Positions 1-64,000 of a DNA stretch of 64,000 bases are shown one piece after another. This DNA comes from Caldilineaceae bacterium (GTDB taxonomy: Bacteria > Chloroflexota > Anaerolineae > Caldilineales > Caldilineaceae), in NCBI GenBank assembly GCA_022842065.1, contig JALHQH010000061.1, forward strand, positions 1 to 64,000, read 5' to 3'. The notes beneath the pieces are model-generated. The model was not told the DNA's origin and ran no database searches. It was given only the letters and a program-made list of their open reading frames with translations. The translations under genes were made by a program, and so were the position numbers. The stretch's first letter is position 1; each line of letters starts with the position of its first letter.

Positions 1-326
1 GATTCTCTCTTTTATACTGAAGTCAAGTTGAGAACCGGCTTTTTGCTGGCTAACGGGATCGCGTGCGTCGCACTGACCGCCAACTGTTTCCAGTCCGCTA
101 GATTCTTTGGTCAGTGCGACGCACGCTGACCGAAACTGGGGGTCTCATTCTGATTTGAGTATAGTACCGAATTTCTCAGTGGATTTACTAAAAATACTGC
201 ACGACCATTCTTCCAGACGAAACTACCAACGAATCGCGACAAGGCAAACACAAAGGGTATAATAATCGTCATCGTGCTGTTGCTATTTCTGTCCGCTGCA
301 AACCTTTCTGGAGCTAGATCGCCACC
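1..326. other. Left-edge intergenic region with an inverted repeat
   Basis: I see no supportable gene here; the short leftward reading frame has no convincing start or family. The main structure is a perfect 18-bp inverted repeat (61-78 against 109-126), described separately. A GGAG at 310-313 serves the aminotransferase that starts at 327. Confidence 0.6.
61..126. repeat. Dispersed hairpin family, copy 1 (GTGCGTCGCACTG arms)
   Basis: Perfect 18-bp arms at 61-78 and 109-126 are separated by a 30-nt spacer. The arm core GTGCGTCGCACTG and the 30-nt spacer length are shared with the hairpin at 4516-4593, so the two are copies of one element type. The right arm's GCGACGCACGCT also recurs at 29514-29525. 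No T-run follows, so it is not a standard terminator. Confidence 0.75.
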
Positions 327-1187
327 ATGTCCCAACTTGAACTTTATGCCCTCACCCCCACTGGCCCCCAACCGTTGCCTGTGCCGCTGACCGCCACCGA
401 TTTTACCGAGCTCTACTACGGCCTCGCGCTGGGGATCTACTCAATTGCGCGCACTTTTCATCACAACCAGTTCTTTCAACTCGACCACCACCTGGCGCGC
501 ACCGTCAAGTCGATGCGGTTGCTCGGCTGGGATTATACGCTGGATGAAGCCCGTCTGCGCAGTGCCATCCATGAACTATGCACTGCCTATCCATCTGCCG
601 AAATGCGGGTGCGGATTGATGTGCTGGCGGCGCCGGCCACTGCCTTGGGGATAGACTGCCGTGAGCTGATCGCGCTGATGCCCTTTACGCCGCCGCCAGA
701 CCAACTTTACCAACTGGGGGTTAGGGTCGGCTATGCCACCGGCTTGCATCGTGACAATCCATTGGTCAAAACGGCTGACTTTGCCGAGGCGCGCAAACGT
801 ATGGGCCAAGCGGATAATTACTACGAACAGTTGCTGGTTGATGACCAAGGCCAGATCCTCGAAGCGACCAGTGCCAATTTTTATGCCGTGCGTGATGGTG
901 TTGTCTATACAGCGGGGGCAGGCGTTTTAGAAGGGGTAACGCGGCGGATTATATTGGATCTAGTGCAAGGGGCAGCCCTGCCGTTAACGCTGCAGGCCAT
1001 CAGTACTGATGACGTGCCGGCGCTTGATGAAGCGATGATTAGTAGCTCTTCGCGCGGAATTTTGCCGGTGGTGCAGATCGGCGACCAGACCATTGGCCAG
1101 GGCCAACCCGGCCCGATCACCCAACAATTAATCGCCGCCTACAATGCCTATGTGAAAGCACATTTACAGACGGCGATTGACGGTTGA
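327..1187 (+). CDS. Class IV (branched-chain/D-amino acid type) PLP aminotransferase
   Basis: A 286-residue fold-type IV PLP enzyme of the IlvE / D-alanine aminotransferase / aminodeoxychorismate lyase superfamily, acting in the cytoplasm. An RLDHL-like block is QLDHHLARTVKS (51-62). The probable Schiff-base lysine is K148 in NPLVKTADF. The cofactor-binding E-x-T-S-x-N motif is EATSANF (179-185), followed by GVLEGVTRR (199-207). Length is normal for the family. The start is set by ATG 327 with GGAG 14 nt upstream. It faces the leftward operon ending at 1413, and long hairpins separate them. The exact substrate (branched-chain amino acid, D-amino acid or aminodeoxychorismate) cannot be fixed from sequence; no pathway neighbours help. 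Confidence 0.88.
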   Translation: MSQLELYALTPTGPQPLPVPLTATDFTELYYGLALGIYSIARTFHHNQFFQLDHHLARTVKSMRLLGWDYTLDEARLRSAIHELCTAYPSAEMRVRIDVLAAPATALGIDCRELIALMPFTPPPDQLYQLGVRVGYATGLHRDNPLVKTADFAEARKRMGQADNYYEQLLVDDQGQILEATSANFYAVRDGVVYTAGAGVLEGVTRRIILDLVQGAALPLTLQAISTDDVPALDEAMISSSSRGILPVVQIGDQTIGQGQPGPITQQLIAAYNAYVKAHLQTAIDG

Positions 1188-1228
1188 GGGTTTGTCAAGG
1201 GTGGATTTCACTTTGGGGGCGAGCTTGT

Positions 1229-1285
1229 CTCCGAACTGGGAGCATAAGCGACCAGGGGTTGGTCGCTTACGCTCCCAGTTCGGAG
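1229..1285. terminator. 26-bp near-perfect hairpin after the aminotransferase
   Basis: Arms 1229-1254 and 1260-1285 pair over 26 bp with one mismatch around a 5-nt loop, 42 nt after the stop at 1187. There is no T-run, so a rho-independent role is uncertain; it may instead protect the mRNA 3' end or be a mobile hairpin. Confidence 0.5.
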
Positions 1286-1305
1286 AATGCCTCTAAAGTT
1301 AAATA

Positions 1306-1388
1306 GAGTATATTCCACTTCGCGTGGATCACATTCCCGGAATGTTTGACCTCTGCACCGCTTTTCTCACGCCAAGTGGGATATACTC
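1306..1388. repeat. Imperfect inverted repeat between convergent genes
   Basis: Arms 1306-1326 and 1368-1388 match at 19 of 21 positions with a 41-nt spacer. It sits just before the 3' end of the leftward gene at 1413, so convergent transcripts from both sides would run into it. Its sequence is unlike the hairpin at 1229-1285. Confidence 0.55.
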
Positions 1389-1412
1389 GTTAAATATACC
1401 GCTTGGCAGTGC

Positions 1413-2369
1413 TTAGCCTAGGCTGCCCTGTATGTGCTCTACCACACTCCGGAAGCGCGCTGCCCACTCTTGATTCGCGAAAATTTGCGCGCCGTTAAAG
1501 ACTTGTAAACCATAGCTGGGCACGGTTGACGCGCCTGTCTCAGCCAGGCTATCAGGAAAGTCGAGCGCATCAAGGATCAGCTGCACTTGGCAATCCGGCG
1601 GCACAAACGCTGCCGACGCCTCCAACCATGCCCGTCCCCAACTGGCGGGGCGACCGCTTTTCGTGCCATAGATTAGAGGCGTGAAAATCTCAATGGCGGA
1701 GGCCATTAACCCATAATCCTGGGCGAAAATGCGGCGCAAGGCGCCATCAAATTCAGCCGGCAACCAAGGACACATATACGCGCCGATCACACAGCCCGGC
1801 AGGTGGGTGCGAATTAGTTGCGCGTAGTGAAGCGCATAATGGGCAATCCGTTCGCACTTGTGCTGCGTCCACGCGGTTTGATGGTTAGCGAGAATTGCGG
1901 CCGGCGTGGTGGCGTCAATGCCCGTACTTTCACAAAAGTCCGCAATACAGGCGGCGCAGAAACAGCTCTCCTGCAGGTCAGGATCAGGCACCTCAAACCA
2001 ACCGCCATAGGTGAGATAGTCGAGCCAGATGCCGGTTGGCTGGTAGGCGTGCAGACCGGCCAGCAAGTTGGCCTCGGTTTCTTGTAGAAAGGCCGTTTGC
2101 GACAGACATACCCCTTGTACCAGCTTTCCATAGCGGATTGGCTGACCATCGACGCCAATCGGGATCAGTTCGGGATGTACATTAAAGTCGGCGCGAAAGG
2201 TTTTAAACTCGACACAGGCTGCGATCTGGTGCTGCGCGCAGGCCGTAAAGGCGGCGTCATCGAAGCCATGAAACCAACAGGCGTTGGCACCATAAGTGGC
2301 GAAGTCAGCGATATAGGGCAGGGCGCTACTGCCGTAGGGACCAAAGAGGTGTGGCAATGAGGTGGTCAT
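1413..2369 (-). CDS. Putative TIM-barrel glycoside-hydrolase-like protein
   Basis: A 318-residue protein with no signal peptide. It contains ESCFCAACIADF (about 134-145), the C-x-C-x2-C-x3-F pattern often seen in uncharacterised TIM-barrel putative glycosidases. Conserved-looking barrel segments include GIWLDYLTYGGWFE (about 113-126), GAYMCPWLP (about 196-204) and FTPLIYG (about 230-236). Its ATG overlaps the TGA of the upstream epimerase gene by one base, so translation is probably coupled. I do not recognise a defined family; the hydrolase call is inference from barrel-like motifs and the Cys cluster, and no catalytic acid can be assigned. Confidence 0.5.
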   Translation of the reverse strand: MTTSLPHLFGPYGSSALPYIADFATYGANACWFHGFDDAAFTACAQHQIAACVEFKTFRADFNVHPELIPIGVDGQPIRYGKLVQGVCLSQTAFLQETEANLLAGLHAYQPTGIWLDYLTYGGWFEVPDPDLQESCFCAACIADFCESTGIDATTPAAILANHQTAWTQHKCERIAHYALHYAQLIRTHLPGCVIGAYMCPWLPAEFDGALRRIFAQDYGLMASAIEIFTPLIYGTKSGRPASWGRAWLEASAAFVPPDCQVQLILDALDFPDSLAETGASTVPSYGLQVFNGAQIFANQEWAARFRSVVEHIQGSLG

Positions 2370-3265
2370 CAGGCCACCATACTTTCGACATGGGCGCGCA
2401 GGCCCTCTGCCAATGGCGTATCTGGGACATAGAGGCCGTGGCCGCGCAACTTGCGCATATCATAGATCCGATGGCAGCAGAAGGAGTGACGATCAGGATT
2501 TTCCGCCAGAAATTGTTGGACCGGCAACTCGTTGATCTTCACCTCTACGCCTAGGATCTCGCCGATGAGCTGATAAAATGTGCGCGACTCGATGATATCA
2601 GGGCCGGCGGTAACGTAAATCTGCTGATGACAGTTGGTATTACCCCCACAACTGAGGATCGTGCGGGCTAGATCGGCGGCATAGATTGGCTGCTGTAGAA
2701 AGTGGCCACCGCCCACCAGTGTCAGTGCTTCGCCCTGCTGCAACTTGGCGATCAAGTCCGGGTCGCGGCCATGCAGTGGCAGGCAACCAAGCAGTGAGCC
2801 TGGCCCATAGATATGGCAAGGGCGGACTACTGTCCACGCCATCTTGCCCGTATCACTTTGTTGTAGGACGATTTCACATTGGCGTTTCTTGCCACCGTAG
2901 CCGTCGCTGAGATAGTGATCACTCTCTTCCGTCTGTGGGAAGCGGCGCTGTGCCGGATCATAAACAAAGTCGGTGGAGATAAAGACTAGTTGTTTGGCAA
3001 GATCCCGAAAGACGGCGACATCCTGCTCGGCGTCGGCGACTTCATAACCGATGCAGTCAATCACCAGATCCCACTGTTGATCCGCGGCTGCGATCGCCTG
3101 GGCAAAAGTCGCCCGGTCGCGGCGATCAGCGACAATCGGTGTGACGCCGGCGGCTAAGGCTCGCTGGCCACGGGTAACGGCGGCCACGGTGTGCCCCGCT
3201 GCCAGCGCCACTGTGGCCAACGTCCCACTGACAAAACCACTGCCGCCGATCAATAAAAGCTTCAT
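2369..3265 (-). CDS. NAD-dependent epimerase/dehydratase (extended SDR)
   Basis: A 298-residue cytoplasmic Rossmann-fold enzyme of the extended short-chain dehydrogenase family. The N-terminus carries the nucleotide motif GGSGFVSG (7-14), then FISTDFVY with the catalytic Ser/Thr region and a YxxxK site in GYGGKKRQ. VRPCHIYGPGS follows, typical of NAD-dependent sugar epimerases and isoflavone-reductase-like enzymes. The start at 3265 is preferred over an in-frame ATG at 3307 because AGAGGAG lies just upstream and the Rossmann motif begins at residue 5. It lies 13 nt downstream of the DinB gene and overlaps the TIM-barrel gene by one base, forming a three-gene operon. The substrate is not evident. 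Confidence 0.85.
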   Translation of the reverse strand: MKLLLIGGSGFVSGTLATVALAAGHTVAAVTRGQRALAAGVTPIVADRRDRATFAQAIAAADQQWDLVIDCIGYEVADAEQDVAVFRDLAKQLVFISTDFVYDPAQRRFPQTEESDHYLSDGYGGKKRQCEIVLQQSDTGKMAWTVVRPCHIYGPGSLLGCLPLHGRDPDLIAKLQQGEALTLVGGGHFLQQPIYAADLARTILSCGGNTNCHQQIYVTAGPDIIESRTFYQLIGEILGVEVKINELPVQQFLAENPDRHSFCCHRIYDMRKLRGHGLYVPDTPLAEGLRAHVESMVA

Positions 3266-3278
3266 GCGTGGCTCCTCT

Positions 3279-3737
3279 CTACTGGTGTAATGTCTCCCAC
3301 ATGTCACCCATCAGTTGGACATGGCCGACATGAGTTGCCGTGTGTTCCATTGCGTGTAGCAAACACCAAGCAACGGTGAACGGGCTGTTGTGATTGGGTA
3401 ACTGCCGTTCTTCAGCCAGTTGCGCGATGGTGAGTTGCGTGACCGTCTTTTCAGCATCGGCCAGCGCCTGTGCCAGTAACGTCTTCAGCGCAGTGTGATC
3501 AAGGCCGCCGGTCTGGAATTCCGTTGCGCGCACCCGTGTGGATGAACCGCGGCTGATCAAGTCGCCAATCCAAAAAGTTTCGGCACCGGCGGTGTGGGCG
3601 ACTAACACCGCAATCGAATTCAGCTTTGCCTCTGGTTTCCAATCCAGGGCGGCTTGTGGCAATCGATCAAGTACAGTGATCAGGTCGTTATGCAGCGTGG
3701 TCAGGCGCTCTAGGTAAGCGGTAAAAAATGGTGACAT
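3279..3737 (-). CDS. DinB superfamily protein
   Basis: A 152-residue four-helix-bundle protein of the DinB/YfiT-like metal-binding superfamily. The expected histidine triad is visible: H48 in LVAHTAGAETFW and H132-x3-H136 in MEHTATHVGH. The helix-initial text FTAYLERLTTLHNDLI matches the family. The ATG at 3737 is chosen because GAGGAAGG lies directly upstream; longer in-frame starts up to 3866 lack a ribosome site. It is the first gene of the operon running to 1413. Members act as thiol-dependent transferases (bacillithiol, mycothiol) or are uncharacterised; the precise reaction is unknown here. Confidence 0.82.
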   Translation of the reverse strand: MSPFFTAYLERLTTLHNDLITVLDRLPQAALDWKPEAKLNSIAVLVAHTAGAETFWIGDLISRGSSTRVRATEFQTGGLDHTALKTLLAQALADAEKTVTQLTIAQLAEERQLPNHNSPFTVAWCLLHAMEHTATHVGHVQLMGDMWETLHQ

Positions 3738-3981
3738 TGCAACCTTCCTCATTGCTGTTGATCTGTGCTTGGCCTTCTGGTGGCAAACAGTGTGCCAAGA
3801 ATTTGCTGTTACTAGATCATACCTAAATCTACGGATAAAGCCAACTTGATGAAATTGGGTAATCACCCTTCCGGCATTGACAATCCGCCGCGCGTTTTGT
3901 GTAAAGCGAAAGTTGTTGGTATTGTAACGTCAGTCGCGCGTATGATTGCCGCTAGCCGACTTTATTTTGAAAGGATGATAA

Positions 3982-4503
3982 ATGACTGTAACGCTTATGC
4001 CCAATTTCGCTGCCAACCCCCATCTGCGATCCAAACGGATCAGGCAACAACTGCTTGCATTGGCCTTCCTTCCCCTGCTCTGCACGGTTGCCTGTCAGCC
4101 TGTCACACCGTTACCTGTGCCCACGCCAGGACTTGCCGCCGAGGGCACAACCGCCGCGCCTGCAACTGAAGCAGCCGCAACCGAAGCCACTATAACCGAG
4201 GAGACTACTATGTCTACGACCCCACTGCCAGCCGGCGCACCAGCGCTCGCCGACAGCCGCCCTGTACGGCAGGCAATCGCTGATTTGGCCAGTACTTTGG
4301 CACTGACTGCGGCTGAGATCGAAGTGGTCGAAGCCAGCCCGGTTGTCTGGCCGGATGGTAGTCTGGGCTGCCCCGAGCCGGGCATGATGTATACACAAGT
4401 GACGGTTGAAGGCATTCGGATTATCCTGCGTGCACAAGGTCAGGAGTATACCTATCATGGTGGTGGGGATCAGGCCCCGTTTCTCTGTGAGAAACCGGCG
4501 TAG
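3982..4503 (+). CDS. Small lipoprotein with WPDGSLGCP domain
   Basis: A 173-residue exported lipoprotein. A basic N-region (HLRSKRIRQQ) precedes a hydrophobic stretch and a lipobox ending TVAC (C38). An Ala/Thr-rich linker (about 45-80) leads to a compact domain with VVWPDGSLGCPEPGMMY and a final FLCEKP, whose two cysteines could form a disulphide. This C-terminal domain resembles small conserved domains in chloroflexotal and cyanobacterial secreted proteins, but I cannot name a function. AGGATG precedes the start at 3982. It converges on the giant protease gene, with a strong bidirectional terminator between them. Confidence 0.75.
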   Translation: MTVTLMPNFAANPHLRSKRIRQQLLALAFLPLLCTVACQPVTPLPVPTPGLAAEGTTAAPATEAAATEATITEETTMSTTPLPAGAPALADSRPVRQAIADLASTLALTAAEIEVVEASPVVWPDGSLGCPEPGMMYTQVTVEGIRIILRAQGQEYTYHGGGDQAPFLCEKPA

Positions 4504-4515
4504 GCTGGCGTAGTA

Positions 4516-4593
4516 GTGCTCAGGTGCGTCGCACTGTCCAAACAGTGATCGTATGCGCTACTTCGTTCTGGACAGTGCGACGCACCTGAGCAC
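4516..4593. repeat. Dispersed hairpin family, copy 2
   Basis: Perfect 24-bp arms at 4516-4539 and 4570-4593 flank a 30-nt spacer. The arms contain GTGCGTCGCACTG exactly as in the element at 61-126, whose spacer is also 30 nt. Confidence 0.75.
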
Positions 4594-4653
4594 ACCCCGC
4601 CCTCTCGCTCGTTACGATTGGTCTACCTCTGGTAATGCAGGCTGGATATGGAT

Positions 4654-4712
4654 AGTAACAAAGAAAAAACGCTGCGCCCACTCATCGGGCGCAGCGTTTT
4701 TTCTTTGTTACT
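4654..4712. terminator. Bidirectional rho-independent terminator
   Basis: A perfect 26-bp inverted repeat (4654-4679 / 4687-4712) with a 7-nt loop has a GC-rich core GCTGCGCCC. It carries an A-tract on its left and a T-tract on its right, so it can stop transcription both from the lipoprotein gene and from the leftward protease gene. Confidence 0.88.
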
Positions 4713-4821
4713 CGTGCGACACAGGTGATGGTATTTCTATCACGCTGTCGATACATCAAGCCCCGTGCCTACGCCAGCGCGTCAGCACAGTCCTAGCGAT
4801 GTTCTGCGTCGCAGACACCTC

Positions 4822-4870
4822 AATAATTAATGGAAAACAATTAATTATTAATTGTTTTCCATTAATTATT
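4822..4870. repeat. AT-rich 22-bp perfect hairpin before the protease stop
   Basis: Arms 4822-4843 and 4849-4870 are perfectly complementary with a 5-nt loop and lie 10 nt beyond the protease stop codon at 4881. The arms are AT-rich, so this may be an mRNA-end structure or a small mobile palindrome; the true terminator is probably the GC-rich one at 4654. Confidence 0.6.
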
Positions 4871-4880
4871 AATTTAGAGC

Positions 4881-7800
4881 CTAGCGCTGCACCCAGGGCA
4901 AGAACATGCGCAAAGCTTCTGATCCTTCGTCAACCACATTGCCATCGTCAACCAGGTCGAGGAGGGCCGGATCAACTGGCGCTTCGTCGATACCCAGTCC
5001 CACCACGGCTGCGCTGACGGCGGACAAGTCAGATTCGGAACCATCCAACTTTTCTAGGCGCACGTCATCGATCACGTAGGTGTCGCCGGCGCTAGCAAAG
5101 GGTGTCAGCCAGAAGCGTAGGCGGGCATTGTTCACCGTCCCAGCGAAGTTCTTGGTATTGAACTCAACGGTATAGCGTTCCCAGCCGGGCGTCAGATTGA
5201 CTTGATTGATGGCCAAACCGTATTTCTCGTAGGGGGCCACATGATTGTGCAGATAGAGACCCAGGTCACTCCCACTAGACGAGTAGGCCATAAAGGTCAT
5301 GCGATAGGCCGTGTTCGCCTCTAACTGAATCCCCTTCTGGTAAAGCTGGACATTACTCCCCGGCGCTGCAACCTCAATCTGTGCTGCACTATCACAGTCC
5401 GCGGCTTCGTCGCTAATCGTGAAGCTGCCGGCACTGTTGGTATAGTAGCGCCAGCCGGTTTGGCCCTCTTCAAAGCTGCCGTTGTCTACCAGATTGTTGG
5501 GCACATCGGCACAACTTTGCTCGTTGATCGTCACGTCGGCACTCGTGGTTGCCGGCTTGCTGCCCGGATTATCCGTGTTATGGATCACCTCATTGGTGAC
5601 GATCCCGGCTGCTGCATCGGCGTCAACTGTCACTTCGTAGTTGATAACAACCGGCGTCAAGCCCACATAATCCAGACAGAGCACCAGGCCATCCGTTGGC
5701 GTGAAGTTGTCAAAGGAGAATTTGGTCGCGGCATCACCAGCATCATTTTCAACGCCGATGGTCCCAATCGTATCGCCGATGTTGACATTGTCGTAGGCAA
5801 AGTAGGCATCATAGCTGCCGGCGGCAGGGTCGATGTCATTCCAGGACATGATCGCCAGGTCAAGGTGCTGGGTGGGATCATCATAGGGCTGAATATCATC
5901 GATCTCGACCAGCCAGAAGATGCCGCCGCCGAAGGTCACCGCCGTCACGCCCTTGTTCGTGGCCTCATCGTAGACCACTTCCATGTCACGCCAGTAAGGC
6001 GCCAGCAGGCCATTCGGTACGTTGACATTGGGAATATCTTGATTGACCCAGGGCTGCCCAGCATAGGTGCCGAAAACCACGATTCCATCGTCGGTGAAAC
6101 GTGGTGAACCAGCGCGCGCGGTGCCATAGAAGTCGGTCCCCGCATGTGAGCCATAGGACCAGCTAATGGTATCGCCCGTGATGCCGGCGCTTGATGTGAA
6201 GCCGGTGCGGGTCAGGGCATCGTAGTAACCACCATCCCCAATCGGCAGCGCACACTGCGCGTCGTTCTGATTGGTGGTGATATTGTAGCCGCCCACGAAG
6301 TTATTCGCCGAAGGCTGCGTGCCGGTCCACGTTAATGTGTTGCCGGTCACTGCCACCGTCCCCGCCGTTGCGCTGGCTGAGCCGTCAACATAGGTCAGGC
6401 CGGCCGGAATCGTATCCTGCAGTGTATAGGCCAGGTCTTCTGGGGTCACATTAGTGTCAACCACAATCTGATAGGTCAGCGTGTCTCCCGGTTGCGCTTC
6501 GTCTTCACTGACCGCCTTGACTACATCATCACGCAAGCGATTGAGATTGACAAAGATGGTGCCAATGTTGCCTGGATTCGCCGGGTCGGTGCCAATCGTG
6601 AAGGCCCCGTACCAGCTTTCCCCCGCCACCATGGTCGGTACGTCCCAATAGACGCGTAAGTCAAAGGGGGTGCCGGCTGCAACGCTGCTCGGTCCTTCCA
6701 CCCAGAAGTTACCCGCATCGCCTGCGACAATCGCATAGGCCAGGGTGATCGCATCGGGAGGAGCACTAGAGGCATCCCAGTTTTGGACTAGAATCCACCA
6801 TTCGCCGGCCGCGGGATTGTCAATCTTACAGGATTCCAACGCCGTGCCGGATGCGCTGACACAGACCTCGGTGGCGGCGCTGGGGGTATTGCCAGTGCCG
6901 ATATAGAGATCAATATCTGGCGCTTCCGAAGCGATAATATCGGCGGCCAGGCTAAGGGCACCTGTCGGTACATTCACTACCGTCGCCGAGACGGTCCCAT
7001 CATTGATATTGTCATAGGGATCGCCGTTGCTGGGATCTTCATTGAGCGACAGCTCAACTTTGTCACCGGTAACCAAGCCATAGGTTTCGATCGTCAGCTC
7101 ACTGATGCCAATCGTCTCCAGGCCAGTCACCAGGTGCGAGCCGGCATTGCGCCGGGTGTCAATATCCACCGCTGCCGGAATAATCCCAGGGGTTGACATG
7201 ACCGCCACAGGTAGGTGGGCGGCCGGCGCGGTGCCGGCAGGGGTAAGTTGTACTTCACCAAAGAGCCATTCCTCGCGCGGTGCGCTACTGGCATCGGCGG
7301 TGATCACAATTTCTTGTGTTGCGCCAGGGGCCAGGGTAAAGGAACTGGGGCTGACCGTGATGTTGAGGCCGCTGGCCGAGGTGGCGGTCGCCGTCCAGCT
7401 TTCTGCGCCGGTAAGTGTACTCTTCACCGTGCGGGTCCAGCTACAGACGAGCAGACATTGGTTGTCCGCCATGCTGGCCAGGTTGAGATCTTTCGGCGCA
7501 CCCCCTTCGGCCGGATCGGCGGCCAAGTACTCGTCGGTAGTCACATCTAAGACGAGGGCCGCGTGAGCCGCTTGCGTCAAATCAACTTCGCCGGCCCCTT
7601 CGGCAAAGGGCGTTGCCGGATTGGTGCCATCATCGTTGGTAATCGGCGTGCGGGCCGTGGTCATCAATGCCGATTGGATTTCGGCCGGGCTCCAATCGGG
7701 GTAGAGCGCTTTCATCAGCGCGCCAGCACCCGCCATATGCGGGCTGGCCATGGAGGTGCCCTGAATCACATTATAGGTGAAATCGCCATCGCCACCTTCG

Positions 7801-10073
7801 CCCTGGTGATAGGCCGCCCAAATGGAGCGACCGGGGGCCGTAATGCTGGGGACAATGATGTCATCGAACAAGCCACCATTTGGCCCGCGTGAGCTGAAGG
7901 AAGCCATGATATCGGCGTAAACATTGTCAACAACCAACACCCCGCCGGAAATCGCAGCCGTAACTGGCCCGGCCGCGGCGGTGACATAGGCAAGCAACTT
8001 CTGGTACTCATAGTAATCAATGTGTGAGGCTGGAATCACATGGGTGTCAGCCGTAATTGAACCGGGACCGCCACCGAACTCGTCCGGCTGGGCCAGAATA
8101 AAGCCGCCGGCACCGCCGGCTGCGGCACTTTCGCCTTTGGCGACACGGCCATAAACGCCGCGTTCACAGATGACAATCTCGCCATTGAACGTTCCTGCCG
8201 GGAAGGCATCGGGGGCACAGAGGCGTGCATCTTCTGCCGTTGCCGGCGGAATCACGTAGTCTTCGGCAAAGACTAAGGGGGCTGGACCAAAACCGGTATT
8301 AAGGCCCATCCCGGTTAAGGTTAACGGCGCTGTGCTGCCATCATTGAGGGTGACTGTGCTGATAAAGGCTCGGTTGTGGCTATTCGCACCAACTGAGGTA
8401 ATCCAGGGCAGATCCGCCGGCGACCCGACGGTTGCGTCGCCGGGGCCAGCATTGCCGGCTGAGGTGGCAACAAAGACGCCGGCATCGCGCAAGGCGAGCC
8501 ACGAAAGGGCTTCGACTTCGTTGTACGGATCCGGTGTGGGCGAAGAAGAACCAATCGAATAGTTGATCACATCAACGCCGTCGAGCAAGGCTTGGTCGCG
8601 CGCTGCCTGCAGTGAAGCGCCTGGACAGCCACCACCGTCGATACAACCATCATACATAATGACGTTGGCATGGGGGGCCACGCCCGAGATCAACTCGACG
8701 GTGAAGGCCCCGGTTGGGGTATTCACCACTGGGTTTTTGACCACATTGCCGGCGGCGGTGCTGGCCGTGTGCGAACCGTGGCCATCGGTGTCGCGTGGAT
8801 TATCATCCGACGCGCTATAACCCCAGACGCCAATCAACTTGGCATTACAGGGGAAGGTTGGATCATAGGCGACGACACCGCTGGGGGGTGCTGTATTGGT
8901 GGGATCACAAACACCCAGATAGGTACCTTCGCCCAAGGGATTCTCGTGGGTATAACCATCATCACCGGTGGCGGCAAAGGAGGGGTTCCACGGATCGACA
9001 CCCGTATCGATCACCCCAACAATCACCCCTTCGCCCAGTGTGCCATCGCTGGCGATCTGGCCACGAATGGCACCGGAGGGTGAGGCAGTGGTGTGGACGT
9101 TGACATAGAGGCCACCGCTCATCAGCAACGCTTGATCCGCCGTACTCAGCGTGACTACCCCGCTGATGGGATTTACCGGATCAAAGGGGGCGCTCCCATC
9201 ATAGAGATCATAGGCGACTCCGCCATTTTGGCCCGCTGGGGCCCGATGAATGTGGGCGGCTATAATATTTTCAATGTCAGCAACCGTCACTTCATAGCTG
9301 AGTTCTTGCGTCTTTACATTGTACTGGAAGGTTGCGCTGCCGCTGGCTGGGCCGGTAACGGGCGGGACTTCATTCGCGCCACTGAGGGCTGCCGAGAACG
9401 GCAAGGCGGTCAGTTCGCCCCCCCAGATTTCGGGGGCACCAATCCACGTAGGACCAGCATCGGTGTGGAGTTCGTAGATCTTCTCTTTTTCGACTAAGCG
9501 CACGCCCGAAAGCTTGGCAATTTGTTGTGCTTCGGCGGCGGTCATCCGTGCGGCAAAGCCATTGAGCGTTGCCCGATAGGTATAAAGCACGTCGAGCGGG
9601 CGGCCCAAGGTGCGGTTGGCACGGTCAATAAAGGCGGCCTGCTCCTGTTGTAGATAGCCAAGGTAGGCTTGGCTTTCTGGGCTGCGGCTGTTAATTTTTT
9701 TGCCGCTCTGTCGCGCCTGATTGGTGGGGGCGAGATTGGCGACCCCACCGCGATAGCTGGCCAAGGGGGCACCATCGAGCACAACAATATAAACTGCGGC
9801 CTCTTCGGCACTGCGGGCCATGACCATTGGTGTGCTCCCTTTGGCCTGGATGGTTGCTTCCAGGTTTTGTGGATTGCCCAGGTCAACGCCGGCGCGCGTT
9901 AGCGGTTGGGGGGGGGTATCAGGAGTCTGTAACGCGGCTTGCATCGTGCTACTTGTGCTGGCGGCGTAGACGGTGCCACCAAGTAAGGTGAGCGGATTAA
10001 TCAGCAAGGCCATCACAACGGCCGTTACAACGGCAAAGTGAAGGCTTGCTCTAGGGTAACGTTTACGAATCAT
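4881..10073 (-). CDS. Giant secreted subtilisin-like (S8) serine protease with CHRD insertion
   Basis: A 1730-residue exported protease. The signal peptide spans about 1-38, followed by an I9-type propeptide (about 90-200). A CHRD domain (about 221-340) with AHIHRAPAG and YVNVHTTASPSGAIRGQI is inserted before the catalytic domain. The S8 triad is D356 (VIDTG), H432 (DGHGSH) and S774 (GTSMASPHMAG), with oxyanion Asn541 (SAGNAG). A PA domain (about 585-695) interrupts the catalytic domain. Fn3-like, PPC-like, DUF11-type and C-terminal CBM-like domains (the last about 1550-1700, starting LVDNGSFEEG) follow. It ends in RMFLPWVQR. The ATG at 10073 is chosen because GGAGGGAGT abuts it and the signal peptide begins there; an upstream ATG at 10124 adds an unlikely leader. 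Confidence 0.93.
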   Translation of the reverse strand: MIRKRYPRASLHFAVVTAVVMALLINPLTLLGGTVYAASTSSTMQAALQTPDTPPQPLTRAGVDLGNPQNLEATIQAKGSTPMVMARSAEEAAVYIVVLDGAPLASYRGGVANLAPTNQARQSGKKINSRSPESQAYLGYLQQEQAAFIDRANRTLGRPLDVLYTYRATLNGFAARMTAAEAQQIAKLSGVRLVEKEKIYELHTDAGPTWIGAPEIWGGELTALPFSAALSGANEVPPVTGPASGSATFQYNVKTQELSYEVTVADIENIIAAHIHRAPAGQNGGVAYDLYDGSAPFDPVNPISGVVTLSTADQALLMSGGLYVNVHTTASPSGAIRGQIASDGTLGEGVIVGVIDTGVDPWNPSFAATGDDGYTHENPLGEGTYLGVCDPTNTAPPSGVVAYDPTFPCNAKLIGVWGYSASDDNPRDTDGHGSHTASTAAGNVVKNPVVNTPTGAFTVELISGVAPHANVIMYDGCIDGGGCPGASLQAARDQALLDGVDVINYSIGSSSPTPDPYNEVEALSWLALRDAGVFVATSAGNAGPGDATVGSPADLPWITSVGANSHNRAFISTVTLNDGSTAPLTLTGMGLNTGFGPAPLVFAEDYVIPPATAEDARLCAPDAFPAGTFNGEIVICERGVYGRVAKGESAAAGGAGGFILAQPDEFGGGPGSITADTHVIPASHIDYYEYQKLLAYVTAAAGPVTAAISGGVLVVDNVYADIMASFSSRGPNGGLFDDIIVPSITAPGRSIWAAYHQGEGGDGDFTYNVIQGTSMASPHMAGAGALMKALYPDWSPAEIQSALMTTARTPITNDDGTNPATPFAEGAGEVDLTQAAHAALVLDVTTDEYLAADPAEGGAPKDLNLASMADNQCLLVCSWTRTVKSTLTGAESWTATATSASGLNITVSPSSFTLAPGATQEIVITADASSAPREEWLFGEVQLTPAGTAPAAHLPVAVMSTPGIIPAAVDIDTRRNAGSHLVTGLETIGISELTIETYGLVTGDKVELSLNEDPSNGDPYDNINDGTVSATVVNVPTGALSLAADIIASEAPDIDLYIGTGNTPSAATEVCVSASGTALESCKIDNPAAGEWWILVQNWDASSAPPDAITLAYAIVAGDAGNFWVEGPSSVAAGTPFDLRVYWDVPTMVAGESWYGAFTIGTDPANPGNIGTIFVNLNRLRDDVVKAVSEDEAQPGDTLTYQIVVDTNVTPEDLAYTLQDTIPAGLTYVDGSASATAGTVAVTGNTLTWTGTQPSANNFVGGYNITTNQNDAQCALPIGDGGYYDALTRTGFTSSAGITGDTISWSYGSHAGTDFYGTARAGSPRFTDDGIVVFGTYAGQPWVNQDIPNVNVPNGLLAPYWRDMEVVYDEATNKGVTAVTFGGGIFWLVEIDDIQPYDDPTQHLDLAIMSWNDIDPAAGSYDAYFAYDNVNIGDTIGTIGVENDAGDAATKFSFDNFTPTDGLVLCLDYVGLTPVVINYEVTVDADAAAGIVTNEVIHNTDNPGSKPATTSADVTINEQSCADVPNNLVDNGSFEEGQTGWRYYTNSAGSFTISDEAADCDSAAQIEVAAPGSNVQLYQKGIQLEANTAYRMTFMAYSSSGSDLGLYLHNHVAPYEKYGLAINQVNLTPGWERYTVEFNTKNFAGTVNNARLRFWLTPFASAGDTYVIDDVRLEKLDGSESDLSAVSAAVVGLGIDEAPVDPALLDLVDDGNVVDEGSEALRMFLPWVQR

Positions 10074-10617
10074 ACTCCCTCCAAAATGAAAAATGATTGA
10101 GGACAGACCGAAACAGAACGACAATTTAGTGAACGTTCACGTTGTAGAAGCACCATATTGCTTTACTTACCATCACGGTTTATGATCACTGCCGGCGTAG
10201 AGGGCTGAATCGACGATGGTCAAACCGCGTTTATCAACGCCCAAAGAAGGTTATTATAAAGTGATAAGACTTACGCAAATTGGGAGAAACATCAAGCTGG
10301 TGTAAAACAAAACGGTGATAGCCTGCTACGGATCTATCGGTGATTTTATCGGTGACTTTATCGGTGACTATATCAGTGATGTCACATTGCATTCGGTAAC
10401 CTGGAAACTGCACTATATGGAGCCAGCGATAGATGAACCATGAACCACACTAAACCGCTTCTAATATAGATGGTGGCAAAGCAGTGAGGCAATAATATTA
10501 GAGATGCTCCGGCAAATGTACCACAAGACCGTTACTTATGTCTAGGCTAATCCTGTCAGATCCAACACTAGGTGCTGACAATGTGCTTACAGTTATTTAG
10601 AAAGGACTCATGCTCAA
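10074..10617. promoter_or_regulatory. Divergent promoter region with four 12-bp tandem repeats
   Basis: This 544-bp region separates the leftward protease and the rightward HAD gene. Four tandem 12-bp units of the form TATCGGTGAYTT occupy 10335-10382 with few substitutions. The surrounding DNA is AT-richer than the genes. I see no convincing coding frame. The array could be an operator for the protease or HAD promoter, but no bound regulator is identified. Confidence 0.5.
10335..10382. repeat. 12-bp tandem repeat, four copies
   Basis: Units start at 10335, 10347, 10359 and 10371. Each begins TATCGGTGA (the last TATCAGTGA). One helical turn is about 10.5 bp, so a 12-bp period is close to but not exactly in phase. 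Confidence 0.75.
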
Positions 10618-11385
10618 ATGTTTCAAATTGCTGCCATCGATCTCGATGACACCTTGTTGCGCAGTGACGGCACGATCTCACCCTATACCTTGGCGCAACT
10701 GCACGCCTGGCAAGCGGCCGGGCGTAAGGTTGTCATTGCCACTGGCCGCCCGCCCCGTTCGATTGGCGCGGCGTTGCCTGCTGCCTTGCAAACGGTGCCC
10801 TGGGTCTGTTACAACGGCGCTGAGATTCATCTGGCGAATGAACGCATCTATGCTAATCATATCCCCACGGCTGATACCCAAGCCATCGTTGCCCAACTCT
10901 TGGGGACCTCGCCGCAGGCTTTAGTCGGTCTGGAAATTGATGGTCAGCTTTATTTAAACCGCACGGCCACACGGAATACGCCCTATCTGGTCGCGGATCT
11001 GCAGACGCTGCTGCAGCCGGCGGCGAAAGTCTTGATCTTTAGCGAAACCGGTACGCCGCTGGAACGATTGCTGCTCGACTTTCCCGCCACGGCACAGCCG
11101 CTCTACTCGGCTCGGTATCCGCATTTTATTCAAATCCTGGCGACCGAATGTAATAAAGCGGTGGCCTTGCGTCATCTGGTGGAAAGTTGGGGCATGACCC
11201 TGGCCGATGTTGTCGCGTTTGGCGATGATACCAATGATGTGGAAATGGTCGCCCTCAGTGGGCATGGGGTTGCTGTGGAAAATGCAGTAGCAGAGGTAAA
11301 GGCGGTCGCTGATTATATCACCGCGTCGAATGATGGTGATGGCGTTGCGGCCGTGTTACAGGCCCTGTTGGCTGGTGAAGGGTGA
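10618..11385 (+). CDS. HAD superfamily Cof-type phosphatase
   Basis: A 255-residue cytoplasmic HAD hydrolase of the Cof/IIB subfamily. Motif I is DLDDTLLRSDG (8-18), with nucleophile D8 and acid/base D10. Motif II is VIATGRPPRS (about 39-48). A C2B-type cap lies in the middle. Motif III lysine is in ATECNKAVAL and motif IV is AFGDDTNDVEM. Length is usual. AAAGGAC precedes the ATG at 10618. These enzymes dephosphorylate sugar phosphates, pyridoxal phosphate or flavin nucleotides; the substrate cannot be read from sequence. A tandem repeat starts immediately after the stop. Confidence 0.88.
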   Translation: MFQIAAIDLDDTLLRSDGTISPYTLAQLHAWQAAGRKVVIATGRPPRSIGAALPAALQTVPWVCYNGAEIHLANERIYANHIPTADTQAIVAQLLGTSPQALVGLEIDGQLYLNRTATRNTPYLVADLQTLLQPAAKVLIFSETGTPLERLLLDFPATAQPLYSARYPHFIQILATECNKAVALRHLVESWGMTLADVVAFGDDTNDVEMVALSGHGVAVENAVAEVKAVADYITASNDGDGVAAVLQALLAGEG

Positions 11386-11470
11386 GGGGGTGACAAGGTG
11401 ATGGGGGTGACAAGGTGATGGGGGTGACAAGGTGATGGGGGTGACAAGGTGATGGGGGTGACAAGGTGAT
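11386..11470. repeat. 17-bp tandem repeat, five perfect copies
   Basis: Five copies of GGGGGTGACAAGGTGAT run from the base after the HAD stop codon to 11470. The reverse complement of the unit resembles the proximal edge of the 8-bp array at 11581, so the two arrays could pair as a long hairpin. Confidence 0.9.
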
Positions 11471-11508
11471 GGGATGATCTACCCTGCTAAGTGTGGCCAG
11501 AACCTGAG

Positions 11509-11545
11509 CTTACAATGAGTAGCGAAATTTCACTCTCATTGTAAG
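11509..11545. terminator. 11-bp perfect hairpin between the two arrays
   Basis: Arms CTTACAATGAG (11509-11519) and CTCATTGTAAG (11535-11545) form the centre of the convergent intergenic region. There is no long T-run. It may be the apex of a larger fold made by the flanking arrays. Confidence 0.45.
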
Positions 11546-11580
11546 TATCAGGCAAGGTCATCCTATCACCCTTTCACCTT

Positions 11581-11692
11581 GTCATCCTGTCATCCTGTCA
11601 TCCTGTCATCCTGTCATCCTGTCATCCTGTCATCCTGTCATCCTGTCATCCTGTCATCCTGTCATCCTGTCATCCTGTCATCCTGTCATCCT
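11581..11692. repeat. 8-bp tandem repeat, 14 copies
   Basis: GTCATCCT is repeated 14 times without interruption and stops 2 nt before the stop codon of the leftward AsnC-like gene. The period is not a multiple of three and no frame through it has a start, so it is non-coding. Such arrays are prone to slippage and length variation. Confidence 0.92.
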
Positions 11693-11694
11693 GT

Positions 11695-11979
11695 CTACTC
11701 TTCCGCGGCGCCAATCGCAAACATACTTTCCAGATCATGGTTAGAATAGGCACGGAAGGCGATCAAAGTCTCGGTATCTTCAATTCCTTCTAGCGCCAAC
11801 ATCTGGTTGGTCACAAGATCAGCTAACTTGTCGTTGTTATTCACGCGGATAATCGCAACCAGATCGTAACGCCCACCAACCGAATAAACTTCGGCTACGC
11901 CCTGCATCGCCACCAATTGCTGTGCCACTTCATTGATCTGCTGGCGTGCAGTCTTGATTAACACCACCGATGTGACCAT
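11695..11979 (-). CDS. Stand-alone Lrp/AsnC ligand-binding (RAM) domain protein
   Basis: A 94-residue protein consisting only of the Lrp/AsnC C-terminal RAM domain, without the helix-turn-helix. It has the expected alpha/beta pattern: VTSVVLIKTARQQINEVAQQL, then a GVAEVYSVGGRYDLVAIIRV block with the conserved G-x-Y-D-L-V, and a final strand TETLIAFRAY. Stand-alone RAM proteins bind amino acids or modulate full-length Lrp regulators. AAGGAGG lies 7 nt before the ATG at 11979, which rules out the longer frame to 12048. Tandem repeats abut its stop codon. Confidence 0.87.
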   Translation of the reverse strand: MVTSVVLIKTARQQINEVAQQLVAMQGVAEVYSVGGRYDLVAIIRVNNNDKLADLVTNQMLALEGIEDTETLIAFRAYSNHDLESMFAIGAAEE

Positions 11980-12171
11980 CTGTGCCTCCTTGCAATCTGC
12001 TATATCATCTTGTTGTGTATTCAAACAGCGATGGATCAAGCATAGCACTAGCTGGGCAAACCGACAACTTGGATCGTTTCGGACTTATGCAGCACTGGAC
12101 CTTGGTATCGGGGTAACCCCTGATCCCAAGGTCTGGTGTCACGCTTAGGCCAATTTCAAAAATAATTACCC

Positions 12172-12213
12172 CATGCCGTAGGGGCGACCGCTTGCGGGCG
12201 CCCCTACGGCATG
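12172..12213. terminator. 15-bp perfect GC-rich hairpin downstream of the secreted TP-rich protein
   Basis: Arms 12172-12186 and 12199-12213 match perfectly (core CCGTAGGGGCG), with a 12-nt loop, 20 nt beyond the stop at 12234 of the leftward gene. A weak T-rich stretch lies on its left when read leftward. A terminator role is likely. Confidence 0.6.
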
Positions 12214-12233
12214 TTTATTTTCTTGCAATTGCC

Positions 12234-13445
12234 TTAGTTGGCGTGAAAGTTAATGGTGAAAACGTTGCACTGTCCCCCTGGTCCATCGGTATGGAAGGCG
12301 GCCAGGGTCGAGATGCGCATGCCGTTGTTGTCAATTACCCAGGCGAACCAATCGCCGGTTCGCGCTACCCCAGCGCTGATAATGTGCGCATAAAAGCCTG
12401 GCACGCCCCGGCCCGTTTCCGTCGGTTGGGTTACCCACGGGCCATTAGCTTCATAGCTAAAGACAATGCGCTGCCCATTGGCCGGTTGACCCGCTTGGTA
12501 GACATAGCCATCAAAGCGGCTTCCCCGTTCATCTGCCGTACAACTCGCGACTTCGGCGACAAAGCGGTGGGCCGCAGCGGTTGGCGTAGCGGTTGGCGTG
12601 GCGGTGGTTGGGGGTAATGGTGATGGCGTTGCGGTTGGCGTGAGATTCGGTGTTGTTGCCGGCGTTGGTGTGCCGGTCAGCGCGGCGGTTGGCGTAGCGC
12701 TCAGTGTGCTGGTTGGTGTCGTTGTCACACTGGGGATTGTCACAGTGGGGGTTGGCGAAGTTGTCGCGGTCGGCGCGCTGCTGGCAATCGTCCAACGCCA
12801 GACCAGACCATAGCTGGTATGAAACGCCAGATAAGGTTCGTTGATTTCGCCCAACCCTAACCCTTCCACGCGATCGGCCGGCGCGCCGTTGGCGGGGAAA
12901 ACGGTGTAGGCCGGCGCGAGCGCGTACATGGGATAGTTGGTGGCATATTGCTCGCCGGGCTTGGCTTCGGTCTGTACGGTCGCGTGCCCATCGGGCCAGG
13001 CAATTTGGACGGCCACGGCGCTTTGCCGGTTGGCTGCGGTATCAAGGGTATCGATCAAGATGTGGTGGCGCCCGCCTGCTTCGATATGGTTATACCAGAC
13101 CGCTTTGACCAGGCGCCAATACCCCTGGCCAGGGGTGACCGTGGCGCGCACCAGGCGGGCACCACGCTCATCTAACCGCGGATCCCATTCGAGATCGCGT
13201 ACGACCGGTGGTTCCTGCGTGGGAATGGCGGTTGGGGTTGGCGTTGGTGGTGGTAGTGGTAGCTGGACAACCGGCAGGAAGACCGTATGTGATTGCTCGG
13301 TTGGAATGGTGCCGCCCGGGTCGCTTTGGGCAAAAAAGAGCTGGTAGGTATCAAGCAGGTAGAGTGTGCTTAACAGCAGGGTCGTGCAAAAAAAGAGCAT
13401 CCGCCGACGAAAATGCAGCTTCAGCGTCCGCTTGGGGTGCAGCAT
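12234..13445 (-). CDS. Secreted or membrane-anchored protein with TP-rich linkers
   Basis: A 403-residue protein. A basic N-terminus (RTLKLHFRRR) and hydrophobic segment (about 16-33) form an uncleaved anchor or signal peptide. TVFLPVVQLP (about 54-63) is followed by a proline/threonine linker. The first globular region (about 83-220, DLEWDPRLDERGARLVRATVTPGQGYWRLVKAVWY cut by function) is joined by a second long TPT linker (about 222-290) to a C-terminal domain ending in a Cys-containing strand (GGQCNVFTINF). No family is recognised; the architecture suggests extracellular surface display. GGAAAGG precedes the start at 13445. Confidence 0.7.
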   Translation of the reverse strand: MLHPKRTLKLHFRRRMLFFCTTLLLSTLYLLDTYQLFFAQSDPGGTIPTEQSHTVFLPVVQLPLPPPTPTPTAIPTQEPPVVRDLEWDPRLDERGARLVRATVTPGQGYWRLVKAVWYNHIEAGGRHHILIDTLDTAANRQSAVAVQIAWPDGHATVQTEAKPGEQYATNYPMYALAPAYTVFPANGAPADRVEGLGLGEINEPYLAFHTSYGLVWRWTIASSAPTATTSPTPTVTIPSVTTTPTSTLSATPTAALTGTPTPATTPNLTPTATPSPLPPTTATPTATPTAAAHRFVAEVASCTADERGSRFDGYVYQAGQPANGQRIVFSYEANGPWVTQPTETGRGVPGFYAHIISAGVARTGDWFAWVIDNNGMRISTLAAFHTDGPGGQCNVFTINFHAN

Positions 13446-13659
13446 GTTGCAATCCTTTCCTCAAGTTCGTAGGGGGCCATCCACGGCTGCAATCACCGTG
13501 GCTCTGCCTTGTAGCAAGCGATTTGATCAGTTGTAAAGGGTGGAGAGATGGAAATGCCGCTGGCAAATTTCCTGCTGTGCGCTCCATCATTGTCATGCAG
13601 ATGACAGATGCACATCCTACCTATAATGTAGATGACGGAAAACTAAATAAAAAGTAATG

Positions 13660-13884
13660 TTAGAAGTGACAAACCTGCGCAGTAAAATTAAGCCCCGGCG
13701 CGGCGGCAAAATTGCGGGATAAGCAGCTTCCATAGTACAATCTCGCAACAATTAAAGATTTTGCGTTGGAATGCCCCCGACCGTTCCATTGAGATAAGCT
13801 AAGGTGAAGCTGAGATCCAAGCGTTGTCTTGTGTTGATTAAGTAACTGATCAACCCGCGGTCCATGAGGGCTGCGGGTTTTTTT
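13660..13884 (+). ncRNA. Candidate small RNA or terminated leader
   Basis: The only direct evidence is the terminator at 13852-13884 with no upstream plus-strand gene for 2.5 kb. A small hairpin TTGAT...ATCAA precedes it. The 5' end is arbitrary. No known RNA family is recognised; 6S RNA was considered but not demonstrated. Confidence 0.25.
13852..13884 (+). terminator. Rho-independent terminator upstream of a small membrane protein gene
   Basis: Stem AACCCGC / GCGGGTT (13852-13858 / 13873-13879) is followed by a run of seven T residues (13878-13884). It lies 44 nt before the ATG at 13929, so it could also be an attenuator for that gene. Confidence 0.7.
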
Positions 13885-13928
13885 ATTGGCAAAGTAACAG
13901 TGTACAAAGTGAAAACAAAGGAGTGCTT

Positions 13929-14231
13929 ATGATGCGGATTCGCCGGGTGCGTATCTTTTCTGCGGCTAAAGCAATGGGATTTCTTTATGCGATTATCGGG
14001 CTGCTTTCGGGTGCTGTGGCGGCCTTGGTGGCACCGACCCTGTCACTCGAAAATCTAGCGTTGCCGTCCATGCTCTTTGGGCTCCCCCTGCCTTCGGTGG
14101 TCGGCTTGGCTAGCTTGGTGGTATTGCCATTCCTCTATTGGATCGTCGGTGCCCTCTTTGGCGCACTGCTGGCGATGATCTATAACATTACCGCCGGGTG
14201 GTTTGGGGGAATCGAGATTGAGTATGAATGA
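13929..14231 (+). CDS. Small two-helix membrane protein (DUF3566-like)
   Basis: A 100-residue integral membrane protein with two hydrophobic segments (about 14-38 and 55-85) and a conserved-looking tail AMIYNITAGWFGGIEIEYE. The basic N-terminus MMRIRRVRIFSAAK is typical of a small family of bacterial and archaeal membrane proteins that I associate with DUF3566, tentatively. AAAGGAG lies 6 nt upstream of ATG 13929, preferred over GTG 13923. The function is unknown. It is downstream of a terminator or attenuator hairpin. Confidence 0.75.
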   Translation: MMRIRRVRIFSAAKAMGFLYAIIGLLSGAVAALVAPTLSLENLALPSMLFGLPLPSVVGLASLVVLPFLYWIVGALFGALLAMIYNITAGWFGGIEIEYE

Positions 14232-14390
14232 GTTGCTGTGCTGATGGGATCGCACTGCTGTGTAAATTGTCGCGTCGTCGCGTGGCCATGTGCTCGTGTC
14301 ATCCAGACCACGCGACGTTGCGATGGATAAGACCGCTTTTCATCGTTATTGATACGACGAAGGCACGTTGCCTGATGGGGTAAACAAAAA

Positions 14391-14425
14391 TGGTCCTGAC
14401 GGTATTACCGTCAGGACCATTTTTT
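14391..14425. terminator. tmRNA terminator, bidirectional
   Basis: TGGTCCTGACGG / CCGTCAGGACCA pairs perfectly over 12 bp (14391-14402 / 14408-14419), flanked by AAAAA on the left and TTTTTT on the right. Read leftward it begins 16 nt after the tmRNA 3' end; read rightward it could terminate the small membrane protein gene. Confidence 0.9.
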
Positions 14426-14434
14426 AACGCTAGG

Positions 14435-14844
14435 TGGAGATGGTGGGAATTGAACCCACGTCCGAAACATTCGTCCAGAGACCTCTACAGGCTTAGTTGC
14501 ACATTTGTTGTTTCACCGAACGGACTCCGTGCAACGGGATTCCTTTGCTCGGTTAGCCGATAGATCTTAGGCGGCCTTTATCGGCATCCGGCCGCCGCAA
14601 CTCCTCAGTATATGTCAGCATCGATCTAGCCTGCGAGCACCACTAGTTCGCGCTGTGACCCTGGTTAGGGGGTCAGTTTTCAACCGCTAATTAAGCAGCA
14701 ACCGCCATAGGGGCGCTAGCAAAACCGAAGTTGAAATGTTTGCCTGTGTTGGCATTTATAGGTGTTGCGCCTGTTTTAACGTAGTCCGACGCTCTACGGC
14801 CTGCCATCCAAGAACAGCCTGCCCCGTCGAAACCGGACATCCCC
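14435..14844 (-). ncRNA. ssrA: Transfer-messenger RNA (tmRNA)
   Basis: About 410 nt. The 5' end GGGGATG pairs with CATCTCC near the 3' end to make the tRNA-like acceptor stem, and GTCCGGTTTCGACGG follows as in canonical tmRNA. The T-arm GTGGGTTCAATTCCCAC is intact. The 3' CCA is not encoded (the genome reads CCT after the discriminator A). The tag reading frame is at 14691-14753. A U-rich hairpin terminator follows. It rescues stalled ribosomes with SmpB, tagging proteins for ClpXP-type proteolysis. Confidence 0.96.
14691..14753 (-). other. tmRNA proteolysis-tag reading frame
   Basis: The frame starts at a GCC resume codon (14751-14753) and encodes a 20-residue tag beginning ANTGKHFN and ending MAVAA, then TAA. 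The C-terminal A-V-A-A fits the hydrophobic Ala-Ala degron. The tag is longer than the 10-residue E. coli tag and is phenylalanine-rich. Confidence 0.85.
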
Positions 14845-14943
14845 TTGATTGACGATCCATAGTATAGCACATCCGCTCCCCAATGTAAAGAGCTTTTTAT
14901 TAGCAATTTGTTAATGGGTGGTTTGCAGTCTATTAGCGGTCTA

Positions 14944-15375
14944 TTACTGCGCGGCGCTACTACCTACTGGCAGACGAATTTCCTGGCCTGGTACAAGCGT
15001 GCTGGGGTCAGTAATCTGTGGATTCTCGGCTAAAATTGCGTCAATCGTCGTACTGTAACGGCGCGCAATCAGCTGTAGCCATTCGCCACTTTGAACGGTA
15101 TATAACGTTCCAGCGGTCGCCGCTGTGGCATTGGCTACGGGGACAAGGCTGCTATTGTTCCCTTGCCCACTGGTTACTGGGGTAGTGGCCAACCCTGTAC
15201 CGGCGGGCAGGACAAAGGGCGTACCTACGCCACTGCTATTCACTGCTGTGTTACCTGCCGCGCTGTTGTTCGTCAGTGAGCTAATGGTTGGTGCGGCGGT
15301 GAGTGCCGAAAGAAAAAAGAAGAGCAGAAGGGCAAAAATTACGATTGCCATCAAACCGCTGGTGCTCTGATTCAT
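14944..15375 (-). CDS. Membrane-anchored LysM protein
   Basis: A 143-residue protein with one N-terminal transmembrane segment (about 8-27), a Ser/Asn/Thr-rich spacer (28-88) and a single C-terminal LysM domain. The LysM begins YTVQSGEWLQLIARRYSTT and ends VPGQEIRLP. LysM binds N-acetylglucosamine glycans of peptidoglycan or polysaccharide, so the protein probably sits at the cell surface with its domain in the wall. The start at 15375 has a GGCGAG upstream. It lies between tmRNA and sfsA, all leftward. Confidence 0.87.
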   Translation of the reverse strand: MNQSTSGLMAIVIFALLLFFFLSALTAAPTISSLTNNSAAGNTAVNSSGVGTPFVLPAGTGLATTPVTSGQGNNSSLVPVANATAATAGTLYTVQSGEWLQLIARRYSTTIDAILAENPQITDPSTLVPGQEIRLPVGSSAAQ

Positions 15376-15526
15376 AACTCGCCTCGCTGACCGCCACCTT
15401 GCTACCGCTTCTATGCTACTGGTACTGCTCGGGTGAATTTACCATACCATATAGTTGCAGGCCTGTCTATAGTTTATCGTTATAGAAGTACACATGGCTG
15501 CGATAGATTTTTCGTCCTATCTGTGA

Positions 15527-16285
15527 TTACGCACATGCCAACACAACCTTAATCTCCCGTTCGAGCCAGACGGCCTGTAAGGTCAGTGCACAAGTATAAG
15601 CATAGAGAGCAACCCCAGCTTGTTGGGCACTGACCAACGCCTGCGCAAAGGCCGGATCGCTTTCCCATTGGGGGCGCAATTCGTAGGCATCAGGCCGCTG
15701 CACAATAAAAACGATGGCGGCATGTGCCCCTTGGGCAACCAGTTCGGCTAGGGCCAGGACGTGACGCCGGCCACGGGCGGTCACGGCATCGGGGAAGCGC
15801 GCACTGCCATCAATGACTAGTGACGCTGATTTAACCTCAACCCAACAGACCTGGCCAGCATCATTTTGCAAGCGAAAGTCAAGCCGACTGTGGACCGCCG
15901 GCCCTTTTGCCTGATCGGGTAGTCGCGGCAACGACACCTCCGACATCACGTGCGGATAGTTTATAAAAGGGGCAAAGAACCCTGCTTGTAACCCTTCGGC
16001 AAAGAGCTGGTTGGGCAGTCGTGTATCCAAGCTGACCAACTGACCATCCACCGGATGTTCCACAAAACGCAGATCATAGGCAGTCTTGCGCATGCCAGGT
16101 CGGATCAGCGGCTGCGCGGCACTCAGATGAACGGTCGCACCCGGCACGAGCAATTCACGCAGCCGACCTGGATTCGGGCAATGGGCCCGTACCAACGCCG
16201 CACTCTCCTGTAAGCGCGCCATAATCGCGTACCGGTTAGGCCGCTCAATAAAGGTCGCTGGGTAGGTGGTAAAGGGAAATTCCAT
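15527..16285 (-). CDS. sfsA: SfsA family DNA/RNA nuclease-like protein
   Basis: A 252-residue cytoplasmic protein of the sugar fermentation stimulation family (PD-(D/E)XK-like fold with an OB-type N-terminal domain). Family motifs are clear: CPNPGRL near residue 35, SRLDFRL with the catalytic Asp, WVEVKSASL with the E-x-K pair, and FPDAVTARGRRH. Length is typical. An ATG at 16285 is used; a TTG at 16288 is an alternative. SfsA was named in E. coli as a maltose-regulon effect and is now regarded as a nucleic-acid-binding nuclease-like protein. Confidence 0.93.
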   Translation of the reverse strand: MEFPFTTYPATFIERPNRYAIMARLQESAALVRAHCPNPGRLRELLVPGATVHLSAAQPLIRPGMRKTAYDLRFVEHPVDGQLVSLDTRLPNQLFAEGLQAGFFAPFINYPHVMSEVSLPRLPDQAKGPAVHSRLDFRLQNDAGQVCWVEVKSASLVIDGSARFPDAVTARGRRHVLALAELVAQGAHAAIVFIVQRPDAYELRPQWESDPAFAQALVSAQQAGVALYAYTCALTLQAVWLEREIKVVLACA

Positions 16286-16320
16286 CAACAGGCCTGTACG
16301 CTAGGGAAGATAAGGAGACA

Positions 16321-16401
16321 CGAGACAGGGAGACACGAGAGTCTCGTATCTCGCGGGTGCCCTCTGGGCGCGTATCTCGTATCTCGTGTCTCCCCGTCTC
16401 G
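16321..16401. repeat. Imperfect inverted repeat between gdh and sfsA
   Basis: Arms 16321-16339 and 16383-16401 match at 18 of 19 positions. The spacer repeats GTATCTCG motifs. It starts 1 nt beyond the glutamate dehydrogenase stop codon and could stabilise or terminate that transcript. Confidence 0.6.
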
Positions 16402-16402
16402 T

Positions 16403-17836
16403 TTACGGATAAAACCCCCGTAACTGGACGGCTTCGACGATGCGCTCGATGGCAATCGTGTAGGCGGCTGTGCGCAGATCGCACCGGCGGCGTACCATCA
16501 CGCCGAGGACCGCATCAAGATTATCCAGCAGCTTCTTTTCCATGGCGCGGCGTACTTCCCCCTCATCCCAGAAGAAGGATTGTAGACTCTGGACCCACTC
16601 AAAGTAGCTGACGACGACGCCGCCGGCATTACAAAGGATGTCGGGAATCACGGTGATACCGCGCTCGTTAAGGATCTTGTCGGCTTCGGGGCTGGTGGGG
16701 CCGTTTGCCCCTTCGGCAATAATGGTGGCGTTGATCCGCCCGGCATTTTCTTTGGTAATCTGCCCCTCTAATGCAGCCGGCACCAGCACATCCACCTTAA
16801 GTTCGAGCAACTCCTGGTTGGAGATCGCCTCGGCCCCGGGGTACCCTGTGACCGTCTGCTGTTCGCTCAGATAGTGGGTCAACTGGCGTAGGTCGAGCCC
16901 TTTGCTATTGTAAATGCCCCCATATTGATCACTCACCGCAACCACGCGCGCCCCGCGTTCGTGCATCGTGCGCGCCGTCCAACTACCCACGTTGCCAAAG
17001 CCCTGGATCGCGACCTTGAGATCCTCTAACCCACGGCCAAAACGCTGTTTGAGCAGCGCACGGGTGACATAGGTAACGCCTAGCCCTGTGGCATATTCGC
17101 GGCCGACACTGCCCCCAATCGCGATGGGCTTGCCTGTGACCACTGCCGGGATCGAGTAGCCTTTATGCATCGAATAGGTATCCATGATCCAGGCCATGAC
17201 CTGGGCATTCGTGCCGACATCCGGGGCCGGAATATCTTTTTCTGGCCCAATAAACGAGGTGATCTCGGTTGTATAGCGGCGCGTCATCTTTTCTAATTCG
17301 CGACGGCTTAAGCTTTTTGGATCAACAATCACGCCCCCTTTTGCCCCGCCGTAGGGCAGATTCATCAGCGCACATTTCCAACTCATCCACATGGCCAAGG
17401 CGCGACACTCATCCAGCGAAACCCCTGGATGATAGCGGATGCCCCCTTTGGTCGGCCCTTTTGCCATATTGTGATGGACGCGAAAGCCGGTAAAGATCCG
17501 CATGTGGCCATCATCCATCTGGACGGGGAAATGAACAATCAGCTCGCGTTGGGGGGTGCGCAAAAAGAGCCGCAGATCATCATCCAGCTCCATAAAGTCA
17601 GCCACGGTATCAAGTTGAGCCTGCGCAACCGCATAGGCACTGTCACGCGTGATTTGTAAAGTCGGGGTGATATCACCGGGTGGGAAAGCGGGGCTTACCA
17701 GTGGGCTGCTCGGCGCTGCTGGTAAAACGTGCCCAGGGGCAGTACTTTCGGGCGCTGTTACAGGATGGGCCGCCCCATTGGTGGTGACGATGGGCTGCGG
17801 CGCGTCCTCCGTTGGCACAATTTTGTTTTTCGCCAT
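16403..17836 (-). CDS. gdhA: Glutamate dehydrogenase (Glu/Leu/Phe/Val family)
   Basis: A 477-residue cytoplasmic enzyme that interconverts glutamate with 2-oxoglutarate and ammonia using NAD(P). Substrate-site residues include K130 ([10 protein letters not shown]) and the catalytic lysine K166 in PYGGAKGG. Later [13 protein letters not shown] and the nucleotide motif GFGNVGS (about 284-290) are intact. The N-terminus has about 55 extra, Pro/Ala-rich residues before the family core, against a usual length near 420. GAAGGAG precedes ATG 17836, supporting the extended start. It is followed by sfsA, and an inverted repeat lies between them. Cofactor preference is not assigned. Confidence 0.94.
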
Positions 17837-17981
17837 TGAAAAACTCCTTCACTATCAATAGATCGCAACCTGGAGATCGGGCCAATCGGTGACTGGCAGT
17901 GCGTGGACCATACCGCGCACGATTGCGGATAACTCATTATACACAGGGTGTGAAAGGAAAATAGCAAGCAAGACTACCTAG

Positions 17982-18023
17982 TTTTGTGGCGTAGGCAGTG
18001 GTGTGTGTGCCTGTGCCACAAAA
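17982..18023. terminator. Hairpin at the 3' end of the DUF4129 gene
   Basis: TTTTGTGGC (17982-17990) pairs with GCCACAAAA (18015-18023), with inner AGGCA/TGCCT pairing extending the stem. It lies 14 nt past the leftward stop at 18038, and a terminator role is likely because A/T runs flank the stem. Confidence 0.55.
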
Positions 18024-18037
18024 GCCCATGAAAAGTT

Positions 18038-19501
18038 TTATGCATTTTGTGGGGTGGCGGCAATGGCCGCATAATCGCTGCGTAACTGCGCCATTTCTGC
18101 GCCGTCGGCTGGTTGATCCCCATAATGGACCCGCATGTACGCGGCGGTGAGGCGCGCCAAGGCCGGTTCTTGCCCTGGGAACGCGGCCTGTAAGCGGGGC
18201 AGATATTCATCCGGGGGCTGGGCCGCTGGGCGACCATAACCGCGCCGCCCAGCCAGCCGACAGACATTCGCATAAAGATTCTGGACCGAGATCGCAGCCA
18301 ATAGCCCAGGCCGTAACCCATAGCGCCGCAATAGATTGGCTAAGCCGCGTAGCCGTTGCAGCGGGTTGAACTCCCCAGCGAAGCCGGTGCTGCTGCTCTC
18401 TTCTGCCTCTTCTTCGATCAGGCGTGGTCGCGGGCGCACAAAGATCATGGCAATCACCACAAGCATGATCAGCAGACCTAGCGCGATCAGGAAATAGCGC
18501 ATTAGGGTGGCATTGCGCATGAGCTCGCCAAAATCCGCTGCGCTGGGATCTAGTTCACCAACCCCGAACTCCTGTGCGGGGATCTCATTCGGTTCCAATT
18601 GCGCCATCAAGGCACGGATTAACGCGGCAAGGCGTTCCAGCAAGGGTGTCACCAGCCAAAAGAGGGCGAAGAAGAAGCGGAGAAAGAGTGCGCCCAAAAA
18701 TTGCCAGAGTGGTGAAAACCAGCCTAATACGGTGCGGATCAGCGTTGGGGTATAGAGCGTTGCACTCCCAATCGCAATGGCCACCGCGCCCGCTGTGATC
18801 ACAACAAGCTGCACCAGGCGTGTCCACGGCAAGGCCCCGCCACTGCTCTGAACGGCATTGATTGACTTTTCGTCGACGCGGGCCAATGCCACCGCCAAGA
18901 GTCCAAAGCCAAAAAAACACCAGAGGTAGATCTGCGCGGCCGCAACGGGCTGCTGTGCGACCAGAATATACAGACCGTTGCCGACGATGGCGAGCAACAT
19001 GCCCAGCCGAAAACTGACGCCGACACTAAAAAAAGTCAACGAGCGATCAGCACTGAGCGCTACCCGGATCCAGAGAAAAAAATTCAGGGTCAGCAGAAAA
19101 AGGATCGGTGCGGCCGCGGTGCCGCCATTAAAGAGCAGGCTGAAGGTGGTGGCCAGCCAACGCAGATCAAAGAGGGCCAGCGTGGGAAAGAGCAAGATGC
19201 GCACTGCTGCCAAAAAGGCCCCGACGACCACCCCGATCATGATCAACTCGCGCTGGGGAAAGTCGATTTGGCGGCGGTTAAGCAGATCGGCGCCCAGCAA
19301 GTAGAGCAGCAATACCCCCCAACAGACGGCAAAGAGCAGATAGGGCGCATTGCCAGTGCCATAAAGCAGGCGCGTCCCCGGCTGGGGCACACCATTTTGC
19401 CAGCGGATAAAGAGCGTTAGGGCAAAGGGGAGGAACCAGGCAACCTCCATGGCGGCCAGGGCCGCAAAGAGCATGCGGTGACGGCGGTTGGTCAGGAGCA
19501 T
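18038..19501 (-). CDS. Polytopic membrane protein with C-terminal DUF4129
   Basis: A 487-residue protein with about 8-9 transmembrane segments through residue 360 and a cytoplasmic C-terminal DUF4129-type domain (about 390-470: LYANVCRLAGRRGYGRP, then YLPRLQAAFPGQ). DUF4129 is common beside MoxR/DUF58/transglutaminase proteins; a MoxR-DUF58 pair exists in this window at 56321-58581 but is far away. It starts 5 nt after the hisB stop, so the two are co-transcribed. The function is unknown. Confidence 0.8.
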   Translation of the reverse strand: MLLTNRRHRMLFAALAAMEVAWFLPFALTLFIRWQNGVPQPGTRLLYGTGNAPYLLFAVCWGVLLLYLLGADLLNRRQIDFPQRELIMIGVVVGAFLAAVRILLFPTLALFDLRWLATTFSLLFNGGTAAAPILFLLTLNFFLWIRVALSADRSLTFFSVGVSFRLGMLLAIVGNGLYILVAQQPVAAAQIYLWCFFGFGLLAVALARVDEKSINAVQSSGGALPWTRLVQLVVITAGAVAIAIGSATLYTPTLIRTVLGWFSPLWQFLGALFLRFFFALFWLVTPLLERLAALIRALMAQLEPNEIPAQEFGVGELDPSAADFGELMRNATLMRYFLIALGLLIMLVVIAMIFVRPRPRLIEEEAEESSSTGFAGEFNPLQRLRGLANLLRRYGLRPGLLAAISVQNLYANVCRLAGRRGYGRPAAQPPDEYLPRLQAAFPGQEPALARLTAAYMRVHYGDQPADGAEMAQLRSDYAAIAATPQNA

Positions 19502-19506
19502 AAGCG

Positions 19507-20115
19507 TTAGGCCGTTAATGTTCCTTTGGTACTGGGCACATCGGCCCGCCGTGGATCAAGTTGCGTTGCGCTATCAAGCGCGCGGGCCAGGGCCTTAAAG
19601 AGTGCTTCGGCTTTGTGGTGATCGTTGCGGCCATAGAACACTTTGGCGTGCAAGTTCATGCGGGCGTGGATGGCCAACGTTTCAAAGAGGTGAAAGAGCA
19701 GATCGGTGCCCAATTGCCCAAGCGCCGGTGTCACAAAATCGGCTTCGAACACACAGTACGGTCGTCCCCCCAGATCGATTGCGACCAGGGCCAGGGCCTC
19801 GTCCATGGGGACAAAGCTGTGTGCGGTCCGAGTAATACCCTGGCGCGTGCCAAGCGCCTGGTCGATCGCTTTGCCGAGACAGATCATCACATCTTCGGCG
19901 GTGTGGTGATCATCAATGTGCAGGTCACCCGTGGCCGCCACTGTGAGATCAAAGAGGCCATGACCGGCCAAGAGGATCAACATGTGGTCTAGAAAGCCAA
20001 TGCCGGTGTTGACTTCGGCGCGCCCGCTGCCATCAAGGTCGATAGCAAGGGTAATTTGGGTCTCTTTTGTTTGGCGCTCGATTTGGGCCTGGCGTCGTGT
20101 TCGTGTCGTTTTCAT
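19507..20115 (-). CDS. hisB: Imidazoleglycerol-phosphate dehydratase
   Basis: A 202-residue cytoplasmic enzyme of histidine synthesis that dehydrates imidazoleglycerol phosphate to imidazoleacetol phosphate. The two metal-binding histidine motifs are DDHHTAEDV (about 68-76) and [15 protein letters not shown] (about 162-176). GFLDHML (about 40-46) also matches. Length is normal for the monofunctional bacterial enzyme, with no phosphatase fusion. It is not in a his operon here; hisC lies 34 kb away on the same strand. The DUF4129 gene follows 5 nt downstream. Confidence 0.96.
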
Positions 20116-20845
20116 GAGTGGCTGCGTGTCTTTATGAGCAATAGTAGCTGATAGATGGATCTTGTTTTGATCATCATACTGACTGCAGCCAGGTGTGTCA
20201 ATTTATACGTAGCGCTGTCACAATTGACACTGCGCAAAGGGTTAATTTGTGAGAACTATCTGGGCAAGGTGCTTGCGCGGGGCGACAAGCACCCTCTCGC
20301 TATTGCGTTGCTGACCCTGTAATCGTCTGTGACTATCGGCTACTCTCTTGCTCCGCGTGATGGATTGATGTAAGTCGCTAGTAATTTCCTCCCTTGATTG
20401 TAACGATTTGTTACACACTTGTTACAAGTTTGAGACAGACAAAATCTGATAAATTCACTATAATCAGAGGGCTTCTATTTTATCAAATGACAATGGCGCG
20501 CACCTGGGTTGCCACCACGTTTAGTTGCCGATGCACCCGATGTAGCGCGTTTGATTGGCGACAAAGAATTTCGGCGCATATACTACGCTAACCTTACGTT
20601 GAAAATTTAATAATATTAAGTGCTTTTTTGTTGATGGCCAGCAGTAAAATAGTGATAACTATTAATCTACAGGAGAAAGTGGTTGTTAATTCGATGCTAG
20701 ACGAGCGGAGTTGCTTGAACGTTGTACGGGTTTTGACAGCAAACTGTAAGAATATTTGGTACAAAAGTGTTAAAAATGGCCGTATAATTTGTACAACATT
20801 TGTAGGAGAATAGTAGCATAAACATACGAGAAAAGTACTATTACA
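20116..20845. promoter_or_regulatory. AT-rich leader of the exopolysaccharide locus
   Basis: A 730-bp region, markedly richer in A+T than the flanking genes, separates divergent hisB and the polysaccharide locus. Candidate sites include a TGTAAC/GTTACA cluster at 20398-20429, a TTGACA at 20733-20738 and a TATAAT at 20783-20788. Short frames at 20394-20591 and 20628-20813 lack ribosome sites or recognisable sequence, so I do not call genes. It probably holds the main promoter and control sites for the locus. Confidence 0.5.
20398..20429. promoter_or_regulatory. Candidate operator: TTGTTACA repeats
   Basis: TTGTAAC at 20398 faces TTGTTACA at 20408, and the perfect 13-bp palindrome ACTTGT-T-ACAAGT follows at 20417-20429. 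The clustered, partly symmetric GTTACA motifs in an AT-rich leader suggest a repressor or activator site. No cognate regulator is encoded beside it. Confidence 0.4.
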
Positions 20846-21952
20846 ATGATCCGTTGGGCCATCCTTGGTACAGGTAAAATTGCCAGTGAATTTGCAGAAG
20901 GATTAAGTCAACTCAAAGATGCAACCCTATTAGCAGTTGGTTCACGCCAGTTAGAAACAGCGCAGCGTTTTGCCCGTCAGTATGGCGTACCCCACGCCTA
21001 TGGAAGTTATACCGAACTTGTGGCAGACTCAGAGATCGACGTTGTCTACATTGCTACCCCTCATGTCACCCACAAAACTTATTGTTTGCTTTGCCTTGCC
21101 GCTGGTAAGGCGGTGCTCTGTGAAAAACCCTTCACGCTAAATCGAGCTGAAGCCCAAGAAGTGATTGCGCTTGCACGCGCAAAAGGGCTTTTTTGTATGG
21201 AAGCCATGTGGACGCGTTTTATCCCGCTCATGCGCCGTGTCCAACAGCTGATCGCGGCCGATACCATTGGGGAAGTGCGGATGCTCCAGGCCAGTCTTGG
21301 CTTTCAAGTCCCCTTTGATCCTGCCCACCGGGCGTACAACCTCGATTTGGGGGGCGGTGCCCTGTTGGATTTAGGGGTCTATGGCCTCTCGCTGGCGTCA
21401 CAACTACTCGGCGTGCCGGAAGTGATTACAAGCCATGCCACCATCGGCACAACGGGGGTGGATGAACAAGCCGCCGTGACTTTGGGCTATCGTCAAGGCC
21501 AGATTGCCACGATTACGACCAGCCTGAATACCTATTGTGCGAATGATGCGGTCATTATGGGCACAAAGGGTGCGCTGCACATCCACTCGCCGCTCTACCG
21601 CCCGGACCGTTTGACCGTGCAGCGGTTTCCAGCCATAGGGACTGGGGCCGGAGGCACAGCCGGAATGAAGCAGGGATTGAAGCAAGGGCTGAAACAGGTT
21701 GAACTGGTGCGCAAAGTCTATTACCGGGTGCGGCCTTACTTGCAGCGTTGGTTGCAAGGGGCGCAGGGCGTGATTCACGAACCTTATGTCGGTAATGGCT
21801 ACCAATATGAAGCTGCCGAAGTGATGAGCTGCTTACGCCGTGGCCAAACGGAAAGTGATTTGATGCGGCTGGACGAGAGCCTGCAGATTATGGCAACGAT
21901 GGACACGATTCGCCAGCAATGGCAACTGCGTTACCCACAAGAAAGTTTTTAG
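20846..21952 (+). CDS. Gfo/Idh/MocA family oxidoreductase
   Basis: A 368-residue NAD(P)-dependent sugar oxidoreductase. The Rossmann motif is AILGTGKIA (5-13), the family signature CEKPFTLN (about 93-100), and EAMWTRFIP follows in the substrate domain, as in glucose-fructose oxidoreductase and trans-dihydrodiol dehydrogenase relatives. A Gly/Lys/Gln-rich insert (about 272-288, two GLKQ units) is unusual. TAGGAGAA lies about 36 nt upstream; the start at 20846 is set by the Rossmann motif. It is the first gene of the polysaccharide locus and presumably makes or modifies a nucleotide-sugar or sugar precursor. Confidence 0.88.
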   Translation: MIRWAILGTGKIASEFAEGLSQLKDATLLAVGSRQLETAQRFARQYGVPHAYGSYTELVADSEIDVVYIATPHVTHKTYCLLCLAAGKAVLCEKPFTLNRAEAQEVIALARAKGLFCMEAMWTRFIPLMRRVQQLIAADTIGEVRMLQASLGFQVPFDPAHRAYNLDLGGGALLDLGVYGLSLASQLLGVPEVITSHATIGTTGVDEQAAVTLGYRQGQIATITTSLNTYCANDAVIMGTKGALHIHSPLYRPDRLTVQRFPAIGTGAGGTAGMKQGLKQGLKQVELVRKVYYRVRPYLQRWLQGAQGVIHEPYVGNGYQYEAAEVMSCLRRGQTESDLMRLDESLQIMATMDTIRQQWQLRYPQESF

Positions 21953-21954
21953 GC

Positions 21955-23109
21955 ATGCGTCTTGGATTGGTCGGTTGTGGCTACGTGGCAGATTTTTATG
22001 CGCAAACGTTACGCTACCACCCAGAATTGACCCTCATTGGGGTGTATGATCAGCAGGTTGAACGGACGGCGCGCTTTGCGGACCATTATCGCACGGCCCG
22101 CTACGAGTCACTTGAGGCATTGTTAGCAGATGACCAGATTGACTTGGTCGTCAATCTCACCAACCCGCGCAGCCACTATGCCGTGACAAAGGCTGCGCTG
22201 GAAGCCGGCAAACATGTTTACAGCGAAAAGCCGCTGGCGACTTGTTTCACCGCCGCCCAAGAATTGGTTGCCCTGGCCAAACAACGCCAGCTCTACCTGA
22301 GTGCTGCACCATGCACCCTGTTGGGCGAAGCGGCGCAAACGGTCTGGCAGCGGCTGCGGGCGCAGGCGATTGGCCGGGTCTATCTGGCCTATGCCGAGTT
22401 GGATGATGGGCTGATCCATCGGGTCAACTATCAAAAGTGGATAACGGATTCGGGGGCACCGTGGCCCTACGCCGATGAGTTTGAGACTGGCTGCACCGTG
22501 GAACATGCCGGTTACTATGTGAGTTGGTTGACTGCGTTTTTTGGGCCGGCGCAACGGGTTACTTCCTTTGCCGCCTGTGTGGCACCAGATAAACAGCTTG
22601 ATCCTGCCGTGGGCGCGTTAGCCCCTGATTTCTCGGTTGGCTGTATTGAGTTTGCCAGTGGTGTGGTGGTGCGGATTACCTGTAGCATTGTGGCGGACCA
22701 TGACCACAGTTTGACGATTGTGGGCGAAGATGGCTCGCTGATAGTGGCTGAAGCATGGGATCATCGCTCCCCTATCTATCAGCAGCGCACGCCTTTGCAC
22801 CGTCGGCGCGAAAAGCTGCCGGTGCTCTCGAAATGGCTCGGCTATGGTAAACAACGGTTGGCCCACGCCACCGATCCGAACCCCCATTACCGCCCCAAAC
22901 CACCGGGGATGCCCGATGTCTGCCGGGGTATTGCCGAGTTGGCCAGTGCCATTCGGGAGCAGCGTCCCAGCCGTTTGTCGGCTGAACATGCCTTGCATAT
23001 TACTGAGATCGTCCTAACCTTACAAAACCCACAGGAGATGGGGTCGCCCCGGCAATTGCAATCAACCTTTGCGCCGATTGACCCTTTACCCTGGGCGCTA
23101 AACGCCTGA
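21955..23109 (+). CDS. Second Gfo/Idh/MocA family oxidoreductase
   Basis: A 384-residue paralogue-type enzyme. GLVGCGYVADFY (4-15) is the NAD(P) site and YSEKPLAT (about 93-100) the family signature. The C-terminal alpha/beta domain (about 125-345) contains long substitutions relative to the preceding gene, so substrates probably differ. ATG 21955 lies 2 nt after the previous stop; an in-frame ATG at 21919 would overlap the upstream gene and precede the Rossmann motif by 12 extra residues. Both oxidoreductases likely supply sugar precursors to the locus. Confidence 0.86.
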   Translation: MRLGLVGCGYVADFYAQTLRYHPELTLIGVYDQQVERTARFADHYRTARYESLEALLADDQIDLVVNLTNPRSHYAVTKAALEAGKHVYSEKPLATCFTAAQELVALAKQRQLYLSAAPCTLLGEAAQTVWQRLRAQAIGRVYLAYAELDDGLIHRVNYQKWITDSGAPWPYADEFETGCTVEHAGYYVSWLTAFFGPAQRVTSFAACVAPDKQLDPAVGALAPDFSVGCIEFASGVVVRITCSIVADHDHSLTIVGEDGSLIVAEAWDHRSPIYQQRTPLHRRREKLPVLSKWLGYGKQRLAHATDPNPHYRPKPPGMPDVCRGIAELASAIREQRPSRLSAEHALHITEIVLTLQNPQEMGSPRQLQSTFAPIDPLPWALNA

Positions 23110-23128
23110 TGAGTGGAGAGCTGACACT

Positions 23129-24331
23129 GTGATACGTCTCATCCTTTTACGGTTGTTTGAAAGTTATTTTCGCCACCCCTGGCTCTATCTGTCACCAGTC
23201 TTGCTGATGGTGGGGGCAATGGCCCTTTATATGGTAATGGTGCCGGCACCTTACATTGCGGAAGGCACGCTCTATGTCCAGCAAGAGACGTTACTCTCTT
23301 CGTTGACTTCGGTGCGCAGTAATGGGTTGGGTTTTCGCTATGTGACCCCCGCCGAAGAGACCGTGGGCGAATTGTATCAACTGATGAATTCCGAGGGCTT
23401 TATTCGGGCGATCGTCCAGCAAACTGATCTGGAAGCAAAGATGGGTGAAGGGCCCAACGTGGTGGAGCAGATCATTAAAGAGACCAGAGAAGCCATCTGG
23501 TTTCGGAGCCTGGGCAACAATTTGGTGATGGTGAGTGCACAATACACCATGCCGCGCGTCTCGGCCCAACTGGTGACGGCGACGGTGGAAACCTACACCC
23601 GTTGGAAGACCAACATCAGCCGTGAGGAAAGCGTGGCCGCCCGCGATTTTCTCAAGGATCTGGTGGGGAGCTATCGGCTGGCGCTTGATGCCGAGCGCAG
23701 CACCTTGACCGACTATCTGGTTGCCCATCCGGAACCGGTGCGTGGGGCACGTCCCCCCACCGAAGCCGCCCGGATTGCCCAATTGGATGCGGCTGTCAAT
23801 CTGGCGGAAGAGCGGCTACGTGATGCCGAACACAAAGAAGAAGACGCCCAATTAGCTTTGGCCCAGACTGAGAGCAACATCCGTCAGAGCTATTTCGTTG
23901 TCGATGCGGCCAAGCAGCCGCTTGAGCCGAAACGTTCGAAAAAAGAGCTTGTCATGATTGCCGCCATTTTCCTGATGGCTGGTGCTTTCTTTAGCGTGGC
24001 CGGGGTTGTCGGTGGTGCCCTGCTGGATCGGACACTGCGTTTCCCGGTTGATGTGAAACATGGGCTGGCGCTGCCTGTACTGGTGGCTATTCCCGAAGTG
24101 GCCGAGCCGGCGCTGATGAGTAGCCGCGTTACGGTGCCCACTGCCCCGGCCCGTATTGTGCAACGCCCACTGCCGGCAACCACTAGTGCCAACGCCGTAC
24201 CTGTCAACGGTGGCTATATGGCCACGAATGGCCACAGCAATGGTCTGGCCCCGGAAGTTGATGCCAATGCCGCGCCGGATCATGGTGCTAAACGGGAACA
24301 TCCACTCCGCCAACTGTTAGGATACAAGTAA
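23129..24331 (+). CDS. Wzz-like polysaccharide chain-length/co-polymerase protein
   Basis: A 400-residue inner-membrane protein. TM1 (about 19-37), an extracytoplasmic region with VSAQYTMPRVSAQLV, a helical coiled-coil stretch (about 165-250) and TM2 (about 272-298) match Wzz/PCP proteins. VDAAKQPLEPKRSKKELVMI is the typical Pro-rich lead into TM2. A disordered cytoplasmic tail (about 320-400) follows. GTG 23129 is used, with GGAGAG upstream. It regulates chain length with the Wzy-like polymerase and probably partners the CpsD-like protein at 26161. Confidence 0.85.
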   Translation: MIRLILLRLFESYFRHPWLYLSPVLLMVGAMALYMVMVPAPYIAEGTLYVQQETLLSSLTSVRSNGLGFRYVTPAEETVGELYQLMNSEGFIRAIVQQTDLEAKMGEGPNVVEQIIKETREAIWFRSLGNNLVMVSAQYTMPRVSAQLVTATVETYTRWKTNISREESVAARDFLKDLVGSYRLALDAERSTLTDYLVAHPEPVRGARPPTEAARIAQLDAAVNLAEERLRDAEHKEEDAQLALAQTESNIRQSYFVVDAAKQPLEPKRSKKELVMIAAIFLMAGAFFSVAGVVGGALLDRTLRFPVDVKHGLALPVLVAIPEVAEPALMSSRVTVPTAPARIVQRPLPATTSANAVPVNGGYMATNGHSNGLAPEVDANAAPDHGAKREHPLRQLLGYK

Positions 24332-24336
24332 TTAAC

Positions 24337-25824
24337 ATGGCTCACGTACAGCAGACCATTGCCAAAAATACTGTGGTCCTCATGGGTTCGCAACTGACCA
24401 CCTGGACCCTTACCCTGTTGTTGACGATCTTCCTGCCGCGCTATTTGGGGCCGGCCGGCGTCGGCAAACTGCACTTTGCGACGGCACTGTGGATGGTGGT
24501 CGGGATTTTTGTCGCCTTTGGCACCGGGATGCTGCTCACCAAGGAGATTGCGCGCACCCCCCAGCGCACCACAGAATTGTTTAGTGCGGTTGTGGTGCTG
24601 CGGGTTGTTGTATTTTTTCTCGGTTTTGCGTTCACTGTTAGTTTACTACGTTGGCTCAATTACCCGGCTGATACGATTATGGTGGTCTGCATTATCGGGA
24701 TCGCCAATCTGATCGATCAATTCGCGACGGCGGCGCAAGCCACGCTCCAAGGCTTGGAACGTATGAGTGGCTTTTCCGTGGGCAACATCGTCGGCAAAAC
24801 AATTGACACCACGGTCGGTATCTTTTTGTTATTGAACGGCTGGGGCATTTATGCCATTGCCACATTGCTGATTCTCTCCACGGCGATTCGCTGTTCGATT
24901 CAATTTTTCTATCTAAAACGCCATCATGATCTGCGCTTTGCCTTTCGCAGCGCCATTGCCTTGCGGATGATGCGCGCTGGTCTGCCCTACCTCTTCTCCG
25001 GCATTTTTTTGGTCTGCTATCTACAGATGAACGTGATGATCATCTCGTTTTTGATCAGCGAACAGGCCGTCGGCTGGTATAGCGTTGCGGATCGGCTATT
25101 TAATACGCTGCTCTTTATCCCGACGGTCTTTATGATGGCCGTCTTTCCGGTCTTTTCTCGCATGAAACTGAGTAACACGCCTGCGCTCTATAAACTAATG
25201 GCGAAAAGCTTTGATGGCCTGCTTTTGTTGGGGGTGCCGATTGGCCTGGGGCTCACCATGGTGGCTGGTCCAATTGTCAACCTACTGTTTGGTGCCGAAT
25301 TTGTCAACAGTGGTCCCATCTTGGCGGTCTTGGGCATCTCCTTAATCTTTATGTACCAAAATGTATTATTAGGACAGTTTTTAATTGCGGTGGATAAACA
25401 GAATCAGTGGACCGTGGTGATGGCATTGGCCACGCTGCTTCTTGTGCTCCTTGATATTCTGTTGATTCCTTTGGCCCAACAGCGCTGGCAAAACGGTGCT
25501 ATCGGTGGCGCGCTTTCCTATGTGATCACCGAACTGGGGATGGTCATTGCCGGGCTCTGGTTGTTGCCAAAAGGGACACTGGGGTTGGGCAATCTCTGGT
25601 TTGCTGCGCGGGTGGGGGTGGCTGGTTTGGCCATGCTGCTCGTTATCTGGTGGTTAAGGGCTCACATGATTATGGTGCCAATTGCGGCTGGGGCGGCCGT
25701 CTACCTGGTCCTGGTCCTGGTGCTACGGGTAATTCCCAAAGCCGATCTCAAATTGCTACTCGAATCGGTTCAACAACTGCTGACGAAGCCGCAACGTAAC
25801 ACACCGGAAGCGATTCACAGTTAA
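24337..25824 (+). CDS. Polysaccharide flippase (Wzx/MATE-like)
   Basis: A 495-residue polytopic membrane protein with about 12-14 hydrophobic segments. It begins IAKNTVVLMGSQLTTWTLTLLLTIFLPRYLGPAGVG, the standard Wzx/RfbX opening (long quote split here by description only at the motif RYLGPAGVG). Charged residues are few and lie between helices. It follows the Wzz-like gene by 5 nt. It should flip lipid-linked repeat units across the membrane. The GTAACGAC-family repeat element follows its stop. Confidence 0.92.
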   Translation: MAHVQQTIAKNTVVLMGSQLTTWTLTLLLTIFLPRYLGPAGVGKLHFATALWMVVGIFVAFGTGMLLTKEIARTPQRTTELFSAVVVLRVVVFFLGFAFTVSLLRWLNYPADTIMVVCIIGIANLIDQFATAAQATLQGLERMSGFSVGNIVGKTIDTTVGIFLLLNGWGIYAIATLLILSTAIRCSIQFFYLKRHHDLRFAFRSAIALRMMRAGLPYLFSGIFLVCYLQMNVMIISFLISEQAVGWYSVADRLFNTLLFIPTVFMMAVFPVFSRMKLSNTPALYKLMAKSFDGLLLLGVPIGLGLTMVAGPIVNLLFGAEFVNSGPILAVLGISLIFMYQNVLLGQFLIAVDKQNQWTVVMALATLLLVLLDILLIPLAQQRWQNGAIGGALSYVITELGMVIAGLWLLPKGTLGLGNLWFAARVGVAGLAMLLVIWWLRAHMIMVPIAAGAAVYLVLVLVLRVIPKADLKLLLESVQQLLTKPQRNTPEAIHS

Positions 25825-26160
25825 TCTAATTAACCAAGCCACCCCACCCTAACCCTCCCCTGTTAAGGGAGGGAACTAGGGTCTCTCGGTCAGATCCCCT
25901 CCCTTAACAGGGGAGGGTTAGGGACACTGCCATTAAGTTACGCGACCTCACCCCTGGGGTCCCTTTGGGAACCTCTCCAACTTGGAGAGGGGAGCAATTC
26001 TCCCCTCTCCGGCGCGGAGAGGGGGTCAGGGGGTGAGGTAGATCAGCTCATCCTTACCTTAATCGCAGTGAGGGTTAGGGTGGGGTTAGTCGTTACAGTT
26101 ACTCTAACCAACCAACGACTAGCACTAACCGTTTCGTTTCAAAGTGAACAAGGGTTCGGC
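25825..26160. other. Non-coding gap occupied by a nested repeat element
   Basis: This 336-bp gap in an otherwise tight operon is filled by the element at 25833-26096. The frame 26068-26160 upstream of the CpsD-like gene reads through the element's right arm, so I do not count it as protein. Confidence 0.7.
25833..26096. repeat. GTAACGAC-family element, copy 1 (compound)
   Basis: Outer arms AACCAAGCCACCCC... and ...GGGGTTAGTCGTTAC enclose a perfect 27-bp inverted repeat (25847-25873 / 25897-25923) and a second CCTCACCCC...GGGGTGAGG hairpin (25946-26038 region). The outer arms and the inner 23-nt loop resemble those of the element at 54105-54207. This copy is longer because a second hairpin appears inserted. 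Confidence 0.75.
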
Positions 26161-26931
26161 ATGTTTGTCAGAGAACGTAAAAGATCAGCACTATACAAGA
26201 CGATGCCGTCGGCTGGGGCAACCTTCACCGCGGGGGCACAGCCGGGCGGTGAAGGTGCCTACTTATTACAACGGGCACAAGGTGAGCCACTCTATGCCTT
26301 TGCCGCCGGTACGATCAATGCCATTCGCTATATGACGACCCGGCTGATGGCTACCAATGAACTGCCAAAGCGCTGCGCGCTGGTCTCTGCGCTGCGCGAG
26401 GAGGGGGTAACCTATACGGCCTTAGCGCTGGCGCTTACCCTGGCCCATGATACCGAGCGGCGCGTCTGTTATCTGGATCTTAACTGGTGGTGGCCGGCGG
26501 CACGCTTGCGTGGGTTGCCGGCTGGTGAGCATAGTGTTGCAACGCTGCTAACCCGTGAATCAGCGTTGGCGGAAACCTTAATCCCGACCAATTATAGTAA
26601 TTTGTCATTGCTGCTGGCAGGTAATTTGCCAGCAGCGCAACGGCCGGTGGTGGCCCGCAGTAGCACTTTGCCGGCCTTGCTTGCACAAGTAAGCGAACAA
26701 TTTGACCACCTGATCCTGGATATTCCGGCCATTTTGACGACAAGTGATGCGATTCCCTTGACCTCGCTTGGCGATGCTGCCTGCGTGGTCGTGCGGCATG
26801 GCGTTAGCACAAGCCAGCTCACGCGACAGGCGCTACAACAGATCGACCATGTGCCAACTTTGGGGGTGATCCTAAATCGCACGCAATCGCAAACGCCGGC
26901 GTGGTTGCTCAAGTGGATCGGGCAGGAATAG
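26161..26931 (+). CDS. CpsD/CapB-like ATPase with a degenerate P-loop
   Basis: A 256-residue P-loop-type protein of the bacterial tyrosine kinase/ParA-MinD-like family. The Walker A region reads SALREEGVTYTA (76-87), where active members have a GKT/GKS, so the key lysine is missing. Walker A-prime is VCYLDLN (102-108), and the Walker B-like strand is HLILDIP (183-189). The C-terminus has no tyrosine cluster. ATG 26161 is preferred because the upstream frame (from 26068) lies in a repeat. It normally would partner a Wzz-type co-polymerase to control polymer length; with a degenerate P-loop it may bind but not hydrolyse ATP. Confidence 0.75.
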   Translation: MFVRERKRSALYKTMPSAGATFTAGAQPGGEGAYLLQRAQGEPLYAFAAGTINAIRYMTTRLMATNELPKRCALVSALREEGVTYTALALALTLAHDTERRVCYLDLNWWWPAARLRGLPAGEHSVATLLTRESALAETLIPTNYSNLSLLLAGNLPAAQRPVVARSSTLPALLAQVSEQFDHLILDIPAILTTSDAIPLTSLGDAACVVVRHGVSTSQLTRQALQQIDHVPTLGVILNRTQSQTPAWLLKWIGQE

Positions 26932-26938
26932 GGTCGCG

Positions 26939-27085
26939 ATGGAACTGTTCATGCTCTTTTTGATTGTCTGTTTTGCGGTTGGCTTGGGCACAACGCCTGC
27001 CAATCGCGGCCGCCAGGTTGGCCTGGTCGCCAGTATGGTGGTTTTGATGACGGTGCTCTATTACTTTGTGGGTCAACTCATCTAG
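26939..27085 (+). CDS. Small membrane protein, 48 residues
   Basis: A short frame with two hydrophobic segments (1-16 and 28-47), separated by a basic turn TTPANRGRQ. It starts 7 nt after the CpsD-like stop and ends 48 nt before the GH44 gene. The pattern (turn positive, two helices) and position favour a real small membrane protein. I know no family. The start codon is ATG; an upstream GGGTCGCG provides only a weak ribosome site. Confidence 0.5.
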   Translation: MELFMLFLIVCFAVGLGTTPANRGRQVGLVASMVVLMTVLYYFVGQLI

Positions 27086-27133
27086 AGGCTATCCGTATCT
27101 TCATTGCCGCCAACCTTTACCGGATAGGTTTTC

Positions 27134-29461
27134 ATGTTGCCGTTGACTGTTACAAATGTGCGTAAACGATTAACGCTGGGGCTGTTGCTTTTCGTCTGTT
27201 TGAACCTGGCGTGCAGTTCGCTTTTTTCTGCTGCATCGTCGCTACGCCAAACCGAACCGACGCCAAGCAGCGAAAGCGTTGCCGCCCAGCGCAGAACTGA
27301 GACAAAGGCCGAGACAGATACTGTTGCGCCTGCGGCGGCTGTTTTAGTCGCCACCCCAACCCCTAGCGCTGTTGACGCTGGTTTGGTTGCTGACCCAGCA
27401 AGGGCTGCAACCGCCCCTTTCGGTGCAGAAATAGCCACCCGTTCGATCTACACGGGCGCGCTGGCTTCGGGGTGGGTAAACTGGTCTTGGGATGCCGGGA
27501 TTGACTTTGCCGGGGCCGCCACCGATGGCGCTGCCGCCCTTGCCGTGACTTATCAGGCCGCATGGGGCGCACTCTATTTGCATAGTGATGCGGCCATCGC
27601 TGCCACTGCTTTTGACTACTTACGCTTTCGAATTCATGGGGGCGCAACCGGTGGTCAGCATCTAGTAATCGCCCTGGCCGATGCCGGGGGCGCGTTTCAA
27701 CCGACAGGCATGGCGGTTTCAGCCGCCGCCAATGCCTGGCAAACCATTGAAGTACCCCTGGCCGCGGCCGGCAATCTCACCCACATCACGGGGATTGCCT
27801 GGCAAGAGGCCAGAGGCGAAACACAGCCGACCTTTTATCTCGATAAGATCGAGTTGGTGGACATCAGCCTGCCGCCCACACCTACGCCGGTCCCCGTTGC
27901 GGGTCCTGCGCTCCGTGTCGATGCTTCCACCCCATTACGTATGATTCGCCCAGAGATCTATGGGATTAACTTTGCCGACGAAGCACTGGCAAAGGAGCTT
28001 GCGTTACCTGTCCGCCGCTGGGGTGGTAATGGCACCACCCGCTATAACTGGCAGATCGACACGGCAAGTCATACGAGCGACTGGTTTTTTGAGAACATAC
28101 CAAAAGAGAATAGTAATGAAGCGTTATTGCCCGTCGGTTCGGCTGCTGATCAATTTGTCGAACAGGATCGGCGGACGGGCACCAAGAGTCTGTTAACCAT
28201 GCCGCTCATTGGCTGGACGCCCAAAAGCCGTGAGATCAGTTGTGGCTTTAGTGTCGCCAAGTATGGGCCACAACAAGCGGTTGATCCGTGGCGTACAGAC
28301 TGTGGCAATGGCATCGATCCGACCGGTGAATTGATCCGTGGTAACGATCCAAGGGACACCAGCGTGCCGATTGATGAGCGTTTTGTGGAAGCCTGGCTAC
28401 AACACTTGATCGGGCGCTTCGGTCGGGCAGATGCAGGTGGCGTCGCCTACTACAGCTTGGACAACGAGCCAATGCTCTGGCATGAGACCCACCGGGATGT
28501 GCATCCGGAACCGCTCAGTTACGACGAATTGCGCGATCTGACCTACCGCTATGGGGCGACGATCAAGCGGGTCGATCCAACGGCGCAGACCGTCGGGCCG
28601 GCCTTCTGGGGCTGGACTGCCTACTTTTACTCCGCCCTTGATCGGGCGGCTGGTGACAGTTGGTGGAATCGTGCCCCCGATCGGAATGCGCATGGGGGCT
28701 TGCCGCTGACGGCCTGGTATCTGGCCCAAATGCAAGCGTACGAAGCGATGCATGGGGTGCGCCTGCTGGACTATCTGGATCTGCATTACTATCCCCAGGC
28801 AACGGGGGTTGCCCTGGGGACCGCCGGCAACAGTGAAACCCAACTGCTGCGGCTGCGAAGTACCCGTTCGCTCTGGGATCCCACCTATGTGGACGAGAGC
28901 TGGATCGGGGAGTCGGTGCAATTGATTCGGCGCATGCGGGCCTGGGTCGATGAGTATTACCCCGGTACAAAGCTGGCGATCAGTGAATATAATTGGGGTG
29001 GGCTAGAGCACATAAATGGTGCACTGGCCCAAGCCGAAGTGTTGGGCATCTTTGGTCGTGAAGGGTTGGATATGGCGATGTTGTGGGACCCGTTGGCGGG
29101 TGATGCCCCTTACGCCTATGCTTTCCGGCTCTATCGCAACTATGATGGCCAGGGCAGCCAATTTGGGGAAATGAGCCTGGCCGCCGAGAGCACCGATCCG
29201 GCGCAACTGGCGATCTATGCCGCCCGCCGCAGCGGTGATCAAGCCGTGACGGTACTGGTAATTAATAAAAATCAAGGGCCTTTGCGCACCAAGCTGACGA
29301 TTAGTGGATTGGGTCGCGCAGGTAGCGCAGCCGTTTATCAATATAGCAGCGACGCATTAAACGAGATCATCCGCTTGCCCGATCAACCGTTTGCTGCCGA
29401 CGGCACTTTTGAGACAATTGTCGCCGGCCAGGCCCTAACTTTATACGTGATTCAACCTTAG
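27134..29461 (+). CDS. GH44-type glycoside hydrolase lipoprotein
   Basis: A 775-residue exported lipoprotein. The lipobox LNLAC places Cys27 as the lipidation site. A Ser/Thr/Ala linker precedes a jelly-roll carbohydrate-binding-like domain (about 100-245, ending FYLDKIELVDI) and a TPTP linker. The GH44 catalytic domain begins about 262. RRWGGNGTTRYNWQ is the family signature; the acid/base is E445 in SLDNEPMLWH and the nucleophile E618 in AISEYNWG. GH44 enzymes cleave beta-1,4-glucans such as xyloglucan or cellulose derivatives. Inside a polysaccharide locus it probably trims or releases the locus's own polymer. Confidence 0.9.
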   Translation: MLPLTVTNVRKRLTLGLLLFVCLNLACSSLFSAASSLRQTEPTPSSESVAAQRRTETKAETDTVAPAAAVLVATPTPSAVDAGLVADPARAATAPFGAEIATRSIYTGALASGWVNWSWDAGIDFAGAATDGAAALAVTYQAAWGALYLHSDAAIAATAFDYLRFRIHGGATGGQHLVIALADAGGAFQPTGMAVSAAANAWQTIEVPLAAAGNLTHITGIAWQEARGETQPTFYLDKIELVDISLPPTPTPVPVAGPALRVDASTPLRMIRPEIYGINFADEALAKELALPVRRWGGNGTTRYNWQIDTASHTSDWFFENIPKENSNEALLPVGSAADQFVEQDRRTGTKSLLTMPLIGWTPKSREISCGFSVAKYGPQQAVDPWRTDCGNGIDPTGELIRGNDPRDTSVPIDERFVEAWLQHLIGRFGRADAGGVAYYSLDNEPMLWHETHRDVHPEPLSYDELRDLTYRYGATIKRVDPTAQTVGPAFWGWTAYFYSALDRAAGDSWWNRAPDRNAHGGLPLTAWYLAQMQAYEAMHGVRLLDYLDLHYYPQATGVALGTAGNSETQLLRLRSTRSLWDPTYVDESWIGESVQLIRRMRAWVDEYYPGTKLAISEYNWGGLEHINGALAQAEVLGIFGREGLDMAMLWDPLAGDAPYAYAFRLYRNYDGQGSQFGEMSLAAESTDPAQLAIYAARRSGDQAVTVLVINKNQGPLRTKLTISGLGRAGSAAVYQYSSDALNEIIRLPDQPFAADGTFETIVAGQALTLYVIQP

Positions 29462-29486
29462 TCGCCATACACGAGAATGGCGGACG

Positions 29487-29534
29487 GTAACAGTTAGCCT
29501 TTGCGCTGATTGCGCGACGCACGCTAACCGTTAC
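29487..29534. repeat. Inverted repeat with GCGACGCACGCT core
   Basis: GTAACAGTTAGC (29487-29498) and GCTAACCGTTAC (29523-29534) are complementary with one mismatch. The spacer end GCGACGCACGCT also occurs in the right arm of the hairpin at 61-126. It lies in the 88-bp gap between GH44 and the polymerase gene. Confidence 0.55.
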
Positions 29535-29549
29535 ACATTAACGATCATT

Positions 29550-31103
29550 ATGATGCAAACCTTTGCCGGCCCGTCACAATGGGCAACTGTAACCTATCAG
29601 CTGCAACGGCAGACGCGCTATCGGCGGCTCTGGTTGATTGCGATCTTGGGGTTGGCTGCGGTCACGGCATTGGTCATGGCCGTGAGTGGTCCGACGCCGC
29701 TACCCATTGGGGCCGGCCTCTTTCTGGCCACCGTGGCGGCCATCTATTATCAACCGCGCTACGGTCTCTATTTTATGCTTTTTTGCTCGCTCGTTGGTGA
29801 TAGTGTGCTGCTCTATTCCTATCCCTTTACCAAGAACTTATCGAGCGTCGAATCGCTGCTCTATATTAGTGATGCGCTGATTTTTAGTCCACTTGAGCTT
29901 TACCTGTTGCTCACCGTCGTCATCTGGTTGGGCAAAGCAACCATGCAACGGCGGCTAAAGTTTCAGACTGGCCCGCTCTTTTGGCCGACGCTGGCCTTTA
30001 TGCTCTTGCAGGTCGGGGGCTTGGTCTATGGCTTGGGGACGGGGGGCAGTGTGAATGTGGCGCTGTGGGAATCGCGGGCGATCTTTTACCTGCCCATCCT
30101 GCTGGTGCTGGTCAGTAATCTGATTACCGAACGGGCCCATGTGATGGCGCTGATCTGGACCATCATGATTGCCCTTTTGATTGAAGGCATCATCGGCATC
30201 ATCATCTTTATGACCCGCCATCATGGTAGCCTGGCGGGCGTGGAATCGATTACCGAGCACTCGGCTGCGATTCACATGAATACGCTCTTTGTCCTGCTGC
30301 TGGCGAGCTGGCTCTTTGGCGCAGACGCAACCAAGCGCTTCGGCTTGCTTTTGATGATGCCGCCGGTGTTGGTCACTTATATCATTACGCAGCGCCGGGC
30401 CGCGTTTGTTGGCTTGGGGATTGTCATCTTCTTGCTGGCTGTGATTTTTCATCGACTGCAGCGCCGGCTCTTTTGGATTGTCATGCCGATCCTTGCCGTG
30501 GTTGGGCTGCTCTATCTGGCTGCTTTTTGGAATAGCAATAGCGCCCTTGGTTTTATGGCCAGTGCCGTCAAGTCGATTGTGGCCCCGGATGCCGGTAGCG
30601 CTGATGAATCTTCCAATCTCTATCGGGTATTGGAGAATATTAATATCGCCAGCACGATTCATGATGCGCCGGTCACCGGCGTTGGCTATGGGCAGAAGTT
30701 TCATATCTTGGTGCCGATGCCGGATATCAGCTTCTTTGTCTGGTGGGAATATATTGTCCACAACTCGATCTTTTGGATTTGGTTGAAGAGTGGCCTGTTA
30801 GGCTTTCTCGCCGTGCTCTTTTTGGCCGGCTACAGTGTCATGCGCGGGGCCGCCACAGTCTGGCAGATGCCGGATCCTGATCTGCAGGCGGTTGCCTTTA
30901 CCATCGCGGCCTATCTGTTGATGCACTTTGTTTATGCCTATGTCGATATGTCTTGGGATGGCCAGAGCATGTTGTATGTGGGCACAGCTTTGGGGTTGAT
31001 CGGCGTGTTGGAACGCCTGATCAAGTTGCCGCAAGCCGTGCCGGCCACCATCCAACGGCTGCGTCGCCCAGCCCAACCAGCGGAGCAGATCGACTATGCA
31101 TAA
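29550..31103 (+). CDS. O-antigen polymerase/ligase-like membrane protein (Wzy-like)
   Basis: A 517-residue polytopic protein with about 11-12 transmembrane segments. A large periplasmic loop around residues 340-400 carries SSNLYRVLENINIASTIHDAP, VTGVGYGQKFH and PHNS-like HNSIFWIWLKSGLLG, the pattern of the Wzy_C/O-antigen ligase superfamily. It overlaps the acyltransferase by 8 nt. It would polymerise repeat units delivered by the flippase at 24337. The ligase role cannot be excluded, but the locus otherwise lacks a polymerase. Confidence 0.87.
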   Translation: MMQTFAGPSQWATVTYQLQRQTRYRRLWLIAILGLAAVTALVMAVSGPTPLPIGAGLFLATVAAIYYQPRYGLYFMLFCSLVGDSVLLYSYPFTKNLSSVESLLYISDALIFSPLELYLLLTVVIWLGKATMQRRLKFQTGPLFWPTLAFMLLQVGGLVYGLGTGGSVNVALWESRAIFYLPILLVLVSNLITERAHVMALIWTIMIALLIEGIIGIIIFMTRHHGSLAGVESITEHSAAIHMNTLFVLLLASWLFGADATKRFGLLLMMPPVLVTYIITQRRAAFVGLGIVIFLLAVIFHRLQRRLFWIVMPILAVVGLLYLAAFWNSNSALGFMASAVKSIVAPDAGSADESSNLYRVLENINIASTIHDAPVTGVGYGQKFHILVPMPDISFFVWWEYIVHNSIFWIWLKSGLLGFLAVLFLAGYSVMRGAATVWQMPDPDLQAVAFTIAAYLLMHFVYAYVDMSWDGQSMLYVGTALGLIGVLERLIKLPQAVPATIQRLRRPAQPAEQIDYA

Positions 31104-31713
31104 GTTGCGCCAGGTATTGCGGGAAGAGCTGGAGGGGGTTCATGGCCGTTGGCTGCTGGCCCAGGCCGCATTGGCACTGTTGCCCCCCTTTGTCGGCAGC
31201 CGTCTACGGGTGCGTGTGCTGCGGTTGGCTGGTTTTCGCATCGGTCATGGCACGGTGCTGTGGGGCACGCCCACCATTCTGGGCAGCGGTGATCTCTATC
31301 CCCGGCTGCAAATTGGCCGTGACTGTTGGGTGAATGTGGGCTGTCTCTTTGATCTCAATGCGCCCATTATGCTTGGCGACCGGGTTGCCCTCGGCCAACA
31401 GGTGATGATTCTGACCAACACGCATCGAATTGGCGAGCAGGCGCGGCGGGCCGGCAGTTTAGCTGCCCTGCCGGTGCAGATCGAAGACGGGGCCTGGTTG
31501 AGCACCCGCTGTACCATTTTGCCGGGCGTGACAGTGGGGGCCGGGGCGGTGGTCGCGGCGGGTGCCGTCGTCACCCGCTCGGTGCCGCCCCACACGATGG
31601 TGGGGGGGATTCCAGCCCAGCCTATTCGCGAATTACCCATCGATGACCCGCTCGATCGACTGGCGGCAACGCCGGGGCCAGGTCGGTGGCAAGGTGAACG
31701 GTTACCTGTCTAG
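31096..31713 (+). CDS. Hexapeptide-repeat (left-handed beta-helix) acyltransferase
   Basis: A 205-residue cytoplasmic acetyltransferase of the CysE/WbbJ/NodL type. Isoleucine/valine-initiated hexapeptides begin near GRDCWVNVGCLFDLN (about 74-88). The catalytic histidine is in LTNTHRIG (about 112-119), and TILPGVTVGAGAVVAAGAVV (about 139-158) is the late coil. It probably O-acetylates sugars of the repeat unit or its precursor. The start overlaps the polymerase end, so translation is coupled. Confidence 0.9.
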   Translation: MHKLRQVLREELEGVHGRWLLAQAALALLPPFVGSRLRVRVLRLAGFRIGHGTVLWGTPTILGSGDLYPRLQIGRDCWVNVGCLFDLNAPIMLGDRVALGQQVMILTNTHRIGEQARRAGSLAALPVQIEDGAWLSTRCTILPGVTVGAGAVVAAGAVVTRSVPPHTMVGGIPAQPIRELPIDDPLDRLAATPGPGRWQGERLPV

Positions 31714-31785
31714 CCCTGAATGGATTAACTTATGACTGAACGTTTCGCGGTAAGTAACATGCACAAGCCTTGGGAGAGAAGTACG

Positions 31786-32793
31786 ATGCCTGATGTGAGT
31801 ATTGTCCTGCCCACCTATAATCGCCGGCTGCAGTTGCAGCAGGTGTTGGTTGGGTTGGAACGGCAAAGCTACCCGGCCAGCAAATTTGAAGTGATTGTGA
31901 TTTCCGATGGTTCGACTGATGGCACCAATGAGTATCTGCACGCGCTACGGGAGCAGAGTCAACTGACGCTCAATGTGGTCGTTCAGGCGAATCAAGGGCC
32001 TTCCGCTGCACGGAACTCGGGCATTCACCAGGCGGCGGGTACGATCGTACTCTTCCTTGATGATGATGTTGTGCCGGTGCCTGACTTAATTGCCCAGCAC
32101 ATGGCCACCCATGCCCAATTCAGCGACGATGTCGTCGTGATCGGCCCCATGTTAACCCCACGCGACTTTGATATGAAGCCCTGGGTGCGCTGGGAACAGG
32201 CGATGTTGGACAAACAATATGCGGATACAGCCGCGGCCCATTGGGAATCGAGCGCCCGTAAGTTTTATACCGGCAATGCCTCGCTGGCCCGGCGTCATCT
32301 GCTCGATGCCAACGGCTTTGATACCAACTTCCGGCGCTCGGAAGATGTGGAACTGGCCTATCGGCTGGCCGAACAAGGGATTAAGTTTGTCTTTAATCCC
32401 CATGCCATCGGCTATCACTATGCCGAACGCAGCTTTGCTTCCTGGCTCCAGACGCCCTATCAGTATGGGCGCAACGATGTCATCTGTGCGCGTGACAAGG
32501 GGCACAGTTGGTTGCTCCCGACGATTGGCCGCGAGTTTCACAGCCGCCATTCCTTTACCAAGCTGTTGACGCGCCTGTGCCTTTCCCGGCGCACAACCAA
32601 TGCCGCGGCCATCACCCTCTTGCGCCATGTGGCAGCGGTTGGTAGCCTGGTCGGTTGGGAATGGTTGCCGCAACGCGCGTATAGTGGCATCTTTAATTTG
32701 CGCCATTATCAGGGCGTAACCGATGAATTGGGGGGACGACAGCAGTTCTTCCGCCTGGTGGCGCAATCCGCTGAAGTGGGCGAACTAGGCTGA
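31786..32793 (+). CDS. Family 2 glycosyltransferase
   Basis: A 335-residue GT-A-fold glycosyltransferase. VSIVLPTYNRRLQLQ opens the nucleotide-binding fold; the metal site is FLDDDVVPV, and the acceptor region carries GNASLARR and EDVELAYRL. ATG 31786 has GGGAGAGAA upstream and starts right at the GT fold; an ATG at 31732 is an alternative adding 18 residues. It probably adds one sugar to the lipid-linked repeat unit. Confidence 0.88.
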   Translation: MPDVSIVLPTYNRRLQLQQVLVGLERQSYPASKFEVIVISDGSTDGTNEYLHALREQSQLTLNVVVQANQGPSAARNSGIHQAAGTIVLFLDDDVVPVPDLIAQHMATHAQFSDDVVVIGPMLTPRDFDMKPWVRWEQAMLDKQYADTAAAHWESSARKFYTGNASLARRHLLDANGFDTNFRRSEDVELAYRLAEQGIKFVFNPHAIGYHYAERSFASWLQTPYQYGRNDVICARDKGHSWLLPTIGREFHSRHSFTKLLTRLCLSRRTTNAAAITLLRHVAAVGSLVGWEWLPQRAYSGIFNLRHYQGVTDELGGRQQFFRLVAQSAEVGELG

Positions 32794-32885
32794 ACAAGCG
32801 TTATCCCGTGATTGTTTTGAAAACCACATGTTTGAGCGTTAGTGCCATAAAATCTCGGTTTTCAAACAGAGCAGAGTATTTATCC

Positions 32886-33653
32886 ATGATTCGTCGCTTT
32901 ACTTATTGTCTGTTCGTGACCGGTTGGCTCTTGTCTGCCTGCACATCGACCCCTACATCGCTCCCTCCGCTGCCGACCGTTATGCCGATCTTTCAAGCCG
33001 ATGCATCGCCAACGGCGACGCCGCTAGTCTCCGCCTTACCAGTTGCGGCACTGCCCGCCGGCGCGGCGGTAAACGCCGCAACGTACCGGGCGGTCTATCT
33101 CTATGATGAAGGGTTGGCAGCGCCGTGGTCGTTGGATTTTACCCAGAATATGCGGGTCGATCAACTGGATACCAGCCACTGGTTTGAGGTACTTGACAGT
33201 GCCAGCGGGCAAGATGTGGGGGCGGTGACCTTAGCCGTAACCCCGGAAAAGGCCTGGGGCGAGCTCTATTTTACCCTGCGCCCCACCGTCACTGTTGGCT
33301 ATCTGCGCGAGGATGTCCAGGGCATCAGCTTCTGGCTCAACAGTGGGGATGGTTATCTGAGCAACGATGCGCTGGTGGTCACAGTCGTCGGCAGCAATGA
33401 GCAGATCTATTGGTCTGCGGCGGATACATCGGCCTTGACCGAAGTGGGGTATTTCCCCGAAATTCCGCTCTACGACCTGGCGATTAACGATGCGATCCCA
33501 CCTGATACCTGGGTGCATGTGATCTTATCGATGGATAAATTGCTCTTTGGGCCAGATTATCGTTATGTAACGGGGATTTATCTGAAGAACAAGTCGTTTT
33601 ATGAAAACACGTTTTACATTGACAAGCTAGCGCTGTTGGTTACAGAAAAATAG
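32886..33653 (+). CDS. Lipoprotein with carbohydrate-binding-like jelly roll
   Basis: A 255-residue lipoprotein. The N-terminus MIRRFTYCLFVTGWLLSAC contains a lipobox with Cys19. A Pro/Thr linker leads to a jelly-roll domain (about 85-255). The closing strand FYIDKLALLV parallels FYLDKIELV in the N-terminal domain of the GH44 lipoprotein of this locus, so the two may be homologous carbohydrate-binding modules. An earlier in-frame start (32808) would place the lipobox too deep. It presumably binds the exported polymer at the cell surface. Confidence 0.75.
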   Translation: MIRRFTYCLFVTGWLLSACTSTPTSLPPLPTVMPIFQADASPTATPLVSALPVAALPAGAAVNAATYRAVYLYDEGLAAPWSLDFTQNMRVDQLDTSHWFEVLDSASGQDVGAVTLAVTPEKAWGELYFTLRPTVTVGYLREDVQGISFWLNSGDGYLSNDALVVTVVGSNEQIYWSAADTSALTEVGYFPEIPLYDLAINDAIPPDTWVHVILSMDKLLFGPDYRYVTGIYLKNKSFYENTFYIDKLALLVTEK

Positions 33654-33662
33654 AGGCAGTTT

Positions 33663-34610
33663 GTGGCTGTTGATATTGTGGTCCCAACCCGCAACCGGGC
33701 TGCGTTAATTGGGGTTGCCATCGAGAGCGTCTGTCGCAGCAGTTATCCAGATTTTACCCTTTGGATTGTCGATCAAAGCGACGACAACGCAACAAAAGAG
33801 GTCGTCGCTGTCTATCAGGTGAGCGATGCACGGATTCGCTATCTGCGTGTTACGTCACGCGGGGCCAACTTTGCTCGCAATGAGGGCACGGCACAAGGGT
33901 GTGCGCCGATCGTGCTCTTTATCGATGATGATTGTCGGGTCGATGCGGAGTGGCTAGCAACCTTGGTGACGGAATTAGAAGAGCCGGCGGTTTGGGCTGC
34001 CTTTGGGCGGGTGATCCCCGATGATGAACTTTCCAGCGCTGCACAAGCCGGTGCCCGGCAGGTTTCCCGTGCAATTCCCATGGCGCTCAAAGATTCACCA
34101 CAACGTCAGGTTTATGCCGGGAATCGTTTTGATCTGAGCTTTGGGCATGGTGCGAATATGGGGTGGCGGCGCGAACATTTTCTAGCCGTGGGTGGCTTTG
34201 ATGGGTTAATCGGTGCCGGTGGTGCCTTGGGCACTTGGGATGAAAAAGATGCTGGTTATCGTGCCCTCTCCCATCCCAGCGGGCGAATTATCTATACCCC
34301 TCATGCCCTGGTTTATCACCGCCATTGGCGCGGTTGGCAAGAGGTCTACAAAGCCTATCGCGCGTACGCGATTGGCACGGGGGCCGCGGCGGGCAAATAT
34401 CTCCGCTGTGGTGACATGGGCGGCTTTTCACTGTTGTGGGACTGGTTGTTGGATCAAGGTGTGCGTCAGGTGCTTTCAGGCATTCTCAAGTGGCAGAGCT
34501 GGCAAAAGGTACAAGTGGGGCTGCTACAACTAATTTATCCGTGGGTCGGTTTGATACAGGGCCTGCGTTACCCAATTGACCGTAAACATATGATCTACCT
34601 GAGCAAATAA
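33663..34610 (+). CDS. Family 2 glycosyltransferase
   Basis: A 315-residue GT-A-fold enzyme. VDIVVPTRNRAALI opens the fold, and LFIDDDCRVDAEW carries the metal-binding DDD. GHGANMGWRREHF and a later DEKDAGYR acid region follow. The start is GTG 33663, with GAGGCAG just upstream. A short C-terminal amphipathic/hydrophobic region (about 285-305) may touch the membrane. It adds a sugar to the repeat unit. Confidence 0.88.
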   Translation: MAVDIVVPTRNRAALIGVAIESVCRSSYPDFTLWIVDQSDDNATKEVVAVYQVSDARIRYLRVTSRGANFARNEGTAQGCAPIVLFIDDDCRVDAEWLATLVTELEEPAVWAAFGRVIPDDELSSAAQAGARQVSRAIPMALKDSPQRQVYAGNRFDLSFGHGANMGWRREHFLAVGGFDGLIGAGGALGTWDEKDAGYRALSHPSGRIIYTPHALVYHRHWRGWQEVYKAYRAYAIGTGAAAGKYLRCGDMGGFSLLWDWLLDQGVRQVLSGILKWQSWQKVQVGLLQLIYPWVGLIQGLRYPIDRKHMIYLSK

Positions 34611-34613
34611 CCT

Positions 34614-35825
34614 ATGTACAACATCGGTTTTATCCTAGAACAAGGGCTGGGCCATCGCACCCATACATTGAACCTGCAATCCAACGTGCCAAAGGATCGA
34701 TCGGTGCAGGCAATTTGGGGACTCATGGCGCACAAGACCACTGGGTGGACGACAAAAGTGCCTTTCTATAATCGTTATTGGACCATCCAAGCTGGTTTGC
34801 ATGCCCGGCAGAGCATTCGCCGAATGCAGCAGCAGACTAAATTGGATGCACTCTTTTTCCATACACAAGTTACGGCTGTATTGGCGACCAATTGGCTCAA
34901 GCGCATCCCCAGCATTGTTTCGCTAGATGCAACGCCAATCCAATATGACGCGCTGGGCGAGTTCTATGATCATCGACGTGGCCCAGATTGGATCGAACAG
35001 CAGAAATGGCAGCTTAACTATAATTGTTTCTGCCATGCACAACATCTGGTGGCCTGGTCTCACTGGGCGAAACAGGGGTTGATCGATGACTATCGCGTCG
35101 CCCCAGAAAAGGTTTCGGTGATTCCCCCTGGTATTACGGTGCAAGAGTGGCTCCGTCCGACCCCAATGGTGGTCACGCCGGGGCCGATTCGGGTGCTCTT
35201 TGTGGGTGGCAATCTGAAGCGCAAAGGTGGCTTACTGTTGCTCGAAGCCTTCCGCACCCTCTGGCAAGAAATGATTGCGGCCGGCCATGACCCGCTTTCA
35301 GCGTTGGAGCTGCATATGGTGACGCACGAGCCACTGCCGGCCGAGCCTGGCCTTTTTAGCTATCATGACATGGTGCCAAATAGTCCAGCATTGCGGGCAC
35401 TTTTTCAGCGCTGTGACATCTTCTGTCTGCCCACGTATGGGGACTGTCTACCGATTGCGCTGATCGAAGCCAGCGCGGCTGGGTTACCCTCGATTACCAC
35501 GCGGGTGGGTGGCACCGCCGAAGTGGTGACCCCAGAGCAGAATGGCTTTTTGATCGAGGTGGGCGATGTGGCCGCGCTGGTACAAACACTGCGGACCTTG
35601 ATCGCTAACCCCGAGTTGCGCTTACGCCAAAGCGCAACGGCCATGACGACTGCCAGCCAACGCTTTGATGCTGAGCAAACAACCTATCAGTTGTTGACGT
35701 TGCTCAAGCAGGCAAGCAATCGTAATTGTCATGTGGCACAGCTGGGGGCGGTCGATCAAACCATCGAGCCGGCCGAGAGTAGCTGCTTTGGCACGACCAT
35801 TACGGCAAAGATTTCCCATGTATAG
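34614..35825 (+). CDS. Family 4 glycosyltransferase (GT-B)
   Basis: A 403-residue GT-B enzyme. The C-terminal Rossmann domain contains VSVIPPGITVQEWLRP and FVGGNLKRKGGLLLLEAF. The retaining-GT4 EX7E-type region is ALIEASAAGLPSITTRVGGTAEVV (EASAAGLP core with G-x-x-E). It follows the previous gene by 3 nt. The N-terminal domain is divergent. It transfers an alpha-linked sugar; donor unknown. Confidence 0.88.
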   Translation: MYNIGFILEQGLGHRTHTLNLQSNVPKDRSVQAIWGLMAHKTTGWTTKVPFYNRYWTIQAGLHARQSIRRMQQQTKLDALFFHTQVTAVLATNWLKRIPSIVSLDATPIQYDALGEFYDHRRGPDWIEQQKWQLNYNCFCHAQHLVAWSHWAKQGLIDDYRVAPEKVSVIPPGITVQEWLRPTPMVVTPGPIRVLFVGGNLKRKGGLLLLEAFRTLWQEMIAAGHDPLSALELHMVTHEPLPAEPGLFSYHDMVPNSPALRALFQRCDIFCLPTYGDCLPIALIEASAAGLPSITTRVGGTAEVVTPEQNGFLIEVGDVAALVQTLRTLIANPELRLRQSATAMTTASQRFDAEQTTYQLLTLLKQASNRNCHVAQLGAVDQTIEPAESSCFGTTITAKISHV

Positions 35826-35883
35826 GTTTTCTATTCGCCCAGAAACTTCCTGTGTCAGCGATCAAGATGAGAAGGGGTCATCT

Positions 35884-37011
35884 GTGTCAGATTTAGTGCT
35901 AGCCGCATCAACATCGATGCAAACAGAGGCGATGCGGCCAGAGACAACTGTTGCCCGTACATTGATTACTGTCTCTACGGCTATCGATCCGAATATTGAG
36001 CATGAGATTGAACAACAACTGCGGCCACGCATTGATTACATCGAGCTAGCACGTACCTTTAATGCTGACTTGATCGACTATGGTCAGGCCCGACAGCGCA
36101 GCGGTTGGTTTGGTCGCCTGCTGGAAGCGATTGGTGGCCCCAATTTGACCCTGGCTTGGGCTAGCTTTCGGCAACGGGGTAACTATAAGGTGATCTTCAC
36201 GGACGGTGAACATATTGGCATTCCGCTGGCCTGGTTCTGCAAGCTTGGTGGCAGCCGGGGCAGCCGTCACCTGATGATTACCCATATCCTGTCCGTCTAT
36301 AAAAAGATGTTCTTTTTTGACATTTTTCGCCTGCAAAGCCATGTCGATCTCTTTTTAGTCTACTCGACCTGGCAGAAACAATTTATCGAGCAGCGTTGGG
36401 GTGTCCAGTCTGAACGCGTGGCCTTTACCCCCTTTATGGTTGATACGCGTTTCTTCTCACCCCAAAAGGTGATGCCCAAGCCGCAACTGCTGATCTGCTC
36501 GGCTGGGCTGGAATTTCGTGATTACCCGACCCTGATCAAAGTGGCCCATGACTTGCCGGTGCAGGTAGTGATTGCGGCCGGCAGCCCTTTTTCCAAGCGT
36601 CCAAACACGGCTGAGCAGGTTGCGCTACCACCCAATGTGACGGTTAGCCGTTTTACGCAATTTGAACTGCGCCAGCTCTATGCCGATAGCTTGTTCATCG
36701 TGATGCCGCTCTATAACGTTGATTTTCAGGCGGGTGTCACCGTGATTCTCGAAGCGATGGCCATGGCCAAGGCCGTGATCTGTTCCGGCACCCCCGGCCA
36801 GACTGATGTCGTGATTGATGGTGAGACGGGAATCTATGTCCCGCCGGAAGATCCCGTTGCCCTGCGTAACGCCATTGATTATTTGCTGGCCAATCCCGAT
36901 GTGGCGGCACGCATGGGCAACGCCGGTCGTCGGCTGGTCGAGCGTGAAATGAGCCTGGATTGTTACACCGAACGTTTGCATGGGTTTGTCCAGCGGGCAA
37001 TGGCTAGTTAG
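35884..37011 (+). CDS. Family 4 glycosyltransferase (GT-B)
   Basis: A 375-residue GT-B enzyme from GTG 35884, which has GAAGGGG 6 nt upstream; an in-frame ATG at 35818 overlapping the previous stop is an alternative. The C-terminal domain has CSAGLEFRDYPTLIKVAHDL, SRFTQFELRQLYADS and the donor-binding ILEAMAMAKAVICSGTPGQTDVV (EAMAMAKA core). The N-terminal domain includes TDGEHIGIPLAWF. It transfers a sugar within the repeat unit; specificity is unknown. A long imperfect inverted repeat follows its stop. Confidence 0.85.
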   Translation: MSDLVLAASTSMQTEAMRPETTVARTLITVSTAIDPNIEHEIEQQLRPRIDYIELARTFNADLIDYGQARQRSGWFGRLLEAIGGPNLTLAWASFRQRGNYKVIFTDGEHIGIPLAWFCKLGGSRGSRHLMITHILSVYKKMFFFDIFRLQSHVDLFLVYSTWQKQFIEQRWGVQSERVAFTPFMVDTRFFSPQKVMPKPQLLICSAGLEFRDYPTLIKVAHDLPVQVVIAAGSPFSKRPNTAEQVALPPNVTVSRFTQFELRQLYADSLFIVMPLYNVDFQAGVTVILEAMAMAKAVICSGTPGQTDVVIDGETGIYVPPEDPVALRNAIDYLLANPDVAARMGNAGRRLVEREMSLDCYTERLHGFVQRAMAS

Positions 37012-37149
37012 TTCTTGTTGCGAAACGCGATTTCTACCGCCAAGGGCGCGAAGAGCGCGAAGTACCGCCAGAGAAAATCCTTTGCGAACCTTTGCGGCCT
37101 TAGCGTTCTTGGCGGTGATCAAGCCCTTTCGCAACAGAAACTAGTTAGC
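37003..37149. repeat. Long imperfect inverted repeat between GT genes
   Basis: About 48-nt arms (37003-37052 against 37099-37149) match at roughly 80 percent and include ACCGCCAAG/CTTGGCGGT and GTTGCGAAA/TTTCGCAAC. The left arm overlaps the last codons of the upstream GT4 gene. The ACCGCCAAG-type motif is common in chloroflexotal intergenic DNA. Confidence 0.6.
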
Positions 37150-37249
37150 CAAAATCGACCAAACACCGGCATGTGTCGACGGCGCAGTCGGTGCGGTGTC
37201 AGCAATTTGTATTGTAAAACAGCGCAAAGCATGGAGAGGATAGATAAAC

Positions 37250-38467
37250 GTGGATCTGTTCCTGACGATCGCAGCGATTGGCTTCTGGCTACTGGGGGGC
37301 GTGCTGCTCTGTATGGTGACTTATCTATTGGTGTTAACGCTGGCTGCCTGGCTTGTGCCCAGCCGCCAGCCGAGCACAAAGGGGCCGGCGCGCCATCGTT
37401 TCCTCTTCTTGATCCCGGCGCATAATGAAGAGCAATTATTACCAAAATTATTAGCCAATCTACATCGGCTTGATTACCCAGCCTCGCACTATGCTGTACA
37501 TGTCGTTGCCGATAATTGTACGGATCGCACCGCAGAACTGGCGCGCCAGGGGGGAGCCGTTGCGCACGAACGGTTTGATCAGCTGCAGATCGGCAAGGGC
37601 TATGCCTTGGAATGGCTGCTCACCCGCGTCCGTGCCGTCGGTGAGCCCTTTGATGCGGCGGTGATTATTGATGCCGATTCGGTCGTCTCGGCTAACTTTC
37701 TGCGGGTCATGGATCAGCAACTGCAACAGGGCGCACTGGTGATTCAGTCCTATGATGGTGTCTTGAACCCAGGCCGCTCCTGGGCGGTTGGCTTACGGGC
37801 CATGGCCATGGCTGTGCTCAACTACTTGCGCCCCCTTGGCCGCATGCCATTGGGCGGGTCGGCTGGACTCAAGGGTAACGGCATGGTCTTCCACCGCACC
37901 ATTCTGGAACAATATGCCTGGTCGGCATCAGTGACCGAGGATATTGAGTATCACATGACCCTGCTCCTCAATGGTATCCGGGTACAATTTGCGCCCGCAG
38001 CGGTGGTCTGGGCCGAGATGCCGGAGACCCTGGCCAATTCGCACACCCAGAATGTGCGTTGGGAGCAAGGGCGCCTGGAGATGGTGCGGCGTTACACCCC
38101 GCGGTTGCTGCGCCATGCCTTCTTTCCCGGCAAAGGGCAACCGCAGGTCTCCCCTTGGGTGCTGTTGGATGCACTGATGGACCTGCTGATTCCGCCTTTT
38201 GCGATTGTGGCTGGGGTGACTCTCCTTTTTCTCGTCCTGGCCCCGCTGCTGGGGGGCACAGTCGGGGTGGCCGTGGCAATCTACCTGCTGGTCGGGCAAC
38301 TGCTTTACTTGCTGAGTGGGCTACTCTTGACCAAGGCTCCGGGCAAAGTTTACTTGGCCCTGCTTTATACACCAATCTTTATCGTCTGGAAGATCTGGCT
38401 CTATCTGCGGGTCCTGCTCCGTTTTGAACGCCAGGGCTGGGTACGTGCGGTCCGTGATAGTGGTTAG
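37250..38467 (+). CDS. Membrane-bound family 2 glycosyltransferase (BcsA-like)
   Basis: A 405-residue processive-type GT2. An N-terminal TM (about 4-30) precedes the catalytic domain. PAHNEEQLLPKL, VADNCTDRT, the metal-binding VIIDADSVV, the acceptor-base region TEDIEYHM and the QNVRWEQGR version of QxxRW are all present. Three C-terminal TM segments (about 310-385) follow. The GTG start at 37250 has GGAGAGGA 10 nt upstream. These enzymes elongate or transfer beta-linked sugars at the membrane. Whether it is processive is not evident. Confidence 0.9.
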   Translation: MDLFLTIAAIGFWLLGGVLLCMVTYLLVLTLAAWLVPSRQPSTKGPARHRFLFLIPAHNEEQLLPKLLANLHRLDYPASHYAVHVVADNCTDRTAELARQGGAVAHERFDQLQIGKGYALEWLLTRVRAVGEPFDAAVIIDADSVVSANFLRVMDQQLQQGALVIQSYDGVLNPGRSWAVGLRAMAMAVLNYLRPLGRMPLGGSAGLKGNGMVFHRTILEQYAWSASVTEDIEYHMTLLLNGIRVQFAPAAVVWAEMPETLANSHTQNVRWEQGRLEMVRRYTPRLLRHAFFPGKGQPQVSPWVLLDALMDLLIPPFAIVAGVTLLFLVLAPLLGGTVGVAVAIYLLVGQLLYLLSGLLLTKAPGKVYLALLYTPIFIVWKIWLYLRVLLRFERQGWVRAVRDSG

Positions 38468-38469
38468 TT

Positions 38470-38513
38470 TGTTTGTTGGTTAGGCGAAAAAAAAACGAAA
38501 ACCAACCAACAAA
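38470..38513. repeat. TTTGTTGGTT inverted repeat
   Basis: TTTGTTGGTT (38471-38480) pairs with the AACCAACCAACAAA that ends near 38513. The A-tract between them makes it a poor terminator, so read it as a structured intercistronic segment. Confidence 0.4.
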
Positions 38514-38613
38514 TTTCCAACAGCTTCTACTTTCGACAGCGCTGCTAATAATTGTTAACGCGCTGGGCCGTTGGCACAACAAAGCTCACAATGTAAGGGA
38601 ACCGGGTGGTACG

Positions 38614-39351
38614 ATGGTTGACCAACTGACTAAACCGATTGATGATAAAACCGAGCAGATGTTACAGGCTCTGGCCGGCCAACATTTTCGTAGTCGTTAT
38701 GTGCTTTGGCGCTTACAACTGCACAAAGTGTTCTGGTCGTTGCGGGTACAATGGCTGCGTTATCTCAAGCGTGGGCTGGATCTGCTGATTCTGGCGATCG
38801 CCTTGCCAGTGGTGCTGCCGGTTGGCCTGTTGGCCGCCCTGGCGATCAAGCTTGATTCGCCCGGCCCCGTGATCTTCCGGCAGACGCGCGTTGGCAAATG
38901 GGGTAAACCCTTTGTCTGTTATAAATTCCGCTCGATGGCGATTGATGCCGAAGCGCGTAAACAAGAGCTGCTGGCGGCCAATGAAGCTGACGGTCCCATC
39001 TTCAAGATGCAAAATGACCCGCGGATGACGCGTATTGGTCGTCTGATTCGCAAGGCCAGCATTGATGAATTGCCCCAGCTGATCAATATTCTCAAGGGCG
39101 ACATGAGCTTTGTCGGGCCACGGCCACCACTGCCTAGCGAAGTCAGCCTTTACGAATATGAACAGCGCCGCCGGCTCGATGTGGTGCCTGGGCTGACCGG
39201 TTTGCAGCAAGTATCCGGCCGTAGTGATCTGCCCTTTGAGCGCTGGGTGGAGCTGGACTTGCAATATATTAACGAGCGCAGCTTGGGTAAGGATATCATG
39301 ATTCTATTAAAGACAATTCCAACGGTTCTCTTTGGAAAAGGCGCATACTAG
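38614..39351 (+). CDS. Undecaprenyl-phosphate sugar phosphotransferase (priming enzyme)
   Basis: A 245-residue short-form polyprenyl-phosphate hexose-1-phosphate transferase (PglC-like core, lacking the N-terminal TM domain of WbaP). One reentrant/TM helix (about 56-78) precedes DSPGPVIFRQTRVGKWG. The catalytic D151-E152 lies in IDELPQL, and SFVGPRPPLPSEV and PGLTGLQQVSGRS follow. ATG 38614 has GGGTGGTACG upstream; longer starts lack support. It primes the repeat unit by loading sugar phosphate on undecaprenyl phosphate. It stands directly before the STAS-fused glycosyltransferase. Confidence 0.93.
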   Translation: MVDQLTKPIDDKTEQMLQALAGQHFRSRYVLWRLQLHKVFWSLRVQWLRYLKRGLDLLILAIALPVVLPVGLLAALAIKLDSPGPVIFRQTRVGKWGKPFVCYKFRSMAIDAEARKQELLAANEADGPIFKMQNDPRMTRIGRLIRKASIDELPQLINILKGDMSFVGPRPPLPSEVSLYEYEQRRRLDVVPGLTGLQQVSGRSDLPFERWVELDLQYINERSLGKDIMILLKTIPTVLFGKGAY

Positions 39352-39439
39352 GGCCGCGCACATTAAGCGGCTAGACAACTAGGACAACGGGCATCGGCAA
39401 CCATGCCCCATACGGTTGTGCCACAGGAAGGATACAGTT

Positions 39440-40582
39440 ATGCGCAAGTTGCTTGTCATTCTCGGTGCGCCTATTGATGATATCAATATGGCTGAAGCAC
39501 TGGAACGAATCGAATCCTTTATCGCGAGTGGCCGCGCACGGCGTAAAGGGCACCAGATTGCCACCATTAACGCTGACTTTGTGGTGAAATCGCTCTACGA
39601 TGCCGACTTTCGGCGCATTCTGCAAGAGGCGGATATGGCGACGGCGGACGGCATGCCCTTGGTTTGGGGGGCGCGTTTGCTGGGCGTGCCACTCCAGGGG
39701 CGGGTGACAGGCGCCGACATGGTCCCGGCCCTGGCCCGTCGCGCCGCCGAAAAAGGCTATTCGATCTATTTTCTGGGGGCGGCCCCTGGGGTTGCGGAAC
39801 AGGCTGCGGTGACCCTGCAACAGTGCTATCCGGGGCTACGGATTGCAGGGATCAGTTCGCCCCCTGCCCATGCGGTTGCCAATGGCGATGCCTCGATTAT
39901 TGAGGCCTGCCGTGCGGCAAATCCGGACATTCTGTTGGTCGCTTTTGGCAGCCCAAAGCAGGAAAAGTGGATCTATCAGCATGCGCAGCAACTTAATATT
40001 CCGGTGATGATGGGGGTTGGCGGCACCTTTGACTTTATTGCCGGCGTCACGAAACGCGCCCCGCGCTGGATGCAGGAAGGGGGGCTGGAGTGGCTTTATC
40101 GGTTGGTCTGTGAGCCACGCCGCCTGTGGAAGCGCTATGCCACTGACCTGGTAGGCTTTGGCTATTTTTTCCTCTGGCAATGGTGGATCATGCGGCGCAA
40201 ATCGCCGGCGGTTTCACTGCTGCCGACCGGTGACTTTTTTGTGGTCAAAGATACTGTAATTATGAATGTACGGGGCCGGTTGGAAAGTAGCAACCAACAT
40301 GCTTTTGCGGAAAAAGCGAATGAGAATTTACAGACCAATCCCTATTTGATCATCAACCTGGCCGAGGCGGACTTTCTCGACAGCGCGGCCATTGGCACCC
40401 TGGTGGCGCTGACCAAACAAGCCCGTGATCGCGGGGGCAACCTCTGGTTAGCCAATGTCCCCGCGCCGATTGTTCGTGTGCTGGCGATTTTGCGCTTAGA
40501 GCAATTTTTTGACATCTGTGATGACATTGACAGTGCCCTCCAGACTCGTACGGCTTATACACGGGTGGGTGTGCCAGCCTAA
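39440..40582 (+). CDS. WecG/TagA-type glycosyltransferase (GT26) fused to a STAS domain
   Basis: A 380-residue fusion. Residues 1-250 are a GT26 enzyme: INADFVV (43-49), the catalytic-region TADGMPLVW (68-76), FGSPKQEKW (169-177) and GVGGTFDF (192-199). A basic membrane-associating stretch (about 220-255) precedes a STAS domain (about 262-368) with VRGRLESSN and FLDSAAIGTL, where S315 lies at the partner-switch phosphorylation position. AGGAAGGATA precedes ATG 39440; a TTG at 39416 is unlikely. GT26 enzymes add the second sugar to lipid-linked GlcNAc-type acceptors. The STAS domain suggests phosphorylation-controlled activity by the kinase/phosphatase pair at 43058-44614. Confidence 0.9.
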   Translation: MRKLLVILGAPIDDINMAEALERIESFIASGRARRKGHQIATINADFVVKSLYDADFRRILQEADMATADGMPLVWGARLLGVPLQGRVTGADMVPALARRAAEKGYSIYFLGAAPGVAEQAAVTLQQCYPGLRIAGISSPPAHAVANGDASIIEACRAANPDILLVAFGSPKQEKWIYQHAQQLNIPVMMGVGGTFDFIAGVTKRAPRWMQEGGLEWLYRLVCEPRRLWKRYATDLVGFGYFFLWQWWIMRRKSPAVSLLPTGDFFVVKDTVIMNVRGRLESSNQHAFAEKANENLQTNPYLIINLAEADFLDSAAIGTLVALTKQARDRGGNLWLANVPAPIVRVLAILRLEQFFDICDDIDSALQTRTAYTRVGVPA

Positions 40583-40639
40583 AGGCACTGCTTGGTGCTG
40601 TAATGAACTATTTTTATTGATTGATTATATATTTGGCTC

Positions 40640-40688
40640 TGTTATCATTTTGCACTTTTATTCGTTTGAAAAATGTTAAATGATAACA
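40640..40688. promoter_or_regulatory. Candidate operator, TGTTATCATTT inverted repeat
   Basis: An 11-bp perfect inverted repeat (40640-40650 / 40678-40688) lies in the AT-rich 156-bp gap before the pseudo-nucleotidyltransferase gene. A TACTATAG-like -10 is at 40694-40700. This is the first long break in the operon after 39440 and may hold a second promoter. Confidence 0.4.
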
Positions 40689-40738
40689 ACCGCTACTATA
40701 GACCAGAATTATCGCGCAATTATCTGCAGGAATAAGTT

Positions 40739-42481
40739 ATGCAAATTGTTTTGTTGGCAACTGGCGAAGCACCTAAACTCTTGCCTCTTACCGAGCAGAT
40801 TACGGGGCCGATGCTGCCGGTGCTTGATCGGCCGGTCATTAGTTATCACTTGGAAGCGCTTGCGCGCCAGGGGTATCGGCAGATCTTAGTCCCGCTCTTT
40901 CATCTAAGCGATATGGTGGAGCACTACTGTGGCGATGGGCAGCGTTGGCATGTCGAGCTGACCTATCTGTTACAACGGCAGGCGTTGGGCACCGCCGGTA
41001 GTATCAAACGCGCGGAACGGCTGCTGACCGATACGTTTCTCGTCCTGCCGGCGGATGCGCTCTTGGAGCTGGATATTGACGCAGCCTTGGCCTTTCACCA
41101 AAGTCATGGCGGAGTCGCCACCGTTATCCTAAGTGAAGGTTCGGCTACTGCTCCCGCCACGGCGCGCATCATACAACTGGATCATGCACAGCGTGTCGTT
41201 CAGACAGCGGGTACCAATGATGACTTGGCCGGACCTAGCGCGGGGGGCCAGTCGCTGGTGACGGGTGCCTATATTTTTGAACGATCGGTGCTGGATCTGA
41301 TTCCACCGGGTGTTGCCTTTGATTGTCTGGCGCAACTGGTGCCGGCCTTGCTGGCGGCGGGCCGTGCGGTCTATGGCTATGTTGCTGCCGGTTACTGGAA
41401 TGGTCTCGCCACCTTTTCTGAGTATCAGGCGGCCCAAGAATGTCTGCTCCACCATTTGGCGGTGGGTGAGACGAATGCGCAAGGCCCCTTGCCGATCAGT
41501 TCCCGTGCTGGTGAGGTGCGTGCCCTTGCCTCTGGGATTTGGGTTGGTCTCAATACGGTCATCCATCCGCAGGCGCAACTGCGCGCACCGCTCTACATCG
41601 GTGCCGACTGCCGGATTGGGGCGCAAAGTGAGCTGGGACCGGGTGTAGTATTGGGTAGTCACGTTTTTGTGGACGAAGGCGCGACGATTCAACAGAGCAC
41701 CATCTTGGAAAATTCTTATGTCGGCCGGTTGGTTGATATTCAGCGGCGTATTGTGCATCAGGCACTCTTGATTGATCAGCGCTCTGGAGCTTGGGTCCAG
41801 ATTCCGGATCGTTGGTTGCTGGGGTATGTGCACCCGACCTTAGCGCCGAATCTGCTGCGCCGCCTGGCCGAGCGCACCATCGCATTGCTCTTACTGCTGC
41901 TGCTTATGCCCCTGCTGCTGCTGCTTGGGTTGCTGGTGTTGGTCACGTCGACCGGCGGTCTCTTCTCGGTGGTTGAGCGGATTGGTGTTAAACCTGCGCC
42001 AGAGCGTGGCGCGGCGATGCCCCAGCCACAACGGTTGCATTTGTTGCATCTGCGTACTACGACAGCCGATGGGCGTGCAACGTTCTGTGGCGCCTGGTTA
42101 GAACGTTTCGCCCTGCACCGGTTACCCGAACTGTGGAGTGTGGCGTGCGGTGAATTGGCTTTGGTCGGGGTTAAGCCACTGTTGCCGGAAGAAGCGGCGC
42201 GGATTACGGATGAGTGGCAGCAGGTACGCTATCGCTCCCCGGCTGGCTTTACGGGGCTTTGGTACACGCAGCCAAACGGTGATGACAGTTTTGACGCTCT
42301 GTGTGTGACCGATAGCTATCATGCGGTGACGGCGACCTGGCAACAAGCGCTCTCTCAGCTCTGGCAAACGCCGGCGGCTTGGGTTCGCCGCACCCGCTGC
42401 AGCCAAGCCGCTTATGGGGCCGCGAAAGCAACGGAAGTGCGTTCGCAACCGGTGGTTCAACGGCCACCGATTGGTTGGTAA
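40739..42481 (+). CDS. Pseudo-nucleotidyltransferase / beta-helix / sugar-phosphotransferase fusion
   Basis: A 580-residue three-domain protein. Residues 1-235 resemble sugar-1-phosphate nucleotidyltransferases, but LATGEAPKLLPLTEQITGPMLPV lacks the GTR arginine and PKP lysine (the latter replaced by T22-G23) of active enzymes. Residues 255-350 are a left-handed beta-helix with IGADCRIGAQSELGPG. Residues 370-552 resemble a polyprenyl-phosphate sugar transferase, with a hydrophobic segment (380-402), but the catalytic D-E pair is H460-R461 in ALHRLPELW. GELALVGVKPLLP keeps the fold signature. Both active sites therefore look dead. It lies directly before the STAS gene, so a scaffold or regulatory role is inferred. 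Confidence 0.8.
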   Translation: MQIVLLATGEAPKLLPLTEQITGPMLPVLDRPVISYHLEALARQGYRQILVPLFHLSDMVEHYCGDGQRWHVELTYLLQRQALGTAGSIKRAERLLTDTFLVLPADALLELDIDAALAFHQSHGGVATVILSEGSATAPATARIIQLDHAQRVVQTAGTNDDLAGPSAGGQSLVTGAYIFERSVLDLIPPGVAFDCLAQLVPALLAAGRAVYGYVAAGYWNGLATFSEYQAAQECLLHHLAVGETNAQGPLPISSRAGEVRALASGIWVGLNTVIHPQAQLRAPLYIGADCRIGAQSELGPGVVLGSHVFVDEGATIQQSTILENSYVGRLVDIQRRIVHQALLIDQRSGAWVQIPDRWLLGYVHPTLAPNLLRRLAERTIALLLLLLLMPLLLLLGLLVLVTSTGGLFSVVERIGVKPAPERGAAMPQPQRLHLLHLRTTTADGRATFCGAWLERFALHRLPELWSVACGELALVGVKPLLPEEAARITDEWQQVRYRSPAGFTGLWYTQPNGDDSFDALCVTDSYHAVTATWQQALSQLWQTPAAWVRRTRCSQAAYGAAKATEVRSQPVVQRPPIGW

Positions 42482-42547
42482 ACGCTGCGCCGCGGCGGCG
42501 ATGTCGTTAATGCTTTATTAGATTCTCAGCCAAAATAGAAGGTCATT

Positions 42548-42898
42548 GTGGAACTTCGTCAACATACACGCGCTAATGTAACGGTGCTGGCCATTCGTGG
42601 TCGGATTGACACCTATAGCATCCACAGCCTACAGCAGCAGATGGATCAAGCGCTAATCGCCAAGCCGGCTGGTTTGGTGATTGATCTAAGTGAGGTCGAT
42701 TTTATGGACTCCAGTGGATTGGCTGTATTGGTTCAAAGCATGAAGAAATGGCGTGAACGGGGCGGTGACTTACGCCTCTGTAACCCAATGCAACCAGTGC
42801 GCATGATTCTAGAGCTAACTAGACTGGATAAGGCGCTTGAAATCTTTCCCAGTGAAGCCGATGCCGTTGCCTCGTTTGGGCTGCGCCATTCCGTATAG
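42548..42898 (+). CDS. STAS-domain anti-anti-sigma-like protein
   Basis: A 116-residue stand-alone STAS protein (RsbV/SpoIIAA-like). RGRIDTYSIHSL opens the fold; the phosphorylation loop is DFMDSSGLAVLV, with S55 as the expected phosphoacceptor. Length is normal. GTG 42548 has AGAAGGTC upstream. With the phosphatase and kinase downstream it forms a complete partner-switch set. No sigma factor is encoded nearby, so its target is more likely the polysaccharide enzymes or an unlinked factor. Confidence 0.92.
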   Translation: MELRQHTRANVTVLAIRGRIDTYSIHSLQQQMDQALIAKPAGLVIDLSEVDFMDSSGLAVLVQSMKKWRERGGDLRLCNPMQPVRMILELTRLDKALEIFPSEADAVASFGLRHSV

Positions 42899-42945
42899 CG
42901 GGTACGCCGTGGGCAAAGCTCTTTTGCTCATCGGTTTGTTCATCG

Positions 42946-43001
42946 GTAACGACTAACCCCTCCCGTGCCCCAGGGCGCGGGAGGGGTGACTTGGTAGTTA
43001 C
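42946..43001. repeat. GTAACGAC-family element, copy 2 (short form)
   Basis: GTAACGACTAACCCCTCCCG faces GGGAGGGGTGACTTGGTAGTTAC around a GC-rich centre. The reverse complement of its right arm (GTAACTACCAAGTCACCCC) aligns with the left arm at 54105. It lies between the STAS and phosphatase genes. Confidence 0.72.
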
Positions 43002-43057
43002 GTCCATTGTGTACCCAACCAGTACTCTGTCTTTTTGCGTCTTGTCCAGGATAAAAC

Positions 43058-44044
43058 ATGCAACCGAACCTTAACCCAAACCAACCTAATCATCTGGCAA
43101 GCCTGCTGCCCCTCTGGCTTTGGATCACAGGCCAACGGACGGCCACAACAATGGAGGATCGCCAACTACCTCACTGGCCGATCGAAGTACCAGGTACGCC
43201 GGCCGCTGAGCTGCGCCTGCGCGACGCACGACTGAAAGGTGAACAAAACGCGATCGACCAGCAAGCCGCCCTGACCATTGAACGTTTGTTGGCAACACAA
43301 CTCACCAACTTGTCACACAATCTGGCCAAGGCACGCGAGGTCCAGCGCGGTTTTATGCCGCGGACGCCGCCCATTGTGGCCGGAATCGACATCGTCACTG
43401 ATCTGCGCCCGGCGTCGGAAGTGGGCGGTGATTTCTATGATTTTATGCTGAATAGCCGGGGCGAATTGGTTTTCTCGGTTGGGGATGTTTCCAGTAAAGG
43501 CGTTTCGGCCGCATTGCTGACGCCGGTGATCTGCAAGTTGATGCGCGCCGGGCTACGTTTTCTCGATAATGTGACCCCGCAAGCGTTGCTGGCCTATATC
43601 CATGACGATCTCTACCACGAGTTAAGCAACGCGGTCATGTTTACAACCATGTTTATTGGCCACTATCACCCGGCAACACGCTCCCTCGTCTATGCCAATG
43701 CCGGCCATGCGCCCGTTATCTATCGCCCGGTGCATGAGCAAGCCCGCTTGATTCATGCTGATGGTGCGCCGGTCGGGTTACTTGATGAGAACAGTTGGAT
43801 CAATCGTAAATTGACGCTGAACCCCGGTGATCTGTTGTTAGTTGGCACCGATGGCATTACAGAAGCGCGCAATGTGCAGGGGGTGATGTTCGGTTACGAG
43901 CGACTGCTGGCATTGGTCGATCAGTTGGCTGATCATAGTGTGCGTACCATTGCGGATGAGCTTTTTACCGTCCTGCACCGTTTTGCGCCCAACCGTCACT
44001 ATGATGATGATCAGACAATGGTGCTTTTTAAGGGTGTTCGTTAG
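43058..44044 (+). CDS. SpoIIE/RsbU-type PP2C serine phosphatase
   Basis: A 328-residue phosphatase. A helical linker (about 52-98) precedes the PPM domain, which has REVQRGFMP, EVGGDFYDF (D125, D128), VGDVSSKGVSAAL (D143), GTDGITEARN and DDDQTMVL. All expected metal ligands are present. No sensor domain is recognised in the divergent first 50 residues, unlike RsbP or PAS-linked forms. It would dephosphorylate STAS serines and so release them. It lies 159 bp after the STAS gene, and a repeat element intervenes. Confidence 0.93.
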   Translation: MQPNLNPNQPNHLASLLPLWLWITGQRTATTMEDRQLPHWPIEVPGTPAAELRLRDARLKGEQNAIDQQAALTIERLLATQLTNLSHNLAKAREVQRGFMPRTPPIVAGIDIVTDLRPASEVGGDFYDFMLNSRGELVFSVGDVSSKGVSAALLTPVICKLMRAGLRFLDNVTPQALLAYIHDDLYHELSNAVMFTTMFIGHYHPATRSLVYANAGHAPVIYRPVHEQARLIHADGAPVGLLDENSWINRKLTLNPGDLLLVGTDGITEARNVQGVMFGYERLLALVDQLADHSVRTIADELFTVLHRFAPNRHYDDDQTMVLFKGVR

Positions 44045-44194
44045 CATGCCAACCGTTACCTTGTTCCGGATAAAATAGCATTTTAAAGTTGCTTTTGCAA
44101 GCGTAATATCATGGATACGTAACGAGCATGTGCTATACTGCGTCACAATTGCCAATATCACCCCTATATATTTGCTAAGGCAGTCATACCACCA

Positions 44195-44614
44195 ATGCAA
44201 TCGTCAGAGACTTTTCGCATCGAACTACCCGCTCGCTATCAGTATCTCCTTGTCATCAGCGCGACCATTGAAGCCATCTTAACGCGTATGGATGGTTTTA
44301 ATGGTGAGGCTGAGACGATCTATCAATTAAAACTTGCCGTACATGAGATCTGCAACAATGTGATCGAGCACGCCTATGGCGCTGACGCCGGCCAGTTGCT
44401 ATTGGTGATTACCCTCGAATATCAGCCGCCAAGGTTTATCCTTGATCTTTATGATACGGGACAACCTTGTGACTTGGCGACTGTTGTTTCACCCGATTTG
44501 GAACATCCCCAAGTGCGGGGCTATGGGCTGTTTTTGGCGCGTCAACTTTCGGATACGCTGCATTACGAACGTGTCGCCGAGCGTAACCATTGGCAGCTGA
44601 CGAAGGCCTTATAA
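44195..44614 (+). CDS. RsbW/SpoIIAB-like serine kinase (HATPase)
   Basis: A 139-residue GHKL ATPase. The N-box is LAVHEICNNVIEHAY (E51, N54, N55), the G1 box DLYDTGQP (D87) and the G2 region RGYGLFLARQL. Length matches anti-sigma kinases. It phosphorylates STAS proteins in partner switching. It lies 150 nt after the phosphatase and closes the locus. Because there is no sigma gene, it may serve as a switch kinase for the STAS and GT26-STAS proteins. Confidence 0.92.
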   Translation: MQSSETFRIELPARYQYLLVISATIEAILTRMDGFNGEAETIYQLKLAVHEICNNVIEHAYGADAGQLLLVITLEYQPPRFILDLYDTGQPCDLATVVSPDLEHPQVRGYGLFLARQLSDTLHYERVAERNHWQLTKAL

Positions 44615-44692
44615 TTGCTGCGGGCTGGAATTAGCGTTGCTTGGTCAGCGCGTTCCCTCGCTTGAGAATCTTTATTTTAGGAGTAATGATCG

Positions 44693-47600
44693 ATGTTAGA
44701 TAATTGTTTTGGGCAACGCTTGATTAACCAACCGCACTCTTTGCTGCGCCAATTTTTCCTCTTTGTTGCCCTCCTGTGTGGTTTAAGTTTTGCGGCGCTG
44801 ACCAGTAGCCGCCCGATTTATAGTGAAGCGCTCACCCCCTCTGCCCCTACCGTCACTGCTGCTGTCGCTGCCCCGGCGCTGGCGATCGGTTTTAGCCAAA
44901 GCAAGCTGCGGGGGGCCGCCGCCACCAATCCCACGTCACTGCAATTTGGGCCAGATGATCGACTCTATGTTGCCCAACAAAATGGGCTGATCAACGCCTA
45001 TACAATCGTGCGCAATGGTCCTGGTCAATATACGACCACCGTGACCGAAACGATCAAGTTAATTCAACAGATTCCCAACCATCATGATGATGGTAGTCCT
45101 GCCCCGCAGGTCACAACCCGGCAAGTCACTGGGCTTTTGGTGACAGGCACGGCGGCGACGCCGGTGATCTATGTCAGCTCGTCGGATCCACGCGGTACGG
45201 AAGCCAATGCCAATCCCCCTGCCCTAAGCGTTGATACCAATTCCGGGATCGTCAGCCGTCTCACCCGCAATGGTGACAGTTGGACCCAAGTGGATCTGGT
45301 GCGCGGTTTGCCGCGCTCGGTCGAAAATCATTCGGCCAATGGGCTGACATTGGACGCCGCCAGCAATACGCTCTATCTCATGGTGGGTGGCAATACCAAT
45401 ATGGGGGCACCCTCGACCAACTTCTCCAAGCTGGCCGAGTATGCCTACTCCAGTGCATTGCTGGCGATTGACCTGACTGCAATTGGCAACAGCACCTATG
45501 ATCTGCCGACCCTTGATGATGACGATCGCGCTGGGGTTAATGATGCTAATGATCCCTTTGGGGGCAACCTGGGCAAGAATCAGGCTATCCTTGAAGCGGA
45601 TGGCCCTGTGCAGATTTATGCGACTGGGTGGCGCAATGCCTATGATATTGTCCGCAACCAGACTGGACGCCTCTATGCGGTAGACAATGGTTCGAATGCC
45701 GGCTGGGGCGATGTGCCATTGAATTGCACCAATCAGCTGCAAGATGGCGGCTTTGGCCATCTGGACAGTCTGCATTTTATCAGTGGGCCTGGCTATTATG
45801 CCGGCCATCCCAACCCGACCCGCGCCAACCGCGCCAATGTCTTTAATTCATCCAATCCCCAATCACCCGTGTTGACGGCGAACCCCATCGAGTGTACTTA
45901 CTTGGAACCAGGTGTCGCCAATGGTGCCCTCACCACCTTTGATTCTTCGACGAATGGACTGGTTGAATATACGGCCAGTAACTTTAGTGGTGCCTTGCAG
46001 GGCAACCTGCTTGCGGCCTCCTATTCGGGTGCGATCTCGCGCTTGCGCTTAAATGCCGATGGCACTGCCCTGGTCAGCCCCAAAGAAGTGCTGCTCTATG
46101 GCTTTGGCACCCATGCACTCGACGTGACGGCCCAAGGCGATGATCAGATCTTCCCAGGGACAATTTGGGCCGTCACCTACTTTAATGAACCCGTCCATGT
46201 CTTTGAACCCAATGACTTTGAAGGGGGCAGTACGGCTTGTACCGGTCTCAATAATGCCACCCTGGACGAAGATCTGGATGGCTACAACAATGCCGATGAA
46301 ATTACCAATGCCACCAACCCTTGTTCTGCCGGCAGCGTGCCCTTTGATTTCGACAATGATCTAATCTCCAACCTGCTCGATCCCGATGATGACAATGATG
46401 AGATCAATGACGATGCTGATCCTTATGCCATCGACCCCGAAAATGGCGCAACCACCAATCTGCCGGTGGTGCTCACCTGGAATAATGGTGATGTCAGCCC
46501 TGGTGGCTTGCTGGGATTGGGCTTTACCGGATTGATGCAGAATGGCACGAACTATGGTGCGCTCTATAGTGCGAACAATCTAGTCAACGGTGGGGCTGCC
46601 GGGGTGCTGACAGTGAATAATGTCCCTACTGGTAGCGCCGCCGGCTCAACGAATACGCAACAATATGGTTTTCAGCTTGGACTTAATCTCAATCAAGCCA
46701 GCGCGCCCTTTACCATTCACACCCGCTTGAAGGCCCCCTTCCAGGCGACGACAATGGATGGCAACCGCGCCATGGGGCTCTTCTTTGGCACCGGTGATCA
46801 GGACAACTATCTACAACTCGTCGCCAGCGCGAATGAGGGTGATGGTGGTGTGCAGTTGCTGTTGGAAGAGGCCGGTGCGGTCGCCCGAACGGAGACCTAT
46901 GGTCCCACGGCTGGGGTTGCGATCAAAAGCGCAACCGATTTGGATCTCATGCTGCACATTCATCCCGCGGCAGGGCTGGCAACTGCTTCCATTGTGATCA
47001 ATGGTGGGGCGCGTCTTGATCTCGATGCCCTCTTTGCGCTGCCCAAGGCTTGGTTTAACGGCCCTAATCGACCCGCCGTAGGGATTATCGCCACCGCGGC
47101 CGGCTCCACCCCCTTCCCGGCCAGCTGGGATTTTCTCACCGTTACCACTTCCCCCACCAATGTTGGCCCGACGCGTCTCTATCTGCCGGTGGTGACGGCC
47201 GGGGTAACCACGGCGCAGCGCAGCGTGCAACGCGTCGCGGCGTTGGCGGCACCGGGCGCACCGCCGCTGGCCAATGCCGGTGGCGATCAGGTAGTCGTTG
47301 ATGTCGATGGTGATGGTGCCGAAGCCGTTCGGATCAGCGGTAATGGCAGTGGCAGTGGTGATCTGGAGAGCACAGTGATCAGCTACACCTGGCAGAGCGA
47401 AACCGATGTGGTCATTCCGGATGGCCTGAGCCCTGTTGCCCTTTTCCCGCTGGGGGTTCATACAGTGACCCTGACGATTACCGATGATGAGAATCTGGTC
47501 GACACCGATACCGTCGTCATTACGGTAATCGATGTCAACGCCAGTGGTGGGATCCTCTACCGGGTGAATGGCGGGGGCGAAATTGTCGCCCCACTCGATG

Positions 47601-48118
47601 GCAGTCGCGTCACCTGGGGCGCGGATTCCTACTTGAATTCCTCGATTTATCTGAGTTCGACGGCAAATCTGCGCACCTACATCACCTACACAGCCATTAC
47701 CATGGATGATCCCTCGCTGGCCGGCACCGGGGTAACGCCGGCGCTCTTTTCTATCGAGCGTTATGCCGAAAGCGCTGAACCCGGCCTGCAGATGGCTTGG
47801 AATTTCCCCTTGACTAGTTCGGTCGAAGTGGAGATCCGGCTCTTCATGGCGGAAATCTGGTTTGATAGTGACGACGCCCGGCTCTTTAGCGTGGCGGTTG
47901 AAGGGGAGACGCCTACTGTCTTTGATCGCATCAACATGCATGCCCTCTGGGGTGCGAATAAGGCGGCCATGTTGAAACATCGGGTCGTGGTTACCGATGG
48001 CAATCTGGATCTGGATTTTATGGCGATTGTGGAGAATCCAGCCATCAAAGCTATCGAGATTCGGGTGGCCAGTGATCTGACCATTAAAAATTATCTGCCC
48101 CTGCTGCTCGCCCAATAG
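44693..48118 (+). CDS. Large secreted multidomain protein with beta-propeller, PKD-like and malectin-like domains
   Basis: A 1141-residue exported protein. A signal peptide (about 20-45) precedes a sugar-dehydrogenase-like beta-propeller (about 60-510; LQFGPDDRLYVAQQNG, NHSANGLTLD, WRNAYDIVRNQTG). Asp-rich calcium repeats (about 525-590, DEDLDGYNN, DFDNDLISN) lead to a concanavalin-like region (about 600-820). RLYLPVVTAG lies near 827. A PKD-like domain (about 858-950) and malectin-like domain (about 952-1125, YRVNGGGEIV) follow, and the protein ends NYLPLLLAQ. AGGAGTAATG precedes ATG 44693. It probably binds or oxidises sugars outside the cell; no PQQ-site test is possible here. Confidence 0.85.
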   Translation: MLDNCFGQRLINQPHSLLRQFFLFVALLCGLSFAALTSSRPIYSEALTPSAPTVTAAVAAPALAIGFSQSKLRGAAATNPTSLQFGPDDRLYVAQQNGLINAYTIVRNGPGQYTTTVTETIKLIQQIPNHHDDGSPAPQVTTRQVTGLLVTGTAATPVIYVSSSDPRGTEANANPPALSVDTNSGIVSRLTRNGDSWTQVDLVRGLPRSVENHSANGLTLDAASNTLYLMVGGNTNMGAPSTNFSKLAEYAYSSALLAIDLTAIGNSTYDLPTLDDDDRAGVNDANDPFGGNLGKNQAILEADGPVQIYATGWRNAYDIVRNQTGRLYAVDNGSNAGWGDVPLNCTNQLQDGGFGHLDSLHFISGPGYYAGHPNPTRANRANVFNSSNPQSPVLTANPIECTYLEPGVANGALTTFDSSTNGLVEYTASNFSGALQGNLLAASYSGAISRLRLNADGTALVSPKEVLLYGFGTHALDVTAQGDDQIFPGTIWAVTYFNEPVHVFEPNDFEGGSTACTGLNNATLDEDLDGYNNADEITNATNPCSAGSVPFDFDNDLISNLLDPDDDNDEINDDADPYAIDPENGATTNLPVVLTWNNGDVSPGGLLGLGFTGLMQNGTNYGALYSANNLVNGGAAGVLTVNNVPTGSAAGSTNTQQYGFQLGLNLNQASAPFTIHTRLKAPFQATTMDGNRAMGLFFGTGDQDNYLQLVASANEGDGGVQLLLEEAGAVARTETYGPTAGVAIKSATDLDLMLHIHPAAGLATASIVINGGARLDLDALFALPKAWFNGPNRPAVGIIATAAGSTPFPASWDFLTVTTSPTNVGPTRLYLPVVTAGVTTAQRSVQRVAALAAPGAPPLANAGGDQVVVDVDGDGAEAVRISGNGSGSGDLESTVISYTWQSETDVVIPDGLSPVALFPLGVHTVTLTITDDENLVDTDTVVITVIDVNASGGILYRVNGGGEIVAPLDGSRVTWGADSYLNSSIYLSSTANLRTYITYTAITMDDPSLAGTGVTPALFSIERYAESAEPGLQMAWNFPLTSSVEVEIRLFMAEIWFDSDDARLFSVAVEGETPTVFDRINMHALWGANKAAMLKHRVVVTDGNLDLDFMAIVENPAIKAIEIRVASDLTIKNYLPLLLAQ

Positions 48119-48120
48119 GC

Positions 48121-48175
48121 GTAGAGGACAAGGCCGGCGTATGATCGTCGATCATCCGCCGGCTTTGTCCTCTGC
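48121..48175. terminator. 27-bp imperfect hairpin after the giant secreted protein
   Basis: Arms 48121-48147 and 48149-48175 match at 24 of 27 positions, with pairing to within a few bases of the centre. It starts 3 nt after the stop at 48118. No T-run is present, but placement and strength favour an mRNA-end role. Confidence 0.6.
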
Positions 48176-48278
48176 CTGCACAATCAGCCGCCCGCCGCAT
48201 CCCTTACATCTGGATTCATTGACGGCCGCCCGCCTCGTAACGCGTTCGTGTTTGTTTTATTGATCGACAGGTATTTGC

Positions 48279-49520
48279 ATGAAGCACCCCTCTCGACTGA
48301 ACCCAACTGCCACATCTACTGGCAATAACGCTATCGTCAAATATACAAAGCTGGTGCGCCCACGGCGCCGCTACCAAATTGGGCAGCGGATTGCCGGTTT
48401 TTTGACCTTGCTGCTGATGCTGGGTCTGTTAGCCGTCTATGCGCTCGCGCAACACACCCAACCGTTGCCGCGTCGTGCTGGCACCGTACAAGTGATGGCC
48501 GCTACACATAGTGACAGCAATAACCTTGGTGTGGGGACGCTGCGGCAAGGCCCAACGCCGACCCAAAGTGCGACGGCGGGGACAAATCTTTTTGCCGCCC
48601 CAGCCGCCACTCCGGATCCGTTGCTGGATGTGCGCCCCGTAGGTGGTTCGATTTTTAGCCTGCCCACCGCAACCGTGCCTGCCGACCCGCTGCGCGCAAC
48701 CCCGACCGGGGGCGGTGTCGTGATCGATGGTGCAGATCCCTTAGTGGCCGCGGCCAAAGCCGAGCCACAACTTTATAGTACCTTTCTCAGTGCGCAAGAT
48801 GCCCTGCAACAGGCTGACCCTGAACAGGCGGTCGCCACCCTGCTCACCTTGGCGCAAAACCATCCGACTTACCTCACCACGCAGGTCACGGCGCTCCTCT
48901 ATACCGCCTATCTGGCCGCCGGTGACCAGCGGATGCGTGCTGGCGAACGGACGGCCGCCAGCGACGCTTACACAAGTGCCCAACAACTGGCGGTCGTTGA
49001 TCAAAGTGCGCTGACACGGCGCTTAGAGAGCATGGCTAGATTCCTGCAAACAACCAACGTAGCGGCCGCCGCGCCCAGCGTGGACCTGGCTGCCGAGGAG
49101 ATTGCTGCGACTGAGCTTAGTGCTGCGGCTGCGGCGGTCACCGCCGTACCCACCCCCACGGCGGCACCAACCCCAACCCCGGCAACTGTTGGGGTGGCGG
49201 CTGTCTCTGCACCGCGCTGTGATAATCCACAGGTCACCATTACGGCACCTGTGGCCAATGCGCTGCTCACCGGCGCGGTCGGTTTTACCGGCAGTGCCGT
49301 GCAAGACAATTTTTGGTTTTACAAGTTAGAGTGGGCGCAGGCTGGTCGTGAAACCTTTGCCTATTTCGCGGGGAGCCGGCTACCGGTGAGTGGTGGCTGG
49401 CTGGGGACGCTTGACACGACGATGTTACTGAATGGGGACTATGTGATCCGCCTCACCGCGGTTGATCTGACGGGTAACTATCCGTCCCCCTGCGATTTGC
49501 CAGTGCGGATCGAGAATTAG
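48279..49520 (+). CDS. Membrane-anchored surface protein with Ig-like C-terminal domain
   Basis: A 413-residue protein. A basic stretch (VRPRRRYQIGQR) precedes one TM (about 38-57), making it a type II membrane protein. A Thr/Ala/Pro-rich linker follows. A helical region (about 160-265) has TPR-like alternation (QDALQQADPEQAVATLLTLAQNHP). A second linker (about 285-305) leads to an Ig-like domain (about 313-413) with VTITAPVANALLTGAVGFTGSA and a final NYPSPCDLPVRI. It is exported with the gene upstream, perhaps as a surface assembly factor. I do not recognise a family. Confidence 0.75.
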   Translation: MKHPSRLNPTATSTGNNAIVKYTKLVRPRRRYQIGQRIAGFLTLLLMLGLLAVYALAQHTQPLPRRAGTVQVMAATHSDSNNLGVGTLRQGPTPTQSATAGTNLFAAPAATPDPLLDVRPVGGSIFSLPTATVPADPLRATPTGGGVVIDGADPLVAAAKAEPQLYSTFLSAQDALQQADPEQAVATLLTLAQNHPTYLTTQVTALLYTAYLAAGDQRMRAGERTAASDAYTSAQQLAVVDQSALTRRLESMARFLQTTNVAAAAPSVDLAAEEIAATELSAAAAAVTAVPTPTAAPTPTPATVGVAAVSAPRCDNPQVTITAPVANALLTGAVGFTGSAVQDNFWFYKLEWAQAGRETFAYFAGSRLPVSGGWLGTLDTTMLLNGDYVIRLTAVDLTGNYPSPCDLPVRIEN

Positions 49521-49538
49521 ATCTTGTGCGCCACGTTG

Positions 49539-50516
49539 TTAGCCACGGCGGCTGGTTGGGTCGAGTACATCGCGCAGCCAGTCGCCAAAGAGATTCAGGC
49601 CGAGTGAGGTCAGCGCAATCGCGACCCCCGGATAGATCATCAGCCAGGGCATCCCAATCAGCAGAAATTCGCGCCCATTCGAGAGCATATTGCCCCAACT
49701 GGGGACACTTTCGGGCACGCTCAGCCCCAAAAAGCTCAGCCCCGCTTCATAGAAGATCATGCTCGACATTTCAAAGGTGGCCAGGGTGACCAGCGGACCG
49801 ATCAGGTTGGGGATGATATGTTTGCGCAGGATCAGCGGCGCTTGGGTGCCCAGCGCGGTGGCCGCTTCGATATAGCCCAGGTGGCGAATGCGCAACACCT
49901 CCCCGCGGGTTAAGCGCGCAAAGATCGGCGCATCCGTGATGCCAAAGAGCAGGACGACATTGAGCAAGCCACGACCCAAAACCGCCGCCACCACAATCAC
50001 CAGCACCAGATAGGGAATCGACAGCAGCAAGTTGATCACCGTCATCAACGCCGCATCGACCCGCCCGCCCACATAGCCCGCCACCAACCCAATCATCATG
50101 CCCAGGAGACAAGCCAGCGCTGCGCCAAAAAAGGCCACGGTCACGGAAACACGCGCCCCATAGATAATGCGACTCCATTGGTCGCGCCCCAGTTTGTCGG
50201 TGCCCAACAGATAAGCCGGATCGCCCTGGATCACGGTCACTTTTTCCACCGTGGTGTTGCCTTCGCCAAAGCCCAGTGAGCGTTCTTCCAGCGTACGCCA
50301 GGCCGGCGGTAACTTGGTGGCCGCCATATTCTGCGCTGCCGGATCGTGCGGGGCCAGCCAGGGCGCGGCCAGCGCGGCAAAGACGACGATCAGGATGATC
50401 AGTAACCCCACGACCGCGGCTTTGTCGCGCCAAAAGAGGCGCATGGTCAGCCCCAACTGGCTGCGCCAGCTATCGTTTTGGCGATTAAATTTTTGTTCTG
50501 CAGCAATTGTTGTCAT
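49539..50516 (-). CDS. Dipeptide/oligopeptide ABC transporter permease (DppC-type)
   Basis: A 325-residue inner-membrane permease with about six TM segments. An N-terminal cytoplasmic segment and TM1 (about 33-53) precede a long periplasmic insert (about 55-110) containing LLGTDKLGRDQWSRIIYGAR. The coupling EAA loop is EAATALGTQAPLILRKHIIPN (about 220-240), at EAATALG. It overlaps the DppB-type permease by 4 nt. No ATPase gene lies in the window, so an unlinked ATPase must serve it. Confidence 0.93.
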   Translation of the reverse strand: MTTIAAEQKFNRQNDSWRSQLGLTMRLFWRDKAAVVGLLIILIVVFAALAAPWLAPHDPAAQNMAATKLPPAWRTLEERSLGFGEGNTTVEKVTVIQGDPAYLLGTDKLGRDQWSRIIYGARVSVTVAFFGAALACLLGMMIGLVAGYVGGRVDAALMTVINLLLSIPYLVLVIVVAAVLGRGLLNVVLLFGITDAPIFARLTRGEVLRIRHLGYIEAATALGTQAPLILRKHIIPNLIGPLVTLATFEMSSMIFYEAGLSFLGLSVPESVPSWGNMLSNGREFLLIGMPWLMIYPGVAIALTSLGLNLFGDWLRDVLDPTSRRG

Positions 50517-51427
50517 GTGATCCTTGGATCAACCACACCATACAAAATATCGGTTAGCAGATTAATCAACACTACAAAGATACCAATCACCAGCGTCACC
50601 GATTGCACGAGCACAAAATCGCGGTTGACAATCGCTTCGTTGAGCAACCAGCCCAGCCCTGGAATCGCAAAGATCGATTCGATGTAGATTGAGCCGGCCA
50701 TGGCATAGGTAAACTGCACCCCAATCACGCTGATCAGCGCCAGCGCGGCATTGCGAAAGATATGGCGGGCGGCAATCAGCGTCGTCGACAGGCCCTTGCT
50801 GCGCGCCGTGCGAATGTAATCCGCCGTGCGAATCTCCAGCACGGCCGACCGGGTCAACCGCACCAGTTGCCCCATCCCACCGACTGAAAGCGCTATCGCC
50901 GGCAGCACAAAGTGGCGTGCACTGTCGGCCCCAAAGGAAGGCAACCATTGCAGGTTGATTGCAAAGACCAGAATCAAGATCAGCGCCAACCAAAATGACG
51001 GCACGGTCTGGCCAATCAAGCCCAGCAAGCGGGCCAGCAGATCGAGCCACGTATTGGGCGCATAACCGCCGAGTACGCCTAGCGGAATCGCAATCACCAC
51101 GGCAATCACCAGCGCTAGCGTCGAGAGCCCAACCGTAATCGGAATGGCGCTAAAGATCACCTCATTGGCATTTTGGCGAAAACGCAGCGAGTAGCCCAGG
51201 TCGCCCTGCAGCAGATCGCCCACATAGCTGGCAAATTGCACTGGCAAGGGCCGATCCAATCCGAGTGCGGTCCGCATGGCATTCATCTGTGCCGGCGTAG
51301 CCGTCTCGCGCGCGATCAGCAGCGCCGTCGGATCGCCCGTCAGCCGCACTAGCATGAAGACAATCAGGATCACGCCGATCAATAGGCCAAGTGCATTGGT
51401 AAAACGAGTAAGGAAGTAACGTGGCAT
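50513..51427 (-). CDS. Dipeptide/oligopeptide ABC transporter permease (DppB-type)
   Basis: A 304-residue permease. TM1 (about 8-30) precedes MRTALGLDRPLPVQFASYV, a DppB hallmark near the N-terminus. The EAA-type coupling loop is DYIRTARSKGLSTTLIAARHIFRNA (core RTARSKGL). It overlaps the DppC-type gene. A 96-bp gap with a hairpin separates it from the binding protein, consistent with stoichiometric over-production of that protein. Confidence 0.93.
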   Translation of the reverse strand: MPRYFLTRFTNALGLLIGVILIVFMLVRLTGDPTALLIARETATPAQMNAMRTALGLDRPLPVQFASYVGDLLQGDLGYSLRFRQNANEVIFSAIPITVGLSTLALVIAVVIAIPLGVLGGYAPNTWLDLLARLLGLIGQTVPSFWLALILILVFAINLQWLPSFGADSARHFVLPAIALSVGGMGQLVRLTRSAVLEIRTADYIRTARSKGLSTTLIAARHIFRNAALALISVIGVQFTYAMAGSIYIESIFAIPGLGWLLNEAIVNRDFVLVQSVTLVIGIFVVLINLLTDILYGVVDPRIT

Positions 51428-51469
51428 GAGTTGGGATCGTGATGATGGGATGGTGGGCGAGTGATGACG

Positions 51470-51522
51470 GATAAGCGCTGACCGTCGGCTGAGCCTGTCG
51501 AAGCCAACGGTCAGCGCTTATC
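51470..51522. terminator. Hairpin between substrate-binding protein and permease genes
   Basis: Arms 51470-51490 and 51502-51522 match at 20 of 21 positions (16 terminal base pairs perfect), with an 11-nt loop. It begins 2 nt after the binding-protein stop codon. In such operons intercistronic hairpins protect the upstream mRNA and reduce permease expression; that role is inferred. Confidence 0.65.
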
Positions 51523-51524
51523 AC

Positions 51525-53141
51525 TTATTCCGCCAGCCAAATGTCCTTGGCGTAATATTGTTCGGTGCTGCTGGGGGTGTAGCCGGCGACACGGGCGACC
51601 GTTGCTTCAAAGGAATAGGGTTCGTAGAGATAGATAAAAGGTGGATTTTCGACCATGTAAGCTTGCAACTGGCGGTAGAGCTCGGCGCGCGCCTCGGTCT
51701 CAAATTCCTGGCTGATCGCTGCCAACATGGCCACGATCTCTTCATCGTACCACGAAGAGTAGCTCTGATCCGGGCCACCCAACGCGCCCTCTAACCGTGG
51801 CAACGCTTCCCCAACGGAGGCGGACCAGCTATCGCCAAAGAGCGGTGGCAATTCTTTCTTGGCTTCCAGATCCCAGAAGACGCCTGACTCCATCAAGTCA
51901 ACTTCGCCGCCGGTGACCGTGATCCCCACCGCGGCCAGATCCGCTGCAATGGCCTGACAGACCTCTTCAAAGTTCGTATAGGCACCAATCGGGCAAGCCA
52001 TGCCAATCTCAAAGCCATCGGCAAAACCGGCCTCAGTTAACAGGGCCTTGGCCTGCGCTGGATCATAGGCGAAGGGGACGAAACTTTCATCGTGCCCCAG
52101 GTTGGCCGGGGTGATAAAGCCGCTGGAGAGGTTGGCAAAGCCATTGAACAGGCCATCGACAATTGCCTGGCGATTGACGGCGTAGTTCATGGCCTGGCGC
52201 ACGCGGGCATCTTCGGTGGGTAGACCAATGCCGGTCGAGAGATTGTTAAAGGTGATGTAATAGACGCGGTCGGCAGGGTAGCGCACCACGCTAACCGTTT
52301 CGACACTGAGCAGGCTCTGTGCTTCATCCGCGCTCAGGCGATTGACAATGTCAACTTCGCCAGTCTGGATCGCGGCCAGGCGGGTGGACGATTCCGGAAT
52401 GGGGCGGAAGATCAGCTCGGCTACATAGGGCTTGCCTTCCTCCCAATAATTTGCGTTGGCATTCAGGACGATACGACTGCCTTTCTGCCATTCAACAAAT
52501 TGGAAGGGGCCGGTGCCGATTGGGTTCTCTTCAATTGCCTGATTGCCACCCTCGGCAAATTGCTGATCCGAGATAATCTGGGTTTCGGCCAGGCGGCGCA
52601 GGTAGGTGACATCCGGTGTCTCGCGCACAATGCGCACCTGCAGGGGATCGACGACCTCGACGGTGGCGACTTCATAGTCGGCGGCATAGGCATTGGCTGG
52701 GTCACGGCCTGCCTCAAACGTAGCGACCACATCATCGGCATTGAATTCCGAGCCATCGTGAAAGGTGACCCCTTCGCGCAGGGTGAATTCATAAGTGGTC
52801 CCATCCTCGCTGACCGTCCATTCAGTGGCCAACGCCGGCTCGATCTCACCGGTTTCGTTGTTAATCTCCATCAGCGAATCGAAGATCTGCATGGTGACCA
52901 GCCCGGCCATGCGATCCGCGCCATTCGGCGGATTGAGCGAATTGGGTTCCAAGGGGAGGGCCGCGGTCAGCGTGCCGGTTGGTTCGCTGGGGGGCGTACT
53001 TGCGGTGCTGGCTCCGTCGTCGGCTGTGTTGTCACTCTCCTCAGCTGGTGCCTGCCCGGTTTGTGGGGCAGGGGCAGGACAAGCGGTTAGTAACAACGCT
53101 AATAGCAACAGCAAAGTCAGGAAAGATCTTTTGTTTCGCAT
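51525..53141 (-). CDS. ABC transporter substrate-binding lipoprotein (SBP family 5)
   Basis: A 538-residue extracellular binding lipoprotein of the peptide/nickel/oligopeptide family. The signal ends LLLTAC with Cys21 as lipidation site; a Ser/Thr/Pro linker follows. Family text includes EPNSLNPP, TYEFTLREGVTFHDGSEFNADDV and RQAMNYAVNRQAIVDGLFNGFANL. Length is usual. It is the first gene of a leftward operon with the two permeases. Substrate class is peptide-like, but nickel or other ligands cannot be excluded from sequence. Confidence 0.94.
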   Translation of the reverse strand: MRNKRSFLTLLLLLALLLTACPAPAPQTGQAPAEESDNTADDGASTASTPPSEPTGTLTAALPLEPNSLNPPNGADRMAGLVTMQIFDSLMEINNETGEIEPALATEWTVSEDGTTYEFTLREGVTFHDGSEFNADDVVATFEAGRDPANAYAADYEVATVEVVDPLQVRIVRETPDVTYLRRLAETQIISDQQFAEGGNQAIEENPIGTGPFQFVEWQKGSRIVLNANANYWEEGKPYVAELIFRPIPESSTRLAAIQTGEVDIVNRLSADEAQSLLSVETVSVVRYPADRVYYITFNNLSTGIGLPTEDARVRQAMNYAVNRQAIVDGLFNGFANLSSGFITPANLGHDESFVPFAYDPAQAKALLTEAGFADGFEIGMACPIGAYTNFEEVCQAIAADLAAVGITVTGGEVDLMESGVFWDLEAKKELPPLFGDSWSASVGEALPRLEGALGGPDQSYSSWYDEEIVAMLAAISQEFETEARAELYRQLQAYMVENPPFIYLYEPYSFEATVARVAGYTPSSTEQYYAKDIWLAE

Positions 53142-53444
53142 AGCAATGCTCCTTGTTACTTAGATTGCCCATTTATCACGTGAATCAAAACAATCATGTC
53201 GTCAGCGATCTTGTGAAAGCGCTAAGTGTTTTTGGCGTGTTAAGGGCTGGTTAACGTGTTGGCTAAAGTGCAGTTATTCTGTAACGGTGGTTCGCGCCTG
53301 TGCTACAAGTGAAAGTAGCGCCCGTTTTCAAACCGCGTCCACGGTAAAAGGGTGTAACAGTAATGGGGGGAGTAATTTCAGCAGTACTGTAAGATTCTCG
53401 GCTATTTTCGCAGAGAGTCTTACACATGGCAAATCATGAACAGG
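53142..53444. other. Intergenic region between selenoprotein-like gene and ABC operon
   Basis: This 303-bp gap must hold the promoter for the leftward ABC operon and the 3' end of nothing on the plus strand. The only clear structure is a 10-of-11 bp inverted repeat (53389-53423). No gene is supported. Confidence 0.55.
53389..53423. terminator. Short hairpin at the 3' side of the AhpD-like gene
   Basis: GTAAGATTCTC (53389-53399) pairs with GAGAGTCTTAC (53413-53423), one mismatch, 22 nt beyond the leftward stop at 53445. A terminator role is plausible though no strong T-run follows. Confidence 0.5.
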
Positions 53445-54029
53445 CTAAGCCACTTCCCACTTGCGCACAAATTGCTCGGGTTCGACCCCTAGCGCATCTG
53501 CCACCCGGTTAATGTAGTTGAAATAGGCGATCACTTGCGTTGCATCGTGAATGGCGCGGTCGTCAAAGCCGTGACGGCGCAACTCATCTAGATCGTGCGG
53601 CCCCATCGCCGCCGACTCGGTGGTCATTTTCACGGCAAAGTGGCAGAGCGCGCGATCCACGGCACGCAGTTCAGCCGCTCGCCAATCATGGGCAATCTGG
53701 TGGGTAAAGTGGTCGGCGGCATCCGCCGTGGTAATCCCGAAATCGGCGACCTCAGCACGGAGGTCGTGGGCATGTGCACGCCGTCAATAGAGGCAATGAT
53801 TCTGCGCCGAAACCACGGTCGCCAGCAGCTCACGCTGGCCACGGCTTAACGGCGATGGTCCATGCATCAGCGCACCATAGAGATCCATCGACGCCTTCAG
53901 GGCCGGTGGATTCTGGCTCATAATCGCGACAATATTCCAGATCCGCCCTGCGCGTTGCAGCGCTTGCTCATATTGCTCCCGCAGAAAACCGGTCGCTTCC
54001 TCCAGGCTAAAGACTTTGATCCAGGGCAT
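53445..54029 (-). CDS. AhpD-like peroxidase-related protein, probable selenoprotein (CxxU)
   Basis: A 194-residue carboxymuconolactone-decarboxylase/AhpD-like protein if UGA codon 82 (53784-53786) is read as selenocysteine. Residues 1-81 end in VVSAQNHCLY; the TGA replaces the second Cys of the C-x2-C-x3-H site (family CxYCxxxH), and RRAH supplies the histidine at the right spacing. The frame then continues open to the stop at 53445 with family text ITTADAADHF and ATQVIAYFNYINRVADALG. A SECIS-like hairpin follows the TGA. CMD/AhpD proteins are thiol peroxidase-like enzymes. A nonsense mutation is the alternative, but the position, continued conservation and hairpin argue against it. Confidence 0.87.
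53747..53786 (-). promoter_or_regulatory. Candidate bacterial SECIS element
   Basis: Downstream of UGA (53784-53786), CGACCTC (53760-53766) pairs with GAGGTCG (53747-53753) in a 7-bp stem with a 6-nt loop CGTGCT. The loop's GU lies 26-27 nt after the UGA, within the range for bacterial SECIS hairpins, and the stem is inside the coding sequence as in other bacterial selenoproteins. SelB recruitment is the inferred role. Confidence 0.75.
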
Positions 54030-54283
54030 AGGTTGTGCTTTCTGTTGTGGTGGGTGGGAGGAGGTAGATAGGTAAATCAGTACATCGGTAAATCAGTACA
54101 TCGGGTAACGACCAAGCCACCCCTCCCCTGCTAAGGGAGGGAACTTGGGTCTCCCAGCTAGATCCCCTCCCCAAACTGGGGAGGGTTAGGGAGGGGTTAG
54201 TCGTTACTAAATCGGTATATCGGTCTATACTCCTTATCTACTGATTTACCTATCTACTGATCTACTTCCTCTCTCTCTACCCC
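54030..54283. other. Repeat-rich gap between hisC and the selenoprotein-like gene
   Basis: No gene is supported. The gap holds a GTAACGAC-family element (54105-54207). Outside it, pieces of GTAGATAGGTAAATCAGTACATCGG occur in inverted form on both sides (about 54064-54105 and 54207-54265), so the element is nested in a second, AT-richer palindrome. Both structures lie upstream of the leftward AhpD-like gene. Confidence 0.55.
54105..54207. repeat. GTAACGAC-family element, copy 3
   Basis: Ends GTAACGACCAAGCC and GGTTAGTCGTTAC are inverted copies. Inside, an imperfect CCCTCCCC...GGGGAGGG hairpin has a 23-nt loop closely similar to that of the compound copy at 25847-25923. No transposase is encoded. 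Confidence 0.75.
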
Positions 54284-55435
54284 CTAAAGGCTCCGCAATT
54301 CTGCCAACAGCCGCTCCGTCTGATCGGGTCGCCCGACCGAGATGCGGATACAATTGTCGAGGCCGGGTTTATTGTAGTAGCGGACAAGGATCCCCTGTTG
54401 CTCTAGCGCTGCTTTTAGTTCGCGGGCGTTGCGACCGACGACCTTGCAGAGAATAAAGTTGGCCTGGCTGGGGTGTGGTTGCAGGTAGGGAATCGTTTGC
54501 AGGGCCGCAAAGAGGCGGCGACGCTCGGCTTTTAGCGTTTCCACTACTGCCATAATCTGCTCAACATGGCGCAGGCTGGCAATACCCGCCACCGCTGCCG
54601 CGACGTTGACATTGTAGGGCTGCTTGAATTTCCAGAGTGCCTCCATCAGCCACAGCGGGCAGATGCCATAACCCAGGCGCAACCCGGCGATCCCCGCGGC
54701 CTTGCTAAAGGTGCGCAACACCACCAGATTGTCATATTGCAAGACCCAATCCGCCCGGCTGGGGTAGTCGGCAAATTCAACATAGGCTTCATCCAGGACC
54801 ACGAGCAGTGGTAACGCCAGCAATTGGCGCAATTCGTCATCTGGCAGCCAGTTGCCGGATGGATTGTTGGGCGAAGTCAGAAAGAGGAGCTTCGGGCGAC
54901 CACCCTGTAAATAGCGCAACGCCGCCGGGCCGGCGACTTCCACCCGCCATTCGCCCAGCGCCAGAATCTGCGCAACATCAAGCGCATAATCGGGCTGTCG
55001 CGGCACATCGATCACCTGTGCTCCTGCCAGCCCGGCATCAAAGCTGTACATGCCAAAGGTGGGGGGACAGTTGATGATCGCGTCGCCCGGTTGCAACAGC
55101 AGGCGGCAGAGATAGTCGAGTAATTCGTCGGCCCCGTGGCCCGGCAAAATATGTTCCGCGGGCACGCCGACAAATTCGCTCAACCCGGCGCGCAGTTCCG
55201 TCTGCTGGGGATCGGGATAAATATGATAGTAATGATATTCGGCCAACGCTTCGGTCACTGCCGGCAGCGGGCCATAGGGATTCTCATTGGCGTCCAGCTT
55301 GACAATGCGCTCGACCGGAATCCCCAGCCGTTCGCTTAAAACTTCAAAGGGCTGGATCGGCGTGTAGGCTTCCATGTCGGCAATTTCGGGGCGGAGGAGT
55401 GATTGCACCGCAAAAGGTTGTTCGATGGTCGGCAT
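54284..55435 (-). CDS. hisC: Histidinol-phosphate aminotransferase
   Basis: A 383-residue PLP enzyme that converts imidazoleacetol phosphate and glutamate to histidinol phosphate. [11 protein letters not shown] (about 45-55), SPNNPSGN (about 188-195), [10 protein letters not shown] (about 211-220) and the PLP lysine in [17 protein letters not shown] (about 240-256) are all present. The ATG at 55435 is preferred; the longer TTG start at 55510 overlaps the upstream Uma2 gene. It shares the histidine pathway with hisB at 19507 but is not clustered with it. Confidence 0.93.
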
Positions 55436-55502
55436 AATGGGATCTGTCGTTGTGGGCCATTCTAAAAAAGTTAGAACAGCTTTAAAGGATTTGAATCGGC
55501 AA

Positions 55503-55994
55503 TCAAGCAAAGATCTCCGCTAGTGGGATCCGCAGGTTGACCGCGCTGTCGACGACATCGCCGCCAGCAAAGGTCTTGGGTGGTTGGCCAGGATGATGAA
55601 TGCTCACCACGGCTGTGATTGGATCGACCAGCCAACACGAGGCGATGCCTAAGGCAAAGTAGGCTTGGAATTTTTCAACAATGCTCAAGGCACCTTGCCG
55701 AGGAGAAATCACCTCAATGGCCAAGATTGGCATCTCTTGCATGATCAAGATATCGAGGACAACGACGGCGCGCCGGGGGTAGACGCAAACATCGGGCTTC
55801 AATTCATCGCGAATGGCTGGAAAATGTTTGCCCTCCAATTTGCGCGTGTCAAGACTCAATTCAATAAAGGCTGAATAATCGCTATGGGTGCGGATCAAGA
55901 AGGCGAGATTAGCCTGTACTAATGAGTGATTATAGGAACCCATATCGTCAAATTCCTCATCTGTATCGCTTGACAGGGTTAGTTGGTCTATCAT
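55503..55994 (-). CDS. Uma2-family (DUF820) putative nuclease
   Basis: A 163-residue protein of the Uma2/DUF820 family, which has a PD-(D/E)XK-like restriction-endonuclease fold. [10 protein letters not shown] gives the catalytic Asp, and [12 protein letters not shown] the E-x-(S/K) strand with [19 protein letters not shown] following, all typical. The family is expanded in cyanobacteria and Chloroflexota. AAAGGAAACA precedes ATG 55994. Its function is unknown, and it lies upstream of hisC with 67 nt between. Confidence 0.88.
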
Positions 55995-56320
55995 GGTTGT
56001 TTCCTTTATCGCACAGGCAAAGTCATATCACATCGTTTAAGACTTGCGCCATAAGTATATCATATTGATAGATAATCCGAGCACATTCGCTTTGGTCTCT
56101 GCTCTATTCGCTGCTATACTCAAGCAACCCTCGGCACCGTATCGCAATGCTCAATTTGGAATTGGGACCTGTGTACTGCGCATCCCCAGATGCGCAGCCC
56201 AGCACATAGACGCCCGTTCGTAACTGGGGATGCTCACTACACGTTTCCATATTGAGTGCTGCGCCGTATATCGATGGCACCGCTCTAACTGCTAACGAAA
56301 GTAAACACGCAAGCTAGCTT
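55995..56320. other. Divergent intergenic region with an imperfect inverted repeat
   Basis: This 326-bp gap between Uma2 (leftward) and moxR (rightward) contains imperfect arms of about 50 nt near 56133-56182 and 56225-56279 that share GCATCCCCAG and CTCAATNTGGAA-type text. Promoters for both genes must lie here; none is defined by eye. No ORF is supported. Confidence 0.5.
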
Positions 56321-57259
56321 ATGCAAATTTCTGACTTTGCTCATCGGATCCAGGAAAATATCGCCCAGGTGATCATCGGCAAGCGCGAGGCGGTCGAACT
56401 GCTGTTGGTCGCGCTGCTCTGTGACGGCCACGCTCTGCTCGAAGATGTCCCCGGCATTGGCAAGACCACCCTGGCCAAGGCGCTGGCACGCAGCATTGAC
56501 TGTGCCTTTGCGCGCATTCAATTTACGCCTGATCTCTTGCCCAGTGATGTCACGGGGATTAACTTTTTTAACCAGAAGGAACAGGCCTTCGAATTCCGAC
56601 CCGGTCCCGTCTTTCACCAACTCTTACTCGGTGACGAGATCAACCGCGCCACCCCGCGCACCCAATCCAGCCTGCTGGAAGCGATGCAGGAAAAGCAGGT
56701 GACGCTGGATGGTGAAACACTGCCCTTGCCGCGCCCCTTTCTGGTCGTTGCCACCCAGAACCCGATTGAGCTAGAGGGTACTTTCCCGCTGCCGGAAGCG
56801 CAACTGGATCGTTTTCTCTTGCAGATCCAACTGGGCTACCCGTCGCTGGAAGAAGAAGAAGAGATTCTCGTCCGCTACGAGCGCCAAGATCCGCTGGCAA
56901 TGCTGATGCCGGTGACTGATGCAGCCACGATTGTGGCATTGCAGGACAAAGTGCGGACTGTCCATGTCAACGAGGATGTGCGGCGCTATATTCTGGCGAT
57001 TGCCCGCGGCACCCGTACCCATGAATCGGTCCAACTGGGCGTTTCGCCGCGTGGCACGCTGGCGCTTTACCGGGCCAGCCAGGCAATGGCCGCCCTGCGT
57101 GGCCGCGACTTTGTGATTCCCAGCGATGTCAAGGCGCTCTGTCCGGCTGTGCTTACTCATCGCATTCACCTGAGCGCACAGACCCGCCTGCGCGGCCGCA
57201 CGCCCCAGCGCATTATCGCCGAGATTGCCGAGAGCACGCCGGCACCGGTGGTGACCTAA
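56321..57259 (+). CDS. MoxR-family AAA+ ATPase
   Basis: A 312-residue AAA+ ATPase. Walker A is EDVPGIGKTTLAKALA (47-62 region), Walker B LLGDEINRATPRTQSSLLEAMQE (DEIN core), and sensor-1 VVATQNPIE with an arginine-finger region later (FPLPEAQLDRF). Length is standard. It lies 2 nt from the DUF58 gene, the usual MoxR partner. MoxR ATPases act as chaperones for metal-centre or envelope complexes; the client here is unknown. Confidence 0.93.
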   Translation: MQISDFAHRIQENIAQVIIGKREAVELLLVALLCDGHALLEDVPGIGKTTLAKALARSIDCAFARIQFTPDLLPSDVTGINFFNQKEQAFEFRPGPVFHQLLLGDEINRATPRTQSSLLEAMQEKQVTLDGETLPLPRPFLVVATQNPIELEGTFPLPEAQLDRFLLQIQLGYPSLEEEEEILVRYERQDPLAMLMPVTDAATIVALQDKVRTVHVNEDVRRYILAIARGTRTHESVQLGVSPRGTLALYRASQAMAALRGRDFVIPSDVKALCPAVLTHRIHLSAQTRLRGRTPQRIIAEIAESTPAPVVT

Positions 57260-57261
57260 TC

Positions 57262-58581
57262 ATGCAATCAGCCAAAGAGCCCGCGCAACCGCGCCCGACC
57301 TTTGCCCTGTGGGGCGGCCGCCATGAGCCACGCCAACGGCGCTACATCGACACCAGCAAAGATACCCAATTCAGCGATGCCTGGATCTTGCTGGGGGTGA
57401 TCCTCAGTGTGATTGGGGTCGTCGGCAACAACCCTTTTTTTACCAGCGCCGGGGTGGCGCTTTGGGTCTTTGCCGGGATTGGCTGGCTCTGGAGTGCCGT
57501 TAGCCTGGCCGGGCTCTACTATGAACGCACGCTGAGCGAAGTGCGCGCCTTTGAAGGGGAAACCGTCGAGCTGACCCTGACTGTCCGCAATGGCAAACCG
57601 CTACCCCTCACCTGGCTCGACATCCGCGATACCTTTCCGCCAGAGTTGACGGTGGGGACAAAAAATATGGTCGTCAACCCGGCCACCAATCTGGCCGAGT
57701 TTCATAGCTTCTGGATGCCGGGTGCCTTTGGGCGGATTAGCCGCACCTTTCAACTGCACTGTAAAGTGCGGGGTTATCATGATTTTGGTCCAGCCCGCCT
57801 GAGCACTGGCGATGGCTTTGGCTTTTTTGACCGCCACGCCCGCCTGCCCACGGTGCAACGGTTGATTGTCTACCCGCGGATCTACAGCGTGGCCGAGCTA
57901 CAACTGCCCAGCAAAAATCCCTTTGGCGACAGCTGCAGCCAGCGCAGCCTCTTTGAAGATCCCCTGCGCACCGTCGGTATTCGCGAATGGCAGCGTTATG
58001 ACAGCCAACGCCGTGTCCACTGGAAGGCAACGGCGCGTCAGGGCGCACTGCTCAGCCGGGTTTATGAGCCGAGTGAAGAGTTGCAGGTGCAGCTCTTCCT
58101 CAACGTCACCACGATGGAGCGCCACTGGCAAGGCTACATTCCCGCTTTGCAGGAGCGGGCGATCAGCGTGGCGGGGAGCTTGGCCGCCCTGGCCACGAAA
58201 CTGCGTTTGCCCGTCGGTTTGATCGCCAATGGGGTGCTACCGGGCAGTGATCAGCCGATTCGCCAACTGCCAGGGCGCAGTCCAAATGGGCTGCTCCACA
58301 TCCTCGAGTTGTTGGCCGCGGTTACCCCTTTTGCCAACATGCCGATTGAAACGCTGTTGCTGGTCGAGTCGCCCCATCTGCCGTGGGGGGCGACGCTGGT
58401 GGTGGTAACCGCGATTGCCCATGATGCGCTGCTGGCGGCCTTGCTCAGCCTGGCCGGGGCCGGCCGGCGCATCGTCCTCTTCACCCTGGCACAAGAACCG
58501 CCGACCGAACTGCTGCCCAACATCACCGTCTACCATTTGCCCCATCTGGTTGATGATTTGGTTGCGCCGGTGTTGCAGTAG
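57262..58581 (+). CDS. DUF58 (vWA-like) domain protein
   Basis: A 439-residue protein. Two TM segments (about 42-80) precede a beta-rich region (about 90-200: [15 protein letters not shown]). The DUF58 hallmark is [21 protein letters not shown] (core RVHWKATAR, about 250-262), leading into the vWA-like domain. It follows moxR by 2 nt. MoxR-DUF58 pairs work with transglutaminase/DUF4129 proteins elsewhere; a DUF4129 gene is at 18038. A perfect palindrome starts 2 nt after the stop. Confidence 0.9.
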
Positions 58582-58583
58582 AG

Positions 58584-58633
58584 GCAGGCTAATCGTACGG
58601 GCACGATATATCGTGCCCGTACGATTAGCCTGC
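58584..58633. terminator. Perfect 50-bp palindrome after the DUF58 gene
   Basis: Both 25-nt halves (58584-58608 / 58609-58633) are exact reverse complements with no spacer. In RNA it would fold as one long hairpin with a minimal loop. It starts 2 nt after the stop of the DUF58 gene and ends 33 nt before rsmI. No T-run follows. Confidence 0.6.
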
Positions 58634-58666
58634 GACTTAAGTCTTACAATGATTGAAAAGGGAACT

Positions 58667-59419
58667 ATGCTCTATTTAGTCGCCACACCGATTGGCAATT
58701 TGGATGACATCACCCTGCGGGCGCTGGAAACTTTGCGCACGGTTGACTTTGTCGCCAGCGAAGATACGCGCAAAACGGGGCGGCTGCTGCAACACTTTGC
58801 GATTAGCAAACCCCAAATTGCCTTTCACGAACACAATGAGCGCAAAGCGGTCGAGCGCATCATCGGTTTGATTCGCGACGGTAAATCGGTCGCTTTGGTG
58901 ACCGATGCCGGCACCCCAGGCATTGCCGATCCCGGTTTTATTGCCGTGCGCCGGGCCTTGGAAGCTGACCTGCCCGTCACGATGATTCCCGGCCCCACCG
59001 GGTTGATCATGGCGGTGGTGCTCTCCGGGTTGCCGGTCCACAGCTTCACCTTTCGCGGCTTTCCGCCGCGCAAAAGTGGTCAACGCCAGCGTTTCCTGGC
59101 GATAGATCAAAGCGCCCCCCATACCCTCGTCTTCTATGAAAGCCCCTACCGCCTGCTCGCTTTTCTGCAGGATGCCCTCACCGTCTATGGCGACCGGCCG
59201 GCGGCGATTGCCAATGATTTGACCAAACGTTTTGAACAAGTGCTGCGGGGCACCATCTCCACCCTAGTGACCGAGCTGACCGGTGTTGCCCTCAAGGGTG
59301 AATTTATCGTAGTGATTGGGGGTTGGCAGGGGGAGCCGCGCGCTCATATGGCTGATGATGACGATCCTGCGTTTTCGGACGAGCCTGATGACTTTACGGA
59401 TGAAGCTGACGCGGCGTAA
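58667..59419 (+). CDS. rsmI: 16S rRNA (cytidine1402-2'-O)-methyltransferase
   Basis: A 250-residue tetrapyrrole-methylase-fold enzyme that 2'-O-methylates C1402 of 16S r[21 protein letters not shown] (2-19) opens the SAM fold, [11 protein letters not shown] (about 30-40) follows, then [13 protein letters not shown] and [20 protein letters not shown] 58667 with AAAAGGGA upstream is preferred over earlier in-frame starts that cross the palindrome. The C-terminal extension (about 225-250) is acidic and unusual. Confidence 0.95.
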
Positions 59420-59592
59420 GTGCTGATTTATCATATGATGGTAAGGCAACGCTGGGATTTGCTGTGATCGATTTTGCCTCTAACACCCCTCATCGCGAAA
59501 CCAATTGCCCCCTTCCTCGTAATACTGTTAGGCAACAATCAAACAAAAACCGGGGCTGCCCCTCTGCCCCTGACACTGAAAGGAATGTAACG

Positions 59593-59910
59593 ATGCTGAT
59601 TACCACCACGCCCACGATTGAGGGCAAACCGATCCAGCGCTACCTGGGGATTGTCACCGGCGAAGCGGTGATGGGCGCGAATATTCTCAAAGATCTCTTT
59701 GCCGGCCTCACGGATATTGTCGGCGGTCGCTCTGGCGTCTATGAACGCGAACTGCGCCGCGCCCAGGAGATCGCGATGACCGAGATGCAGCAGGCCGCCG
59801 CCGCGCTGGGGGCCAATGCCATCGTTGGGGTTGACCTGGACTATGAGACCGTCGGCCAGAATGGCAGCATGCTCATGGTCACCGTGAGCGGCACCGCGGT
59901 CGTCGCGTAA
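59593..59910 (+). CDS. YbjQ-family (UPF0145) protein
   Basis: A 105-residue pentamer-forming heavy-metal-binding-domain-like protein. [27 protein letters not shown] (2-28) and a later [15 protein letters not shown] are typical YbjQ signatures. ATG 59593 has AAAGGAATG upstream; the longer frame from 59464 lacks support. Function in bacteria is unclear. Confidence 0.92.
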
Positions 59911-60086
59911 AACGGCTGAAGCCAACACAAGGGACCAAACGTGCTGGGGACGATTCACCGCCCGCGACCGATAACAACCTTTTGCTGCATCGTTCCCGGC
60001 ACGTTTGGCCAAGCTTGGCAATCGGCTCGATTGCCCTTACAATAGGTATGCTGGGCGACTAGCGTTATGGCAAGAAGGAGCGAAAC

Positions 60087-60866
60087 ATGCCGACACCGTT
60101 TCCGGGGATGGATCCCTATCTGGAAAAACCTGGGCTGTGGAAACAGGTCCACACAGATTTGATTGTAGATATTCGACGCTACTTGTCGTCACTTGTCCGC
60201 CCCAAATATCAAGTCGCGATTGAACAGCGCAATTTTCTTTCCTTGTCGGCTGGTGATCCTTTGGTGGGCGAACCCGATGTGCTAGTAATTGCGCCGGCGG
60301 GTCGCAACCGGGTGGAACTGACCCGGACAGTGGCTGCGCCGGTTGCCACTGCTTCTTATACGGTGGCGCTGCCGCAACCAGAAAGGGTGATCGAGCGCTA
60401 TCTGGAGGTACGCGATGTCGAGAGCAGCGAAGTGATCACGGTCATCGAAATTCTATCCCCCAGCAATAAATTGGAAGACCGCAAACGTTATGACCGCAAA
60501 CGACTACGCGTTCTCGGCAGCATGACCAATTTAGTTGAGATTGACCTGTTACGCAGCGGCAAACCGATGTTGATGCGTGGCGATTTCCCTCAAACGCCCT
60601 ACCGCGTTCTAGTCAGTCGGGCCTTACAGCGCCCAGAGGCACAAATCTTCCCCATCGGTCTCCGCCAGGCGATTCCCGCGATTCCGATTCCCTTACGCCC
60701 TGGCGAGGAGGAACCCCAGTTGCCACTTAACCAGATCCTCCACACCTTATATGACAGTGCCGGGTATGATCTTTTCATCAATTATAGCCAACCGGCAGTG
60801 CCGCCGCTTGGGGAAGAGGATGCCGCCTGGGCACTGGCGCTTTGTGCAGCCTTAGAAAACCAATAA
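60087..60866 (+). CDS. DUF4058 family protein
   Basis: A 259-residue protein with the family opening PFPGMDPYLEKPGLW (4-18), then DIRRYLSSLVRPKYQVAIEQRNFL and VITVIEILSPSNKLEDRKRYDRKR (VIEILSPSNK core). The family is common in cyanobacteria and Chloroflexota. Its VIEILSPSN block resembles a Uma2/endonuclease-like core, so a nuclease fold is possible but unproven. AAGAAGGAGCG precedes ATG 60087. Confidence 0.88.
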   Translation: MPTPFPGMDPYLEKPGLWKQVHTDLIVDIRRYLSSLVRPKYQVAIEQRNFLSLSAGDPLVGEPDVLVIAPAGRNRVELTRTVAAPVATASYTVALPQPERVIERYLEVRDVESSEVITVIEILSPSNKLEDRKRYDRKRLRVLGSMTNLVEIDLLRSGKPMLMRGDFPQTPYRVLVSRALQRPEAQIFPIGLRQAIPAIPIPLRPGEEEPQLPLNQILHTLYDSAGYDLFINYSQPAVPPLGEEDAAWALALCAALENQ

Positions 60867-60880
60867 GCAGATCTGCTCGT

Positions 60881-60899
60881 AACCACGCGGCGCGTGGTT
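60881..60899. terminator. Short GC hairpin after DUF4058 gene
   Basis: AACCACGC / GCGTGGTT pair perfectly around GGC, 15 nt after the stop at 60866. The stem is short and no T-run follows, so terminator function is only possible. Confidence 0.35.
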
Positions 60900-61094
60900 C
60901 TGTCTCTGGTACGCTCTGCGTCCAAATTGCATTTCGCCGGCGCGTATGCTCACTGGGCGCGGAACGAGCCAAACGCGCCAACCTTGAAATCCCTGCTTCT
61001 CTCCATCATGCCTTTACCCCACTCCCATGCTACAATAGCCGCTGCAAGCCTAATAACGAATCACGAATAACCAATCACCAATGACGAATGACCA

Positions 61095-63494
61095 ATGACC
61101 TGGACTCGACGCGACTGGATCTATCTGCTCTCTCTAACGCTGCTGGCGGCGGCGCTACGGTTTTATCAGCTAGGCGAAGTGCCCCCTGGTTTTCAGTTTG
61201 ACGAAGCCTTTAATGCCATTGACGCCGAGCAGATCTGGCACGGCAATCGGCCGCTCTTTTTGCCGGCTAATGGCGGGCGCGAGGTACTCTATAGCTACTT
61301 CCAGGCCCTACTGGGCAACTTCCTCGGCTTTAATGTCTATAGCCTGCGCCTGGCCTCGGCGTTGTTGGGTATCGCCACGGTGCCGGCGACCTATCTGCTG
61401 CTGCGCCGGCTCTTGCGCCGCGAGAGTCAAACGGTGGCCCTCTTTACGGCGTTGACCCTGGCCGTGAGCTTCTGGCATCTGCACTTTAGCCACTATGGCA
61501 TTCGCGTGATCACCATGCCGCTGTTACTCAGTGGCCTCTTTGGCGCGTTCTGGCTAAGTCACCATAGCCAACGACCGCGCACGATCTGGCTCGCCACCCT
61601 GGTGACGGGGCTGCTCACCGGCCTTAGCGTTTGGACTCATCCCAGTGGCCGCTTTACCCCTTTTGTGCTGCTTGGCTATACCCTCTGGCTGCTCTGGCGT
61701 TACCCGACGCGGCGGCGGTGGGATTGGCATCACCCCCTGGTGAAGCTGGCGTTGATTGGCGCGGTTGCCTTTGTCGTCTTCCTGCCGCTGGGGATCGAGT
61801 TCTACCGCCACCCCGAATTTTTCTTTGGCCACGCGTCCGAGGTCTCGATCTTTGCCGAAAGGGTACGCGGGGAGAGCGCGCCCTGGCAAGTGCTAGGGGA
61901 ACATCTGCTGCTGGTGTTGGGTATGTTTAGTTTTACCGGCGACGGCGAGTGGATCCATAACCTGCCGGGGCGACCGGTGCTCGAAGCCCCGCTGGCCCTC
62001 TGCTTTGCGCTGGGGGTCGTGCGCTGGGTGGTCCGTCTGTTCCGCCGCCGCCAAGAAGATCCGGATGTTGACGCGTTGGTGCTCTTGGCAGGTTGGACGC
62101 TGGTGATGTTGCTGCCGTCGGTGTTGAGTGATGCCGCGCCCAACTATTCACGCACCTTGCCAACCTTACCGGCGGTGCTGGTTGCGGCCGGGCTGGGGTT
62201 GAGTTGGCTGGCCACAGGAACCTGGCGCTGGCGCAGCCGGCAGGCCCCCAGCGGTTTACCCGGGTGGATTGGCTATGCCCTGGCCGGCCTCATCATTGCA
62301 GTGAGTGGTGGCTGGGCGGGCTATGACTACTTTGTCCGCTTCCCCCAGCACCCCGACGCCTATTATCACTATGATGCGGACAAGCTTGATGCTCTGGCCG
62401 CGCTGGAAGGGGCGGCTGCCCAAGGCAACATAGTCTATCTCGAGCCGCTCTGGAGTGAACATGCCACCTTTACCTTCCTACGCGACCGGGCCATTGTGAA
62501 GTCGCTTGATACCAGCCAGACCATGGTTTTGCCCCCACCAGGGCTAGGTGCTCTCTACGCCTTTCCCCCCGAGAAGTTTGATCGCGCCCAATCGCTAGGG
62601 CGTCGCTGGCCCAACGTCACTGCCGGCGAACTGCATGACCGCTATGGCCGCCTGTTGCTGGCCCAGGTACAGCTCACGGCTGACCAACTTGCGGGCTGGC
62701 CCGAAAATTTCGCACCGACCAATGAACCCGTGCGCCCATTTCCAGTCCATTTTGACGATGCCCCAACGTTGCTCGGCTACCAGCAGCGCAATGACAAACA
62801 AGAGTTAGTGCTCTTCTGGCAGGCCGAAGCCGCGACCTTGCGCGATCTGACCATCTTTCTCCAGTTTATCGATCAAGCTGGCAACCGCGTCGCGCAGATC
62901 GACCGCCTGCCGGGCGATGGCAGCTATCTCACCCCCACCTGGACCGCAGGTGAACGGGTAATTGAGCGTTATCAACCGGCGCTAAATGATGTGTGCGCAG
63001 GCGACGAACCGTTGTCGCTTTACGTTGGCTGGTATGAACTGGCTGCGGCCGGGGCGCGCCGCCCCTTGGCCGATGGCACCGGCGACGCCGCTGTGATCGG
63101 CCCGTTAACGCTGCCCCTGCGCGCCTATCTGCCCGACCAGATCAGTGTACCCCTCACCAATCAACGCCTCCTGGCCCCTGGCCTCACCCTGCTGGCCGAC
63201 ACGATCATGACCGACACTTTGCCCAGCGGCACCACCTTCTCCGTCGATCTCTACTGGCAGGCCGGCACCGCCCTCGCCACGACGCCGGTCCAGGTGGGGT
63301 TACAATGGGATCAGCAAATGGTCCCCCTGTGGGATGCCATCATCGCACCCGATACACCCTGGCACGACGGCGAGATCGTCTGCCGGCGCGTCCAATTGAC
63401 CTTACCTCCCGACCTGCCGCCCGGCGACTATCCCCTCCAACTGCGCACCGCCGAGGCCAGCCTCCTGTTACGTTCGCTCACCATCACCCCCTGA
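61095..63494 (+). CDS. PMT/ArnT-like (GT39-type) membrane glycosyltransferase
   Basis: A 799-residue GT-C enzyme with about 10-11 TM segments in residues 1-430. The first loop contains PPGFQFDEAFNA (31-42), whose Asp-Glu is the catalytic position of PMT/ArnT families. A large non-membrane C-terminal half (about 440-799) contains two beta-sandwich-like parts (about 560-660, 680-790). It would transfer sugar from a polyprenyl-phosphate donor to an extracytoplasmic acceptor. Direct repeats AATGAC/CAATGAC lie around the ATG at 61095, and the ribosome site is weak. Confidence 0.85.
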   Translation: MTWTRRDWIYLLSLTLLAAALRFYQLGEVPPGFQFDEAFNAIDAEQIWHGNRPLFLPANGGREVLYSYFQALLGNFLGFNVYSLRLASALLGIATVPATYLLLRRLLRRESQTVALFTALTLAVSFWHLHFSHYGIRVITMPLLLSGLFGAFWLSHHSQRPRTIWLATLVTGLLTGLSVWTHPSGRFTPFVLLGYTLWLLWRYPTRRRWDWHHPLVKLALIGAVAFVVFLPLGIEFYRHPEFFFGHASEVSIFAERVRGESAPWQVLGEHLLLVLGMFSFTGDGEWIHNLPGRPVLEAPLALCFALGVVRWVVRLFRRRQEDPDVDALVLLAGWTLVMLLPSVLSDAAPNYSRTLPTLPAVLVAAGLGLSWLATGTWRWRSRQAPSGLPGWIGYALAGLIIAVSGGWAGYDYFVRFPQHPDAYYHYDADKLDALAALEGAAAQGNIVYLEPLWSEHATFTFLRDRAIVKSLDTSQTMVLPPPGLGALYAFPPEKFDRAQSLGRRWPNVTAGELHDRYGRLLLAQVQLTADQLAGWPENFAPTNEPVRPFPVHFDDAPTLLGYQQRNDKQELVLFWQAEAATLRDLTIFLQFIDQAGNRVAQIDRLPGDGSYLTPTWTAGERVIERYQPALNDVCAGDEPLSLYVGWYELAAAGARRPLADGTGDAAVIGPLTLPLRAYLPDQISVPLTNQRLLAPGLTLLADTIMTDTLPSGTTFSVDLYWQAGTALATTPVQVGLQWDQQMVPLWDAIIAPDTPWHDGEIVCRRVQLTLPPDLPPGDYPLQLRTAEASLLLRSLTITP

Positions 63495-63585
63495 CCCGGC
63501 GCACTGCCCACCGTTGCTAGTGTGCCTTTGGGTGCGTGTTGTCAGCGGGTTGTCATTCATTTCCCGCTTAATCCGTTGTACCTTA

Positions 63586-63626
63586 GTGCACAGTGTGCGC
63601 GTCCTCAAGGCGCGCACACTGTGCAC
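63586..63626. repeat. 15-bp perfect hairpin
   Basis: GTGCACAGTGTGCGC and its reverse complement lie at 63586-63600 and 63612-63626, with an 11-nt loop, in the gap downstream of the PMT-family gene. Confidence 0.7.
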
Positions 63627-63662
63627 ACGGGTGCGCGCAAAGTGGCCCCAAGTTCCGTATAA

Positions 63663-63699
63663 TCAAGCGGCCACACCAACGGTTGGTGTGGCCGCTTGA
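63663..63699. terminator. 18-bp perfect palindrome, likely terminator
   Basis: Arms 63663-63680 and 63682-63699 match perfectly (GGCCACACCAAC core). CCAAAAATG follows on the right rather than Ts, but the strength and location beyond the PMT gene make termination plausible. Confidence 0.55.
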
Positions 63700-63813
63700 A
63701 TCCAAAAATGCTCAGTGCACCTTTTGTGTATCATCGCTTCACACCCAACGCCGCCGCCAGCTTGACCACAACTTTGTCTATTCACGACTTATTGCAAACG
63801 CAGAGGAGATCGC

Positions 63814-64000
63814 ATGGACGCGTGGCTTTTAACTTTCAGCAACCAGACCCTGGCCAATCCGTTGCTCGACGTGATCATGGTGCTGGCCAGTACGGTGGGC
63901 TTGGCGCTGCTGCCGCTGGTTGGTTATTCCTACTGGCGCCGGGGTGATCAACAAACCGGGCGCGCCATCTTTTTCGCATTGGGCATGGCACTGCTCCTGA
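63814..64000 (+). CDS. PAP2-family phosphatase, N-terminal part (cut by window end)
   Basis: The first 62 residues of a membrane phosphatase: MDAWLLTFSNQTLANPLLDV, then VLASTVGLALLPLVGY with the first TM, then RRGDQQTGRAIFFALGMALL beginning the second. This opening is that of PAP2-superfamily (undecaprenyl-pyrophosphatase/lipid phosphatase-like) proteins. AGAGGAGAT precedes ATG 63814. The catalytic motifs lie beyond the window, so the call is tentative. Confidence 0.6.
   Translation, partial: MDAWLLTFSNQTLANPLLDVIMVLASTVGLALLPLVGYSYWRRGDQQTGRAIFFALGMALLL

Follow-up and report, generated by a model that had tools for sequence, protein, structure and literature searches.

AhpD-like proteins with selenocysteine (Sec) in a CXXU motif have been in print since 2005, when a study of the Sargasso Sea described 27 sequences of COG2128 (PMC1088965). 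The GOS data of 2008 added 299 sequences of AhpD-like 1 and 70 of AhpD-like 2, the latter under pfam02627 (PMC2398784), a later marine survey put AhpD-like proteins at 9.5% of selenoprotein genes (PMC9402790), and a 2026 review lists an 'AhpD-like protein, TIGR01926, CxxU' with MCB9421940.1 as its example (PMC13188914). For Chloroflexi, a 2006 survey gave three selenoproteins in three families (PMC1794560).

The locus described here lies in a 64,000-nucleotide stretch of DNA, the whole of which was analysed and is called the window below. As AhpD-like CxxU selenoproteins are already published, the family is known and the window gene is a further member of it. A preceding sequence-only reading had announced a new selenoprotein, which holds for the copy itself but not for its kind; it also noted that CxxU AhpD-like selenoproteins are reported from metagenomes, and such proteins are indeed in print (PMC1088965, PMC2398784, PMC13188914). 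The literature searched, a body that leaves most subscription journals outside, yielded no account of the Chloroflexota clade described below or of its frozen hairpin.

A split frame and its family

The earlier reading named no strand, and the gene proves to lie on the minus strand. There, 54029..53445 translates as one 194-residue frame whose sole interruption is a TGA at 53786..53784, and one plus-strand frame over 53445..54029 contains stops. The frame runs from an ATG (54029..54027) to a TAG (53447..53445) and encodes a protein beginning MPWIKVFS and ending KWEVA. The features are as follows.

53445..54029, minus strand: predicted full selenoprotein gene, 194 codons from ATG to TAG, with TGA codon 82 as Sec; TIGR01926/PF02627.
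53784..53786, minus strand: in-frame UGA, predicted Sec82, at the second position of C-x-x-U-x3-H; TGA in all 42 distinct close genes.
53747..53766, minus strand: SECIS-like hairpin with a 7 bp stem and a 6-nt loop, CGUGCU, identified by published rules, pairing and frozen codons.
53784..54029, minus strand: first standard-code piece from ORF calling, 81 aa, terminating at the Sec codon.
53445..53660, minus strand: second standard-code piece from ORF calling, 71 aa from a GTG.

As had been predicted, the frame stays open past the TGA to a proper stop, and standard calling breaks it into pieces of 81 and 71 aa. The sequences on both sides of the TGA are conserved between the window protein and five orthologues, and the MPWIKVFS start, except from residues 8-9 onward, is invariant in all six. 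We conclude from these comparisons and those below that this is almost certainly an intact selenoprotein gene, in which UGA82 is decoded as Sec in an AhpD-like, peroxidase-related protein of TIGR01926. What appears to be a broken gene is thus very probably an intact enzyme gene.

With Sec given as C, the window protein scores 145 bits against the TIGR01926 peroxidase-related enzyme model (cut-off 81.8). It is this family model and the motif, CxxU with Sec second, that liken it to the published AhpD-like proteins of TIGR01926/COG2128, for which Cys homologues are known. The CMD domain, PF02627, is matched at 41.2 bits (cut-off 23). PF02627 and CxxU are features shared with a CMD-domain selenoprotein from the Sargasso Sea (4 sequences) and with AhpD-like 2 of GOS, although in the review CMD-like proteins have an entry of their own, separate from that of TIGR01926 (PMC13188914). 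The protein is not a member of NF041238 (AhpD_rel_CFYUT, alkylhydroperoxidase-related (seleno)protein), a model of a related AhpD domain with the motif CFYUT in its name: it reaches 60.9 bits over model positions 215-339 of 357, short of the cut-off of 175.

Codon 82 sits in the motif C79-L-Y-U82-R-R-A-H86. Five solved proteins of the Cys type (6k40, 3c1l, 2pfx, 2oyo and 2prr) align from residue 8-19 to 185, and in three of these alignments (6k40, 3c1l and 2pfx) U82 stands opposite the second Cys of CxxC, as the earlier reading had placed it; Sec82 would thus take the place of that Cys. In AhpD-like proteins a proton relay is made up of Glu, Cys, Tyr or His, Cys and His, and PA0269, in which these are Glu36, Cys48, Tyr50, Cys51 and His55, reduces H2O2 weakly (PMC3141380). 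The window protein has the same spacing (E, +12 C, +14 Y/H, +15 C/U, +19 H), and its E67, C79, Y81, U82 and H86 are invariant in the window and the five orthologues. By analogy with AhpD, these residues would form a proton relay and the protein would have peroxidase activity. Most likely, the selenol of U82 would attack the hydroperoxide, C79 would serve as the resolving thiol, forming a Cys-Sec bond, and a thiol donor would reduce that bond. The opposite assignment, in which C79 rather than U82 attacks, is possible because human Sestrin2, which retains only the first Cys, still reduces alkyl hydroperoxides (PMC4674687).

The TGA codon across relatives and databases

A scan of contigs gave 11 relatives. 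The closest five, at 66-71% identity, come from chloroflexotal MAGs, and all five have TGA at the codon. The six remoter relatives (L006-L011, 29-34% identity) have Cys in CLYC, a count that is meaningless since one of the six search words contained that Cys. A profile of six TGA genes was then searched over genomes. Among 301 genomes drawn evenly from the phylum, 16 gave a total of 19 places at E<=1e-30; 16 of these places contain one TGA (one of them a TAG too) and three contain none. Matches at E<=1e-55 were found in 10 of 158 genomes in the class of G005 and in 44 of 396 in the class of G004. All 54 have one in-frame TGA and no other stop, with no Cys form among them in either class, and in each of the 41 for which the DNA was read the TGA falls exactly at the Sec codon.

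Counting the window, 42 of 42 distinct close genes carry TGA here. Across all 62 rows read, five of which are second copies of the same gene, there are 59 TGA, one TGT (L054) and two TGC (L056 and L057), the Cys codons belonging to remoter homologues; every relative whose DNA was read has either TGA or Cys at this position. The Cys that the sequence-only reading expected opposite the TGA is thus present in L054, L056, L057, L006-L011, 6k40, 3c1l and 2pfx. The locus accordingly shows both an in-frame UGA in a frame conserved on either side and a pairing of Sec with Cys homologues.

These counts bear directly on the suspicion that the TGA is a nonsense mutation, the mark of a pseudogene or a sequencing error at a Cys codon. 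Standard calling does split the gene, and TGC and TGT are each one base away from TGA. However, the TGA recurs in all 41 other distinct close genes, from many separate assemblies, both halves of the gene are conserved, and synonymous codons are frozen behind the TGA, as set out below. Conservation of the TGA across relatives refutes damage or error as a general reading, and for the window copy we consider it extremely improbable. A known selenoprotein family is, on this evidence, conserved in environmental Chloroflexota.

Protein databases often hold such genes split or mis-translated. The protein collection gave 519 relatives, 120 of which were listed. Among those 120, 41 are C-terminal pieces starting directly behind the Sec codon, 58 have W at the Sec position, seven are gapped or uncovered there, and the rest show 7 C, 2 G, 2 R, 1 L, 1 D and 1 I. 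The W in these records probably reflects TGA rendered as Trp by a gene caller. Taken at face value, the 58 W among the 120 of 519 listed would favour a reassignment of UGA in this organism, for example to Trp or Gly, which would make codon 82 an ordinary sense codon. That reading is hardly credible: TGA serves as the stop of 8 of the 35 long mechanical ORFs of the window, the frame contains a single TGA placed precisely at the redox residue, relatives have selA, selB and selD, and the motif would be lost with Trp as its reactive residue. Decoding as Sec remains the preferred account.

Several of the listed records deserve separate mention. Where Sec would stand, P0012, P0022, P0025, P0034 and P0037 have G, R or L, by mis-calling of TGA or by real change. 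P0015-P0020 and P0030 have Cys there, and in P0015, P0018 and P0020, as aligned, the motif has Thr instead of its first Cys.

Remoter TIGR01926-like genes at 35-46% identity (L046, L048, L051, L052, L053, L055, L058 and L059) also have TGA at the same codon. The best-scoring hairpin in these eight genes (ACGGAG...CUCCGU or alike) has its loop 16-18 nt from the UGA, not 24, and in L060 the best-scoring hairpin lies at 28 nt. Three genomes (G005, G147 and G245) each hold one close and one remote TGA gene.

A hairpin held in the coding sequence

Behind the UGA, the mRNA can form the hairpin CGACCUC-CGUGCU-GAGGUCG, whose first base is the 18th nt after the UGA; the loop starts after 24 nt, and its G and U are nt 26 and 27. 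The published rules for a bacterial SECIS ask for a loop of 3-9 nt, a stem of 4-16 bp, a G in the first two loop positions, a distance of 16-37 nt from the UGA and an energy of <= -7.5 kcal/mol (PMC13188914). With 6 nt in its loop, 7 bp, G second, 24 nt and -10.2 kcal/mol, the window hairpin lies within all of them, which bears out the earlier proposal of a SECIS-like fold with GU 26-27 nt after the UGA.

By itself this hairpin is weak-to-modest evidence for a SECIS. The two strands of the window contain 2036 TGA triplets, 89 of which satisfy the same rules and 30 of which are followed by a hairpin of equal or greater stability, and the folding of the window hairpin is equalled in 13 of 200 shuffles (z -1.59). 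Chance is excluded, however, by the joint conservation of TGA, frame and hairpin in the relatives. Rfam, at its gathering thresholds and at E<=10, gave no match to a SECIS family. It returned a tmRNA gene (14432-14844, minus strand, tag ANTGKHFNFGFASAPMAVAA) and, within the selenoprotein gene, one match to IRES_Bip at 9.4 bits, which was taken as chance. An extra stem between the UGA and the hairpin was dropped, as it is absent from the consensus fold.

At the hairpin site, a stem of 6 bp or more can form in 41 of the 42 distinct close genes. Thirty genes have the loop CGUGCU, CGUGCC or CGUGCA and 12 have CGGGCU or CGGGCC, and four (L045, L072, L082 and L097) fold more weakly than -7.5 kcal/mol. 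Stem pairing was measured on the 42 aligned genes, 38 of them distinct over the 48 nt. Of the alignment cells in the stem, 98.1% are paired; shifting one side by 1-3 columns lowers this figure to 16-43%. At two stem pairs, columns 21/40 and 24/37, both sides have changed; in the latter, C-G becomes U-A in L076, L082 and L086 through a silent change at Asp89 and a change of Val94 to Ile. Three of five covariation measures exceed all 500 shuffles, and the other two, the number of double-changed pairs (83/500) and the number of pair types (500/500), do not go beyond them. RNAalifold predicted the same helix unprompted. A covariance model built without the window recovered the window site with 60.4 bits, a large share of which is plain sequence homology, with the next best at 12.9; when the Cys forms and the remoter TGA genes were searched, the hairpin model produced no more than three matches, all weak.

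Codon choice in the hairpin is also constrained. Leu90 is CTC in 42 of 42 genes, whereas at columns 61 and 69, the two other conserved Leu positions, CTC accounts for 20 of 83 codons. All 42 genes use GAG for Glu93, and 24 of 42 use it for Glu67. Arg91 is CGT in 30 genes, CGG in 12 and CGC in none of the 42, against 94 CGC in 168 at the invariant Arg26, 29, 63 and 66. As the genes share ancestry, the counts do not represent independent events, but the frozen codons indicate that the stretch is held at the level of RNA as well as of protein. This makes the locus a clear case in which an RNA signal within a coding region is visible both as frozen codons and as a Val-to-Ile change that is paired with a silent one on the opposite side of the stem. 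From this conservation, it seems that a hairpin just behind the UGA would guide Sec insertion, with SelB and tRNA-Sec decoding codon 82 as selenocysteine.

How efficiently this happens bears on one further reading, that Sec is rarely inserted, so that the main product has 81 residues or the UGA acts as a selenium-sensing regulatory stop. In bacteria, UGA competes with termination, and the stability of the hairpin, at -10.2 kcal/mol, is modest. We nonetheless regard this reading as very unlikely, since the whole C-terminal half is strongly conserved, which argues that the full-length protein is under selection.

Selenocysteine machinery, distribution and neighbourhood

The hosts of the five orthologues have selA in all five cases, selB in four and selD in four, each over its cut-off. 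With 150 candidates scored per genome, tRNA-Sec exceeded its cut-off in two of the five, both confirmed by ARAGORN. One such tRNA-Sec, used as a DNA query, matched 6 of 12 genomes, four at 88-100% identity and two weakly, at 74-77%, which may be other tRNAs; G004 has a tRNA-Sec by Rfam that this query missed. Three selD matches, L034, L037 and L039 (in G003, G001 and G004), contain one in-frame TGA each, which would fit a SelD of the Sec type.

Of the genomes with the TGA form, 48 of 54 have selB over the cut-off and six assemblies show none; selB is also over the cut-off in 7 of 8 genomes outside this set that lie close to the window by the marker GdhA (see below). This co-occurrence is weak, because 234 of 301 genomes across the phylum have selB in any case, and we rejected it as proof; it agrees with Sec decoding, consistently but not strongly. 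In the 301-genome draw, 12 of the 13 TGA-form genomes are also selB-positive, and the remaining one, G251, carries a match resembling tRNA-Sec (88%). A scan of 28 long ORFs of the window, 20 of which were compared at E<=1e-60 only, found no gene of the Sec machinery, a result that says little.

The glutamate dehydrogenase (GdhA) encoded in the window shares 80% identity with its counterpart in G715 and 75-77% with those of G650, G573, G721 and G775, all from the class of G004, and at most 60% with any in the class of G005. On this one marker, the window is placed in the class of G004, which we take to be Anaerolineae, within Chloroflexota. A TGA gene at E<=1e-55 is present in five (G523, G642, G727, G760 and G765) of the 13 genomes closest to the window by GdhA, and the other eight have no match at that threshold, so the distribution is patchy. 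The GdhA matches in G066:C90, G335:C11 and G347:C149 each span one or two TGAs.

Taking these lines together, we think it likely that Chloroflexota hold an old, obligate and patchily kept Sec clade of TIGR01926, with codons frozen by the hairpin and with most of its database relatives split or mis-translated.

In the window, the selenoprotein gene is flanked by hisC upstream and by an oligopeptide/nickel-type ABC transporter downstream. An operon partner was sought and rejected: across seven flanking genes scanned in three relatives, the flanks differ among the window, L002, L004 and L005, and for this reason we propose no partner. Elsewhere in the window, 27134-38467 may be an exopolysaccharide cluster, with matches to the EpsB, EpsD and EpsU models below cut-off. 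At 54060-54275, on the way from hisC to the selenoprotein gene, short words such as AAATCAGTACATCGG can be seen by eye to recur.
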